Below are positions 1-43,597 of a stretch of DNA of 43,597 bases, piece after piece (the stretch's first letter is position 1; each line of letters opens with the position of its first letter). The notes below the pieces were generated by a model that did not search any database, was not told where the DNA came from, and was given only the letters and a program-made list of their open reading frames with translations. Location of the stretch: positions 1 through 43,597 of the forward strand of contig JAGBDS010000056.1 of the NCBI GenBank assembly GCA_017937405.1. The letters run 5' to 3'. Position numbers and translations under genes: made by a program. Source of the stretch: Oscillibacter sp. GTDB taxonomy: Bacteria; Bacillota; Clostridia; Oscillospirales; Oscillospiraceae.

Positions 1-106
1 CAGATTCCCCGTCACCGAGGACACCCTTGCTGTTCGGCTATGCGCTTCCCACCACCGGGCGCGCTCGGGACTTTCACCCGTTAGATTTCGCCCATGCCGG
101 GCGCAC
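1..106 (-). mobile_element. Group IIC intron, 5' part of a second copy (truncated by window edge)
   Basis: On the minus strand a second group II intron begins at 106 with GTGCGCCCGGCATGGGCG, followed by the domain I elements GTGAAAGTCCC and CAGCAAGGGTGTCC, and continues to GGGGAATCTG at position 1. It has the same 5' end as the neighbouring intron at 109-772 but diverges in the stems, so it is a different intron and not a duplication. Only two bases (107-108) separate it from the 3' end of the first intron. Any reverse transcriptase it encodes would lie outside the window. Confidence 0.82.
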
Positions 107-108
107 AG

Positions 109-772
109 ATCGGGTAGGAGGGGGTGACTAACCCCGTCCTCCCACAACACCGTACGTGCCGTTTTCGGCATACGGCGTTTCGGCTGGTTCCGACCTAAGA
201 CGCTTTCCCTTGATATCTGCTCGTCATTTCCGACCTTTACTCTCGGCTTCCAGCCTACCCTCAATCGTTAAATCTCCGTAGAGCAACTGATGTCAACACA
301 GATATCAACTTGTTTCGTCAGCCGTTTCCAACCGTCTACCCCTTCCCTTCCTGGTGATTAACCATTTCTTTGGTACTATGGGTAGAGCTGACTTCTGCAG
401 GTTCAGCCACCGCCTTGCGACGTGGGTTACTCCTGTGGGTATCCTTCGTACCCTCTTGTCGGGAGCATATCCTGCAGACCTCCCCGGGTAAGAGCGATAA
501 CCTTCATCTCGCAGCCGCCTCATCTACTGTATGGGGTTCGGGTAGCATTGGACTTCTTCTTACGCTGCAGAGTCGTCCGCCCCAAGTCAGCCTTATATGA
601 GGTTTCTGTTCGTCGGCCCGAAACTTTGCCCGTGTTGGCACTTCTCAGCCTTCACATCCGGCTTCCTTCAGATCCCACCTCGCGATGGGCACCCTTGCCT
701 TCGGCTAGCGGTTCCTGCTACCGAGTCCGCAGTGGACTTTCACCACCTAGTTATCGCCCATGCCGGGCGCAC
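109..772 (-). mobile_element. Group IIC intron ribozyme lacking a reverse-transcriptase ORF
   Basis: Read on the minus strand, the element starts at 772 with GTGCGCCCGGCATGGGCG and ends at 109 with CTCCTACCCGAT. Internal blocks match what I remember of the Oceanobacillus iheyensis group IIC ribozyme: GCAAGGGTG, ATCTGAAGGAAGC, CTCATATAAGGCT, CTTACCCGGGGAGGTCTG, CAGAAGTCAGC, and domain V as GCCGTATGCC-GAAAA-GGCACGTACGGTG. Domain VI is the hairpin GGGAGGACGGGG...CCCCCTCCTACCC. It is about 664 nt, whereas ORF-bearing members are near 1.9 kb, so domain IV is short and no maturase is present. Short open frames inside it are intron RNA, not genes. It sits directly behind the recN terminator, the typical class C target. 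Confidence 0.9.
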
Positions 773-777
773 AGCAG

Positions 778-805
778 AGAAGCGGGGGCAATGACCCCCG
801 CTTCT
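778..805 (-). terminator. Intrinsic terminator of recN, target of intron insertion
   Basis: An 11-bp perfect stem (AGAAGCGGGGG / CCCCCGCTTCT) with a six-base loop lies 20 nt after the recN stop codon. The expected U-tract is replaced by CTGCT followed by the first base of the group IIC intron at 772, so the intron inserted just 3' of the stem. Confidence 0.85.
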
Positions 806-824
806 TAAAATATGAGAAATACCT

Positions 825-2507
825 TCAAATGGACTTTCGATACGCCTCAGCTTCGTCCAACAGCTCTCCGGCGCTCTCCAGCAGGGCCTCCGTGACTTTA
901 CTGCCGCCGGTGATGCGAGCCAGTTCCGCCTTTCGCCGTTCCCGGTCCAACAGAATGACCTTTGTATAGGTCCTTCCTCCCTGCTCACCTTTCTCAACAG
1001 AAAAATGGGTGTCCGCCATAGCCGCCAGCTGGGGCAGATGGGTAACACACAGCACCTGCTTGCGGCGGCTGACCTGGGCCAGCTTCTCCGCCACCTTTTG
1101 GGCCGCCCGCCCACTGACGCCGGTATCCACCTCATCAAATACCAGGGTTCCAATGGACTCCTGTTCCGCCAGCACATTTTTCAGCGCCAGCATGATACGG
1201 GCCAACTCACCGCCGGATGCGATCTTTGCGATAGGGCGCAGATCCTCACCCACGTTGGCGGACATGAGGAACCGGATGGTATCGCAACCGTCCAGGGCAG
1301 GCTCTTTCTCCACAAATTCGATGGCAAAGCGTACCTTATTCATATCGAGGTCCCTCAGTTCGCTCTGGATACGCCTCTCCAGAGCCTTTGCCGCCTCCTT
1401 GCGCACGTGGGTCAGCTCAGCACCCGCTGCCAGGGCGGCTTTTTCCGCTTTCTTCAGCTTCTGTTCCAGCAAGATCAAAGTGTCATCCGCTGTCTCAATG
1501 GCGTCCAGCTCGGCCCGGCACTTGTCCAGGTAGGCAAGGCAGTCCTCCACAGTGGCTCCGTACTTCTTTTTCAGCCGGTACAACTGGTCAGAACGGCTCT
1601 CCACCGCGTCCAGCTCCGCGGGGGAAAAGTCAAATTCCGCCCGCTTATCCCGAATGATCTCGGCAAGGTCATAGGCTTCACAGCGCAGTTCTTCCAAGCG
1701 CTTATACAGCCCAGCTAGGTCATCTCCCAGATTGCGGACGGCACTCATGGCCTCCTCCGCCTCCCGAAGCTGACTTACCGCGCCGCCGCGCTCATCGTCT
1801 CCAGAAAGGCAGTAATCGGCCCCGGATAGAGCGCCGATATACTTCTCCCCGTTGCGCAGGATATTCCGGCGGGCTGCCAGATCCTCTTCCTCACCGGGAA
1901 CCAGCTCCGCCCGCTCCAGCTCACCGATCTGGAAACGCAGGCTGTCCACCCGGCGGGCCTTCTCCGCCTCGTCCATTTTCAGTGCCTTGATCTGAACCTT
2001 CAGTTCAGTCATGGTCCCGTATTCCTTTTGATAGGCCACCAGCGTCTTCTCTGTTCTTCCGAAGCGGTCCAGGTAGGCGCCGTGCAGTTCCTCGTCAAGA
2101 AGCTGTTGACCGTCGTGCTGGCCGTGGATATTCAGCAGCTCCCCGCCGATCCTCCGAAGCTGCGCCACGGTGATGGGACGGCCATTGGCACGGCAGGTAT
2201 TTTTACCGTCGCCGCTGATCTCCCGCTGAAGCAGCAGATTCCCGTCCTCGTCCGGAGCCACGCCGGTTTCCTCTAGCCCTGGCAGCCCCGCCGGAACGTG
2301 GGAAAATTCCGCGCTGACAAAGGCCTTTTCAGCCCCGGTGCGGATCAGTTCCCGGGAAGTACGTCCACCAAGCACCGCGCCCATGGCGTCAATAACAATG
2401 GATTTGCCCGCTCCGGTCTCGCCAGTGAGGGCGTTGAATCCGGCGTGGAACTGAATGTCCGCCTCCTCGATGACGGCAATATTCTCAATGTGAAGCAGTT
2501 CCAACAT
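825..2507 (-). CDS. recN: DNA repair protein RecN
   Basis: RecN is an SMC-like ATPase that acts early in double-strand-break repair. The 560-aa product is of normal family length. It begins MLELLHIENIAVIEE, has a Walker A GETGAGKS at residues 29-36, a central coiled coil, the ABC signature SGGELARIMLALK and a Walker B/D-loop region LVFDEVDTGVSG near the C-terminus. I chose the ATG at 2507 because GGGGGAG lies eight bases upstream; the longer frame would begin at a GTG three codons earlier. It follows argR by 22 bases and is the last gene of this operon, ending at the terminator at 778-805. Confidence 0.97.
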   Translation of the reverse strand: MLELLHIENIAVIEEADIQFHAGFNALTGETGAGKSIVIDAMGAVLGGRTSRELIRTGAEKAFVSAEFSHVPAGLPGLEETGVAPDEDGNLLLQREISGDGKNTCRANGRPITVAQLRRIGGELLNIHGQHDGQQLLDEELHGAYLDRFGRTEKTLVAYQKEYGTMTELKVQIKALKMDEAEKARRVDSLRFQIGELERAELVPGEEEDLAARRNILRNGEKYIGALSGADYCLSGDDERGGAVSQLREAEEAMSAVRNLGDDLAGLYKRLEELRCEAYDLAEIIRDKRAEFDFSPAELDAVESRSDQLYRLKKKYGATVEDCLAYLDKCRAELDAIETADDTLILLEQKLKKAEKAALAAGAELTHVRKEAAKALERRIQSELRDLDMNKVRFAIEFVEKEPALDGCDTIRFLMSANVGEDLRPIAKIASGGELARIMLALKNVLAEQESIGTLVFDEVDTGVSGRAAQKVAEKLAQVSRRKQVLCVTHLPQLAAMADTHFSVEKGEQGGRTYTKVILLDRERRKAELARITGGSKVTEALLESAGELLDEAEAYRKSI

Positions 2508-2529
2508 GGGAATCACTCCCCCTTGATGC

Positions 2530-2979
2530 TTAAAGCATTTCTTTAATTTCCTCGCAGAAGGCCGCGGCGGACTCCGTATCCCGCATCAGCAGAAACGCCG
2601 TGTCATCGCCCGCCAGGGAGCCAACCATATAAGTGATGTCCATGTTATCTAACGCGGAGCAGGCTGCGCTGGCAAGTCCCGGCATGGTTTTAAGCACCAC
2701 GATGTTCTGGGCGTAGGCAATGCTGGTAATGCTCTCGCGAAAGATGGTACGCAGCTTCTCAGCAAAGTTCAGCTTCGTCCGGTTGCCGGAGACGGCATAC
2801 TTGTATACACCCTGCCCCACCGGCTCCTTGATCAGGTGCATCTGCTTGATATCCCGGGAAATTGTGGCCTGGGTGCTGGTAATGCCCCGCTCCTGGAGCC
2901 GGGCCAAAAGCTGCTCCTGGGTCTCGATGTTTTCCTGGGAAATGATTTCCAGGATCATGGTTTGGCGGTCATTTTTCAT
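2530..2979 (-). CDS. argR: Arginine repressor ArgR
   Basis: ArgR is the arginine-responsive transcriptional regulator. The 149-aa protein has an N-terminal winged helix-turn-helix (ITSTQATISRDIKQMHLIK) and a C-terminal oligomerisation/arginine-binding domain with the GSLAGDDTAFLL motif. The start is the ATG at 2979, preceded by GGAGG at eight bases. It overlaps the 3' end of nadK by 11 bases, so translation is probably coupled. The nadK-argR-recN order is standard in Firmicutes; control of arginine genes is family knowledge and no ARG box was identified here. Confidence 0.96.
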   Translation of the reverse strand: MKNDRQTMILEIISQENIETQEQLLARLQERGITSTQATISRDIKQMHLIKEPVGQGVYKYAVSGNRTKLNFAEKLRTIFRESITSIAYAQNIVVLKTMPGLASAACSALDNMDITYMVGSLAGDDTAFLLMRDTESAAAFCEEIKEML

Positions 2980-3853
2980 GGTTAAAACCTCCCGGAAGCA
3001 TTTTTTGGGCAAAAATCTCGCAAAAACTCTTTTCAGTCAGGCGCACCAGCTTCATCGCATACTTGCTGCGGCGCACCAGGACCTGATCGTCCGCTTTCAG
3101 CTGAAAGGCGCGGCTCTCATCCACAAACAGATATACCGGCTTGCGGCCATTCCGCTCCAGCTCCACCGTCAGTACATGCTCCGGTGACAGGACATAGGAG
3201 GAAAACCGCATGTTATGGGTGCAGATGGGACAAACCACCATGGTCTGCGCCACAGGCTCCACCACCGGGCCGCCGGCGGACAGGGAATACGCCGTGGAAC
3301 CGGTAGGCGTTGAAATGATAACACCGTCTCCGGCAATATCCGCCAGATGGCGGCCGTCGGAGGAAATTTTCAGATGAATGACATGGGAGATGGGGCCTTC
3401 CCTGATCACAGCGTCATTCAGCCCCAGGTTGGTATAGATCTGCTTGCCGTCCCGGAGCACGGTGACATCCAGCATCATGCGGGACTCCGTTTCAAAATCC
3501 CAATCCTTCAGCTTCCACAAGGTATCCAGCTCTCCGGCTTCAAGCTCCGCGATAAAGCCAAGACCGCCCATGTTGATGCCTAGCACCGGCAGCTTGTTCA
3601 GCGCCGCCAGCTTGGCAAGGTGCAGGATGGTGCCGTCGCCGCCGAAGGTCACCATGAGATCGGCGCCCTTCATCTCCTGGGGCAGCGGGCGCACATCGTA
3701 ATCAGCGAAGGCCCCCTCCTTCTGGTCCTTGAAAGGAGAGCACACCACGGTACGAAAGCCCATTTCCCGGAGAATCTTCTCCGCCGCCTTGGTGGCAGCC
3801 ATCCCCTGGTCCCGGTTGGGATTGGGGCACAGGATGATCTTCTTCTGGTTCAT
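2969..3853 (-). CDS. nadK: NAD kinase
   Basis: This enzyme phosphorylates NAD to NADP in the cytosol. The 294-aa product carries the diacylglycerol-kinase-like signature GGDGTILHLAKL, the GINMGGLGF loop and the glycine-rich TPTGSTAYSLSAGGP motif of the NAD-binding domain. It starts with ATG four bases inside the tlyA stop region (ATGA overlap) and overlaps argR at its own 3' end. The tight packing supports co-transcription with tlyA and argR. Confidence 0.97.
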   Translation of the reverse strand: MNQKKIILCPNPNRDQGMAATKAAEKILREMGFRTVVCSPFKDQKEGAFADYDVRPLPQEMKGADLMVTFGGDGTILHLAKLAALNKLPVLGINMGGLGFIAELEAGELDTLWKLKDWDFETESRMMLDVTVLRDGKQIYTNLGLNDAVIREGPISHVIHLKISSDGRHLADIAGDGVIISTPTGSTAYSLSAGGPVVEPVAQTMVVCPICTHNMRFSSYVLSPEHVLTVELERNGRKPVYLFVDESRAFQLKADDQVLVRRSKYAMKLVRLTEKSFCEIFAQKMLPGGFNHEK

Positions 3854-4671
3854 ACCGCGCCCTCCCCGTGTTCCTTCAGCGTTTGATGGGATTCCTCCAC
3901 CAGCGCCTCCAAATCAAATTCTATAGGCCGCCAATCTCCCTTTTCCAGATAGCCCAAATATTCAATATTTCCCTCAGGTCCACGGATGGGAGAATATGTC
4001 AGGCCAAGGACTGTAAAGTCAGATTCCTTTGCATGTTCAAGGAAGTGCTCCAGCACCTCCAAATGCACCGCGGGATCCCGGACGACGCCCTTTTTACCCA
4101 CCTTTTCCTTGCCGGCCTCAAACTGGGGCTTCACCAGGCAGGCCACATGACCGCCGTCCTTCAAGATGCCGCACACAGCAGGCAAAATCAATTTCAGAGA
4201 GATAAAGCTGACGTCGATGGAGGCGAAATCAAGCTCATCCGGGATTTGCTCATGGGTCAGATACCGGGCGTTGGTCCGCTCCATGCAGACCACTCGGGAA
4301 TCCTCCCGCAGCTTCCAGGCCAGCTGGCCGTAGCCCACATCCACGGCGTAGACCTTTGCCGCGCCGTTTTGCAGCATACAGTCGGTAAAGCCGCCGGTGG
4401 AGGCGCCGATGTCACCGCAAACAGCACCTTCCAAACGTACAGGGAAAGACGCCATGGCTTTTTCCAGCTTCAAACCGCCCCGGCTGACGTATTTCAGGGC
4501 ATTGCCCCGGACTTCAATAGCCGCTTCGTTGGGAACGGCGGTTCCGGGCTTGTCCACCCGCTGACCGTTCACAAACACCAAGCCGCTCATAATGGTGGCC
4601 TGGGCCTTCTGCCGTGTCTCCTGGAGCCCACGCTCCACCAGCAGTACATCCAGCCGTGTTTTATTTGCCAT
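3850..4671 (-). CDS. tlyA: TlyA family S4-domain RNA methyltransferase
   Basis: TlyA-type proteins are SAM-dependent rRNA 2'-O-methyltransferases, historically annotated as hemolysins. The 273-aa protein has an N-terminal S4 RNA-binding domain (RLDVLLVERGLQETRQKAQ) and an FtsJ-like Rossmann fold with the SAM motif GDIGASTGGFTD near residues 88-99, then VDVGYGQLAWKL. It overlaps dxs by 11 bases and nadK by four, so it lies in the same operon. Methylation of 16S/23S rRNA is known for Mycobacterium TlyA and is inferred here. Confidence 0.94.
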   Translation of the reverse strand: MANKTRLDVLLVERGLQETRQKAQATIMSGLVFVNGQRVDKPGTAVPNEAAIEVRGNALKYVSRGGLKLEKAMASFPVRLEGAVCGDIGASTGGFTDCMLQNGAAKVYAVDVGYGQLAWKLREDSRVVCMERTNARYLTHEQIPDELDFASIDVSFISLKLILPAVCGILKDGGHVACLVKPQFEAGKEKVGKKGVVRDPAVHLEVLEHFLEHAKESDFTVLGLTYSPIRGPEGNIEYLGYLEKGDWRPIEFDLEALVEESHQTLKEHGEGAV

Positions 4672-6520
4672 CGTTCATCGCCTCCCGTACCGCTGCCGCC
4701 ACAGCGGCGGCGTCCAGGCCCCGGCTGTGCTCCAGCTGGCTCACGCTGCCTTCCGGGGCATAGGTCTTTCCAAGATTTTTCAAGATCAACTTTTCCGGGG
4801 CCACGCCGTGCTCCGCCAGGATAGCAGCCAGCCGTTGGCCCACGCAGCCCGCACCAAATGCATCTTCCAGCACCAACAACCGCTTTCGTCCGCCAAGTGC
4901 GGCACAAATCGTCTCATCCTCTAAAGGAGAAACTCGGTTCAGCTTCACTATCTCTGCCTGGATGCCGTCCGCAGCCAGCAGGTCGGCAGCCTCCAGAAGA
5001 TGATTCACCAAAATACCGTAGGAAACCAGCGTTACATCGCCGCCCTGCCGCAGGGAAACGATGGGCTTGTCCGACGTATCCGCCTGAAAAACGCTCTCGC
5101 CGCCCCGGGGATAGCGGACAGCCACAGGACCCTCCAACTCAAAGACAGCCTGCCGCAGCATGGACCGCAGCTCCGCGAAACTGGCAGGACACAGCACGGT
5201 AAAGCCCGGTATCTCCGAGAGAAATAGGACATCAAAACAACCGTGATGAGTCTCTCCATCAGCGCCCACCAGGCCCGCACGGTCTACCGCCAACACCACA
5301 TGAAGCTGCTCCAGAGACACATCGTGGATCAGTTCGTCATAGCCCCGCTGCAAAAATGTGGAATAGACTGCAAACACGGGAATCATCCCCTGGCTGGCAA
5401 GACCGGCAGACATGGATACACCGTGTCCCTCTGCAATGGCCACATCAAAGAACCGCTCCGGGAATTCCTTGGCAAAGCCGGAGAGCCCGGTACCGTCCGC
5501 CATGGCGGCGGTGACTGCACAGACCCGGCTGTCCCGGGCAGCGCAGTCTGACAACGCCCTTCCAAAAACAGAGGAAAAGCTCTCTCCCGACGGTTTTTTC
5601 ACAAGGCCCGTCTCCGGGTCAAAGGGACTGACACCATGGAATTTGCCAGGGTTCTGCTCGGCGTAGGGATACCCCTTCCCTTTCACGGTATTCACATGGA
5701 CCACCACCGGGCTGTTCAATTCCTTGGCCCACTGGAGCACATCACACAAGCGGGGCAGGTCATGTCCGTCGATGGGTCCCAAATAGGTGAAGCCCATATC
5801 CTCAAACAAAGTGCTCCCCGGCCAAAGGGTCTTTTTCAAAGAGGATTTGATTCGATGATTGAATCGGTAAAGGCTATTCTGCTCTGGATGCTTTCCAAAG
5901 AGTCCCCGGTACCACTTCTTGAAGTGATAATACGCTGGCTTGGACCGCAGGCGTGCCAAATGCACCGGCATGGCCCCTACGTTGGGATTGATGGACATTC
6001 CGTTGTCATTCAGAATCACGATCAGCGGCTCATGGGAAGCGCCTGCGTCGTTCAAGCCCTCGTAGGCAAGCCCGCCGGTCAACGCCCCGTCGCCGATGAG
6101 GGCCAGCACGCTGTAATCTTCCTTCTGTAAAGTTCTAGCCCTTGCCATGCCAAGTGCCACAGAGACAGAGTTAGAAGCATGGCCTGCAATAAAAGCGTCG
6201 TGTTCGCTCTCATAGGGCTTGGGGAAGCCGGACAGTCCGCCGAACTGACGGAGGGTAGCAAACAGCTCCCGCCGACCGGTCAGGGCTTTGTGGACATAGC
6301 ACTGGTGGCCCACATCGAACACCAGCCGGTCTGATGCTGTGTCAAATACCCGGTGGATGGCTACCGTCAGCTCCACCGCCCCCAGGTTTGCGGCCAGGTG
6401 GCCGCCCGTCTGGGACACGCTTTCTACCAAAAACGACCGCAGCTCCCGGCAGAGCTGTGGCAGCTGGTCTTTCTCCAGTGCCTTCACATCGGCGGGAGAA
6501 TGGATGCTTTCCAATATCAT
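4661..6520 (-). CDS. dxs: 1-deoxy-D-xylulose-5-phosphate synthase
   Basis: Dxs condenses pyruvate and glyceraldehyde 3-phosphate to 1-deoxy-D-xylulose 5-phosphate, the thiamine-diphosphate-dependent first step of the MEP isoprenoid pathway. The 619-aa product shows FDVGHQCYVHK, the ThDP/Mg motif IGDGALTGGLAYEGLNDAG and the second-domain stretch AIAEGHGVSMSAGLASQG followed by DRAGLVGADGETHHG. The ATG follows oapA by 18 bases with a GAAAGGCGAAAGCT leader. ispA, the downstream prenyl synthase of the pathway, lies on the other side of the OLE RNA locus. Confidence 0.98.
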   Translation of the reverse strand: MILESIHSPADVKALEKDQLPQLCRELRSFLVESVSQTGGHLAANLGAVELTVAIHRVFDTASDRLVFDVGHQCYVHKALTGRRELFATLRQFGGLSGFPKPYESEHDAFIAGHASNSVSVALGMARARTLQKEDYSVLALIGDGALTGGLAYEGLNDAGASHEPLIVILNDNGMSINPNVGAMPVHLARLRSKPAYYHFKKWYRGLFGKHPEQNSLYRFNHRIKSSLKKTLWPGSTLFEDMGFTYLGPIDGHDLPRLCDVLQWAKELNSPVVVHVNTVKGKGYPYAEQNPGKFHGVSPFDPETGLVKKPSGESFSSVFGRALSDCAARDSRVCAVTAAMADGTGLSGFAKEFPERFFDVAIAEGHGVSMSAGLASQGMIPVFAVYSTFLQRGYDELIHDVSLEQLHVVLAVDRAGLVGADGETHHGCFDVLFLSEIPGFTVLCPASFAELRSMLRQAVFELEGPVAVRYPRGGESVFQADTSDKPIVSLRQGGDVTLVSYGILVNHLLEAADLLAADGIQAEIVKLNRVSPLEDETICAALGGRKRLLVLEDAFGAGCVGQRLAAILAEHGVAPEKLILKNLGKTYAPEGSVSQLEHSRGLDAAAVAAAVREAMNDGK

Positions 6521-6538
6521 AGCTTTCGCCTTTCTCTT

Positions 6539-7096
6539 TCAGCGGTGAAAAATATGGAGGAACCGCCCGGCCCAGTAGACCACCTTCGTGCTCTGCTTCA
6601 TGGCGAAGGTCTTGCCCAGCGCCTTCCCGCCGATGGTCAATCCGGAGATCAGCGCAGTGACGGCCACGGAGACCAGCACAGACCGCAGGTCCAGCGCCTC
6701 CTGGAGCCGCACTACGATAACGGCGGCAGTGGTGCCGCTGACGATGCCGCAGATGTCGCCCACCACGTCGTTGCAGACGCTGGAGACCTGACTGGCATTC
6801 CGCAAGAGGGTCAGCGCTTCCTTGGCGCCCTTTTCTTTATGGGCTGCCATGGAGTGAAAAGGTCTGGGATCCGCCGCCGTGACGGCCACACCGAGGATGT
6901 CAAACACGATGCCGAGGGCGATAAACGCCCCTAAAATCAAAAGAGCGACGGCTACGCCCGCGCCGCTCAGCATGGATTCCGAGGCCAGGCTCAGCGCAGC
7001 GGACAGAGCCACCGCCAGCAAAAAGACCGTGGTTGCCCAACGGTATTGGGAGGTCTCTTTTTTCTTTTCCGCTTTGGGATTCTTGTTTTTTTTCAA
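6539..7096 (-). CDS. oapA: OLE RNA-associated membrane protein OapA
   Basis: The 185-aa protein has a Lys-rich N-terminus (MKKNKNPKAEKKK) and about four hydrophobic segments (roughly residues 20-40, 44-65, 110-130 and 139-158). The most family-like stretch is FDILGVAVTAADPRPF, with Asp66 and Asp76, followed by CNDVVGDICGIVSGT at 108-121. It starts at a TTG with GGAGG seven bases upstream; no ATG is available. It lies directly behind the long noncoding region called OLE RNA and directly before dxs, the arrangement known for OapA of Bacillus halodurans. OapA binds OLE RNA and holds it at the membrane; that role is family knowledge. The call rests on position, topology and motif together. Confidence 0.87.
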   Translation of the reverse strand: MKKNKNPKAEKKKETSQYRWATTVFLLAVALSAALSLASESMLSGAGVAVALLILGAFIALGIVFDILGVAVTAADPRPFHSMAAHKEKGAKEALTLLRNASQVSSVCNDVVGDICGIVSGTTAAVIVVRLQEALDLRSVLVSVAVTALISGLTIGGKALGKTFAMKQSTKVVYWAGRFLHIFHR

Positions 7097-7133
7097 ATAA
7101 ACGCCTCCAATATGGGGGTAAATATCGATTTTG

Positions 7134-7174
7134 CTAAGCCGGCGGCGACAAAAAAGGTAAATCTTACGGCTTAG
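7134..7174 (-). other. Closing stem at the 3' side of OLE RNA
   Basis: CTAAGCCG (7174-7167 on the minus strand) can pair with CGGCTTAG (7141-7134) around an A/U-rich loop containing CCTTTTTTG. It may be the terminal OLE helix or a stem separating OLE from the oapA ribosome binding site at about 7104-7108. The U-run is in the loop, so this is not a classical terminator, and read-through into oapA and dxs is likely. Confidence 0.45.
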
Positions 7175-7787
7175 GTACGGGTTGGTTTTCCCCGCGGCGC
7201 ACCTCTCGTTGCCGATGGAGGCGGTTCCCCCTTCGGCGCAGCGGCGTGTCGTTGCCCGAACACGCTACCCGATTGCCACTTAGTCCGCACTGCAATCCCT
7301 TTTCTGTCTCGATGGAACAGCCTAGGTGATTTCCACCACAGTCCATCCGCTTCTTTAGCCTCTTTTGCAGCCATGGTTTCAGAGAGCAGGGGGCCTCTCG
7401 CTCCGGCCGGGAGCAAATTCGGCCTGGCCTCTCATTCGCCATACCCACGCAAGGCAGGCTACATCTGCACACAGCGTTACGGCCCCGCAGGACCGATGCA
7501 CCGCATTGCAGGTTCATCATCTGTTTCGTACACAGCTCGGAAATACCACGATGGGAGTACGACTGTGCACAAGAACAGGTCTCCACGGAAACAGGGTCGG
7601 GATAACCATGCCATTGGAAAGCGCCCTGAGTCCGCAAGCGCGCATGGCGCACTTCCCCCCAGCACCCACCCAAAACTGGGCGTATCAAGCAGGCACCAGA
7701 GGTTTCATCGGTGTGCCCTTCAGAGGATTTTTAGGCCCTCCCTAGGAAACGGCAGATCTGACTAGAATACTGCGCCGCCGCTTAGCG
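7134..7787 (-). ncRNA. ole: OLE RNA (ornate, large, extremophilic RNA)
   Basis: The 815-base gap between ispA and oapA has only mutually overlapping open frames on both strands, none with a ribosome binding site or family resemblance. It is GC-rich and full of helices on the minus strand, such as CCCAGTTTTGGG and AAGTGCGC-CAT-GCGCGCTT. A consensus promoter predicts a start near 7787, and a CTAAGCCG / CGGCTTAG pairing at 7134-7174 closes the 3' side, giving roughly 0.62-0.65 kb. OLE RNA is a ~0.6 kb structured RNA of anaerobic and extremophilic Firmicutes that lies between ispA and the oapA-dxs pair, so size, position and partner gene all match. Ends are approximate; I did not check the consensus secondary structure. 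Confidence 0.85.
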
Positions 7788-7793
7788 AGGATT

Positions 7794-7822
7794 AGTATAG
7801 CACAGGAAACATAAATATACAA
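7794..7822 (-). promoter_or_regulatory. Sigma-A promoter with extended -10 for OLE RNA
   Basis: On the minus strand there is a -35 TTGTAT (7822-7817), a 17-base spacer ending TGC, and a -10 TATACT (7799-7794), which makes an extended -10. Start of transcription is predicted near 7787. It lies between the ispA terminator and the OLE region, so OLE-oapA-dxs can be expressed independently of the upstream genes. Confidence 0.8.
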
Positions 7823-7865
7823 CATATTCCGTATATACAAATTGTGAATTTTTCGGGCGGAGCGC

Positions 7866-7897
7866 AAAAAGCCGGAGAGGGCGTTCCCCTCTCCGGC
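7866..7897 (-). terminator. Intrinsic terminator downstream of ispA
   Basis: The stem GCCGGAGAGGG / CCCTCTCCGGC is followed on the minus strand by TTTTT, about 14 bases after the ispA stop. It separates the xse-ispA unit from the OLE promoter. Confidence 0.88.
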
Positions 7898-7911
7898 ACT
7901 GCATCTTTCCA

Positions 7912-8790
7912 TTATTTATTTCTCTCAGCCAAACTGTCCGCCAGAGTCTGCAGGAAACCATCCGTGTCAAACAGGGCGACCGCAGCCTTGGCCGCTTCGG
8001 TGCAGGCCAGGACCTTTTGGCCGCAGCCCTCGATGCCAAACAGGTCCACATAGGTCACCTTGCCCTCCTCCTTATCGGAGCCGATGGGCTTGCCGAACTC
8101 GTCAGCATTTCCAATGACATCCAGCATATCGTCCCTGATCTGGAATGCCAGACCCAACTGGTAGCCGTATTCCTCCGCGGCGGCCAGCAGTTCTCCGCTA
8201 CCGCCTGCCGCGGCAACGCCCAGCTTGCAGGCTCCCGCGATCATGGCGCCGGTCTTGAGATGATCTACCTCTTTCAGTTCTTTTTCCGTTTTCGGCGCGT
8301 GGAGGGTATCCAGGACCTGCCCCGCCACCATGCCATCGGCGCCGGCGGCCTCCGCCAGGATCAGGGCACAAGATGCCCGCTTCTCCGGGACAAGACCGGG
8401 AGCGGTCAGAATGAGGCGAAACGCCTCCGGCTGGAGGGCGTCGCCCGCCAGGACAGCCATGGTCTCGCCGAAAACCTTGTGGTTGGTGGGCTTTCCCCGG
8501 CGCAGATCATCGTCGTCCATACAGGGCAGGTCATCGTGGATCAGCGAATAGGTATGCACCAGCTCCAAGGCGCAGGCCACGGGGACAGCCTTTTCCCAGT
8601 CCATTCCGGCGAGGCACGCAAACTCCAGCGTCAACACCGGGCGGATGCGCTTTCCGCCCGCCAGCAGGCTGTATCGCATGGACTCATATAAGTCCGCCCA
8701 ATGGGGCTTGTCCACAAACAGGCCACCTAAATATTCTTCCACCGCCTGACGGTACATATCGTATCGGGCGTCAAATTCGCGCTTCTCCAT
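7912..8790 (-). CDS. ispA: Polyprenyl (farnesyl/geranylgeranyl) diphosphate synthase
   Basis: This trans-prenyltransferase adds isopentenyl diphosphate to allylic diphosphates to make farnesyl or geranylgeranyl diphosphate. The 292-aa product has the first Asp-rich motif HDDLPCMDDDDLRRG and the second, IRDDMLDVIG, both Mg2+-diphosphate sites, with the GGKRIRP IPP-binding motif near residue 50. Chain length cannot be fixed by eye. The ATG lies five bases after the xseB stop with GAGGAGC between. It completes the MEP-to-prenyl line with dxs downstream. Confidence 0.94.
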   Translation of the reverse strand: MEKREFDARYDMYRQAVEEYLGGLFVDKPHWADLYESMRYSLLAGGKRIRPVLTLEFACLAGMDWEKAVPVACALELVHTYSLIHDDLPCMDDDDLRRGKPTNHKVFGETMAVLAGDALQPEAFRLILTAPGLVPEKRASCALILAEAAGADGMVAGQVLDTLHAPKTEKELKEVDHLKTGAMIAGACKLGVAAAGGSGELLAAAEEYGYQLGLAFQIRDDMLDVIGNADEFGKPIGSDKEEGKVTYVDLFGIEGCGQKVLACTEAAKAAVALFDTDGFLQTLADSLAERNK

Positions 8791-8795
8791 GCTCC

Positions 8796-9032
8796 TCAGT
8801 CCTCCTTGTCCTCAAAAGGCAGCTCTACGGGAGCGCCGTCGGCGCCCTTCATCAGCTTTACCACCTGCTGTTCCGCCTGGTCCAACTGCTTGGAGCACGC
8901 TGCGATCAGCTTTGTTCCCTCCTCAAACAGGGCCAAAGAATCCGCCAACTGGGCGTCACCCTTTTCCAGCGCCGCCACGATCTCCTCCAGACGGGCAAGC
9001 TGCTGCTCAAATGTTGCCTTTTTTGCGCTCAT
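8796..9032 (-). CDS. xseB: Exodeoxyribonuclease VII small subunit
   Basis: The small subunit of the single-strand-specific exonuclease VII. The 78-aa protein has the family core TFEQQLARLEEIVAALEKG at residues 7-25 followed by a helical stretch (LADSLALFEEGTKL). It overlaps the xseA stop codon by four bases (ATGA), as expected for a subunit made in step with XseA. Confidence 0.95.
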   Translation of the reverse strand: MSAKKATFEQQLARLEEIVAALEKGDAQLADSLALFEEGTKLIAACSKQLDQAEQQVVKLMKGADGAPVELPFEDKED

Positions 9033-10231
9033 GTTCGTACCTCCTCGACTTTGGCGGTAAAGCCGCCTTCTCCCAGAGTTACGGATACTCGGTCTCCGGG
9101 GGTCACATTCCGGTAGCTTTTCAAGACTTTGCCCTCACTATTCTGGGCCATGGCATAGCCCCGGCCCAGGACCTTCAACGGGCTCATAGCATCCAGGGAC
9201 GCCGTCAGCGTGGCAAAGTGCTGCCGCTTCCGGGCCAGCAGTCCGGCGGACAGGTCTCCCAGCCGCTGCTGGACATGGACCAGCTCCATCCGCTTGTCCT
9301 GCACATAGGCCATCTGGTCCGTCATCACCCGCTTGGACGCCAGCGTGTCCAAGCGCTGGCGAAGGGTTTCCAATCGGGCTGCCTCGCTCTGTTCCATCCG
9401 CTCCCCGGCGCTCCGGAGCCACCGCAGCAGCTCCACCTGGTCCGGCACGGCGATCTCCGCCGCATTAGAGGGCGTACTGGCCCGGGCGTCTGCAACAAAG
9501 TCCGAAATCGTCACATCCGGCTCATGACCCACGGCGGAAATGACCGGGGTCTCGCAAGCATAGATGGCCCGGGCCACCCGCTCGTCGTTGAAGGCCCACA
9601 GGTCCTCCATGGAGCCACCGCCCCGTCCGGTGATGATGACGTCTCCGATCTTCCACTTATCCGCATAGCGGATAGCCCCGGCGATCTCCGGCGGGGCCTC
9701 TACGCCCTGCACCCGGACAGGTAGCAGGATGACCTTGGCGATGGGATACCGGCGGCGCAGAATACGGATCATGTCGTGGACCGCCGCTCCAGCGGAAGAG
9801 GTCACAATAGCGATTTTCTCCGGGTAGGCGGGCAGGGGCTTCTTGTGGGCGGGGTCAAACAGGCCCTCGGCGTACAGCTTGGCCTTTAACTGCTCAAAGG
9901 CCACCGCCAGGTCGCCCACGCCCTCCGGGGTCATGGTATTGCAGTAGAGCTGGTAGGCACCGTCCCGGGGAAACACGGTCACCCGGCCCGTCACCACCAC
10001 CTTCATGCCGTTTTCCGGCCGGAATCGGAGCCGCATGGCGCTGCCCTTGAACATGACGCAACGGATAGCGCCCTCCTGGTCCTTCAGGGAGAAGTAGTGG
10101 TGGCCGGAGGGGTACATTTTATAGTTGGACAGCTCGCCCCGGACGCAGATGTTCTGCAACATCGGTTCATTATCCAGCAGAAGCTTCACCAGTTCGTTGA
10201 CTTCGGTAACGCCGAAGATGTGCTGTTCCAT
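9029..10231 (-). CDS. xseA: Exodeoxyribonuclease VII large subunit
   Basis: The catalytic subunit of exonuclease VII, which degrades single-stranded DNA in repair and recombination. The 400-aa protein has an N-terminal OB-fold region (VRGELSNYKMYPSGHHYFSLKD), the catalytic domain with TSSAGAAVHDM, IITGRGGGSMEDLWAFNDE and ISAVGHEPDVTISDFVAD, then a coiled-coil helical region. I chose the ATG at 10231, preceded by AAGGAGGTATCCT; the open frame upstream has no family similarity. A terminator lies between it and nusB. Confidence 0.97.
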   Translation of the reverse strand: MEQHIFGVTEVNELVKLLLDNEPMLQNICVRGELSNYKMYPSGHHYFSLKDQEGAIRCVMFKGSAMRLRFRPENGMKVVVTGRVTVFPRDGAYQLYCNTMTPEGVGDLAVAFEQLKAKLYAEGLFDPAHKKPLPAYPEKIAIVTSSAGAAVHDMIRILRRRYPIAKVILLPVRVQGVEAPPEIAGAIRYADKWKIGDVIITGRGGGSMEDLWAFNDERVARAIYACETPVISAVGHEPDVTISDFVADARASTPSNAAEIAVPDQVELLRWLRSAGERMEQSEAARLETLRQRLDTLASKRVMTDQMAYVQDKRMELVHVQQRLGDLSAGLLARKRQHFATLTASLDAMSPLKVLGRGYAMAQNSEGKVLKSYRNVTPGDRVSVTLGEGGFTAKVEEVRT

Positions 10232-10274
10232 AGGATACCTCCTTATTAAGGGGGTCGTCCCCCCTCGTTGGAAC

Positions 10275-10320
10275 AAAAAGGCAGAGCCGGACGGGGTCTC
10301 TCCCCCTGCCCCGCTCTGCC
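10275..10320 (-). terminator. Intrinsic terminator between nusB and xseA
   Basis: On the minus strand GGCAGAGC...GGCTCTGCC encloses a GGGG/CCCC inner stem and is followed by TTTTT. It lies just after the nusB stop and 44 bases before the xseA start, so asp23-nusB and xseAB-ispA may be only partly co-transcribed. Confidence 0.75.
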
Positions 10321-10326
10321 GTTGTC

Positions 10327-10776
10327 TTATTCGCCGATCTCCTGCCGCACAAAGCTGCCCAGGATGCCGTTGATGAACTTCACCGTCTCCGGCGTCTCGT
10401 ACTTCTTGGCGATCTCCACGGCTTCGTTGATGGCAGCGCCGTTGGGGATGTCCGGCATGTACAGGATCTCGTACATAGCCACCCGCATGATGGCGGAGGC
10501 CACCAGAGGGATACGGGCAAAGCTCCATCCCTTGGCGTACTTGGCGATATAGCCGTCCAGCTCCGCCGCGTGCTCCTCCACGCCCTTTACCAGACGGCGG
10601 ATATACTCCGCCTGCTTGGCATTGGGCGTCTCGGCATAGATAGCGTCCTCCTCCGCCAGAGTGGCAAAGGTATCCGCCGTCAGCCGCTCGTCCAGCAGCT
10701 CGTCAACGGTCTTGTCCGTGAAACTCAGCTCATAGGAAAGATGGATCGCGATCTCCCGCGCGGTATTTCTTACCAT
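10327..10776 (-). CDS. nusB: Transcription antitermination protein NusB
   Basis: NusB with NusE (S10) binds boxA RNA in rRNA operons and prevents premature termination. The 149-aa all-helical protein starts VRNTAREIAIHLSYELSF after Met and ends with the conserved block IPNGAAINEAVEIAKKY, then FINGILGSFVRQ. Length is normal. It follows asp23 by 42 bases, the usual Firmicute order. Confidence 0.95.
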   Translation of the reverse strand: MVRNTAREIAIHLSYELSFTDKTVDELLDERLTADTFATLAEEDAIYAETPNAKQAEYIRRLVKGVEEHAAELDGYIAKYAKGWSFARIPLVASAIMRVAMYEILYMPDIPNGAAINEAVEIAKKYETPETVKFINGILGSFVRQEIGE

Positions 10777-10818
10777 AAAACCTTACGTCCTTTTCTCTCT
10801 CGTTCACACTTTTGGTCA

Positions 10819-11196
10819 TCAGGCCAGGGTCACGCCGCCCACATGGATATTGACGGTACCCACCGGGCAGCCGGTCATGGCCTCCACAGCAGAGGAGACA
10901 GCCTTCTGGGCGTTCTCCGCCACCTCGGGGATGGCGTGGCCATACTGGACCGTCAGGTACAGGTCCAGCGCCAGAGCCGTGCCGGTCATGTCGATCTTGA
11001 CGCCCTTGGCGCCCTTCTGGGCATTCTTGCGGTTGTTCACCAAATCCGTAACACTGTTGCCCATACTGGTCATCATGCCGGACACGCCCTCCACCTCGCG
11101 GACGGCGCCCACAGCGATGGCGGCGATGACCTCCTCCGAGATGTTGATGCTTCCATTTTCCTCCGGCAGTGTCATGTATTCCTTGCTATCAGCCAT
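10819..11196 (-). CDS. Asp23/Gls24 family envelope stress protein
   Basis: Members of this family (YqhY/YloU) are small cytoplasmic proteins linked to envelope stress or lipid metabolism control. The 125-aa product has the typical SINISEEVIAAIAVGAVREV start of the domain and a C-terminal VNIHVGGVTL. The ATG at 11196 has AAGGAGAATCACA upstream; longer frames lack this. Adjacent to nusB, it corresponds to YqhY by position, and its role is inferred only from that. Confidence 0.9.
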   Translation of the reverse strand: MADSKEYMTLPEENGSINISEEVIAAIAVGAVREVEGVSGMMTSMGNSVTDLVNNRKNAQKGAKGVKIDMTGTALALDLYLTVQYGHAIPEVAENAQKAVSSAVEAMTGCPVGTVNIHVGGVTLA

Positions 11197-11258
11197 TGTG
11201 ATTCTCCTTATCCTTGGTATCCTGGGCCGTATCTTCATTTTCATAGTTCTGAATAGTT

Positions 11259-11287
11259 ATTTTACCATGGAATACGGAAAATTACAA
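11259..11287 (-). promoter_or_regulatory. Sigma-A promoter for asp23-nusB
   Basis: The minus strand reads TTGTAA (11287-11282), 17 bases, TAAAAT (11264-11259), about 60 bases upstream of the asp23 start and overlapping the end of spoIIIAH by six bases at most. It gives the vegetative asp23-nusB unit a start independent of the sporulation operon. Confidence 0.65.
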
Positions 11288-11290
11288 CAG

Positions 11291-11854
11291 CTAATTTGCC
11301 GCCATGATTTTAATATCAGATACCGACAACCCGGTTTCCGACACGGCAATATCCGTGATCTTTGCCACGTCCTCCTCGGTCAGCTCACCGCTGTCGGTGG
11401 ACACCACCACGCTGATGCCATCATCCCCCATGAAAGCCACACATTCCTTGTAGCCTTTAGCGGTGACCAGGTTCTCCACCTGAGCTTCTTTCATGGTATA
11501 AGATGCCAGCACCTGGATGCCCTGACTGGCCTCATTGATGACGGACTGGTCGGCATTCTCCTGCTCAGCCGCCTCCTGAAGCAAACTGATGGCGTTGTCC
11601 CTGGCCTGCTGCCGGGTCAGCCGGGCGGATGCAAAGTAGTCCGAGCCGGTATAAACCTCCGTCTCGTCCACGGTTTCCGCCGCGCCTTCTTCCTGACCGG
11701 AGACCAGGGTGGCCTCGCCCAGAATCTTCGTTCCAGTCTCCTCCGCGCCCTTTACAGCCTCCTGGCCGGAGAATTTCCAGTTCAGCGCCACCGCCGCGCA
11801 CACCAGCACCGCCATGGTGGCTACCACCGTGTTCCGCTTCCACTTCGCGTTCAT
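11291..11854 (-). CDS. spoIIIAH: Stage III sporulation protein AH
   Basis: SpoIIIAH sits in the mother-cell membrane and pairs with forespore SpoIIQ to form the feeding-tube channel. The 187-aa protein has one N-terminal transmembrane helix (TVVATMAVLVCAAVALNW), an acidic linker and a C-terminal YscJ/FliF-like ring domain with ARLTRQQARDNAISLLQ. The ATG at 11854 follows GGAGGAAGAAC. It is the last gene of the spoIIIA operon, 20 bases after spoIIIAG. Confidence 0.95.
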   Translation of the reverse strand: MNAKWKRNTVVATMAVLVCAAVALNWKFSGQEAVKGAEETGTKILGEATLVSGQEEGAAETVDETEVYTGSDYFASARLTRQQARDNAISLLQEAAEQENADQSVINEASQGIQVLASYTMKEAQVENLVTAKGYKECVAFMGDDGISVVVSTDSGELTEEDVAKITDIAVSETGLSVSDIKIMAAN

Positions 11855-11874
11855 GTTCTTCCTCCTCCAAACGA

Positions 11875-12384
11875 TCACTGCCATTTTGCCACTGTGATGC
11901 GGTCTGCGCTCAGTCCGGTGAGAGACGACACTGCCTCCGTCACCGCCAGCCGGACGTCCGCCCGGTCTCCGCCCTGGCAGACCACCAGGGCTCCCCGGTA
12001 CGTCGGATACAATGTCCGGGTCACCACTGTCCCGTCTCCCTCGCCATCCGTCAAAACGGTCTCGGACCTGCGTGAATAGTCCTCCGGCGACTCGGCGCTG
12101 CCGCTGTACGTCAGTTCGGTGTCCTGGGCCAGCTGCCGTTCGCCGTCGGAATCCACCGTCAGCATCACCTTCACCTGCCCCACTCCGCTCATGGTGCCAA
12201 GAATATCCTCCATCTCTTCCTGAATGTCCCGCACTTCCTCTGTGCCGCTCTGCTGCCGCAAGGTCTTCTCCGTACCGCCGTTCCCACTCGGCCATAACAG
12301 CAGCCCTGCGCCGATCAGCGCCACCATCGCCGCGTATTTGTACCTGTCCCATAGCTTTCGCACTCCTTCAGTTTTTCCTTTCAT
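11875..12384 (-). CDS. spoIIIAG: Stage III sporulation protein AG
   Basis: SpoIIIAG forms a large ring of the sporulation channel. The 169-aa protein has a single N-terminal membrane segment (YAAMVALIGAGLLLWPSG) followed by a ring-building domain with VGQVKVMLTVDSDGER and the C-terminal ALVVCQGGDRADVRLAVTEA. It overlaps the spoIIIAF 3' end by 17 bases. Confidence 0.94.
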   Translation of the reverse strand: MKGKTEGVRKLWDRYKYAAMVALIGAGLLLWPSGNGGTEKTLRQQSGTEEVRDIQEEMEDILGTMSGVGQVKVMLTVDSDGERQLAQDTELTYSGSAESPEDYSRRSETVLTDGEGDGTVVTRTLYPTYRGALVVCQGGDRADVRLAVTEAVSSLTGLSADRITVAKWQ

Positions 12385-12847
12385 GCCAAACCTGCCTCTC
12401 CGCCGGGATGCCCAGCTCCCGGGTCATGAAGTCCGCCAGTTCCCGGGAGTAAGGCCCTGTAAGCTCCACTTTCTCCGGCAGGCTGACGCCGTCCGGCCCT
12501 GTTGTCGCCTCCACCCGGACCGCCACCTTCAGTCCCAGGGCGTCCGCTTTGTCCGATATATATGCGGCTGTCCGCTCCTCTATACGTTCCGTCAGCTCCG
12601 TTTCACGGGAGGAAGCCAGCTCCTCCCGGGCGTTCTTGAGCTCTTGTTCGTATCCCCCCAAGTCCAGCTGCAGCCGCTCCAGATCCGTTCCCAGCACCGG
12701 CCGCATCAGCACTGCCAGCAGGATAAGTCCTCCCACAAAGGAGGCCACCCGGCGGATGCTCCCCTCCGGCACTAAGGTCTGGACCACGGACAACAGCAGC
12801 GTCACCACCACGATGGAGGTGAGCCATTCCCGCAGCGCCCCGATCAT
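12368..12847 (-). CDS. spoIIIAF: Stage III sporulation protein AF
   Basis: A membrane protein of the SpoIIIA complex. The 159-aa product has two N-terminal transmembrane helices (WLTSIVVVTLLLSVVQTLV and VASFVGGLILLAVLMRPVL), a coiled-coil stretch rich in Glu and Arg, and a small C-terminal domain ending GIPAERQVWHERKN. It overlaps spoIIIAE by four bases and spoIIIAG by 17. Confidence 0.93.
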   Translation of the reverse strand: MIGALREWLTSIVVVTLLLSVVQTLVPEGSIRRVASFVGGLILLAVLMRPVLGTDLERLQLDLGGYEQELKNAREELASSRETELTERIEERTAAYISDKADALGLKVAVRVEATTGPDGVSLPEKVELTGPYSRELADFMTRELGIPAERQVWHERKN

Positions 12848-13923
12848 GGCACCACCGCCGCTACGGAGGACAGTATGGAGACCAACAGCAGCACCGCGCA
12901 GCTCCCCGTCATACCCAATACTAGTCCGAAAGCACCGCCCAAACCATCAATCAGCTTACACAGTCCAGGCGCCCCCACCGCCGCCGCCAGAAAAGCCGTC
13001 AGCTTGTATAGAAGATATTGAATACCAAGCTGCAAAAAGGGGTAAGCACAGGCCGCCAGGATCGCCAGCATCCCAAACACGCCGATGGTGTTTTTCAGCA
13101 TCCCCGCTCCCGCCAACACCGTTTCCGACACCTCGGCGATGATACTTCCCACCACCGGCACCACGCTGGACACGGTAGCTTTGGCCACTTTTACCGTGGC
13201 GCCGTCGACGGAGCCGGAGATGATCCGGGCGACGGACAGATACACGGTAAAGGCCAGCAAAGCCGTGGTCAGCAGCCATGTTACCACTTTTTTCAGTCCA
13301 TCCGCCAGGGCCGACAGGCGCCCCTCCGGCAGACAGGATGACGCAGTGAGGACGCCGATATAGAGGTATACCATGGGCATCAGCAGGCCGTTGATCAGGT
13401 TGATCAGCAGGTCCACCAGAAACACGGTGGTCACCTGCTGGAACGCGGCGGTGCTCACCTGTCCCGAGGCCGCCATGGCTGCCGCCAGAGTAGGCAGCAG
13501 GGCCTTGGAGAAAGTGTCCAGCTCGCCGATTGTCTCCGCCCCCAACCCGATGAGACTATCCAGGCTCCCAGCGGTCAGGAGCGTCACGGACAGCGCCCCC
13601 GCCATGGGCAGAAACAGTGCTGTCTTTCCCCCCTCCGCCCCTGCACGAAAACCCTCCACCACACCGCAGAGAATGACCACCAGCAGAATGGACGCCGCCC
13701 CCCGCACCCGCTGGTGCAGAATGGTCCCGATCTGACCGCTCACCTTTTCCAGCAGGGACGCGATACCGCCGCTAAATCCCTCCGTGCCGGAGAAGTCCTC
13801 GCCCCGCAGCAGTTCTTCCGCCCGCTCCGGCATGGCCCGGGTCAGGTCCTTGGGCAAGTCTGAAGCCTGAGCGCCCATGGTCATGACCACCAGCGCCGCC
13901 AGCAAACAAAGCAGTTGTTTCAT
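12844..13923 (-). CDS. spoIIIAE: Stage III sporulation protein AE
   Basis: A polytopic membrane component of the SpoIIIA secretion-like complex. The 359-aa protein starts with a probable signal/transmembrane segment (LLCLLAALVVMTMGAQA), has a ~45-residue extracytoplasmic part, and then about seven to eight hydrophobic helices. I chose the ATG at 13923, which overlaps the spoIIIAD stop; the longer frame is low-complexity and shadowed by spoIIIAD. Confidence 0.94.
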   Translation of the reverse strand: MKQLLCLLAALVVMTMGAQASDLPKDLTRAMPERAEELLRGEDFSGTEGFSGGIASLLEKVSGQIGTILHQRVRGAASILLVVILCGVVEGFRAGAEGGKTALFLPMAGALSVTLLTAGSLDSLIGLGAETIGELDTFSKALLPTLAAAMAASGQVSTAAFQQVTTVFLVDLLINLINGLLMPMVYLYIGVLTASSCLPEGRLSALADGLKKVVTWLLTTALLAFTVYLSVARIISGSVDGATVKVAKATVSSVVPVVGSIIAEVSETVLAGAGMLKNTIGVFGMLAILAACAYPFLQLGIQYLLYKLTAFLAAAVGAPGLCKLIDGLGGAFGLVLGMTGSCAVLLLVSILSSVAAVVP

Positions 13924-14309
13924 CCCATCAGCTCCATCAGCAGCTCCAGCACCGCCCGCAGCAGGGGCATGGCGGCAAGGAGGGCACACACCGCTCCCGC
14001 CGTCTCCACCACCGATGCTAGAGCCGCGCCTCCCGCGTCCCGGCACAGATTGCCGCCCACCTTTACCACCAGGCCGATGCCCACTGTTTTATACAAAGGA
14101 ATGAACAGCGTCTCCGAGACGCCGCTCCGCTCACCCAGTTCACGCAAAAACGCTGTCAATTCTCCCAGCCCGTCCGCCAGGAGCGCCAGCCCCGCGACAG
14201 CGGCGCACAGCACCAGCAGCAAGGCCTGCTCCGGGCTGGTCTTTTTCAGTACCAGGGCCAGGATAGCCCCTACGACGCACAGCGCCGTTACCCGTGACGT
14301 CAACTCCAT
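13920..14309 (-). CDS. spoIIIAD: Stage III sporulation protein AD
   Basis: A small polytopic membrane protein of the SpoIIIA complex, 129 aa from the ATG at 14309. It is nearly all hydrophobic, with helices around ALCVVGAILALVL, ALLLVLCAAVAGLALLAD and a C-terminal pair, and includes FIPLYKTVGIGLVVKVGGNLCRDAG, the family core (written here only to locate it near residues 68-92). A TTG two codons upstream overlaps the spoIIIAC stop and could be the start instead. Confidence 0.92.
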   Translation of the reverse strand: MELTSRVTALCVVGAILALVLKKTSPEQALLLVLCAAVAGLALLADGLGELTAFLRELGERSGVSETLFIPLYKTVGIGLVVKVGGNLCRDAGGAALASVVETAGAVCALLAAMPLLRAVLELLMELMG

Positions 14310-14311
14310 AG

Positions 14312-14506
14312 TCAAAAGTTAAACAGGGTCTTGATGAGGTCGAACAGCTGACTGATCTGCCGTACCATCATCATCAGGACCACCACCAGACCCGCCAGAG
14401 TCGTCATCATGGCCTGTTCCTCCCGGCCGGAACGTACCAAAAGCTGGTTGAGCACCGCCACCAGGATACCAATGGCGGCAATTTTGAAAATCAGATCCAC
14501 ATCCAT
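14312..14506 (-). CDS. spoIIIAC: Stage III sporulation protein AC
   Basis: A 64-aa integral membrane protein with two helices (LIFKIAAIGILVAVLNQLL and TTLAGLVVVLMMMVRQI). Size, sequence and its place between spoIIIAB and spoIIIAD identify it. It is a conserved structural component of the SpoIIIA channel; its exact role is not known. Confidence 0.94.
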   Translation of the reverse strand: MDVDLIFKIAAIGILVAVLNQLLVRSGREEQAMMTTLAGLVVVLMMMVRQISQLFDLIKTLFNF

Positions 14507-14515
14507 TGCATTTCC

Positions 14516-15013
14516 TCATATCAGTAAGATCACTAGCAGCGCCGCGGCGGAAAAGCACAGCGCCGCCGCCCGCCGGTCCTCCGCTTTCCGCTCCGCCGCC
14601 CGTTCCTCCGCGTGCTTTGCCAGCTCATAGACAGCCTGGGAGATGGCCTTGCAAGATTGCTCCTCATCACCGCCCAGGGCGGCTCCCAACGGCTCCAAAG
14701 CCCGGATGTCCTCCGGAGGTAGTGGTAAGCACAACAATTCCCTCTGCCAGGATTCCGCCAAGTTCTCGCCCCTCCGAAGCGCCTCCGCCGTTTGATTGAA
14801 AAAGGCGGAGGCATCCGGACAGCGGTCCTTTGCAAGATACTCCAGCAGCAACGGCATGGGCGTCCGGGCCAGCCGGATCTCCTCCCCCATCTGGCGCAGG
14901 GCGGAAAGGATATCAGACAGCGTGTCCCACTGCCGGCGGCGCTCCGCCAATCGGGTGCCCTGTGCCAGAACGCCTCCCGCCAGGATACAGGCGCTTCCCA
15001 GCAGCTTCAGCAT
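14516..15013 (-). CDS. spoIIIAB: Stage III sporulation protein AB
   Basis: The 165-aa product has an N-terminal membrane helix (LLGSACILAGGVLAQGTRL), a long helical cytoplasmic middle and a C-terminal hydrophobic helix (AAALCFSAAALLVILLI), a GspF-like arrangement known for SpoIIIAB. The ATG at 15013 overlaps the spoIIIAA stop; the longer frame was rejected for that reason. Together with the ATPase SpoIIIAA it is thought to form the cytoplasmic-side platform. Confidence 0.92.
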   Translation of the reverse strand: MLKLLGSACILAGGVLAQGTRLAERRRQWDTLSDILSALRQMGEEIRLARTPMPLLLEYLAKDRCPDASAFFNQTAEALRRGENLAESWQRELLCLPLPPEDIRALEPLGAALGGDEEQSCKAISQAVYELAKHAEERAAERKAEDRRAAALCFSAAALLVILLI

Positions 15014-15921
15014 GGCAGCTCCTCCACCCGGTAGGTCCGTTCTCCATTTGCGGATGAAATGCACACCGCCTGCCGGAACACGCCCTCCGCCAACAATTCC
15101 CGGTACAGCGGCCTTTGCAGCAGCTCCGCCGTGTCGGCGGCATGGATTGTGGCAAGCAGGCCCACGCCGCAGCCAGCCGCCATAACGACAGCCCGCAGGT
15201 CCGCCCGGGCGGTGATCTCATCCACCGCAATGACCTGGGGGTTCATGGCCCGCAGGACGATGGGGATGCCCAAAGACTTGGGGCAGGCATCCAGCACATC
15301 CGTCCGGCTGCCCACATCCATCTGGGGCTCCCCCCGGTACATCACCGCCACCTCCCCCCGCTCGTCGATGAGGGACACCCGCAGGGGCGGTGTGTCCGCC
15401 GCACCGTCGGAAATGCAGCGCACCAGATCCCGCAGAAGGGTGGTCTTTCCCCTACCGGGCGGGGAGAGAATCAAGGTGCTCTGGAATATACCGTCCCGGA
15501 ACAGCCGGGATACCACCGGCTCTCCCACGCCTATTCGCTCCCGTGCGATGCGGATGACCGCCGAGGACAAGTTTTTCAGATTCGTGTTCATCCCGTTTTT
15601 CATCACCGCCGTGCCGCACAGTCCCAGACGGAATCCGCCCCGGACAGGCACGAAGCCCTCCCGCAGGGTCTCCGCCGCCGCGTAGCGGGAGAACTCCGTA
15701 GCAAGGTCGCACAGCGTCTCCAGCTCCGCCGGGTCCACCACCGCGTCCAGCTGCACTTCCCCCTCCGGCAGTAGCACGGTCATAGGACGTCCCGACCGAA
15801 GCCGAAGCTCCTCCGCAGCGGCTTTTTGTTCCTCCGGCAGAGCCAGCGCCAGCTTCCGCAGACGGTTTGGCAAAATAGCTGCGGCCGCCTCATATCCAAT
15901 GACATTCCGATTCTTTCCCAA
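15007..15921 (-). CDS. spoIIIAA: Stage III sporulation protein AA (ATPase)
   Basis: SpoIIIAA is the secretion-type ATPase that powers the mother-cell to forespore channel. The 304-aa protein has Walker A SPPGRGKTTLLRDLV around residues 154-168, a Walker B-like region VIAVDEITARADLRAV and the LLATIHA motif. I prefer the TTG at 15921, with GGGGGAG seven bases upstream; a GTG at 15951 is in frame but has no ribosome binding site. It is the first gene of a complete AA-AH operon; no sigma-E promoter was obvious in the 107 bases upstream. Confidence 0.94.
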   Translation of the reverse strand: MGKNRNVIGYEAAAAILPNRLRKLALALPEEQKAAAEELRLRSGRPMTVLLPEGEVQLDAVVDPAELETLCDLATEFSRYAAAETLREGFVPVRGGFRLGLCGTAVMKNGMNTNLKNLSSAVIRIARERIGVGEPVVSRLFRDGIFQSTLILSPPGRGKTTLLRDLVRCISDGAADTPPLRVSLIDERGEVAVMYRGEPQMDVGSRTDVLDACPKSLGIPIVLRAMNPQVIAVDEITARADLRAVVMAAGCGVGLLATIHAADTAELLQRPLYRELLAEGVFRQAVCISSANGERTYRVEELPC

Positions 15922-15991
15922 GGGTGGTCTCCCCCTTTCCTGATTCACCACACTCTATGACGGCTCGTCCGCCGCTATGCCGGGTTTGTCC

Positions 15992-16025
15992 AAAAAATTT
16001 GGACGGGGCTTTTTCAAGCCCCGTC
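15992..16025 (-). terminator. Intrinsic terminator after the dehydrogenase pseudogene
   Basis: On the minus strand GACGGGGCTT-GAAA-AAGCCCCGTC is a perfect 10-bp stem with a tetraloop, followed by CAAATTTTTT. It isolates the broken dehydrogenase from spoIIIA. Confidence 0.85.
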
Positions 16026-16028
16026 CCG

Positions 16029-17016
16029 TTACTTATTCAATTCTGTTTCGCAGGGTACCCCATTGGCCATCTCCCAGATACCCCGGATGCCGCATTCCAC
16101 CATGCTGGACACCGCCGCGTCGGTGTAGAACGCCATGTGCTGGGTCATGACGACATTGCGGAACTGGTGGAGGTAGAACCAATTCCGGTTAGAGAGGATG
16201 TCCACCCGATGGTCGGCGTGGACGATGCCATCGTCTCCCTCGCAGGTATCCATGCCCAGGGCGCCGATTTTCTGACTTTCGATTCCCTCCACCAGCGCCT
16301 CGATGTCCGCCAGCTCGCCCCGGGAGCAGTTGACGATGACCACGCCGTCCTTCATTTTGGCAATACTCTCCCGGTCAATGATATGGCGGTTGCTGTCCAG
16401 CAGGGGCATATGGAGGGTGATGACGTCCGCCCGGGCCAGCAGGGCGTCAAAATCAACGTAAGTTACCAGGCCTTCCACCGCCGGGTTCCGCCGCAGGTCA
16501 TAGGCGAGGATGCGGCAGCCGAAGCCCGACAAGTTCCGAATGACCTGGGTGCCGATCTTCCCGGTACCGATAACGCCGATGGTCAGGTCTTTCATTTCCC
16601 GGCCCTGAAGGCCGTTCAGAGAAAAATCATTGACCTGGCCCCGCCACATGGCCTGTTTATAATGACGCAGGCACATCAAAATCAGCATGACGGCAAAATC
16701 TGCCACACCGTTAGGGGCATAGCTGGCGCTGCACACCCGGATACCCAGCTTTTTCGCGTGAGCCAGGTCAATGTGGTCATAGCCCACCGTCCGGGTGGAG
16801 AGATAGCGCACGCCCAGACCGTACCAGGCCTCCAGCAGCGGTCCGTCGATCTTTTCCCTGTCCCAGGATAGAAACACCCTGACAGCCCTCTGCCAACCCC
16901 GCGTTTTCCACCGTGGGCACCTCGCCGCTGATCTCCAGAGAAACGCCCAGCTTCTCCGCCTGGCGCGCCAGCTCCGCCTGCTCGTCCTCCCGGACCTCAT
17001 ACACCATGATCTTCAT
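16029..17016 (-). pseudogene. D-2-hydroxyacid (D-lactate) dehydrogenase, frameshifted
   Basis: Two overlapping frames together make one D-lactate/VanH-type NAD-dependent dehydrogenase. The N-terminus MKIMVYEVREDEQAEL to GCQGVSILGQ is in one frame (from 17016), and the rest, KIDGPLLEAWYGLGVRYLST onward, is in another. The latter holds the Rossmann motif VIGTGKIGTQV, catalytic-region motifs CSRGELADIEAL and the C-terminal MTQHMAFYTDAA. Deleting one G from the GGG at 16856-16858 restores GQEKIDGP and a ~329-aa protein. No other damage is seen, so the lesion is recent or a sequencing error at a homopolymer. The intact enzyme would interconvert pyruvate and D-lactate or a related 2-oxoacid. GGAAGG lies nine bases before the ATG at 17016. 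Confidence 0.88.
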
Positions 17017-17099
17017 GCGCATCATCCTTCCGTCGAATCATCGTTCGTTATTCTAGTATAGGTGGGCAGAGCTTGCAACCGCTGATTTTCCATGTTAAA

Positions 17100-17114
17100 A
17101 TAAGTTAATCTTAT
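17100..17114. promoter_or_regulatory. Candidate LysR operator (T-N11-A palindrome)
   Basis: ATAAG-TTAAT-CTTAT is a perfect 5-bp inverted repeat containing T-N11-A, the classical LysR-type binding pattern. It lies 15 bases upstream of the LysR start codon in the divergent intergenic region, where autoregulators usually bind. Confidence 0.55.
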
Positions 17115-17129
17115 ATTTTGGGGCTGTAT

Positions 17130-18020
17130 ATGAATATCAACCAGTTGAAATACTTTGTGGCGGTAGCGGAGCAGCGGAGCTTCACCAAGGCCGCCACCCA
17201 ATATTACCTCTCCCAAACCGCCGTCACCCAGCAGGTGCGGGCGCTGGAGGAAAGTCTGGGCGTCCAGCTCCTGGACCGCAACAGCCGGCCTGTATCCCTT
17301 ACACCTGCTGGCGCCGTATTCCTGAAAGAGGCCAAGGCTATTCTGGTGCGGATGGACACCGCCGTCAGCCGGGCCAAGGACGCCTCCACCGGCGTGGTGG
17401 GATCCCTGCGCATCGGCTATACAAAGGGGTACGAGCGCAGTACGCTGTCAGACAAGCTCCGGGCCTTCCACCGGGACCACCCCAACATCCTCCTCACCTG
17501 CTACCGCTGCGACACCGACGAGCTGGCAGCAGGACTGATGAATAAGGAGTATGACATCATTTTTACCTGGGACAGTACGAATATCCGCCAGGACACTCAG
17601 GTGGAGTTCCGTTTGGTGGAGCACGCCCGGCTGGCGGTAGCCCTGTACAGCAGCCATCCCTTGGCCCAGCGGACATCTCTGCGGCGGGAGGAGCTCAAAA
17701 ACGAAACAATTTTATACATGACGCCCTCCGCCACCGGCTCCTCCTTTGGTGACGCCCATTTCATGGCCCTGTACCAAAGGGCCGGGTATCAGCCTAACAT
17801 TCTGCTGCGCTCCAACGATGTGGAGAGTATTTTGATGATGGTAGCAGCGGAGGAGGGCATCTCGATCCTTCCCGCCTATTGTACCGACAAGCTGACCAAC
17901 GCCGACAACCTGACCTTCCTCCCCCTGCTGGGAGACGAGGAAACGGAAGAGATCCTGGCAGTCTGGCGAATGGATGATGCCAGTCCCGCCCTGCATCATT
18001 TCGTTGAAGAAGCACTTTGA
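17130..18020 (+). CDS. LysR family transcriptional regulator
   Basis: The 296-aa protein has an N-terminal winged HTH (FTKAATQYYLSQTAVTQQV, then LEESLGVQLLDR) and a periplasmic-binding-like effector domain starting near GSLRIGYTKGYERS at about residue 93. The ATG at 17130 gives the canonical MNINQLKYFV beginning; a TTG four codons earlier is less likely. It is divergent from the broken dehydrogenase, which may be its target, though the effector is unknown. It ends at a strong two-way terminator. Confidence 0.93.
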   Translation: MNINQLKYFVAVAEQRSFTKAATQYYLSQTAVTQQVRALEESLGVQLLDRNSRPVSLTPAGAVFLKEAKAILVRMDTAVSRAKDASTGVVGSLRIGYTKGYERSTLSDKLRAFHRDHPNILLTCYRCDTDELAAGLMNKEYDIIFTWDSTNIRQDTQVEFRLVEHARLAVALYSSHPLAQRTSLRREELKNETILYMTPSATGSSFGDAHFMALYQRAGYQPNILLRSNDVESILMMVAAEEGISILPAYCTDKLTNADNLTFLPLLGDEETEEILAVWRMDDASPALHHFVEEAL

Positions 18021-18060
18021 GCACAAAGACAGCCGGCCCGCAGGCCGGCTGTCTTTGTGC
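18021..18060. terminator. Bidirectional terminator between LysR and the Cys-rich gene
   Basis: An 18-bp perfect stem (GCACAAAGACAGCCGGCC and its complement) with a CGCA loop starts at the base after the LysR stop and ends four bases before the convergent gene's stop. It can serve both strands. Confidence 0.82.
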
Positions 18061-18064
18061 TGAT

Positions 18065-18907
18065 TTACCTGCCGCTGGCACAGCAGAACTTGGCGTCCTC
18101 GTAGTTCTCCGGCAGCTTCACGGTGTTGGGCGGGAAGAACTCTCCCACCGGGAAACCGATGTTGCGGAAAATACCACAGGGGTCCTCCCCGCCGCCGGTC
18201 CCACAGGAGCACTCCTTTTCGGGCATACAGTAATCGTACACCGGCACCAGGAGCTGGGTGTCCCGCTCCAGCCGGACGATGGAGAACTGCCCCAGGGTGA
18301 CGTACACCCGGCGGCTGTCGTCGCCGCTGGACAGTTCGCCGTCGAAGCAGCTGTTGACGAAGGACGGCACCTCGCACAGGTCGCAGTCGCAGTCCCGCTT
18401 GCCACAGCAGTCCATGATGCGGGCGTCCAGAACAATGGGGTCCACAGCCTCCACCACGGCGATGGGGGCGTTGGCCCGGCGCATCATCTGGATGTCCGGC
18501 TCGCCGACACGCAGCTCGGAGGAGAAGATTTTGGCGTTCCCCTCGCTGCCGAACAGAATGACCCGCTTGTCGAACACGCACAGGCCCTCCACAGTGACGG
18601 GCGCGGGGCAGCTCAGGTAAGCCTGAAGGGTCACAGCGTAGAAAAAGCGCATATCCACGGTGTAGAAACCCCGATTGAAGCTAACGGGCTCCACATCCAC
18701 ATACACATGCAGCAGCTTGGCGCTGCCGCCCTTCACGGACAGCGCCCGGTTGATGACATCCACATACTGCATCTTCGGATAGAAGCGCAGGTCCTCGATG
18801 CAGTCTTTATCACGGCAGGAATCATAAATTTTCCTGGTATGGATGCAAACCGCCTCTCGGATGCCGCTGGGGTCCTCAATGGGACCGGGCATGACTTTCT
18901 CGGGCAT
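18065..18907 (-). CDS. Cys-rich clostridial protein of unknown function
   Basis: The 280-aa product from the ATG at 18907 (GGAGG nine bases upstream) has no signal peptide or membrane segment. It contains CIHTRKIYDSCRDKDCIEDL near residues 22-41 and two further Cys clusters, DCCGKRDCDCDLCEVPSF and CMPEKECSCGTGGGEDPCG, suggesting metal binding or disulfide cross-linking. I know the opening motif from conserved uncharacterised proteins of spore-forming Clostridia but not a proven role. A CATACACT box upstream resembles mother-cell sporulation promoters, so a spore coat or exosporium role is possible but inferred. It is transcribed alone between two terminators. Confidence 0.85.
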   Translation of the reverse strand: MPEKVMPGPIEDPSGIREAVCIHTRKIYDSCRDKDCIEDLRFYPKMQYVDVINRALSVKGGSAKLLHVYVDVEPVSFNRGFYTVDMRFFYAVTLQAYLSCPAPVTVEGLCVFDKRVILFGSEGNAKIFSSELRVGEPDIQMMRRANAPIAVVEAVDPIVLDARIMDCCGKRDCDCDLCEVPSFVNSCFDGELSSGDDSRRVYVTLGQFSIVRLERDTQLLVPVYDYCMPEKECSCGTGGGEDPCGIFRNIGFPVGEFFPPNTVKLPENYEDAKFCCASGR

Positions 18908-18929
18908 TGCAATACCTCCTAATAAGTAA

Positions 18930-18959
18930 CTGGATGAAAGCAGGATGCTTTCAATCCAG
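18930..18959 (-). other. Stem-loop in the leader of the Cys-rich gene
   Basis: CTGGAT-GAAAGCA pairs with TGCTTTC-ATCCAG around a three-base loop with a single bulged A, leaving 11 bases before the GGAGG of the gene at 18065-18907. There is no U-tract. It may stabilise the transcript or bind a regulator. Confidence 0.5.
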
Positions 18960-18965
18960 TGTATG
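18958..18965 (-). promoter_or_regulatory. Possible sigma-E/sigma-K type -10 element
   Basis: The minus strand reads CATACACT, which fits the -10 consensus of mother-cell sigma factors (CATACANT for sigma-E, CATANNNTA partly for sigma-K). No convincing sigma-E -35 is seen upstream in the GC-rich stretch. It is a lead only. Confidence 0.35.
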
Positions 18966-18984
18966 CGCGCCCGGCGTGGAGGTG

Positions 18985-19013
18985 AAAAACCGGCGGGCCT
19001 TTTGGCCCGCCGG
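18985..19013 (-). terminator. Intrinsic terminator after the DUF3048 lipoprotein
   Basis: CCGGCGGGCC-AAAA-GGCCCGCCGG followed by TTTTT on the minus strand, about 11 bases after the stop at 19024. Confidence 0.9.
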
Positions 19014-19023
19014 TAAGATTCAA

Positions 19024-20121
19024 TCATTCATACGTCAGAGTACTGCGCTTGGGACTGACGATACAGACATAGCTGGTGCCTTTCCCCATGGTCAGCGGGG
19101 CGCCGTCCTGCAGCGTGTAGACGAACTGGCTGTTGCGGTCCGCCTTACTCCACTGGATGGGCACACACTTACCGCCGCAGAAATAGGTGCCGCTGCCGCT
19201 GCCGGTGAGCTTCACCGTGAGGCGGCCGTAAGTATCCCCGGCGATCTCGCTGATGGCAGTCTCCAGCACCAGCACATTGGTGGCTCTGACCTGCTGATCC
19301 AGGGCTCCGTCGGTATAGGGCTTGCCGTACTGGCTGACCAGATACTTGCCGGAAGCAGCGTCATAATCAAAGATACCCGTCTTATAATTGGAGAATTTCA
19401 AGGTCACATGCTCCGCCGGAGCGCCGCCGGCGGGAGTGCCATCCTCGGCAAACGCCTGGGTATAGGTATAGCCGTCTTTATGTTCCGTGCGGAAATGACC
19501 GTCCACATACTCCTGGATCTTCTCGCCGGAGGTCACCAGGGTATGCTCGTAGTCCATGGTCTTCTTTCGTTCCGCCTCCCGCCAGAAAATTTTAGCATCG
19601 CTGCCGCCGTTGACGCCGTCCATATTGTCCACGCCCCAGGCGGGAATGTCCTTGTAGGCATCCGGGCTGCCGCCAGCGTGGACGTACAGGGCATCGTGGC
19701 CCAGTGCCAGCTCCAGGTAATAGGGCCGGGACGAGCGGATGCTGCCCAGGGTCCCCACGCCCTCCAGGCTCTGGAACACGCCTAACATCCGGGTGATGCC
19801 GCCCTCGGCGGGGACTTCGTAAATAATATCCGCCTGACTGATGCCAAGCTGGGGCTGGGCCGCTTTCAGGTTGTTGAACATAACGGCCACCGGGCGGTCA
19901 TTCTCATACTCCGGCTCCACAGGCAGGCCCGTCAGTGGGTTCGTACCCGCCGGACCAGCCGGTTCCGGCTCCGGTTCGGGTTGCGGCTCAGGAGCAGGCG
20001 TCGGTTCTTCGATGGGCTCCGGCTCCGCCGCCGGGACCACAGGCTCCTCTTTTTTTCCGCAGCCTGCCAGGGACAGAAGCATCATCGTCGCCAGGAACAT
20101 CGCCAGGGTCCGCTTTTTCAT
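19024..20121 (-). CDS. DUF3048 (YerB-like) lipoprotein
   Basis: The 365-aa protein has a lipoprotein signal peptide (MKKRTLAMFLATMMLLSLAGC) with lipobox LAGC at residues 18-21, a Pro/Glu-rich linker (repeats of PEPE type, about residues 27-62), then the DUF3048 domain with NPLTGLPVEPEYENDRPVAVM and the SIRSSRPYYLELALGHDALYVH region, written in parts. YerB of Bacillus subtilis is the best-known relative; its role at the cell surface is not established. The ATG at 20121 was chosen because it begins the signal peptide. It is divergent from the DUF4364 gene. Confidence 0.92.
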   Translation of the reverse strand: MKKRTLAMFLATMMLLSLAGCGKKEEPVVPAAEPEPIEEPTPAPEPQPEPEPEPAGPAGTNPLTGLPVEPEYENDRPVAVMFNNLKAAQPQLGISQADIIYEVPAEGGITRMLGVFQSLEGVGTLGSIRSSRPYYLELALGHDALYVHAGGSPDAYKDIPAWGVDNMDGVNGGSDAKIFWREAERKKTMDYEHTLVTSGEKIQEYVDGHFRTEHKDGYTYTQAFAEDGTPAGGAPAEHVTLKFSNYKTGIFDYDAASGKYLVSQYGKPYTDGALDQQVRATNVLVLETAISEIAGDTYGRLTVKLTGSGSGTYFCGGKCVPIQWSKADRNSQFVYTLQDGAPLTMGKGTSYVCIVSPKRSTLTYE

Positions 20122-20234
20122 ATAGCCGCCGCCTCTCCTAATATTAACCATATGATACCAGCGCCAGTCGGCTCCGTCAAGACAGATACCGCCCTTTTTC
20201 GATTTGACTCTGTACAAACTGCCACCAAATGCGG

Positions 20235-20240
20235 TATAAT
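20235..20240 (+). promoter_or_regulatory. -10 element for the DUF4364 gene
   Basis: A perfect TATAAT lies 37 bases before the ATG. The hexamer at the right distance upstream (GTACAA, 17-base spacer) is a weak -35; a TTGACT is too far at 25 bases. Confidence 0.5.
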
Positions 20241-20277
20241 GAAAATGAAAAATAATCTACATCTGGAGGTGTCCTTT

Positions 20278-20811
20278 ATGGAAGGCCGCGGTTTCATCCA
20301 CGACAAGCTGGAGATCAAGTTCCTCATTCTCTATATCGCCGCCCGGGTCATTGAACCTATCCCCTTTGATACGATGCTGGACCTGACCATGTGCGACGAC
20401 GGCGTGGGCTACTTCGACTTCTCCGAGTGCCTGCGGGACCTGGTGAATACCGGCCATCTGACGCTGTCCGACGCGGGACTCTACGCCATCACCGACAAGG
20501 GCCTTCGGAACAGCCAGATCTGCGAGTCCTCCATCCCCTACTCCGTGCGGTTGCGGTGCGATAAAAACCTGGCCGCCTGGAACCGGAAGCTCCGGCGGAA
20601 GAATCAGGTGAAAACGTCGGTGGACCAGCGTTCCAATGGGACTTTCACCGTGCGGATGAGCCTGGACGACGACATGGGCAACGTTATGGACCTGAAGCTG
20701 ATGGCGGTTCGACAGGACATCGCAAAGCTGCTGGCGGACCGTTTCCAAAAGGAGCCGGAGCGCATTTACAGCCAGATCATGAAGCTGCTAATGGAGAATG
20801 ACGACAAGTAA
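20278..20811 (+). CDS. DUF4364 family winged-helix protein
   Basis: The 177-aa protein has the family pattern: DKLEIKFLILYIAARVIEPI at its start, a winged-helix-like region with FSECLRDLVNTGHLTLSDAG and YAITDKGLRN, and a basic tail part. DUF4364 members are small cytoplasmic putative regulators of Clostridia without a settled function. The ATG at 20278 is preceded by GGAGG at eight bases and by a TATAAT at 20235. It is divergent from the DUF3048 gene and convergent with dnaE. Confidence 0.9.
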   Translation: MEGRGFIHDKLEIKFLILYIAARVIEPIPFDTMLDLTMCDDGVGYFDFSECLRDLVNTGHLTLSDAGLYAITDKGLRNSQICESSIPYSVRLRCDKNLAAWNRKLRRKNQVKTSVDQRSNGTFTVRMSLDDDMGNVMDLKLMAVRQDIAKLLADRFQKEPERIYSQIMKLLMENDDK

Positions 20812-20813
20812 AC

Positions 20814-20859
20814 ACGCATAAAGAAAACAGCCGCATCAGCGGCTGTTTTCTTTATGCGT
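20814..20859. terminator. Bidirectional terminator between DUF4364 and dnaE
   Basis: A 21-bp inverted repeat (ACGCATAAAGAAAACAGCCGC with its complement) around an ATCA loop starts two bases after the DUF4364 stop. AT-rich outer arms provide U-runs for both directions. Confidence 0.8.
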
Positions 20860-20883
20860 TCGTCATAGTATGCGAGTCGCTTT

Positions 20884-23800
20884 TTATTTCACGACCACAT
20901 TTTCAGCTCCCAGTGTCTCTCGAGCTTCCTCTACCAGCGCTTTATGGAGCAGAACAGAGGTACCGTAACGCTTTTGGGTATCCGCCATCACCATTTTCAC
21001 TGGAGTGGTGCCGGGGAACATATTGAACACCAGCTTCATGTGCCGCACCGCCGGGTCTTCGATACTGGGGAATTTCAGGTACAGCGTGCTCCCCTGTACC
21101 AGTTTCTCCCCCTTGGGTTGGGGCTGCGGCACCGGCGGCAGGCCGCCCTCCGCCGTAGACAGCGGATAGGCGGAATCGCACATGATCTGGGGCGCCTTTT
21201 CGTCCCGCACCGACAAACGGCCTTTGATGACCACCGCCTGGTTCTCCCGCAGATAGGCCCCACAGGTATCCAGCACCCGGGAGAAGCACAACAGTTCCAT
21301 GGCTGCGGTATCGTCCTCCACCGTCACATAGGCCATCAGGCTATTGTTTTTGGTGGTTTTGGTCTTGCTGGAGGTCACCACACCGGCGATGGTGATGCGC
21401 TGGTTGTCCGCAAACCGCACCGGGCCGCCCTCCTGGGCGAAGTCCTCCAGAATAGAACCGATGGACTGAGCGTTCAGCTTCCGCACGATGTCCCGGTAAG
21501 CATCCATGGGATGTCCGGAGAGATAGAGACCCGTGGTCTCCTTTTCCATGGTCATCAGTTCCTGGGCGGTGTACTCCGGAATATCCGGCAAAGGTGTTTC
21601 CTTCACAGCGCTCACAGAAGCAGTCCCGGCAGCCATGGAGAAGAAGTCCATCTGCCCCTCCAGATTCTGCCGCTGCTGGGCGGCAATGGAATCCATCACC
21701 GACTCATAGACCTTGATGAGCTGGGACCGGCGGGCGCCGGTGGAGTCAAAGGCTCCCGCCCGGATAAGGTTCTCCACCGCCCGCTTATTCATATCGCTGC
21801 CCATCATACGGCGGCAGAAATCGTGGAGAGACGTAAACGGCCCGTTCTCCCGCTCCCGCATCACCGCCTGGATGAAACCCCGGCCGATATTCTTGATGGC
21901 CACCAGGCCGAAGCGGATGCCGTCCTCCTCCACCGTAAACCGGTCTTCAGAGCGGTTGATGTCCGGCGGCAGCAGGGCGATGCCGCAGTCCTTGCACTCG
22001 TTGATATAGCCAGCTACCTTGTCGGAATTGTCCAGCACGCTGGTCAGCAGCGCCGCCATATATTCCTTCGTATAGTGGCACTTGAAGTACGCCGTCTGAT
22101 AGGCCACCACAGCGTAGGATACAGCATGAGCCTTGTTGAAGGCGTAGTTGGCAAAATCGTAAATTTCCTGATAGATGGCCTCGGCGGTCTTTTCCGGGAT
22201 TCCGTTGGCCACGCAGCCCGCAATCCCCCGCTCCTTGTCACCGTGGATAAACGCATCCTTTTCCTTTTGGATCTGGGCAGCCTTCTTTTTGGAAATGGCC
22301 CGGCGCACCATGTCCGCCTGGCCCAGGGAGTAGCCGCCGAGTTGCTGGAAGATCTGAATGACCTGCTCCTGGTAGACAATGCAGCCGTAGGTGATGGACA
22401 AAATTGGCTCCAGGGACGGGTGCTTGTAGGTGATGAGCTTGGGGTTTTGCTTACAGGCGATGAACCGCGGAATGGAATCCATGGGGCCGGGGCGGTACAG
22501 GGCGATGATAGCGGTGATGTCCTCGATGTTCTGGGGCTTCAGCCCCACGCACACACCGGTCATGCCGCTGGATTCCATCTGGAACACGCCGGAGGTCTGG
22601 CCCCGGGAGATCATCTCGAAGGTCTCCTTGTCGTCCTCGGGGATATTCTCCAGCCGGAAGTCCGGCTGGTGCTCCTGGAGCATCTTCACCGCGTCATCCA
22701 GCACCGTCAGGTTCCGCAAGCCCAGGAAGTCCATTTTCAGCAGGCCCAACTCCTCCAGGGTGGTCATAACGTACTGGCACACCACGGATTCATCGTTCTT
22801 CGCCAGGGGGACATATTCGTACACCGGCCGCTTCGTAATGACCACGCCGGCGGCGTGGGTGGAGGCATGGCGGGGCATTCCCTCCAGCGCCCGGGCGGTG
22901 TCAATGAGCTTTTTCACCTGTTCATTCGTATCATACAGGTCGGAAAGGGGCTTGCTCAGCCGCAGGGCGTCGTCCAGGGTGATATGCAAAGTGTTGGGCA
23001 CCTGCTTGGCGATCTGGTCCACCTCGGCGTAGGGGATGTTCATGACCCGGCCCACATCCCGGATGACGCCCCGGGCGGCCATGGTGCCGAAGGTGACGAT
23101 CTGGGCCACATGGTCATCGCCATATTTCCGGCGAACGTAGTCCACCACCTCGCCCCGTCGGGTATCGCCGAAGTCCATGTCAATATCGGGCATACTCACC
23201 CGCTCCGGATTCAGGAAGCGCTCGAAGTACAGACTGTACTGCATGGGATCGATGTCCGTGATATGCAGACAATAGCTGACCATAGACCCTGCGGCAGAAC
23301 CGCGGCCCGGGCCAACGGGGATGCCCACGCTCTTGGCGTAGCGCACGAAGTCGGAAACGATGAGAAAATAGTCTGTAAAGCCCATCTTCTCGATCATGTC
23401 TTGCTCGTATTTCAGCTGGCCCCGGTACTGGTCGTCCTCCCCGTACCGCTCCCGGTATCCCTCGTCACACAGCTTTTTCAGATAGGAAAAGCTGTCATAA
23501 CCCGGAGGGAGCTGGAATTCCGGCAGGTGATACTTGCCGAACGTGAATTCCAGATTGCACATCTCCGCGATTTTTTCGGTGTTTTCAATGGCGCCCTCAT
23601 AGTCCTCGAACAGGTCCGCCATTTCCGCCTCGCTGCGGAGATAGAAATTCCGGGGCTCGTAGCGCATCCGGTGCTCGTCGTCGATGGTCTTGCCGGTCTG
23701 GATGCACAGCAGCACATCGTGGGCCTCGGCGTCCTCCTTGCGGAGGTAGTGTGCGTCATTGGTACACACCATGGGGATGCCCGTCTCCTGGTGGAGCCGC

Positions 23801-24375
23801 AGGATGCTCTGGTTTACGATGGCCTGGTCCCGGATGCCGTGATCCTGGAGCTCCAGATAAAAGTGGACCGGCCCAAAGATGTCCTGCATCTGCAGGGCAT
23901 AGCTTTTTGCGTTGTCATACTCCCCGTTCCGCAGCATCCGGGGGATCTCTCCCGCCAGGCATGCGGACAGAGCGATCAGCCCCTTGCTGTGTTCTTTCAG
24001 CAAAGCCAGATCAATGCGGGGCTTGATATAAAAACCCTCCGTCCAGGCCATGGACACCATGTAGGAGAGGTTGCGGTAACCCTCTTCGTCCTCGCATAGC
24101 AGCACCAGATGGCGGCTCTCAGCGTCGAACTCGTGAATTTTCTCGAACCGGGAGCGGCCCTTTGGGGTGACGTAGACCTCACAGCCGATAATGGGCTTGA
24201 CGCCCTCCGCCTTACAGGCCCGATAGAAATCGATGACGCCATACATGACGCCGTGGTCTGTGATGGCGCATGCAGTCTGTCCCAGGTCCTTCACGACCTT
24301 GGGCAGGTCCTTGATGCGGCAGGCGCCGTCCAGCAGGCTGTATTCGGTATGGACGTGTAAATGGACGAAGGACAT
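20884..24375 (-). CDS. dnaE: DNA polymerase III subunit alpha (DnaE)
   Basis: The replicative/lagging-strand polymerase DnaE, 1163 aa from the ATG at 24375, which has AAGGAACGAGTTT upstream and gives the canonical SFVHLHVHTEYSLLDGA start. Domains in order: PHP (HLHVHTEYS; ITDHGVMYG), the catalytic palm with PDIDMDFGDTRR near residue 400, KMDFLGLRNLT, NYAFNKAHAVSYAVVAYQT, a helix-hairpin-helix region and a C-terminal OB fold. Residues around the active-site Asp pair are intact. The frame stays open upstream to a TTG/ATG at 24582/24579 and would add about 68 residues with a membrane helix and zinc ribbon (separate entry). It ends at the two-way terminator. Confidence 0.97.
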   Translation of the reverse strand: MSFVHLHVHTEYSLLDGACRIKDLPKVVKDLGQTACAITDHGVMYGVIDFYRACKAEGVKPIIGCEVYVTPKGRSRFEKIHEFDAESRHLVLLCEDEEGYRNLSYMVSMAWTEGFYIKPRIDLALLKEHSKGLIALSACLAGEIPRMLRNGEYDNAKSYALQMQDIFGPVHFYLELQDHGIRDQAIVNQSILRLHQETGIPMVCTNDAHYLRKEDAEAHDVLLCIQTGKTIDDEHRMRYEPRNFYLRSEAEMADLFEDYEGAIENTEKIAEMCNLEFTFGKYHLPEFQLPPGYDSFSYLKKLCDEGYRERYGEDDQYRGQLKYEQDMIEKMGFTDYFLIVSDFVRYAKSVGIPVGPGRGSAAGSMVSYCLHITDIDPMQYSLYFERFLNPERVSMPDIDMDFGDTRRGEVVDYVRRKYGDDHVAQIVTFGTMAARGVIRDVGRVMNIPYAEVDQIAKQVPNTLHITLDDALRLSKPLSDLYDTNEQVKKLIDTARALEGMPRHASTHAAGVVITKRPVYEYVPLAKNDESVVCQYVMTTLEELGLLKMDFLGLRNLTVLDDAVKMLQEHQPDFRLENIPEDDKETFEMISRGQTSGVFQMESSGMTGVCVGLKPQNIEDITAIIALYRPGPMDSIPRFIACKQNPKLITYKHPSLEPILSITYGCIVYQEQVIQIFQQLGGYSLGQADMVRRAISKKKAAQIQKEKDAFIHGDKERGIAGCVANGIPEKTAEAIYQEIYDFANYAFNKAHAVSYAVVAYQTAYFKCHYTKEYMAALLTSVLDNSDKVAGYINECKDCGIALLPPDINRSEDRFTVEEDGIRFGLVAIKNIGRGFIQAVMRERENGPFTSLHDFCRRMMGSDMNKRAVENLIRAGAFDSTGARRSQLIKVYESVMDSIAAQQRQNLEGQMDFFSMAAGTASVSAVKETPLPDIPEYTAQELMTMEKETTGLYLSGHPMDAYRDIVRKLNAQSIGSILEDFAQEGGPVRFADNQRITIAGVVTSSKTKTTKNNSLMAYVTVEDDTAAMELLCFSRVLDTCGAYLRENQAVVIKGRLSVRDEKAPQIMCDSAYPLSTAEGGLPPVPQPQPKGEKLVQGSTLYLKFPSIEDPAVRHMKLVFNMFPGTTPVKMVMADTQKRYGTSVLLHKALVEEARETLGAENVVVK

Positions 24376-24582
24376 AAACTCGTTCCTTTCAAAGATTGTT
24401 TGCAGCTTCTCACCGCAGTGGGGGCAGTAGTCAGGAAGGCTGCTGGGGATGCGGCCGCTCAGCATTAAAGATTCTCCGCAGTAGGAGCACTTCACATAGG
24501 ACCAGCCAACGACCAGGCTGGCAATCACATAAACAGTCCCGCAAGCAGCAAGAATACCCAGAATATTGGAATCATCCATCAA
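24376..24582 (-). other. In-frame upstream extension of dnaE: TM segment plus zinc ribbon
   Basis: From the ATG at 24579 the frame encodes DDSNILGILAACGTVYVIAS, continuing to a ~20-residue hydrophobic helix, and then a zinc ribbon (KCSYCGE ... DYCPHCGEKL, two CxxC pairs 17 residues apart), running without stop into DnaE. Codon use is more AT-rich than in dnaE. No good ribosome binding site precedes the ATG. It could be a short gene that lost its stop, a remnant of a transferred cassette, or a real membrane-anchored DnaE form. Confidence 0.6.
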
Positions 24583-24594
24583 GCCGCTGACAGC

Positions 24595-24693
24595 TCATCC
24601 TGTCACCAGCAGTGCAAGTCCGATATAAAACCGGATTTTGGTAATCGCCAGTGCAAAATAGGGTCTGTTTTCAGCCTTTTCATGAAGTCCCAT
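24595..24693 (-). CDS. Possible 32-aa membrane peptide
   Basis: A short open frame from ATG at 24693 encodes MGLHEKAENRPYFALAITKI followed by a hydrophobic end (RFYIGLALLVTG). AGGAG abuts the ATG directly, which is too close for good initiation. It ends 15 bases before the zinc-ribbon frame, and both share an AT-richer composition. I do not recognise it; it may be part of the same small insertion. Confidence 0.35.
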   Translation of the reverse strand: MGLHEKAENRPYFALAITKIRFYIGLALLVTG

Positions 24694-24735
24694 CTCCTGA
24701 ATTTTCGAATTCTGGAAGCAATGAAAACGGCGTGT

Positions 24736-25176
24736 TCAGCTCCGTTCCGCCAGCATTTCCTCCACGATCTCCACGGCGGTAACGATCATGATGTCACAAT
24801 GGCCCGTCAGACCCATAGCTTTGGCGGCAGGAGTCGTATCATCGGGAGTAAACTTGTTTTGCAGCAGCTCCCGGCACCGCAGGGCGCCGAACTTCTCAGA
24901 GAACCGCTTCTGCAGCTCTTTGCTTAAGGAAACGGTCCGCTTCTTACTGCCCACCGGATCGGCGGGGTCCACAGGCGTCAACATCCCCATTGTCATTACC
25001 GCGCCGCTGATGGCGCCGCACAGCTCTCCCGTACCCGCGCCGCCACCAAAGCCGCCGCCAATGTCAAAGCTGGCCTGCTCGGAAAGACCCGTCAGATCGG
25101 AAAACGCCGCCAGCACGCTCTGGCAGCAGTTGAAGCCCTTTTTATGGTAGGCGTTGGCTCTTTCAAAGCGATTCAT
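24736..25176 (-). CDS. C_GCAxxG_C_C family protein
   Basis: A 146-aa protein of the Cys-rich family named after its motif. The pattern is visible as FNCCQSVL (residues 15-22), ELCGAISGAVMTMG, LRCREL and GHCDIMI, with a glycine-rich GGGFGGGAGTG in the middle. Members are putative redox or metal-binding proteins of anaerobes; no reaction is established. The ATG has AAGGAGATAGCGT upstream. It lies 38 bases behind whiA, so it is probably in the same transcript. Confidence 0.92.
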   Translation of the reverse strand: MNRFERANAYHKKGFNCCQSVLAAFSDLTGLSEQASFDIGGGFGGGAGTGELCGAISGAVMTMGMLTPVDPADPVGSKKRTVSLSKELQKRFSEKFGALRCRELLQNKFTPDDTTPAAKAMGLTGHCDIMIVTAVEIVEEMLAERS

Positions 25177-25214
25177 ACGCTATCTCCTTTGTTTTTCTAA
25201 TATGTAAGGGTACA

Positions 25215-26117
25215 TCACTTCACAGTTTTTGCCAGTTCCGACAGCTTCCGCAGCCGGTGGTTCAGGCAGGATTTGCTCACCGGCGGGTCAAATTCCTCCG
25301 CCAGCTCGCTAAGGGTCAATTCCGGATTCTCCAGCCGCAGCGCCGCTGTCATCTGGAGCTTGTCCGGGAGCTGCTCCAGCAATCCCGTCGTCTGAAGGGC
25401 GCGGATGGCTTCCATCTGCTCCTGAGCAGCCAGGACAGCCTTGTCCAGATTGGCGCTGTCGCAGTTCAGCCGCCGGTTCACGCTGTTCCGCAGGTCCTTT
25501 TCCATCTTGGCGCTCATCAAATTCATGGCCGCCACCGGGGCACCGATCAGGGTGAGAAAGTCCTCGATCTGGTCGCTCTGCTTGAAATACGTCACAAAGC
25601 TGCCGTTCCTGGATACACATTTAGGCGGATAGCCGCATTCCCGCAACAGCACATCCAGTTCCCGGCTGACCTGGGCGTGGGAGGTCGTCAACTCCAGGTG
25701 ATAGCGCTTCAGCGGGTCTGTAACACTGCCTCCGGCGAAAAAAATCCCCCGCAGGAAGGACGCCCGGCAGCATTCCTCCTCCAGCATGGCGAAGTTGATA
25801 TGCAGCACCATGTTCTGCCGTGGGTCGTAGCCCAGCAGGTTCGTGATGTGGTCCAGCTTCTTCTGCTCCGTGATTTGGAACACCATCTTCCCCGGCTGGT
25901 CCGGCTCCGGCTGGCGGTCGAACCGCAGGCCGAAAGCCCGGTGGAACAGCTTGGGCAGCCGCGCCGCAAAATTAGGGTTCTCCGTAATAATGCGGACCTC
26001 AGTGGAGCTGAAGGTATTGCAGTAGAGCAAAATACCGTAAGCCTCCGCCCGGGCGCAGCACAGCTTTTGCACCGGCAGCTTGCACAATTCGTTTTTTGTA
26101 TCGAATGAAAAAGACAT
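25215..26117 (-). CDS. whiA: WhiA family DNA-binding protein
   Basis: WhiA combines a degenerate LAGLIDADG homing-endonuclease fold with a C-terminal helix-turn-helix and affects sporulation and cell division in Gram-positives. The 300-aa protein starts MSFSFDTKNELCKLP, has the LAGLIDADG-like FLRGIFFAGGSVTDP near residue 120 and the HTH NPELTLSELAEEFDPPVSKS near the C-terminus. AAAGGGAACT precedes the ATG. The yvcK-whiA order is conserved in Firmicutes. Confidence 0.95.
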   Translation of the reverse strand: MSFSFDTKNELCKLPVQKLCCARAEAYGILLYCNTFSSTEVRIITENPNFAARLPKLFHRAFGLRFDRQPEPDQPGKMVFQITEQKKLDHITNLLGYDPRQNMVLHINFAMLEEECCRASFLRGIFFAGGSVTDPLKRYHLELTTSHAQVSRELDVLLRECGYPPKCVSRNGSFVTYFKQSDQIEDFLTLIGAPVAAMNLMSAKMEKDLRNSVNRRLNCDSANLDKAVLAAQEQMEAIRALQTTGLLEQLPDKLQMTAALRLENPELTLSELAEEFDPPVSKSCLNHRLRKLSELAKTVK

Positions 26118-26129
26118 AGTTCCCTTTCT

Positions 26130-27170
26130 TCACACTTTCCGCTCGATGCGGTAGCTGTCCTTGCCCTCTCCCGCGATGCGGACGCTCCGCTCGGCATGGA
26201 GTTGTATCAGCTCCCTGGCGAGATTCTCGGATTGGTGGCGGACATAGCCGTTTTCAACCGTCGCAATGGGCCGGCTCACCAGCTCCACACCCAGGGCAGC
26301 GCAGCGCCCGGCGTCGTACCGCAGGGGCTCCGCCCCTTCTTGTGCGTAGCGGGCAGCCACATCCTCCGGAATCGGCCAGGAATTGGTCAGACACAGGTCG
26401 AACAGCCCCGGCGCCGAGTGCTGGAAGATGGCCGCAATGTGGTCGGAGGCGGTATAGCCCTCCGTCTCTCCCTCCTGGGTCATCACGTTGGCGACATACA
26501 CCTTGAGCGCGTCTGACTGCTGGATGGCCTCCACGATGCCGTCCACCAGTAGGTTGGGGATAATGCTGGTGTACAGGCTTCCCGGCCCCAGGATGATCAT
26601 ATCAGCCTCCCGGATGGCCTCCACCGCCTCAGGAAGCGCTCTTGGACGTTCCGGAATGAGCCGCACCTTGGTAATACGGCAGTCCTCTTTTTTCTTACAG
26701 TAAAAAATCTTGGATTCCCCGATCACCGACGCACCGTTCTCGAATTCCGCTTCCAGCTGCACATCCGCCGTGGTCACCGGCAGCACCCGGCCTGTAATGG
26801 CCAGGACCTGGCTCATGCGGCTCACAGCCGTATCGAAAGACGGCGAAATACCATTGAGGGCCGCCAGGAACAGATTGCCAAAGCTCTGTCCCGCCAGCGA
26901 CCCCTCTGTAAACCGGTAATGCATCAGTTCACTCATCAGCGGCTCCGTGTTGGCCAGAGCCTCCAAGCAGTTGCGGATGTCCCCCGGTGGGGGCATCCCC
27001 AGGTCCTGCCGCAGCATCCCGCTGCCGCCGCCGTCATCCGCCACCGTGACGATGGCGGAGATATTTTCCGTATACCGTTTCAGTCCCCGCAGCATATTGG
27101 AAAGGCCGTGTCCGCCGCCGATCACGGCAACTCTCGGCCCCCTGGCCCTACTGGTACGCTTTTCCATCAT
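26130..27170 (-). CDS. yvcK: YvcK/GlmR (CofD-like) regulator
   Basis: YvcK (GlmR) binds UDP-GlcNAc and stimulates GlmS-dependent precursor flow in Bacillus; the fold is that of CofD. The 346-aa protein shows VAVIGGGHGLSNMLRGLK at residues 14-31, VADDGGGSGMLRQDLGM and PGDIRNCLEALA, then ILGPGSLYTSIIPNLLV. It starts immediately after the rapZ stop (TGA-ATG), with GGGGAGG as ribosome binding site. Confidence 0.94.
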   Translation of the reverse strand: MMEKRTSRARGPRVAVIGGGHGLSNMLRGLKRYTENISAIVTVADDGGGSGMLRQDLGMPPPGDIRNCLEALANTEPLMSELMHYRFTEGSLAGQSFGNLFLAALNGISPSFDTAVSRMSQVLAITGRVLPVTTADVQLEAEFENGASVIGESKIFYCKKKEDCRITKVRLIPERPRALPEAVEAIREADMIILGPGSLYTSIIPNLLVDGIVEAIQQSDALKVYVANVMTQEGETEGYTASDHIAAIFQHSAPGLFDLCLTNSWPIPEDVAARYAQEGAEPLRYDAGRCAALGVELVSRPIATVENGYVRHQSENLARELIQLHAERSVRIAGEGKDSYRIERKV

Positions 27171-28034
27171 TCAGCCTCCCCGGTTCATGTCCCGGTGGTT
27201 CTCCGTCACCTGATAGCCCTGACCGCTGATAAACTCCGCCAGGGCGTGAGTCACCGCCACAGAGCGGTGGTGGCCTCCCGTGCAGCCCACGGCGATGACC
27301 AGCGTGGTCTTTCCCTCCTCCGCATACAGCGGCAAAGAAAAGGACAACAAGTCCTCCAGCCGCTTCAGGTAGCCCTGGGTCTGCTGAAAGGAAAACACGT
27401 AGTCGCTGACCGCCTGATCCAGACCGGTCTGGGGGCGCAATTCTTCAATGTAAAAGGGATTGGGCATGAAGCGCACATCAAAAACCAGGTCCGCCTCCAG
27501 AGGCAGGCCGTATTTAAAGCCGAAGGAGGTAACGCTGACGGTCATGCCGCCTTTCTCTTCCGGGTCTCCAAACAGCCTCAGCAATTCGCCCCGAAGCTGT
27601 GCAGTGGAGGTGTGAGAGGTATCGATGACATGGTCCGCACGCTCCCGCACCGGCTGCATCAGCTCCCGCTCCCGGCGGACGGCCTCCTCCAGAGAGTCCG
27701 CCTGGTCCGCCAGGGGATGGCGGCGGCGGGTCTCTTTATACCGCTTGATGATGACCTCCGGCTCTGCCTCCAGGAACAGCATCCGGCAGGCACCCTCCAT
27801 GGCCCGCAGCTTATCCAGCACGTCGAACAGCTCCGTAAAGGAGCTGGCCGTCCGCACATCGTAGACCAGGGCGACACGGTCGTACCGGCCATTGCCGCCC
27901 GCACAGAATTCCGCGAATTTCAAGATCATGGCGGCGGGCATATTGTCCACGATATAAAAGCCCATATCCTCCAGATAAGAGGCCGCCTTGCTCTTGCCAG
28001 CGCCGGAGAGTCCGGAAATGATGAGGATATCCAT
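27171..28034 (-). CDS. rapZ: RapZ/YvcJ nucleotide-binding protein
   Basis: A P-loop protein of the RapZ family, which in Gram-negatives controls GlmS via small RNAs; the Firmicute YvcJ role is less clear. The 287-aa product has Walker A SGLSGAGKS at residues 6-14, MGFYIVDNMPAAMI, a Walker B-like region and the C-terminal GCTGGHHRSVAVTHALAE. I chose the ATG at 28034 (GAAGG seven bases upstream) over a GTG six codons earlier. It follows murB by 18 bases. Confidence 0.94.
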   Translation of the reverse strand: MDILIISGLSGAGKSKAASYLEDMGFYIVDNMPAAMILKFAEFCAGGNGRYDRVALVYDVRTASSFTELFDVLDKLRAMEGACRMLFLEAEPEVIIKRYKETRRRHPLADQADSLEEAVRRERELMQPVRERADHVIDTSHTSTAQLRGELLRLFGDPEEKGGMTVSVTSFGFKYGLPLEADLVFDVRFMPNPFYIEELRPQTGLDQAVSDYVFSFQQTQGYLKRLEDLLSFSLPLYAEEGKTTLVIAVGCTGGHHRSVAVTHALAEFISGQGYQVTENHRDMNRGG

Positions 28035-28052
28035 AGGGACGCCTTCTTTCAC

Positions 28053-28973
28053 TCAGTCGATGATACGGACCTCTGGCTCCAGCCGGACGCCCTTTTCCGC
28101 AAACACATGGTCCTGTACCTGGCGAATGACCTCCAGAACATCTGCCGCCGTGGCGGCGCCGGTATTGATGACGAAACCCGCGTGTTTCTCGCTGACCTGG
28201 GCACCGCCCACGGTCAGTCCCTTTAATCCGCACTGGTCAATAAGCGTCCCAGCAAAATAGCCTGTGGGCCGTTTGAAAGTGCTGCCTGCGCTGGGATACT
28301 CCAGAGGCTGGCTGGCCTTGCGACGGGCCATCAGCTCCCGCATCTTCTCTCGAATGTCCTCCTGGTCACCGGAAATCAGTCGAAACGATGCCCGCAGTAC
28401 CACCGCGTCCGGATGGTCAGACAGCAGGCTGTGGCGGTAAGAAAAATCCATCTCCCCGCAGGAAAGCGTCCTGATGCCCTCCTTCGGGAACAGGACGGTC
28501 ACACTTTCGATGACCTGCTTCATCTCCCCATCGTAGGCGCCGGCGTTCATGCACACCGCTCCGCCCACCGTGCCGGGGATGCCGTGGGCAAATTCCAGGC
28601 CTGACAAGCCCTGCTTGCAAGCGAAATCCGCCAATCGTGCCAGAGATACTCCCGCTTCCGCCGTCAGAGTACCCGGTTCATCTCCTTCCTCCAGCCGGTT
28701 CAGGCCCACTGAGGTATCGATGACCAGCCGGTCCAGACCCGCGTCCGGGGCCAGAAGGTTCGTACCGTTGCCGATGACAAGGGGCCGGGCCCCGCACGCC
28801 CGGGCGTAGTCCAGCAGCAGCACGACCTGCTCGCCGCTGGTAGGGAATGCCATCCGCTTTGCGGGGCCGCCCACCCGGAAGGAGGTATGGCGGCTCATAG
28901 GCTCGTCATGTGCGACCTTCAGGTCCGGCAGATACTCCGATACCCATTTATCAAGCTGTGTCTCCCAAGCCAT
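28053..28973 (-). CDS. murB: UDP-N-acetylenolpyruvoylglucosamine reductase
   Basis: MurB reduces UDP-GlcNAc-enolpyruvate to UDP-MurNAc with NADPH and FAD, the second committed step of peptidoglycan synthesis. The 306-aa protein has the FAD motifs SFRVGGPAKRM and IGNGTNLLAPDAG, then GIPGTVGGAVCMNAGAYDG and the C-terminal EYPSAGSTFKRP and GLKGLTVGGAQVSEKHAGF. This is the Gram-positive type of MurB. The ATG follows GGGAGGTCTTTCC. Confidence 0.97.
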   Translation of the reverse strand: MAWETQLDKWVSEYLPDLKVAHDEPMSRHTSFRVGGPAKRMAFPTSGEQVVLLLDYARACGARPLVIGNGTNLLAPDAGLDRLVIDTSVGLNRLEEGDEPGTLTAEAGVSLARLADFACKQGLSGLEFAHGIPGTVGGAVCMNAGAYDGEMKQVIESVTVLFPKEGIRTLSCGEMDFSYRHSLLSDHPDAVVLRASFRLISGDQEDIREKMRELMARRKASQPLEYPSAGSTFKRPTGYFAGTLIDQCGLKGLTVGGAQVSEKHAGFVINTGAATAADVLEVIRQVQDHVFAEKGVRLEPEVRIID

Positions 28974-28993
28974 GGAAAGACCTCCCAGAAAAA

Positions 28994-29932
28994 TCAGATT
29001 GCCCGGCCCAGCATAGCCGCGCCGATGATACCGGCGTCGTTGCCCAGCTCGGCCCGGAGGATGCGGGGCACCTTATCCACATGGCGGGCATAGCACTCCC
29101 GGGCCACGATCTCCCGCACAGGATCCAGCAGCAGATGCTCCGGTGCGGCGGCAACACCGCCGCCCAGGGCCACAGCCTCCGGGTGCAGGATATTCACCAG
29201 GTCCGTCAGACCGGCAGCCAGGTATCCGGCATAGGCCCGGCATACCGCCAGGGCAGTCTCGTCGCCCATCTCCGCCGCCTGGAAAGCCGTTCGGCCATCC
29301 ACAGCGCCGTTTTCCGCGGCCACCTGGTGGAGCAGGCTGTCAGGATGGGCCTCCATGGCCTCCCGCACCTGACGGATCAGGCCGGTGGCGGAGGCGTAGG
29401 CCTCCCAGCAGCCCCGGCGGCCGCAGTTGCAGGGTACACCATCCTGTTTGATGACAATGTGGCCCACCTCGCCGCCGGCACCCATTCCGGTGTGCAGTTT
29501 CCCGTTCAGGATGATACCTCCGCCCACGCCGGTGCCCAGCGTAACAACGATAAAATGCTTCGTGCCCTGGCCCACGCCGCAGCTCCACTCGCCCACAGCG
29601 GCGCAGTCCGCATCGTTGCCCAGCAACACAGGCAGGTCCAGATGCTGCCGGAACAGCTTTTCCAGCGGCACATTCTTCATGGGGATATTGGCGGTGTACA
29701 GAATTTCACCGCCGCTGACGGCGCCGGGGATACCGGCGCCCACATATTCCACGGCCTTTTCCGTCACACCGCCGGTAGCCATGACTGCCTTTGCCAGGGA
29801 CGCAAGCGTAGCTGCGAAGCTCTCCGGTCCCTGGAAATCCAGGGGTGTCCGCTCCACTGCCAAAATCTTTCCAGTTTCGTCCACCAAGCCGGCCTTCAGA
29901 TTGGTGCCGCCCACATCGATACCAATATACAT
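28994..29932 (-). CDS. ROK family sugar kinase (glucokinase-like)
   Basis: The 312-aa protein has the phosphate loop IGIDVGGTNLKAGLVDE, the ATP/sugar region GNDADCAAVGEW and VVTLGTGVGGGIILNG, and the ROK zinc motif GHIVIKQ..CNCGRRGCWEAYAS. Cytosolic glucokinase is the likeliest activity, but other hexoses or amino sugars are possible. GGAGGTAGAAT precedes the ATG. Between hprK and murB, it fits a role in feeding hexose phosphate to glycolysis and cell-wall precursors. Confidence 0.93.
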   Translation of the reverse strand: MYIGIDVGGTNLKAGLVDETGKILAVERTPLDFQGPESFAATLASLAKAVMATGGVTEKAVEYVGAGIPGAVSGGEILYTANIPMKNVPLEKLFRQHLDLPVLLGNDADCAAVGEWSCGVGQGTKHFIVVTLGTGVGGGIILNGKLHTGMGAGGEVGHIVIKQDGVPCNCGRRGCWEAYASATGLIRQVREAMEAHPDSLLHQVAAENGAVDGRTAFQAAEMGDETALAVCRAYAGYLAAGLTDLVNILHPEAVALGGGVAAAPEHLLLDPVREIVARECYARHVDKVPRILRAELGNDAGIIGAAMLGRAI

Positions 29933-29944
29933 ATTCTACCTCCG

Positions 29945-30883
29945 TCAAATCTTACCGCTGCCAAGGTCGGCCCGCAGGTCCACCCGCCGGGCAAGCTCCT
30001 GAGCCGCATTATAGCCAAATTTCCGATGCCGGTTGTTCATGGTGGCCACTTCCACAATACTGGCCAGGTTCCGCCCGGGACGAACAGGGATTGTAACGAT
30101 GGGGACCTGCACATCCAGAATATCCGTAAAGTGATCCTCGATGCCCAGCCGGTCATAGAACTTTGTCTGGTCCCACTGCTCGAAGTTTACCACCAGGTCC
30201 AGCTGAGACTCCACCTTGATGGCCCGCATTCCAAAGAGCTGCCGCACGTCGATGACGCCGATGCCCCGCAGCTCGATATAGTGCCGGATGACCTCCGGGG
30301 CGGTACCGATGAGCTGGTTGGAAATACGCCGCAGCTCCACAGCGTCATCCGCCACCAGACGGTGGCCCCGCATGATCAGCTCAATAGCCGCTTCGCTCTT
30401 GCCCACGCCGGAATCGCCGGTGATCATGACGCCCTCGCCGTAGATATCCAGCAGAACACCGTGACGGGTCACACAGGGCGCCAGCACCCGGTTGAGATGC
30501 TCAATGGTGTGGCTGGTAAAGTCCACCGTAGTCTCCTGAGTACGCAGCAGCGTCCTCTCGTGCTCCCGGGCGCTCTCCAGACACTCCGGGAAGCAGTCCA
30601 ACCCCCGAGAAATGACCAGCGCGGGGATATCGTATTGAAACAGATCATCGAAACACTTGCGGCGCTGCTCCGGTGTCAGGCTCCCCAGATACGTGACCTC
30701 AGCCTTGCCGATAACCTGTAACCGCCGGGGTTCAAAGTAGTCGTAGAAATCGTGGAACTGGAGGCCGGGGCGGTTGACGTCGGTAATCGTCAACTTGGAG
30801 TTTTCATAGTTGCTCCCCTCGTTCAGTACCTCCAAATCAAATGTCTTAACAAATTCTGTGATCTTCAGTCCGCCTTCGCTCAT
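29945..30883 (-). CDS. hprK: HPr kinase/phosphorylase
   Basis: HprK phosphorylates and dephosphorylates Ser46 of HPr, setting carbon catabolite repression. The 312-aa protein has the N-terminal domain of the family and the C-terminal catalytic domain with P-loop GDSGVGKSEAA near residue 156, ELRGIGVIDVRQLFG and the VPVRPGRNLA-type stretch (here IPVRPGRNLASIVEVA). The ATG lies after GAGGGAAGTACG. It is the first gene of the minus-strand operon and has its own promoter at 30991-31019. Confidence 0.96.
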   Translation of the reverse strand: MSEGGLKITEFVKTFDLEVLNEGSNYENSKLTITDVNRPGLQFHDFYDYFEPRRLQVIGKAEVTYLGSLTPEQRRKCFDDLFQYDIPALVISRGLDCFPECLESAREHERTLLRTQETTVDFTSHTIEHLNRVLAPCVTRHGVLLDIYGEGVMITGDSGVGKSEAAIELIMRGHRLVADDAVELRRISNQLIGTAPEVIRHYIELRGIGVIDVRQLFGMRAIKVESQLDLVVNFEQWDQTKFYDRLGIEDHFTDILDVQVPIVTIPVRPGRNLASIVEVATMNNRHRKFGYNAAQELARRVDLRADLGSGKI

Positions 30884-30990
30884 CGTACTTCCCTCACCTT
30901 TCCCGCACGGTGCCTGCCCGCGCTCATCTTCCTCAACTTTTGAAACACCCGGCTACAGGGGCCAAAACAGGTCATTCAAATTTAACTTTT

Positions 30991-31019
30991 ATTATATATG
31001 AATTTCCCATCTTCCGCAA
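30991..31019 (-). promoter_or_regulatory. Sigma-A promoter for the hprK operon
   Basis: On the minus strand TTGCGG (31019-31014), a 17-base spacer and a perfect TATAAT (30996-30991), about 108 bases before the hprK ATG. The region 30884-31170 between hprK and rpmB holds only this and the divergent rpmB promoter. Confidence 0.72.
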
Positions 31020-31083
31020 CACCTTCCCCATTTTCCGCCATAGCAAAAAAAGAAAATTTCTTCGATTTTTTTGAAAATTCTTC

Positions 31084-31112
31084 TTGCATTTTTAGAATCA
31101 ATCTGTTATTAT
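31084..31112 (+). promoter_or_regulatory. Sigma-A promoter for rpmB
   Basis: TTGCAT (31084-31089), 17 bases, TATTAT (31107-31112), giving a leader of about 52 bases before the rpmB start. Confidence 0.75.
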
Positions 31113-31170
31113 ATCAGACGTGCCTATGAAAGTCGGCATGGAAGTACGCAACAGCAAGGAGGTGCAACGG

Positions 31171-31359
31171 ATGGCAAAGTGCGAGTTCTGCGACAAGGGC
31201 GTGACCTTCGGTATTCAGGTTTCTCACTCTCATCGGCGTTCCAATCGTTCCTGGAAGCCCAATGTGAAGCGTGTGAAGGCGATCGTCAACGGTTCCCCCC
31301 GCCATGTGTATGTTTGTACCCGGTGTATGCGTTCCGGTAAGGTCACCAGAGCGATCTAA
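31171..31359 (+). CDS. rpmB: 50S ribosomal protein L28
   Basis: The 62-aa protein starts MAKCEFCDKGVTFGIQVSHS and carries SNRSWKPNVKRV and the C-terminal VYVCTRCMRSGKV. Two CxxC pairs (CEFC, CTRC) mark the zinc-binding form. The ATG at 31171 follows AAGGAGGTGCAACGG; an open frame running in from 31120 is leader. It is a single-gene unit with promoter and terminator. Confidence 0.97.
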   Translation: MAKCEFCDKGVTFGIQVSHSHRRSNRSWKPNVKRVKAIVNGSPRHVYVCTRCMRSGKVTRAI

Positions 31360-31373
31360 GGTTGGACAAACAA

Positions 31374-31407
31374 AAATCCCGGACTTCGGTCCGGGATTTC
31401 TTTTTCT
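31374..31407 (+). terminator. Intrinsic terminator of rpmB
   Basis: AAATCCCGGAC-TTCG-GTCCGGGATTT followed by CTTTTTCT, 14 bases after the rpmB stop. The UUCG tetraloop makes it very stable. Confidence 0.93.
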
Positions 31408-31412
31408 AGGAA

Positions 31413-31441
31413 AGCCGGGAGCGGTGTATCCGCTCCCGGCT
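31413..31441 (-). terminator. Hairpin terminator after the TetR-linked unknown gene
   Basis: A 12-bp perfect stem AGCCGGGAGCGG / CCGCTCCCGGCT with a five-base loop, 9 bases after the minus-strand stop at 31451. The trailing U-run on the minus strand is short (TT after the stem), so it may be a moderate terminator. Confidence 0.6.
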
Positions 31442-31450
31442 ATTTGATGT

Positions 31451-32329
31451 TCAGGGATGTAAAGAAATATTGTCCGCCAAGGAGCTCAGATACCGGACTA
31501 CGCCGACGGCACCGGGGTCCGACTCCGTCCGGAGCGTGGCTCCCGGAAGCTGGAACGCGGCGATCAGAGTCCCCTCATAGCAGCCGCTCTTTTCCAGAGA
31601 CACGCTCTTTAAGGCCGTCCAGGGAATCGCTGTGAACTCCGCACTGTACTTCTGCTCCCCCTTCTTCTCCGGTTTGCCGCTACGCAGAAGCAGGAGTTCC
31701 CGTTCATTATGTAAGTATAGTGTTCCGGCAAATTCCTCCGCTTTCGTCCAGGGGAAGCGGCGGCCTGTCCGAAAAGCGCTGTGATAGGGCTGATAGGCAT
31801 CGGCGTTAAACGGAATCCCCCGGTCCCGCAAATCCCGGAGCTGATTATAGAGCCAGATGTCCACCTGCTCCTCCACCAGTCCCGCGTCTCTTTCAAGGCC
31901 ACGGGGAGCCGTATCTTCCTGAGGCCAGGTCTGCCGGACCGTGTCCAGCAGCTTCCAAAAGGCATCGGCAGAGACAGTATTATAAGGCAGTGTCACAGTC
32001 TTCTCCCCGCCATAAATGGAGCAAACACCTTTCAGGAGCCACTGGTACAGGCGGATACCGCCGATCTCCCGGAAAGGCAGATACGCAGTCTCCACCGTTT
32101 TCTCCCGGCGGCTCCAAACTCGAATCCCGCTGTTATCCACACCTACCACATAGTCATACAAATCCATGTCAGGCGTGGCCTTCCGCCGCTCGATGTCCCG
32201 GGGGATCTTAAATAACATCCGGTAGTTCCCCGGGTGTTCCACCCGTGGAACGAACAGCGGCGGCAGCGGATGGTCTTCATCGATCTCATATATCCAGGGG
32301 CCAAAAGCATCGTATTCCGAGACTCGCAT
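31451..32329 (-). CDS. Unknown protein translationally linked to a TetR regulator
   Basis: The 292-aa soluble protein from ATG 32329 (GGAGG nine bases upstream) is not recognised. It begins MRVSEYDAFGPWIYEIDEDH, has LFKIPRDIERRKATPDMDLY, and two stretches that read like beta-rich PH-type repeats (GVDNSGIRVWSRREKTVE... and TAIPWTALKSVSLEKSG). No signal peptide or membrane helix. Its ribosome binding site is inside the end of the TetR gene and the two are separated by two bases, so they form one operon. A function in sensing or in the stress controlled by the TetR is only a guess. Confidence 0.8.
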   Translation of the reverse strand: MRVSEYDAFGPWIYEIDEDHPLPPLFVPRVEHPGNYRMLFKIPRDIERRKATPDMDLYDYVVGVDNSGIRVWSRREKTVETAYLPFREIGGIRLYQWLLKGVCSIYGGEKTVTLPYNTVSADAFWKLLDTVRQTWPQEDTAPRGLERDAGLVEEQVDIWLYNQLRDLRDRGIPFNADAYQPYHSAFRTGRRFPWTKAEEFAGTLYLHNERELLLLRSGKPEKKGEQKYSAEFTAIPWTALKSVSLEKSGCYEGTLIAAFQLPGATLRTESDPGAVGVVRYLSSLADNISLHP

Positions 32330-32331
32330 AT

Positions 32332-32901
32332 TCAAGCACCTCCATGCAGCAAAAGTGGGATCTGTTCCGCCACATAGAGCAGCGGCTCCATATTTCTTTT
32401 TCCCAAAGAGGAGATCATCGCTCCGTCGATCATACTCTGTATCATGATTCCCAACTTCCGGGAATGCTCCGCCTCGCAACCGCTCTGCTCCAGTTTTTCC
32501 GCGAAGGCGCGCTCCCAGGCTTCCACACATTCCATGCAGGCCAGACGCAACGGTTCGCTGAGCAAAGAGACCTCCAGTGTCATCAGGCTCACGGTACAGT
32601 GGATGATATACTCCGGCTTGTCGAATTCCTTGGCCATTTCCCGTATCAGCGATTGGATCGCTTCTGCGGGACCATCAATCCCTGCCAGAAAACGGCTGAT
32701 CCGTTCCCTGATCTCATCGCGGATCAAGCCGATGGCCGCGATAGCCAGTTCTTCCTTGCCGCCCGGATAATAATAATACAGCGAGCCCTTCGGCGTACCG
32801 CTTTCCACAACGATCTGATTGAGGCCGGTGGCATGATACCCCTGCTGTTGAAACAGCCTGGCGGCTGTTATCAGGATTCTATTTTTAGCCGGCTGCTCCA
32901 T
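32332..32901 (-). CDS. TetR family regulator (LmrA/YxaF-like)
   Basis: The 189-aa protein has the TetR HTH (ARLFQQQGYHATGLNQIV, then GTPKGSLYYYYPGGKEELA), a sequence typical of the LmrA/YxaF (QdoR) group, and a helical C-terminal ligand domain. No resistance or flavonoid gene is adjacent, so the ligand is unknown. It is followed by the unknown gene at 31451-32329. A near-perfect palindrome overlaps its promoter, which points to autorepression. Confidence 0.92.
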   Translation of the reverse strand: MEQPAKNRILITAARLFQQQGYHATGLNQIVVESGTPKGSLYYYYPGGKEELAIAAIGLIRDEIRERISRFLAGIDGPAEAIQSLIREMAKEFDKPEYIIHCTVSLMTLEVSLLSEPLRLACMECVEAWERAFAEKLEQSGCEAEHSRKLGIMIQSMIDGAMISSLGKRNMEPLLYVAEQIPLLLHGGA

Positions 32902-32921
32902 TTTAATTGTCTCATCTCCAA

Positions 32922-32950
32922 ATTATAATGACTGGTCTATATAATCATAA
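32922..32950 (-). promoter_or_regulatory. Promoter and TetR operator-like palindrome
   Basis: On the minus strand -35 TTATGA (32950-32945), 17 bases, -10 TATAAT (32927-32922). Over it lies the palindrome ATTATAATGAC-TG-GTCTATATAAT (32922-32945), whose arms match at 9 of 11 positions. The TATAGACCAGTC core resembles the LmrA/QdoR box of Bacillus subtilis as I remember it. Confidence 0.65.
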
Positions 32951-32986
32951 TCCAGCCATATGGCCAAGTCAACCCTCTTTCCATCA

Positions 32987-33028
32987 AAAAAACCTGACAG
33001 CGGAAATCATTCCGCTGTCAGGTTTTTT
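32987..33028 (-). terminator. Intrinsic terminator of the der-plsY-gpsA operon
   Basis: CCTGACAGCGGA / TCCGCTGTCAGG stem flanked by A6/T6, immediately after the gpsA stop; U-run on the minus strand. Confidence 0.9.
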
Positions 33029-33029
33029 A

Positions 33030-34034
33030 TTACATCCAGGTCGTCTCCAAAAGCTCGTCCTTCTTGGCGCGGGACATCAGTTCCGTCACCACATCCCGGA
33101 CTTCCTTGCCCTGGTACAGAACCTCGTAGGCACAGCGGCAGATAGGCATATCCACGCCCTCCCGCTGGGCAAGCTGGTAGATACTCTCGGCGGCATAGTA
33201 GCCCTCCACCACAGCGCCGACCTCCTCCATAGCCTGCCGAGCCGTTTTACCCTGGCCGATGAGAATGCCCGCCCGGTTGTTCCGGGAGTGCATGGAAGTG
33301 CAGGTGACGATCAAGTCTCCCATACCCGCCAGCCCGCCGAAGGTACGGCGGGTTCCGCCAAGCTGTTCCCCCAAACGGGTCAGCTCCGCCATGGCCCGGG
33401 TCATCAGCAGCGCCTTAGTATTGTCCTGAAGCCCCAGGCCGGTACAGATGCCGCAGCTCAGGGCTACCACGTTTTTCAACGCCGCCGCCAGCTCCACGCC
33501 AATGATATCGTAGCTGGTATAGATGCGGAAGTAATCGTTCATAAAGGCATCCTGGACCGCCCGGGCCGCCATCCGGTCCGGGCAGGCGGACACGCAGCCG
33601 GTGGGCATCCGAATCCCTACTTCCTCTGCGTGAGACGGGCCGGAAAGTGCAACTACTTTACAGATATTTCCCGTCACTTCTTGCAAGACCTGGCTCATGC
33701 GCAGGTTCGTGTCCCGCTCGATGCCTTTGGAAACCGTCACCAGGACGCTGTCCGGCCGCAGGTAAGGAGCCATCTTCTTTCCTGTCTCACGGACGGCGAA
33801 GGACGGCGGTGCGGACACCACCATATCCGCCCCCTCCAGACAGGAGAGGTCGCTGGTGATGTGCAGGCTGTCCGGCAGATGGACGCCCTTTAACAGCGGA
33901 TTTTCCCGTGTCTCAGCCATCCGGGCAGCCTTATCCGGACTGTGGGACCAGAGGTATGTGTCGTGACCGTTATCGCAGAGGACCTGGCTCAGGGCCGTGC
34001 CCCAGCCGCCGCTGCCTAACACCACTGCTTTCAT
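33030..34034 (-). CDS. gpsA: Glycerol-3-phosphate dehydrogenase [NAD(P)+]
   Basis: GpsA reduces dihydroxyacetone phosphate to sn-glycerol 3-phosphate for phospholipids. The 334-aa protein shows the Rossmann motif VVLGSGGWGTALSQVL at residues 4-19, VSKGIERDTNLRMSQV, the catalytic Lys region ELAAALKNVVALSCGI and the C-terminal GLAGMGDLIVTCTS with SRNNRAG. It lies 11 bases after plsY, whose product uses its output. Confidence 0.97.
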   Translation of the reverse strand: MKAVVLGSGGWGTALSQVLCDNGHDTYLWSHSPDKAARMAETRENPLLKGVHLPDSLHITSDLSCLEGADMVVSAPPSFAVRETGKKMAPYLRPDSVLVTVSKGIERDTNLRMSQVLQEVTGNICKVVALSGPSHAEEVGIRMPTGCVSACPDRMAARAVQDAFMNDYFRIYTSYDIIGVELAAALKNVVALSCGICTGLGLQDNTKALLMTRAMAELTRLGEQLGGTRRTFGGLAGMGDLIVTCTSMHSRNNRAGILIGQGKTARQAMEEVGAVVEGYYAAESIYQLAQREGVDMPICRCAYEVLYQGKEVRDVVTELMSRAKKDELLETTWM

Positions 34035-34045
34035 GGCCGTTCCTC

Positions 34046-34714
34046 CTATTTCTTACGATGGAAGCTGAATTTGTTTTCCGTGCCGCTCAAAAGGCGCTTG
34101 ATGTTGGCCCGGTGCTGCCAGACCACCAGTCCGCCGCAGGCAAAGGCCAAAACGACGATAACAGGGTCAGGATAGCAGTACCAGGAGATAAACGGGAAGC
34201 TGGCCCCGGCCCACAGGGAACCCAGGGATACGTACCGGGTCAGGACGGTCAAAATCAGGAACCCGCCCCAGACCACTAATGCAATGCGCCAGTCGATCAT
34301 AATGGCGATGGTGCCGCCGGAGAGGATGCCCTTGCCACCCTTGAAGTGGAACATGCAGGGAAACATATGGCCCAGCAGGCAGAACAGGCCGGCCCAGTAT
34401 TTTACTGCGGTTATCGTCAGCGTGGGTTCATTCGTGAAAAAAGATTCTATCACGAAGATTCCTATCCAGATAGCGACAACGGCTTTCAGCACATCAGTCA
34501 GAATAACCACCGCAGTCAGTGGACCGCCAAAAGTCCTGTAGAAATTCGTCAGCCCCGCGTTGCCGCTGCCGTGGTTCCGCACATCGTCCCGTAAAATATA
34601 TTTGGAAACGATGACCGCACCGTTAAAACAGCCGCAGAAGTAGGCCTCAACCGCCACAATGACCGCAGCCAGCACAAAAGTCTGCATAAGATCCGCCCAA
34701 ATTTCGGTTAGCAT
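34046..34714 (-). CDS. plsY: Glycerol-3-phosphate acyltransferase PlsY
   Basis: PlsY acylates glycerol 3-phosphate from acyl-phosphate in the membrane. The 222-aa polytopic protein has the three family motifs: DVRNHGSGNAGLTNFYRTFG, GHMFPCMFHFKGGKG and a third region near YVSLGSLWAG. About five transmembrane helices. It begins three bases after the der stop (GAGGAG-TGA-GGG-ATG). The length exceeds the usual ~200 aa by some residues in the second loop. Confidence 0.94.
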   Translation of the reverse strand: MLTEIWADLMQTFVLAAVIVAVEAYFCGCFNGAVIVSKYILRDDVRNHGSGNAGLTNFYRTFGGPLTAVVILTDVLKAVVAIWIGIFVIESFFTNEPTLTITAVKYWAGLFCLLGHMFPCMFHFKGGKGILSGGTIAIMIDWRIALVVWGGFLILTVLTRYVSLGSLWAGASFPFISWYCYPDPVIVVLAFACGGLVVWQHRANIKRLLSGTENKFSFHRKK

Positions 34715-34717
34715 CCC

Positions 34718-36043
34718 TCACTCCTCCTTATCGCCCTTCTGCCGGATGGACAGCACAACAGGCGTGCCCTCCAGGCCAAAGGTATTGCGGATGCAGTTTT
34801 CCAGATACCGCCGGTAGGAGAAGTGGAACAGCCGGGAATCGTTGCAGAAAATGACAAAATGAGGCGGCCGGACGCCAACCTGGGTCATATAATAAATTTT
34901 CAGCCGCCGGCCCTTGTCGGAGGGCGGCTGGACACGGGTCTGAGCGTCCGCCAGGACGTTGTTCAGCATACCCGTGGTGATACGGACGCTGGCCTGGTTG
35001 GACACATAGTCGATCATGTCGAACAGTTTATCCACCCGCTGGCCGGTCTTGGCGGAGATGAACAGGATGGGGGCGTAGGTCATGAAGGCCAGGTCCTGCC
35101 GGACCTTCTCCCGCATCTTGTCCATAGTCTTGTCGTCCTTTTCCACCAGGTCCCACTTGTTGATGACGATGATGCTGGCCTTGCCCGCCTCATGGGCCAT
35201 GCCCGCCACCTTGGTGTCCTGCTCCGTGACGCCCTCGGTGGCGTCGATCATAATGAGGCACACATCCGCCCGCTCGATCGCCATGGTGGCCCGTAGGACG
35301 CTGTACTTCTCGATGTCCTCCTCCACCTTGGACTTCTTGCGGATGCCGGCGGTGTCGATGAACACAAAGCTGCCCTTGTCGTTGGTAAAGCGGGAGTCGA
35401 TGGCGTCTCGGGTGGTGCCCGCCACATTGGAGACGATCACCCGCTCCTCTCCCAGGATCTTGTTCACCAGGGAGGATTTGCCCGCGTTGGGCTTGCCGAT
35501 AACGGCCACCTTGATGGCGTCGTCCTCCTCTTCCTCCTCGTCCTCCGGCGGGAAATACTGGACGCAGGCGTCCAGCAGGTCGCCGGTGCCGTGGCCGTGG
35601 ACGGCGGAGACGGCGATGGGGTCGCCCAAGCCCAGATTATAGAACTCGTAGAAATCCGGGTCTACGGTTCCGGTGGAGTCCATTTTATTCACCGCCAGCA
35701 CGATAGGCTTGCCGCTGCGCAACAGCATATTGGCAACTTCGTGGTCGGAGGCGGTGAGGCCCGTCTTAATATCCGTCAGGAACACGATGACATTGGCGTT
35801 GTCAATGGCGATCTGGGCCTGGTCCCGCATGAACTCCAGGATCTGGTTGTCAGTCTGGGGCTCGATGCCGCCGGTGTCGATCAGGGTAAACTTCCGGCCG
35901 TTCCAGTCCGTCTCTCCGTAAATGCGGTCCCGGGTCACGCCGGGGGTATCCTCCACGATGGAAAGCCGTTTGCCGATCAGCTTATTGAACAGCATGGACT
36001 TGCCCACATTGGGGCGGCCCACGATGGCAACGATGGGTTTCAT
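34718..36043 (-). CDS. der: Ribosome biogenesis GTPase Der (EngA)
   Basis: Der has two tandem GTPase domains and a KH-like C-terminal domain and is needed for 50S assembly. In the 441-aa protein the first P-loop is GRPNVGKSMLFNKL at 8-21 with DTPGVTRDR and NKMD; the second is GKPNAGKSSLVNKI near residue 184 with DTAGIRKKSKV and NKWD. An acidic linker (EEEEEDD) lies between them. It heads the der-plsY-gpsA unit. Confidence 0.97.
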   Translation of the reverse strand: MKPIVAIVGRPNVGKSMLFNKLIGKRLSIVEDTPGVTRDRIYGETDWNGRKFTLIDTGGIEPQTDNQILEFMRDQAQIAIDNANVIVFLTDIKTGLTASDHEVANMLLRSGKPIVLAVNKMDSTGTVDPDFYEFYNLGLGDPIAVSAVHGHGTGDLLDACVQYFPPEDEEEEEDDAIKVAVIGKPNAGKSSLVNKILGEERVIVSNVAGTTRDAIDSRFTNDKGSFVFIDTAGIRKKSKVEEDIEKYSVLRATMAIERADVCLIMIDATEGVTEQDTKVAGMAHEAGKASIIVINKWDLVEKDDKTMDKMREKVRQDLAFMTYAPILFISAKTGQRVDKLFDMIDYVSNQASVRITTGMLNNVLADAQTRVQPPSDKGRRLKIYYMTQVGVRPPHFVIFCNDSRLFHFSYRRYLENCIRNTFGLEGTPVVLSIRQKGDKEE

Positions 36044-36125
36044 CGGCTCTCACTTCCTTTCTTGATTTTATAATTCAACAAATATATTATACCCGCCAAC
36101 AGGCAGGTTAGCAAGACAAAAAGTA

Positions 36126-36151
36126 AGGAGGGAAGAATCCTCTTCCCTCCT
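36126..36151 (-). terminator. Intrinsic terminator of rpmF
   Basis: AGGAGGGAAGA / TCTTCCCTCCT stem with a four-base loop, then TACTTTTTG on the minus strand, about 14 bases after the rpmF stop. Confidence 0.85.
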
Positions 36152-36164
36152 AAAGCACGCTTCC

Positions 36165-36359
36165 TTATTTTGCGACGACGGACTTGACAACCTTGACCTC
36201 GCGGCCATTGTAAGTACCGCACTCCTGGCACATTCTGTGAGGCAGGTGCAGCGCACCGCATTTGGGGCAAGCAACGAGACCGGGAGCCTCCAGCTTCCAA
36301 ACGGAGCTGCGGCGCTTGTCGCGTCTTGCTTTGGATACTTTTCCCTTAGGTACTGCCAT
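36165..36359 (-). CDS. rpmF: 50S ribosomal protein L32
   Basis: The 64-aa protein starts MAVPKGKVSKARRDKRRSSV and has the zinc pairs CPKCGALHLPHRMCQECG. The ATG at 36359 follows AAGGAGGTGTCACA; an upstream frame to 36383 is leader. It follows the DUF177 gene by 56 bases, the standard yceD-rpmF arrangement. Confidence 0.97.
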   Translation of the reverse strand: MAVPKGKVSKARRDKRRSSVWKLEAPGLVACPKCGALHLPHRMCQECGTYNGREVKVVKSVVAK

Positions 36360-36415
36360 TGTGACACCTCCTTGATCTTTCAAAGGCCAGGAACTGACCC
36401 GTCCTTATGATTACT

Positions 36416-36910
36416 TTATTTTTTCAAAAGCTTGGCCAGGACCGCCAACCGGGGATCGGTCTCCTTTTTGCAGGAGCAGGGGCCGAGGTTCAAATTGGCG
36501 CCGCACCGGGGGCAAAGTCCCTTACAATCTTCTGAACACAATGTTTTTGTGTCCATGTCGAGGATGAACGCTGTGCGGGCCAAATCGCCCACATCCACCA
36601 TACCGTCCTCCAGAAGCACGATCTCATCGTTTTCCTCGTTCTGGAGTTCTTCCGCCAGCATACAGGCAAAGGGCACATCCTTCTCCTGCGCAAATGCCTT
36701 TCCGCAGCGGTCACACACAGCGTCCAGCGTACTCTTGGCATTCAGCGTCAGTTCCAGAATACCGGCGGTGTTGCGGACCTCGCCGCTGACAGCCACCGGA
36801 CGGCTGATGGGATACCGGCCGGAAAACTCCATATCGGAAAGATCCAGTTCAAACTGGAAATCCAGCCGCTTTCCAGGGGTGTGCAAAATGGGTTTTACGT
36901 TCAAAAGCAT
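36416..36910 (-). CDS. DUF177 (YceD) family protein
   Basis: YceD-type proteins are linked to rpmF and 23S rRNA metabolism. The 164-aa product has the conserved VCDRCGKAFAQE (residues 65-76), an acidic middle with ENDEIVLLEDGMVDVGDLAR and the Cys-rich end EDCKGLCPRCGANLNLGPCS, a likely zinc site. It is driven by a consensus promoter at 36939-36967. Confidence 0.94.
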   Translation of the reverse strand: MLLNVKPILHTPGKRLDFQFELDLSDMEFSGRYPISRPVAVSGEVRNTAGILELTLNAKSTLDAVCDRCGKAFAQEKDVPFACMLAEELQNEENDEIVLLEDGMVDVGDLARTAFILDMDTKTLCSEDCKGLCPRCGANLNLGPCSCKKETDPRLAVLAKLLKK

Positions 36911-36938
36911 AAGCTACCTCGCAATGACACGGTTAGTA

Positions 36939-36967
36939 TTATAAGGGATACACAAGCACTTGTCAAA
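36939..36967 (-). promoter_or_regulatory. Consensus sigma-A promoter for DUF177-rpmF
   Basis: On the minus strand TTGACA (36967-36962), exactly 17 bases, TATAAT (36944-36939): both hexamers are perfect. It starts about 22-29 bases upstream of the DUF177 ATG. Confidence 0.93.
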
Positions 36968-36994
36968 CAGTTTTTTCAAAATCCTGTGATTTTT

Positions 36995-37468
36995 TTAGCG
37001 GTCCCTGGTCGGGTCCAGAAATTTATCAGGCAGTTCAATTCCCAGAATGCTGTTACGGAAGCCTTTTTGCAGCACCTCAAAGGTCGTGATCTGGTAAGCA
37101 TCCTTGGGCCAGCGGTCCGCCCAGCCCTGGCGGAGCATCCCCGCCAACCGCCCGCACAGCGGGTCCGGCAGTTCCAACAGCATCGGTGAGAGATAGCTGA
37201 CGATGACCTGCTTTTCCTCCACCCTGACAGCCGTGCGGTTCCAGAAGCGGCGGCGCTTCCAGCCGGCCTCCAGTTCGTCCAAAATATCGTTGGCCAGACC
37301 CTCCAGTGCGGTCAGGTCGCCTTCCGTCTCCTCCACCGCCTGGGCGTACAACGGAGCAAAGCGCTTTTGGTATTCCTGAAATGCCTGGGGATACTCTTGG
37401 CGCCGGAACCTGGGCAGCCAGTCCGGTGCCTCCCACACGGCGGCACAAAGCTCACTCGTCTTCGCCAT
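36995..37468 (-). CDS. Unknown protein (157 aa)
   Basis: From the ATG at 37468, which has GGAGGCGGAGAACA upstream inside the preceding gene, the product is a soluble helical protein rich in Trp, Arg and Leu (AVWEAPDWLPRFRRQEYPQA; LEAGWKRRRFWNRTAV). No motif is recognised. It overlaps the upstream small membrane protein by 17 bases, indicating translational coupling. A longer frame to 37573 is shadow sequence. Confidence 0.75.
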   Translation of the reverse strand: MAKTSELCAAVWEAPDWLPRFRRQEYPQAFQEYQKRFAPLYAQAVEETEGDLTALEGLANDILDELEAGWKRRRFWNRTAVRVEEKQVIVSYLSPMLLELPDPLCGRLAGMLRQGWADRWPKDAYQITTFEVLQKGFRNSILGIELPDKFLDPTRDR

Positions 37469-37730
37469 TGTTCTCCGCCTCCGGCTCGTCGCTCCAGGTG
37501 GTCGGGTCGTCCTTGTGGTCCACAGCAAACTTGTAAGCCTTCCACTCCCGCCAAAGCATGAGACCGCCGGCAATCACAAACACTACTCCGCCGATGATAC
37601 CCAGGGCAGGATAATTCGTCTCGCCTTTCGCCGCGCCAATAAACAGCTGGACGGCTGTATACACAAGGTATCCCCCTGCCAGGACCCAGACATAATTCAC
37701 ATTGCCTCTCGGTCGCTTTTCCTGATCCAT
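37452..37730 (-). CDS. Small membrane protein of unknown function
   Basis: A 92-aa protein with two transmembrane helices (YVWVLAGGYLVYTAVQLFIG and ALGIIGGVVFVIAGGLML) and an acidic C-terminal tail (DEPEAENNGEDE). AGGAGAAGCTGTT precedes the ATG. It overlaps the unknown gene at 36995-37468. Not recognised beyond this. Confidence 0.78.
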   Translation of the reverse strand: MDQEKRPRGNVNYVWVLAGGYLVYTAVQLFIGAAKGETNYPALGIIGGVVFVIAGGLMLWREWKAYKFAVDHKDDPTTWSDEPEAENNGEDE

Positions 37731-37766
37731 AACAGCTTCTCCTAATCAAGTGAAAAAATTCCGGCC

Positions 37767-37795
37767 TTTACAACCCGCCGGTAAACGGGTATGAT
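37767..37795 (+). promoter_or_regulatory. Promoter for the pseudouridine synthase gene
   Basis: TTTACA (37767-37772), 17 bases, TATGAT (37790-37795), 29 bases before the ATG at 37825, in the divergent gap to 37730. Confidence 0.6.
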
Positions 37796-37824
37796 AATGC
37801 AAAACACCCACAGGAGGGGACATC

Positions 37825-38784
37825 ATGCGGGAATTCACCATTGGGAAAAATGACGCCGGGCAGCGGCTGGACCGTTTCGTGTCCAAGAACCTGCCCCTGC
37901 TGCCCCCTGCCCTGCTGCAGAAATATATCCGCCTGAAGCGCATCAAGGTCAACGGGAAAGGCTCCAAGCGGGACGCCCGTCTCGCAGTGGGCGATATTCT
38001 TCAATTATATATCAACGATGAGTTCTTTGACAAGCCCAATGAGGAAAATCTGTTTCTCACGGTGTTCAAGCCCGTCCTGAACATCGTCTACGAGGACGAG
38101 AACCTGCTCCTGGTGGACAAGCGTCCCGGCATGGTGGTCCACGCCGACGAGACGGAGAAGGTCAACACCCTCATCAACCATATCCAGGCATACCTGTACC
38201 AGAAAAAAGAGTGGAATCCCAAGTGGGAAAACGCCTTCACCCCCGCCCTGTGCAACCGCATCGACCGGAACACCGGCGGCATCGTCATCGCCGCAAAAAA
38301 CGCTGAGACACTGCGCATCATCAACGAAAAAATCAGGGACCACGAGCTGGAAAAATCCTACCTCTGCGTCACAGTGGGCCATCCCCGGCCCGCGGAGGGA
38401 AAAATTGAGGGCTTTTTGCTGAAGGACGAGGCCAAAAAGCTGGTGTCCTTCTATCATAAGCCCATCCCTGGCGGCAAGACCGCCGTCACCCTCTATAAAA
38501 CCCTGGAAAACCGGGGAGAATTGTCTTTGGTGGAGTGCCGCCTGCTCACCGGGAGGACCCACCAGATTCGCGTCTCCTTGGCGGAGATCGGCTGTCCTCT
38601 GTTGGGAGACGGCAAGTACGGAAAAGGCTCCGTAAACAAGCAGTATCACGAGACCCGCCAGGCCCTCTATTCCTACAAGCTGCACTTCGATTTTCCCACC
38701 GACGCGGGAATGCTGAACTACCTGCGGGGCAAGACTTTCACTGTGGAAAACGTCCCCTTCCGGGAGAAATATTTTTCCCTTTAG
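37825..38784 (+). CDS. RluA/RluD family pseudouridine synthase
   Basis: A 319-aa protein with an N-terminal S4 domain (DAGQRLDRFVSKNLPLLP; LKRIKVNGK) and an RluA catalytic domain. The catalytic motif is CNRIDRNTGGIVIAAK, with the Asp at about residue 151, followed by EKSYLCVTVGHP and LLTGRTHQIRVSLAEIGCPL. It isomerises uridine in 23S rRNA or tRNA; the position cannot be told from sequence alone. CAGGAGGGGACATC precedes the ATG. Confidence 0.95.
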   Translation: MREFTIGKNDAGQRLDRFVSKNLPLLPPALLQKYIRLKRIKVNGKGSKRDARLAVGDILQLYINDEFFDKPNEENLFLTVFKPVLNIVYEDENLLLVDKRPGMVVHADETEKVNTLINHIQAYLYQKKEWNPKWENAFTPALCNRIDRNTGGIVIAAKNAETLRIINEKIRDHELEKSYLCVTVGHPRPAEGKIEGFLLKDEAKKLVSFYHKPIPGGKTAVTLYKTLENRGELSLVECRLLTGRTHQIRVSLAEIGCPLLGDGKYGKGSVNKQYHETRQALYSYKLHFDFPTDAGMLNYLRGKTFTVENVPFREKYFSL

Positions 38785-38801
38785 AAAAAAGGGTAATTCC
38801 C

Positions 38802-38830
38802 TTGACATTTGGGGGTACTTCCTATATAGT
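38802..38830 (+). promoter_or_regulatory. Sigma-A promoter for potABCD
   Basis: Perfect TTGACA (38802-38807), 17 bases, TATAGT (38825-38830), leaving a leader of about 90 bases before potA. Confidence 0.85.
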
Positions 38831-38925
38831 TCAAATTGCTGAATTTCGACGAGAAAGGTTCCCCCTCAACAGAGAAAAGAGGCGCATCATTTTACAGAAA
38901 TAACACACGAAATGGGGGAGGATAC

Positions 38926-40110
38926 ATGTCCAAAGAGTTGATCCGCCTGCGGGATGTCTGCATGGCCTTCGACGACGAGCTGGTTCTCGATCACTTAAAT
39001 CTGTATTTTAATGACAAAGAATTCCTCACACTGCTAGGGCCCAGTGGGTGCGGTAAAACCACCACACTGCGGATTATTGGCGGCTTCGCGACCCCGACGA
39101 GCGGAGACGTCCTCTTTGACGGTGTGAGGATTAATGACGTTCCGCCCTATAAGCGGCAGATCAATACCGTCTTTCAGAAGTACGCGCTGTTCCCCCACCT
39201 GAACGTGTTTGAGAACATCGCTTTCGGCCTGCGGATGCAGAAACGTCCCGACCCCAACGACCCCACCGGCAAGCGCATGGTGAAGATCCCCGAGGAGGAA
39301 ATCCGGGAGCGGGTCATGGAGATGCTGGAGGTCATCAGCCTCAAGGGCTTTGAGCACCGCAAGCCCGACGCTCTCTCCGGCGGCCAGCAGCAGCGGGTAG
39401 CCATTGCCCGCGCACTGGTGAACCGGCCCAAGGTCCTGCTGCTGGACGAGCCTCTGGCAGCCCTGGACCTGAAGCTGCGCAAGGATATGCAGATCGAACT
39501 GAAGCGCATCCAGCAGCAGGTGGGCATCACCTTCATCTACGTCACCCACGACCAGGAGGAGGCCCTGACCATGTCCGACACCATCGTGGTCATGGACAAG
39601 GGCACCATCCAGCAGATCGGCACCCCTGAGGACATCTATAACGAACCGAAGAACGCCTTTGTGGCGGACTTCATCGGCGAGTCCAACATCATTGACGGCG
39701 TTATGCTCCGGGACAAGTGCGTGAAGATGTACGGCCGGGAGTTCCCCTGTCTGGACGGCGGCTTCGCCGAGAACGAGCCGGTGGACGTGGTCATCCGCCC
39801 CGAGGACATTGATATCGTCCCCGTGGAGCAGGGCCAGTTGGTGGGCACCGTCACCAATGTGACCTTCAAGGGCATGCAGTACGACATCATCGTGGACTTC
39901 AAGGGCTTCAAGTGGCTCATTCAGACCACGGACCACTCCCCTGTCGGCTCCCGTATCGGCATCAAGATCGACCCCGACGGCATCCACATCATGAAGAAGA
40001 GCCAGTACTCCGGCATGTTCGGCGACTACTCCTCCTTCTCCGAGGAATACGACGAACTGGACGATGCCAGTCTGGCGCCGGACGAAGAGGAGAGCGGGGA
40101 TGAAGAATAA
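38926..40110 (+). CDS. potA: Spermidine/putrescine ABC transporter ATP-binding protein
   Basis: The ATPase of the polyamine importer. The 394-aa protein has Walker [20 protein letters not shown]-loop [21 protein letters not shown] (20 residues shown in part), signature [15 protein letters not shown], Walker [13 protein letters not shown] and a C-terminal TOBE domain. The ATG at 38926 follows GGGGGAGGATAC; an open frame from 38836 is leader. It overlaps potB by 11 bases. Confidence 0.95.
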
Positions 40111-40954
40111 GCTCTCCCGCCTCACCATCCCCTATGTGATCTGGATGGCGCTGTTCGTGGTAGCCCCCATCATCATGGTGGTCATCTACGCCTTCTCCTC
40201 CGCCGACGGCGGCTTCACCCTGTCCAACTTCGCCAAAATGGGCACCTATGCCGTGGTGTTTACCCGCTCCTTCAAGCTGGCTATCATCGCCACGATCATC
40301 TGCTTAGCTATCGGTTACCCCGTGTCCTATATCATGAGCAAGGAGGGCCCCCGGTTCCAGCGCATCGCCATGGTGCTCATCATGCTGCCCATGTGGATGA
40401 ACTTCCTGCTGCGGACCTACTCTTGGATGTCTATCCTGGAGAACAACGGTCTTTTGAACCAGCTGTTCCAGAAGATCGGCCTGATTGCCCTCTACAACAG
40501 CATCTTCGGCACGGACCTGCAGTTCTTCCGTATGATCAACACCCAGGGTGCTGTGGTGCTGGGCATGGTGTATAACTACCTGCCCTTCATGATCCTGCCC
40601 ATCTATTCCGTCATCGTGAAGATGGACAACAGTCTGATTGAAGCGGCCCGGGACCTTGGCGCCAACAGTGTGAATGTGTTCCGGCGGGTCATCCTGCCCT
40701 TGTCTCTGCCCGGCGTGCTGTCCGGCATCACCATGGTATTCGTGCCCTCCGTGTCCACTTTCGCCATCAGCAAAATGCTGGGCGGCGGCACGGAGCTGCT
40801 GCTGGGCGACCTCATTGAGCAGCAATTCCTGGGCGGCGCATATAACCCCCAGTTGGGCGCGGCCATCTCTCTGGTCATGATGATCATTGTGGTCATCTGC
40901 ATGGTGGTCATGAACCGCTTCGGCGAAGGTGAAGAACAGGCGGTGATGATGTGA
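40100..40954 (+). CDS. potB: Spermidine/putrescine ABC transporter permease PotB
   Basis: A 284-aa permease with six predicted membrane helices, starting [20 protein letters not shown]. The cytoplasmic EAA loop is [20 protein letters not shown], which contacts PotA. Start at ATG 40100 inside the potA end with GAGGAGAGCGGGG upstream. Overlaps potC by four bases. Confidence 0.94.
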
Positions 40955-41814
40955 GCAAGAACAATTCTTTTCTGAACCGCCTTTTTATGGCCCTGGTGTT
41001 CATCTTCCTCTATGCCCCCATCTTCCTGCTCATCATCTTCTCCTTCAACGCGGGCAAGAGCAACGCCGTCTGGCAGGGCTTTTCCCTGGAGTGGTACGGC
41101 AAGCTGCTGAACAACCGGCTCATTATGCAGAGCGTGTATACCACACTGCTGGTGTCTCTGCTGGCGACTGTGATCGCCACCATCGCCGGCACCTTTGCCG
41201 CCATCGGCTTTTTCGCCATGCGCCGCAAGGTCCGGGAGCCGTTGATGACCGTGAACAACATCCCCATGATGAACGCGGACATCGTCACCGGTGTCAGCCT
41301 GTGCCTGCTGTTCGTGGCCTTCTTCAACGGCTGGGGCAGCTTTGCCGCCTGGTTCAACTCCCTGGGCCTGTTCCATCTCCCCACCCGGCTGACCATGGGT
41401 TTCGGCACGCTGCTGATCGCCCACATCACCTTCAACATCCCCTATGTCATTCTGTCCGTGGGCCCTAAGCTGCGGCAGATGGACAAGAATCTGGTGGATG
41501 CCGCCATGGACTTGGGCTGCACCTGGATGCAGGCCTTCTGGAAGGTCATCCTGCCGGAAATCAAGCCCGGTATCGTCTCCGGCGCCCTGACGGCCTTTAC
41601 TATGAGCATTGACGATTTCGTCATCAGCTACTTCACCGCCGGCTCTTCCGCCTCCACCCTGGCCATGACCATTTACGGCATGACCAAGAAGCGGGTCAGC
41701 CCGGAAATCAACGCCATCTCCACCCTGCTGTTCGTGACGGTGCTGGTGCTGCTGGCGATCATCAACATCCGGGAGGCCCGGCAGGAGCGTCTGCGGCAGA
41801 CGCGGCTCTCTTAA
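40951..41814 (+). CDS. potC: Spermidine/putrescine ABC transporter permease PotC
   Basis: A 287-aa permease with six predicted helices; the first is FMALVFIFLYAPIFLLIIFS. The EAA loop is DAAMDLGCTWMQAFWKVILP. It starts at GTG in a GTGA overlap with the potB stop, so coupling is expected. Confidence 0.94.
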   Translation: MSKNNSFLNRLFMALVFIFLYAPIFLLIIFSFNAGKSNAVWQGFSLEWYGKLLNNRLIMQSVYTTLLVSLLATVIATIAGTFAAIGFFAMRRKVREPLMTVNNIPMMNADIVTGVSLCLLFVAFFNGWGSFAAWFNSLGLFHLPTRLTMGFGTLLIAHITFNIPYVILSVGPKLRQMDKNLVDAAMDLGCTWMQAFWKVILPEIKPGIVSGALTAFTMSIDDFVISYFTAGSSASTLAMTIYGMTKKRVSPEINAISTLLFVTVLVLLAIINIREARQERLRQTRLS

Positions 41815-41873
41815 CGGTTTCACGGCCTGACGGCCTTGAAATAATAGACAAGAAACACTGGAGGAATGATCAA

Positions 41874-42959
41874 TTGAAAAAGACGCTTGCCCTTGCCATG
41901 ATGATGGTGACCATCCTGACCCTTACCGCCTGCGGCGGAAACAGCAGCAGCGGCAGCAAAGACCGGGTCGTCAACGTGTGCAGCTGGGGCGAATACATCG
42001 ACGAGTCCCTGATCGACCAATTCGAGGAAGAGACCGGCATCAAGGTCAACTACCAGACTGCCGAAAGCAACGAAGCCCTCTATTCCCTGCTGAAAACCGG
42101 CGCTGGTGACTATGACGTCATCGTCCCCTCTGACTATATGATCGGCCGTCTGATCGCCGAGGATATGTTGGCGGAGCTGAACTACGACAACATCCCCAAC
42201 TATGCTCTGATCGATGACCAGTACAAAAATCTGAGCTACGATCCCGACAACAAGTACACTGTGCCCTACACCTGGGGCACCCTGGGCATCATCTACAATA
42301 CCACCATGGTGGACGAGGAGATCACCAGCTGGGACGCTATGTTCGACGAGAAGTACGCCGGACAGGTCCTGATGATCCGCAACTCCCGGGACGCTCTGGC
42401 CGCTGCCCTGCTGGACCTGGGCTACGACATCAACACCACTGACGAGGCCCAGATCCGGGAGGCCTACGAGCTGCTGTCCGCCGCCAAAAACAACGGCGTG
42501 TACCAGGCCTTCGTCATGGACGAGATCTTCCAGAAGATGGAGGGCGGCAACGCTGCCATCGCCATGTACTACGCCGGCGACTACCTGACCATGCTGGAGA
42601 CTAACGAGGACCTGGCCTACGTGGTGCCCGAGGAGGGCTCCAACTGGTTCGTGGACGCCATGTGCGTACTGAAGAACGCCCAGCACAAGGACGAAGCCGA
42701 GGCGTGGATCAACTTCATCGCCGGCACCGACGCCAACCTGGCCAACATGGACTATATCTGGTATGCCTCCCCCAACGCCGAGGCCCTGGAGCAGTATCCC
42801 GCCTATTACGAGGAGACCTACGGCGAGCCTCTGGACCAGGAGACCTTCGAGATCATGGCCGCTCCCGCCGATGTGCTGGACCGCTGCACCCTGTATGAAA
42901 ACCTGCCTGCCAAGACGCTGACGCTGTACAACGACCTCTGGACGGAGCTGGGTATCTGA
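41874..42959 (+). CDS. potD: Spermidine/putrescine-binding lipoprotein PotD
   Basis: The 361-aa solute-binding protein has a lipoprotein signal (lipobox LTAC, Cys near residue 20) and the family start VCSWGEYIDESLIDQFEEET, with DYDVIVPSDYMIGRL and PYTWGTLGIIYNTTMV typical of PotD/PotF. It delivers polyamines to PotBC. The start is TTG with GGAGG nine bases upstream; no ATG is available at the signal peptide. It follows potC by 59 bases and ends at a strong terminator. Confidence 0.95.
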   Translation: MKKTLALAMMMVTILTLTACGGNSSSGSKDRVVNVCSWGEYIDESLIDQFEEETGIKVNYQTAESNEALYSLLKTGAGDYDVIVPSDYMIGRLIAEDMLAELNYDNIPNYALIDDQYKNLSYDPDNKYTVPYTWGTLGIIYNTTMVDEEITSWDAMFDEKYAGQVLMIRNSRDALAAALLDLGYDINTTDEAQIREAYELLSAAKNNGVYQAFVMDEIFQKMEGGNAAIAMYYAGDYLTMLETNEDLAYVVPEEGSNWFVDAMCVLKNAQHKDEAEAWINFIAGTDANLANMDYIWYASPNAEALEQYPAYYEETYGEPLDQETFEIMAAPADVLDRCTLYENLPAKTLTLYNDLWTELGI

Positions 42960-42966
42960 CTCAAAC

Positions 42967-42996
42967 AAAAACGGCGCCGGACCCGGCGCCGTTTTT
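42967..42996 (+). terminator. Intrinsic terminator of potABCD
   Basis: AAAAACGGCGCCGG / CCGGCGCCGTTTTT, a 14-bp perfect inverted repeat with a two-base centre, seven bases after the potD stop. Confidence 0.93.
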
Positions 42997-43031
42997 CCAA
43001 ATTCAATATCTAATAAACGGAGGGACTCAAT

Positions 43032-43427
43032 ATGATTTTGATCGGAACCAAATGCCGCCTGGAGCAGACGGTCACCGAGGAACTGACCGCCGCCAAGATC
43101 GGCTCTGGCCTGCTGCCGGTATTCGGCACCCCCTTCATGGCCGCCATGATGGAAAACGCCGCCCAGACCGCCCTACAGAATTTCCTGGACGCGGATAAGG
43201 GCAGCGTGGGCACCCACCTGGACATCAGCCACGACGCCCCCACTCCCGTAGGCATGAAGGTCTTTGTGGAGGCCGAGATCGTGAGCGTATCCGAAAACGG
43301 CAAGATGGTGGACTTCAAGGTATCCGCCTGGGACGAAAAGGGCCCCATTGGCTCCGGCACCCACACCCGGGCCATCATCACCCCCGACCGCTTCCTGACG
43401 AAGTGCAACGCCAAACTGGATAAATAA
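43032..43427 (+). CDS. FlK-like hotdog-fold acyl-CoA thioesterase
   Basis: A 131-aa single-domain hotdog protein of the fluoroacetyl-CoA thioesterase (FlK) group. Candidate catalytic residues Thr33 (FGTPFM), Glu41 (MMENAAQTAL) and His67 (DISHDAPTPVGM) have the same spacing as Thr42, Glu50 and His76 of Streptomyces FlK as I recall them. Distant members act on ordinary acyl-CoAs, so fluoroacetate resistance should not be assumed. GGAGGGACTCAAT precedes the ATG. Stand-alone gene between two terminators. Confidence 0.92.
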   Translation: MILIGTKCRLEQTVTEELTAAKIGSGLLPVFGTPFMAAMMENAAQTALQNFLDADKGSVGTHLDISHDAPTPVGMKVFVEAEIVSVSENGKMVDFKVSAWDEKGPIGSGTHTRAIITPDRFLTKCNAKLDK

Positions 43428-43480
43428 ACCCGATACATAAAAAGGACACCGCCGTCGGCCAATGTCATTAAGATAAGAGG

Positions 43481-43516
43481 ATCGAGGCTTCTCGAAAGAG
43501 AGGCCTTGATTTTTTT
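43481..43516 (+). terminator. Intrinsic terminator after the thioesterase gene
   Basis: ATCGAGGCTTCTC-GAAA-GAGAGGCCTTGAT, a 13-bp stem (two G-U pairs) with a GNRA tetraloop and seven Us. It is 53 bases after the thioesterase stop. Confidence 0.85.
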
Positions 43517-43560
43517 GCCAAAAATTTAAGAAATTGCTTGACACAAGAACAAAATTGTGC

Positions 43561-43596
43561 GGCCGCTTTCACTGACTTTTGTCAGCGAAAGCGGCC
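43561..43596. repeat. Large inverted repeat at the window end
   Basis: GGCCGCTTTCACTGAC and GTCAGCGAAAGCGGCC form a 16-bp stem with one A/C mismatch and a TTTT loop. The window stops one base later, so its context is unknown. A TTGACA at about 43539 has no matching -10. It could be a terminator of a convergent gene, a leader hairpin or the end of a mobile element. Confidence 0.6.
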
Positions 43597-43597
43597 C

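Follow-up and report, generated by a model that had tools for sequence, protein, structure and literature searches.

Among structured bacterial RNAs with an unknown biochemical task, OLE RNA is one of the largest. It has been described in Halalkalibacterium halodurans, Clostridium acetobutylicum, and C. botulinum. The accessible text of a survey by Fernando and Breaker (PMC11332333) counts 2,822 OLE hits in Bacillota, names two gut clades, and reports OapC, one of the protein partners, in about 45% of OLE species. Published work disagrees on the kink turn assigned to OapC, which is described as U84 C85, a 3-nt bulge, and G-A pairs: one of its strands is J5/6, not J6/7, in PMC9723947, and J6/7 in a cryo-EM model (PMC12286853). 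Lyon and Breaker proposed helix P3 as a membrane-crossing stem (PMC12265935). For clades in which OapB and OapC are scarce, Fernando and Breaker suggested partner loss as the background of the variant OLEs found there (PMC11332333).

Here, we analyze a stretch of 43,597 nucleotides (hereafter, ‘the window’) from a draft genome of Oscillibacter sp. that comprises 2.44 Mb and is 89% complete. Between ispA and a gene for a 185-residue membrane protein lies a gap for which a preliminary description, made from the DNA letters, had proposed an OLE RNA. The length it gave, 815 bases, was verified, and the covariance model it called for (Rfam RF01071) matches the minus strand from 7794 to 7126 with 387.2 bits (E = 2.1e-110; gathering cut-off 50), spanning model positions 1–616 of 616 and filling the whole gap. 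The score falls just under the 390 bits used by Fernando and Breaker to mark a ‘full-length’ OLE with a model of their own (PMC11332333). The dense pairing proposed for the gap was recovered as well: the RNA folds at −265.4 kcal/mol (z = −2.4), and none of 20 shuffles folds as well. The likely transcript would run from ~7787 to ~7141, about 0.65 kb. We observe a member of the OLE RNA class with a conserved fold, a conserved −10 box, and the partner gene, and a complete ole-oapA locus is the best explanation of the region as a whole, with a probability of roughly 97%. The window OLE is a fresh member of a known RNA class: an unremarkable discovery in itself, and a useful lead on OapC and P3. 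The only other Rfam matches over cut-off in the window are three group II intron pieces (109–689, minus strand), directly downstream of recN.

Two other accounts of the gap were weighed. It could code for a protein, since a 174-residue frame (7164–7688) is on the right strand and intact in 2 of 70 relatives. However, this frame has zero Pfam or NCBIfam matches up to E = 1, it is frameshifted and/or stopped in the other 68 aligned relatives, and the OLE model accounts for the whole gap, which leaves a coding role a next to negligible probability. The preliminary description had seen no credible reading frame here and had held that conservation of this one would speak against an RNA; no such conservation was found. 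Alternatively, the window OLE could be a decayed relic that no longer works: its score is well below the phylum best of 583, and its Rfam alignment contains several non-standard pairs and a few missing bases. Against decay, most model helices pair, the −10 box, L4, L9.3, and kink-turn bulge are all kept, oapA is open and retains its conserved residues, and OLEs of the same genus have similar scores. A relic is therefore very improbable, and the lower score is probably due to lineage inserts in a complete locus, the features of which are collected in Table 1.

Table 1. Features of the ole-oapA locus and its flanks in window coordinates; the last three rows give positions within loci of other genomes.
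Feature	Position	Strand	Remarks
recN	825-2516	-	beyond argR
argR (presumably; named from its own sequence)	2530-3012	-	
NAD kinase (nadK)	2969-3853	-	between tlyA and argR
oapA	6539-7096	-	185 aa, TTG start, GGAGG 7 nt upstream; PF01595 (CNNM), 30.6 bits
OLE RNA gene (ole)	7126-7794	-	extent of the RF01071 covariance-model match
L9.3 palindrome GGCC	7405-7408	-	published dimer kissing loop
Extra J6/7 hairpin, AAGUGCGC-CAU-GCGCGCUU	7636-7654	-	18-nt insert relative to the Rfam consensus
Putative OapC kink-turn strand in J4a/5, CC-GAU-GA	7705-7711	-	motif; assignment following PMC9723947
P4 with dimer loop L4, CUAAAAAU	7722-7741	-	loop identical in 136/138
P3 5' arm	7742-7761	-	3' arm about 7338-7358
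P2 5' arm, palindrome CUAG	7762-7772	-	3' arm 7318-7325; 99-100% paired
P1 5' arm	7773-7779	-	3' arm 7141-7147; 97% of cells paired (87% shuffled)
Likely ole promoter, TTGTAT-17-TATACT, extended -10	7794-7822	-	read by eye
Terminator-like hairpin after ispA	7871-7897	-	11 pairs, 9 G-C, T-rich tail
ispA	7912-8790	-	upstream flank of ole
MpfA-type gene, locus L126 (G043; also L041)	2752-4014		
MpfA-type gene, locus L127 (G013)	2787-4016		
MpfA-type gene, locus L056	1822-3051		

The host belongs to the Oscillospiraceae and is of Oscillibacter type, near O. valericigenes An890. Among the best 80 of 517 related loci, the nearest OapA relatives come from an uncultured Clostridia metagenome-assembled genome (L031, 97% identity) and O. 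valericigenes An890 (89%) and An860 (87%); over 7164–7688, the OLEs of L031 and An890 are 99.2% and 98.9% identical to that of the window. OLE occurs in 74 of 99 genomes, that of the window among them: 54/61 of the same genus and 20/38 of the order's other families. It also occurs in 289 of 398 phylum-wide genomes representing 184 of 266 genera, and neither search gave a match in 14 controls. OLE is thus no speciality of extremophiles, since 289 of the 398 sampled Bacillota species carry it, and ‘extremophilic’ is a misnomer for this RNA. The preliminary description inferred that a probably gut-living clostridium uses OLE too; the locus is present, but the claim was overstated, as OLE in gut bacteria was already published (PMC11332333).

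Compared with the OLEs of H. halodurans, C. acetobutylicum, and C. botulinum, that of the window shares the full model length, the conserved core, the dimer loops, the P3 geometry, and the downstream-adjoining oapA. Unlike them, it has an extra J6/7 hairpin, longer P7 and P8, an ispA set off by a terminator-like hairpin, and a gut-type anaerobe as host. The gut hosts are shared with OLE variants 1 and 2 of the TANB77 and RF39 clades, which, according to the accessible text of PMC11332333, shorten or lose P7 and P8 (and, in variant 1, also P9). In contrast to these variants, the window OLE has P7 and P8, and its lineage has both longer than in the phylum-wide set (lineage medians of 65 and 46 nt vs. 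47 and 29 nt) and enlarges J6/7.

The gene order ispA-OLE-oapA-dxs-tlyA-argR-recN given in the preliminary description needs a correction, as it omits nadK between tlyA and the presumed argR. Genes for SpoIIIAH and SpoIIIAE are found close to ole (11291–14046). Sporulation genes have been reported among ole neighbours (PMC11332333). A single polycistronic RNA is reported for the cluster in H. halodurans (PMC12265935), where ole also has a promoter of its own (PMC9723947). In the window, an extended −10 box, TGC-TATACT (7802–7794), was read by eye together with a weak −35-like TTGTAT (7822–7817) at a spacing of 17. A TGnTATAAT/TATACT box with at most one mismatch stands shortly before the 5' motif of OLE in 104 of 133 OLE loci, compared with 11 of 138 shuffled stretches. 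A promoter is thus likely, as proposed earlier; a promoter consensus scan did not list TTGTAT-17-TATACT, the TTGTAT of which matches the −35 consensus at only three of six positions. The scan listed instead minus-strand sites at 7940–7911 and 7848–7821, against a chance expectation of 0.8. Of 65 relatives, 39 have a terminator-like hairpin 5' of OLE (seven when shuffled). The hairpin after ispA and the conserved −10 box together suggest transcription of ole from a start of its own in this organism.

Across 138 unique OLE sequences, 88% of 24,165 base-pair cells hold standard pairs, compared with 75% after shuffling, a figure that includes P3 rows in a wrong register, and double changes occur in 134 of 180 pairs. 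P1 shows double changes in six of seven pairs; P2 has little covariation support because it hardly varies. Both dimer contact loops, L4 and the GGCC of L9.3, are present in the window. L9.3 reads GGCC in 129 of the 138 sequences and AGCU in three, the palindrome switch reported by Kretsch et al. (PMC12286853). The helices of domain 2, where the OapB-binding P12.2/P13 would lie, are present as well.

P3 combines variable sequence with an almost fixed length. Of 198 OLE RNAs, 12 failed the anchors used for measurement; in the remaining 186, the 5' arm measures 24 nt from anchor to anchor in 157 RNAs, 23 nt in 27, and 25 nt in two, and it has 129 different sequences. The 3' arm is 19–22 nt long, and duplex folding gives 12–16 pairs in 133 of 138. 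A register of P3 set manually gave 70% paired cells vs. 69% shuffled and was rejected, duplex folding having found another, so the P3 rows of the 138-sequence pair table are unusable. The lengths of P7 and P8 vary widely (standard deviations of 23% and 28% of the mean). P3 is not alone in having a fixed length, since P5-P6 is also nearly constant in the phylum-wide set, at 88–91 nt. The constant arm fits a rod of set length, without proving a membrane role.

The gene following ole encodes OapA, as first proposed: its product matches the CNNM family above the cut-off of 28.4 bits and carries a DxxxD motif. Its four hydrophobic windows (residues 19–43, 37–77, 111–129, and 135–158) are compatible with four membrane helices, in keeping with the topology described before. 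Among 44 aligned OapA rows, of which one is a 3-residue fragment, 43 keep N109, D110, G113, D114, K158, and K162. D110 and D114, two aspartates four apart, fit D100/D104 of the published PM1 mutant (PMC9723947). Of 44 OLE loci, 14 of them from the order's other families and 30 from phylum-wide genomes, 43 have an OapA homologue no more than 1.5 kb away. Two of the seven same-genus genomes apparently without OLE (G002, G021) have oapA at a contig edge, preceded by the 3' end of OLE.

The CNNM signal is common to OapA and the magnesium exporters MpfA, CorC, and CorB. These combine CNNM with CBS, whereas OapA consists of the CNNM part alone and has an RNA partner in print. In other families of the order, strong CNNM genes of the MpfA type (138 bits or more) occur in 16 of 18 OLE-less genomes and in one of 20 OLE-bearing ones, which repeats the published anticorrelation of OLE and MpfA (PMC11332333). 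Within the genus, the anticorrelation is weak, an MpfA-type gene being present in 13 of 54 OLE-bearing genomes. In two genomes, G043 and G013, such a gene lies between ispA and ole, divergent from ole; this arrangement accounts for three of 67 loci with both oapA and ispA matches, one of the two genomes being represented twice. Locus L056 has an MpfA-type gene in the equal place and direction upstream of ole-oapA, without an ispA match.

Two further genomes have unusual loci. In G088 (locus L134, G088:C5:180500-185484), an OLE of 784 nt is followed by a reading frame that continues to the contig end and looks, by eye, reverse transcriptase-like; the CNNM-type match of this genome is on another contig. 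The same-genus genome G008, 95% complete, has neither OLE nor either kind of CNNM match, keeps YbxF/OapC near rpsL, and possibly represents a complete loss of ole-oapA.

Published work allows the working of the locus to be sketched. The RNA would start near 7787 and be cut free or end near 7141, folding into domain 1 (P3–P9) and domain 2. Two copies would pair via L4 and the GGCC of L9.3, and OapA, a relative of CNNM/MpfA magnesium transporters, would hold OLE at the membrane. OapC (YbxF) would bind the kink turn formed by J4a/5 and J6/7, and the particle would most likely tune OapA-linked divalent-metal flux and other stress responses.

J4a/5 of the window carries CC-GAU-GA, a putative OapC-type kink-turn motif. 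The OapC profile, however, has no match in this genome, from which rpsL is missing as well; one weak L7Ae-family match lies in a 245-aa frame. The nearest isolates, An890 (G007) and An860 (G059), both have an OapC-profile match. Since the kink turn is intact and the closest isolates have the gene, OapC is expected in the window organism, but the assembly lacks the genomic position where it normally lies. Of 51 rpsL loci, 42 have YbxF/OapC no more than 1.5 kb from rpsL, one of the nine misses (L229) being truncated, and the sequences of the complete genome G037 read rpoC-ybxF-rpsL. In a search toward OapB, infA was not found in the genome of the window, and no map-infA interval was seen by eye in three stretches totalling 59 kb of G037.

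The extra hairpin belongs to a lengthened J6/7. This stretch measures 59 nt in the window and 56–157 nt in 88 loci of the Oscillibacter set (same genus, or found by OapA likeness). By comparison, 88 of the 89 phylum-wide OLEs have 40–42 nt, and the remaining one (L315) is an anchor slip. Among 56 different hairpin segments, good alignment was confined to the base of the stem, the second pair of which is A-U in 28 and G-C in 25. In this first set, J6/7 exceeds 66 nt in six of nine OapC-less genomes, counting the truncated L229, and in none of the 40 OapC-bearing genomes measured. Whole-genome searches of 11 long-J6/7 genomes found three without an L7Ae-family match and eight with a second L7Ae type only, with matches from profile position 2–7, which also occurs in OapC-bearing genomes. 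A form of J4a/5, CUGUGAA, was considered as a sign of OapC loss and rejected, YbxF being present at rpsL in 19 of the 24 such genomes in which the rpsL locus was read; this form or the related CUAUGAA occurs in 34 of 138 sequences.

The relation was followed in 299 family genomes at least 93% complete, from 64 genera, of which 106 genomes in 21 genera carry OLE. A profile of 16 OapC sequences gave 176 matches in the 299; seven of them, at around E = 1e-4 to 1e-3 and all from genomes without OLE, were set aside. J6/7 was measured in 102 of the 106 OLEs, leaving out three OapC-bearing genomes in which it could not be measured this way (G649, G623, and G656) and the genome of the window, which has no OapC match, the usual bulge, and a short J6/7; by the earlier measure, J6/7 of G623 is 62 nt, within the usual range. 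By the family measure, a longer J6/7 (at least 38 nt; 43 nt in the window) is found in 69 of 102 and a short form of 25 nt in 33. With OapC present (n = 57), J6/7 is 25–48 nt long and the kink-turn bulge is GAU, GGU, or UGU in all. With OapC not found (n = 45), J6/7 reaches 54–205 nt in 15, the bulge differs in 24, and either holds in 33, while 12 have both the usual bulge and a short J6/7. Hence, J6/7 above 50 nt occurs in 15/45 vs. 0/57, and another bulge in 24/45 vs. 0/57. On re-measurement, J6/7 was 25 nt in G592 and 55 nt in both G621 and G687. The J6/7 threshold was fixed on the first set and reused here, with 16 same-genus genomes in both sets and probably several more. Absence of OapC was judged on draft genomes, and the single absences in g323, g325, and g314 may be assembly gaps.

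Raw Fisher p values, which ignore kinship, are 1e-6, 3e-11, and 4e-17. The tree contains 11 changes in OapC and nine in J6/7 length. A tree-aware test retains only two to three pairs that are both independent and informative, each of which goes the predicted way (p = 0.25–0.5), and a crude estimate from branch lengths gives p = 0.08, deep reconstruction being ambiguous. The cleanest cases, with OapC-bearing sisters, are G003/G009/G788/G775 beside G029 and G697/G569/G678 beside G636. Because few cases are independent on the tree, the J6/7-OapC association, drawn from comparison of genomes, is suggestive. We found no description of this pattern in the passages of open PMC text that were read.

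One reading of the pattern is that both kink-turn strands are constrained by the binding of OapC, with J6/7, rather than J5/6, as one of them. Going further, the Oscillospiraceae OLE particle could contain an exchangeable slot: OapC would shape the J4a/5-J6/7 kink turn, and after its loss the RNA would rebuild this corner by an altered bulge and growth of J6/7 to 54–205 nt, the arm possibly replacing the protein. We regard this proposal as tentative and, on balance, unlikely. Absence of OapC alone would not lead to J6/7 growth, given that OapC is reported in about 45% of OLE species (as noted above) and that J6/7 remains at 40–42 nt across almost the entire phylum-wide set. It is also conceivable that OLE of this genus works without OapC and that the OapC link is a habit of Bacillus, as the lack of an OapC match in 45 of the 102 measured family genomes would allow. 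We consider this distinctly doubtful, since the 57 OapC-bearing genomes all keep bulge and J6/7 length within limits that are exceeded only among the 45 without OapC, as expected if OapC binds there.

For P3, a fixed arm is what a membrane-crossing rod would require. With the J6/7-OapC pattern, the disagreement in print over J5/6 or J6/7 as kink-turn strand becomes a testable evolutionary prediction, and the cultured Oscillibacter with the locus, An890 and An860, offer gut organisms in which the role of OLE can be tested beyond alkaliphiles. If the exchangeable-slot proposal were true, an RNA would have reclaimed a job from a protein, and would have done so repeatedly, in several lineages.
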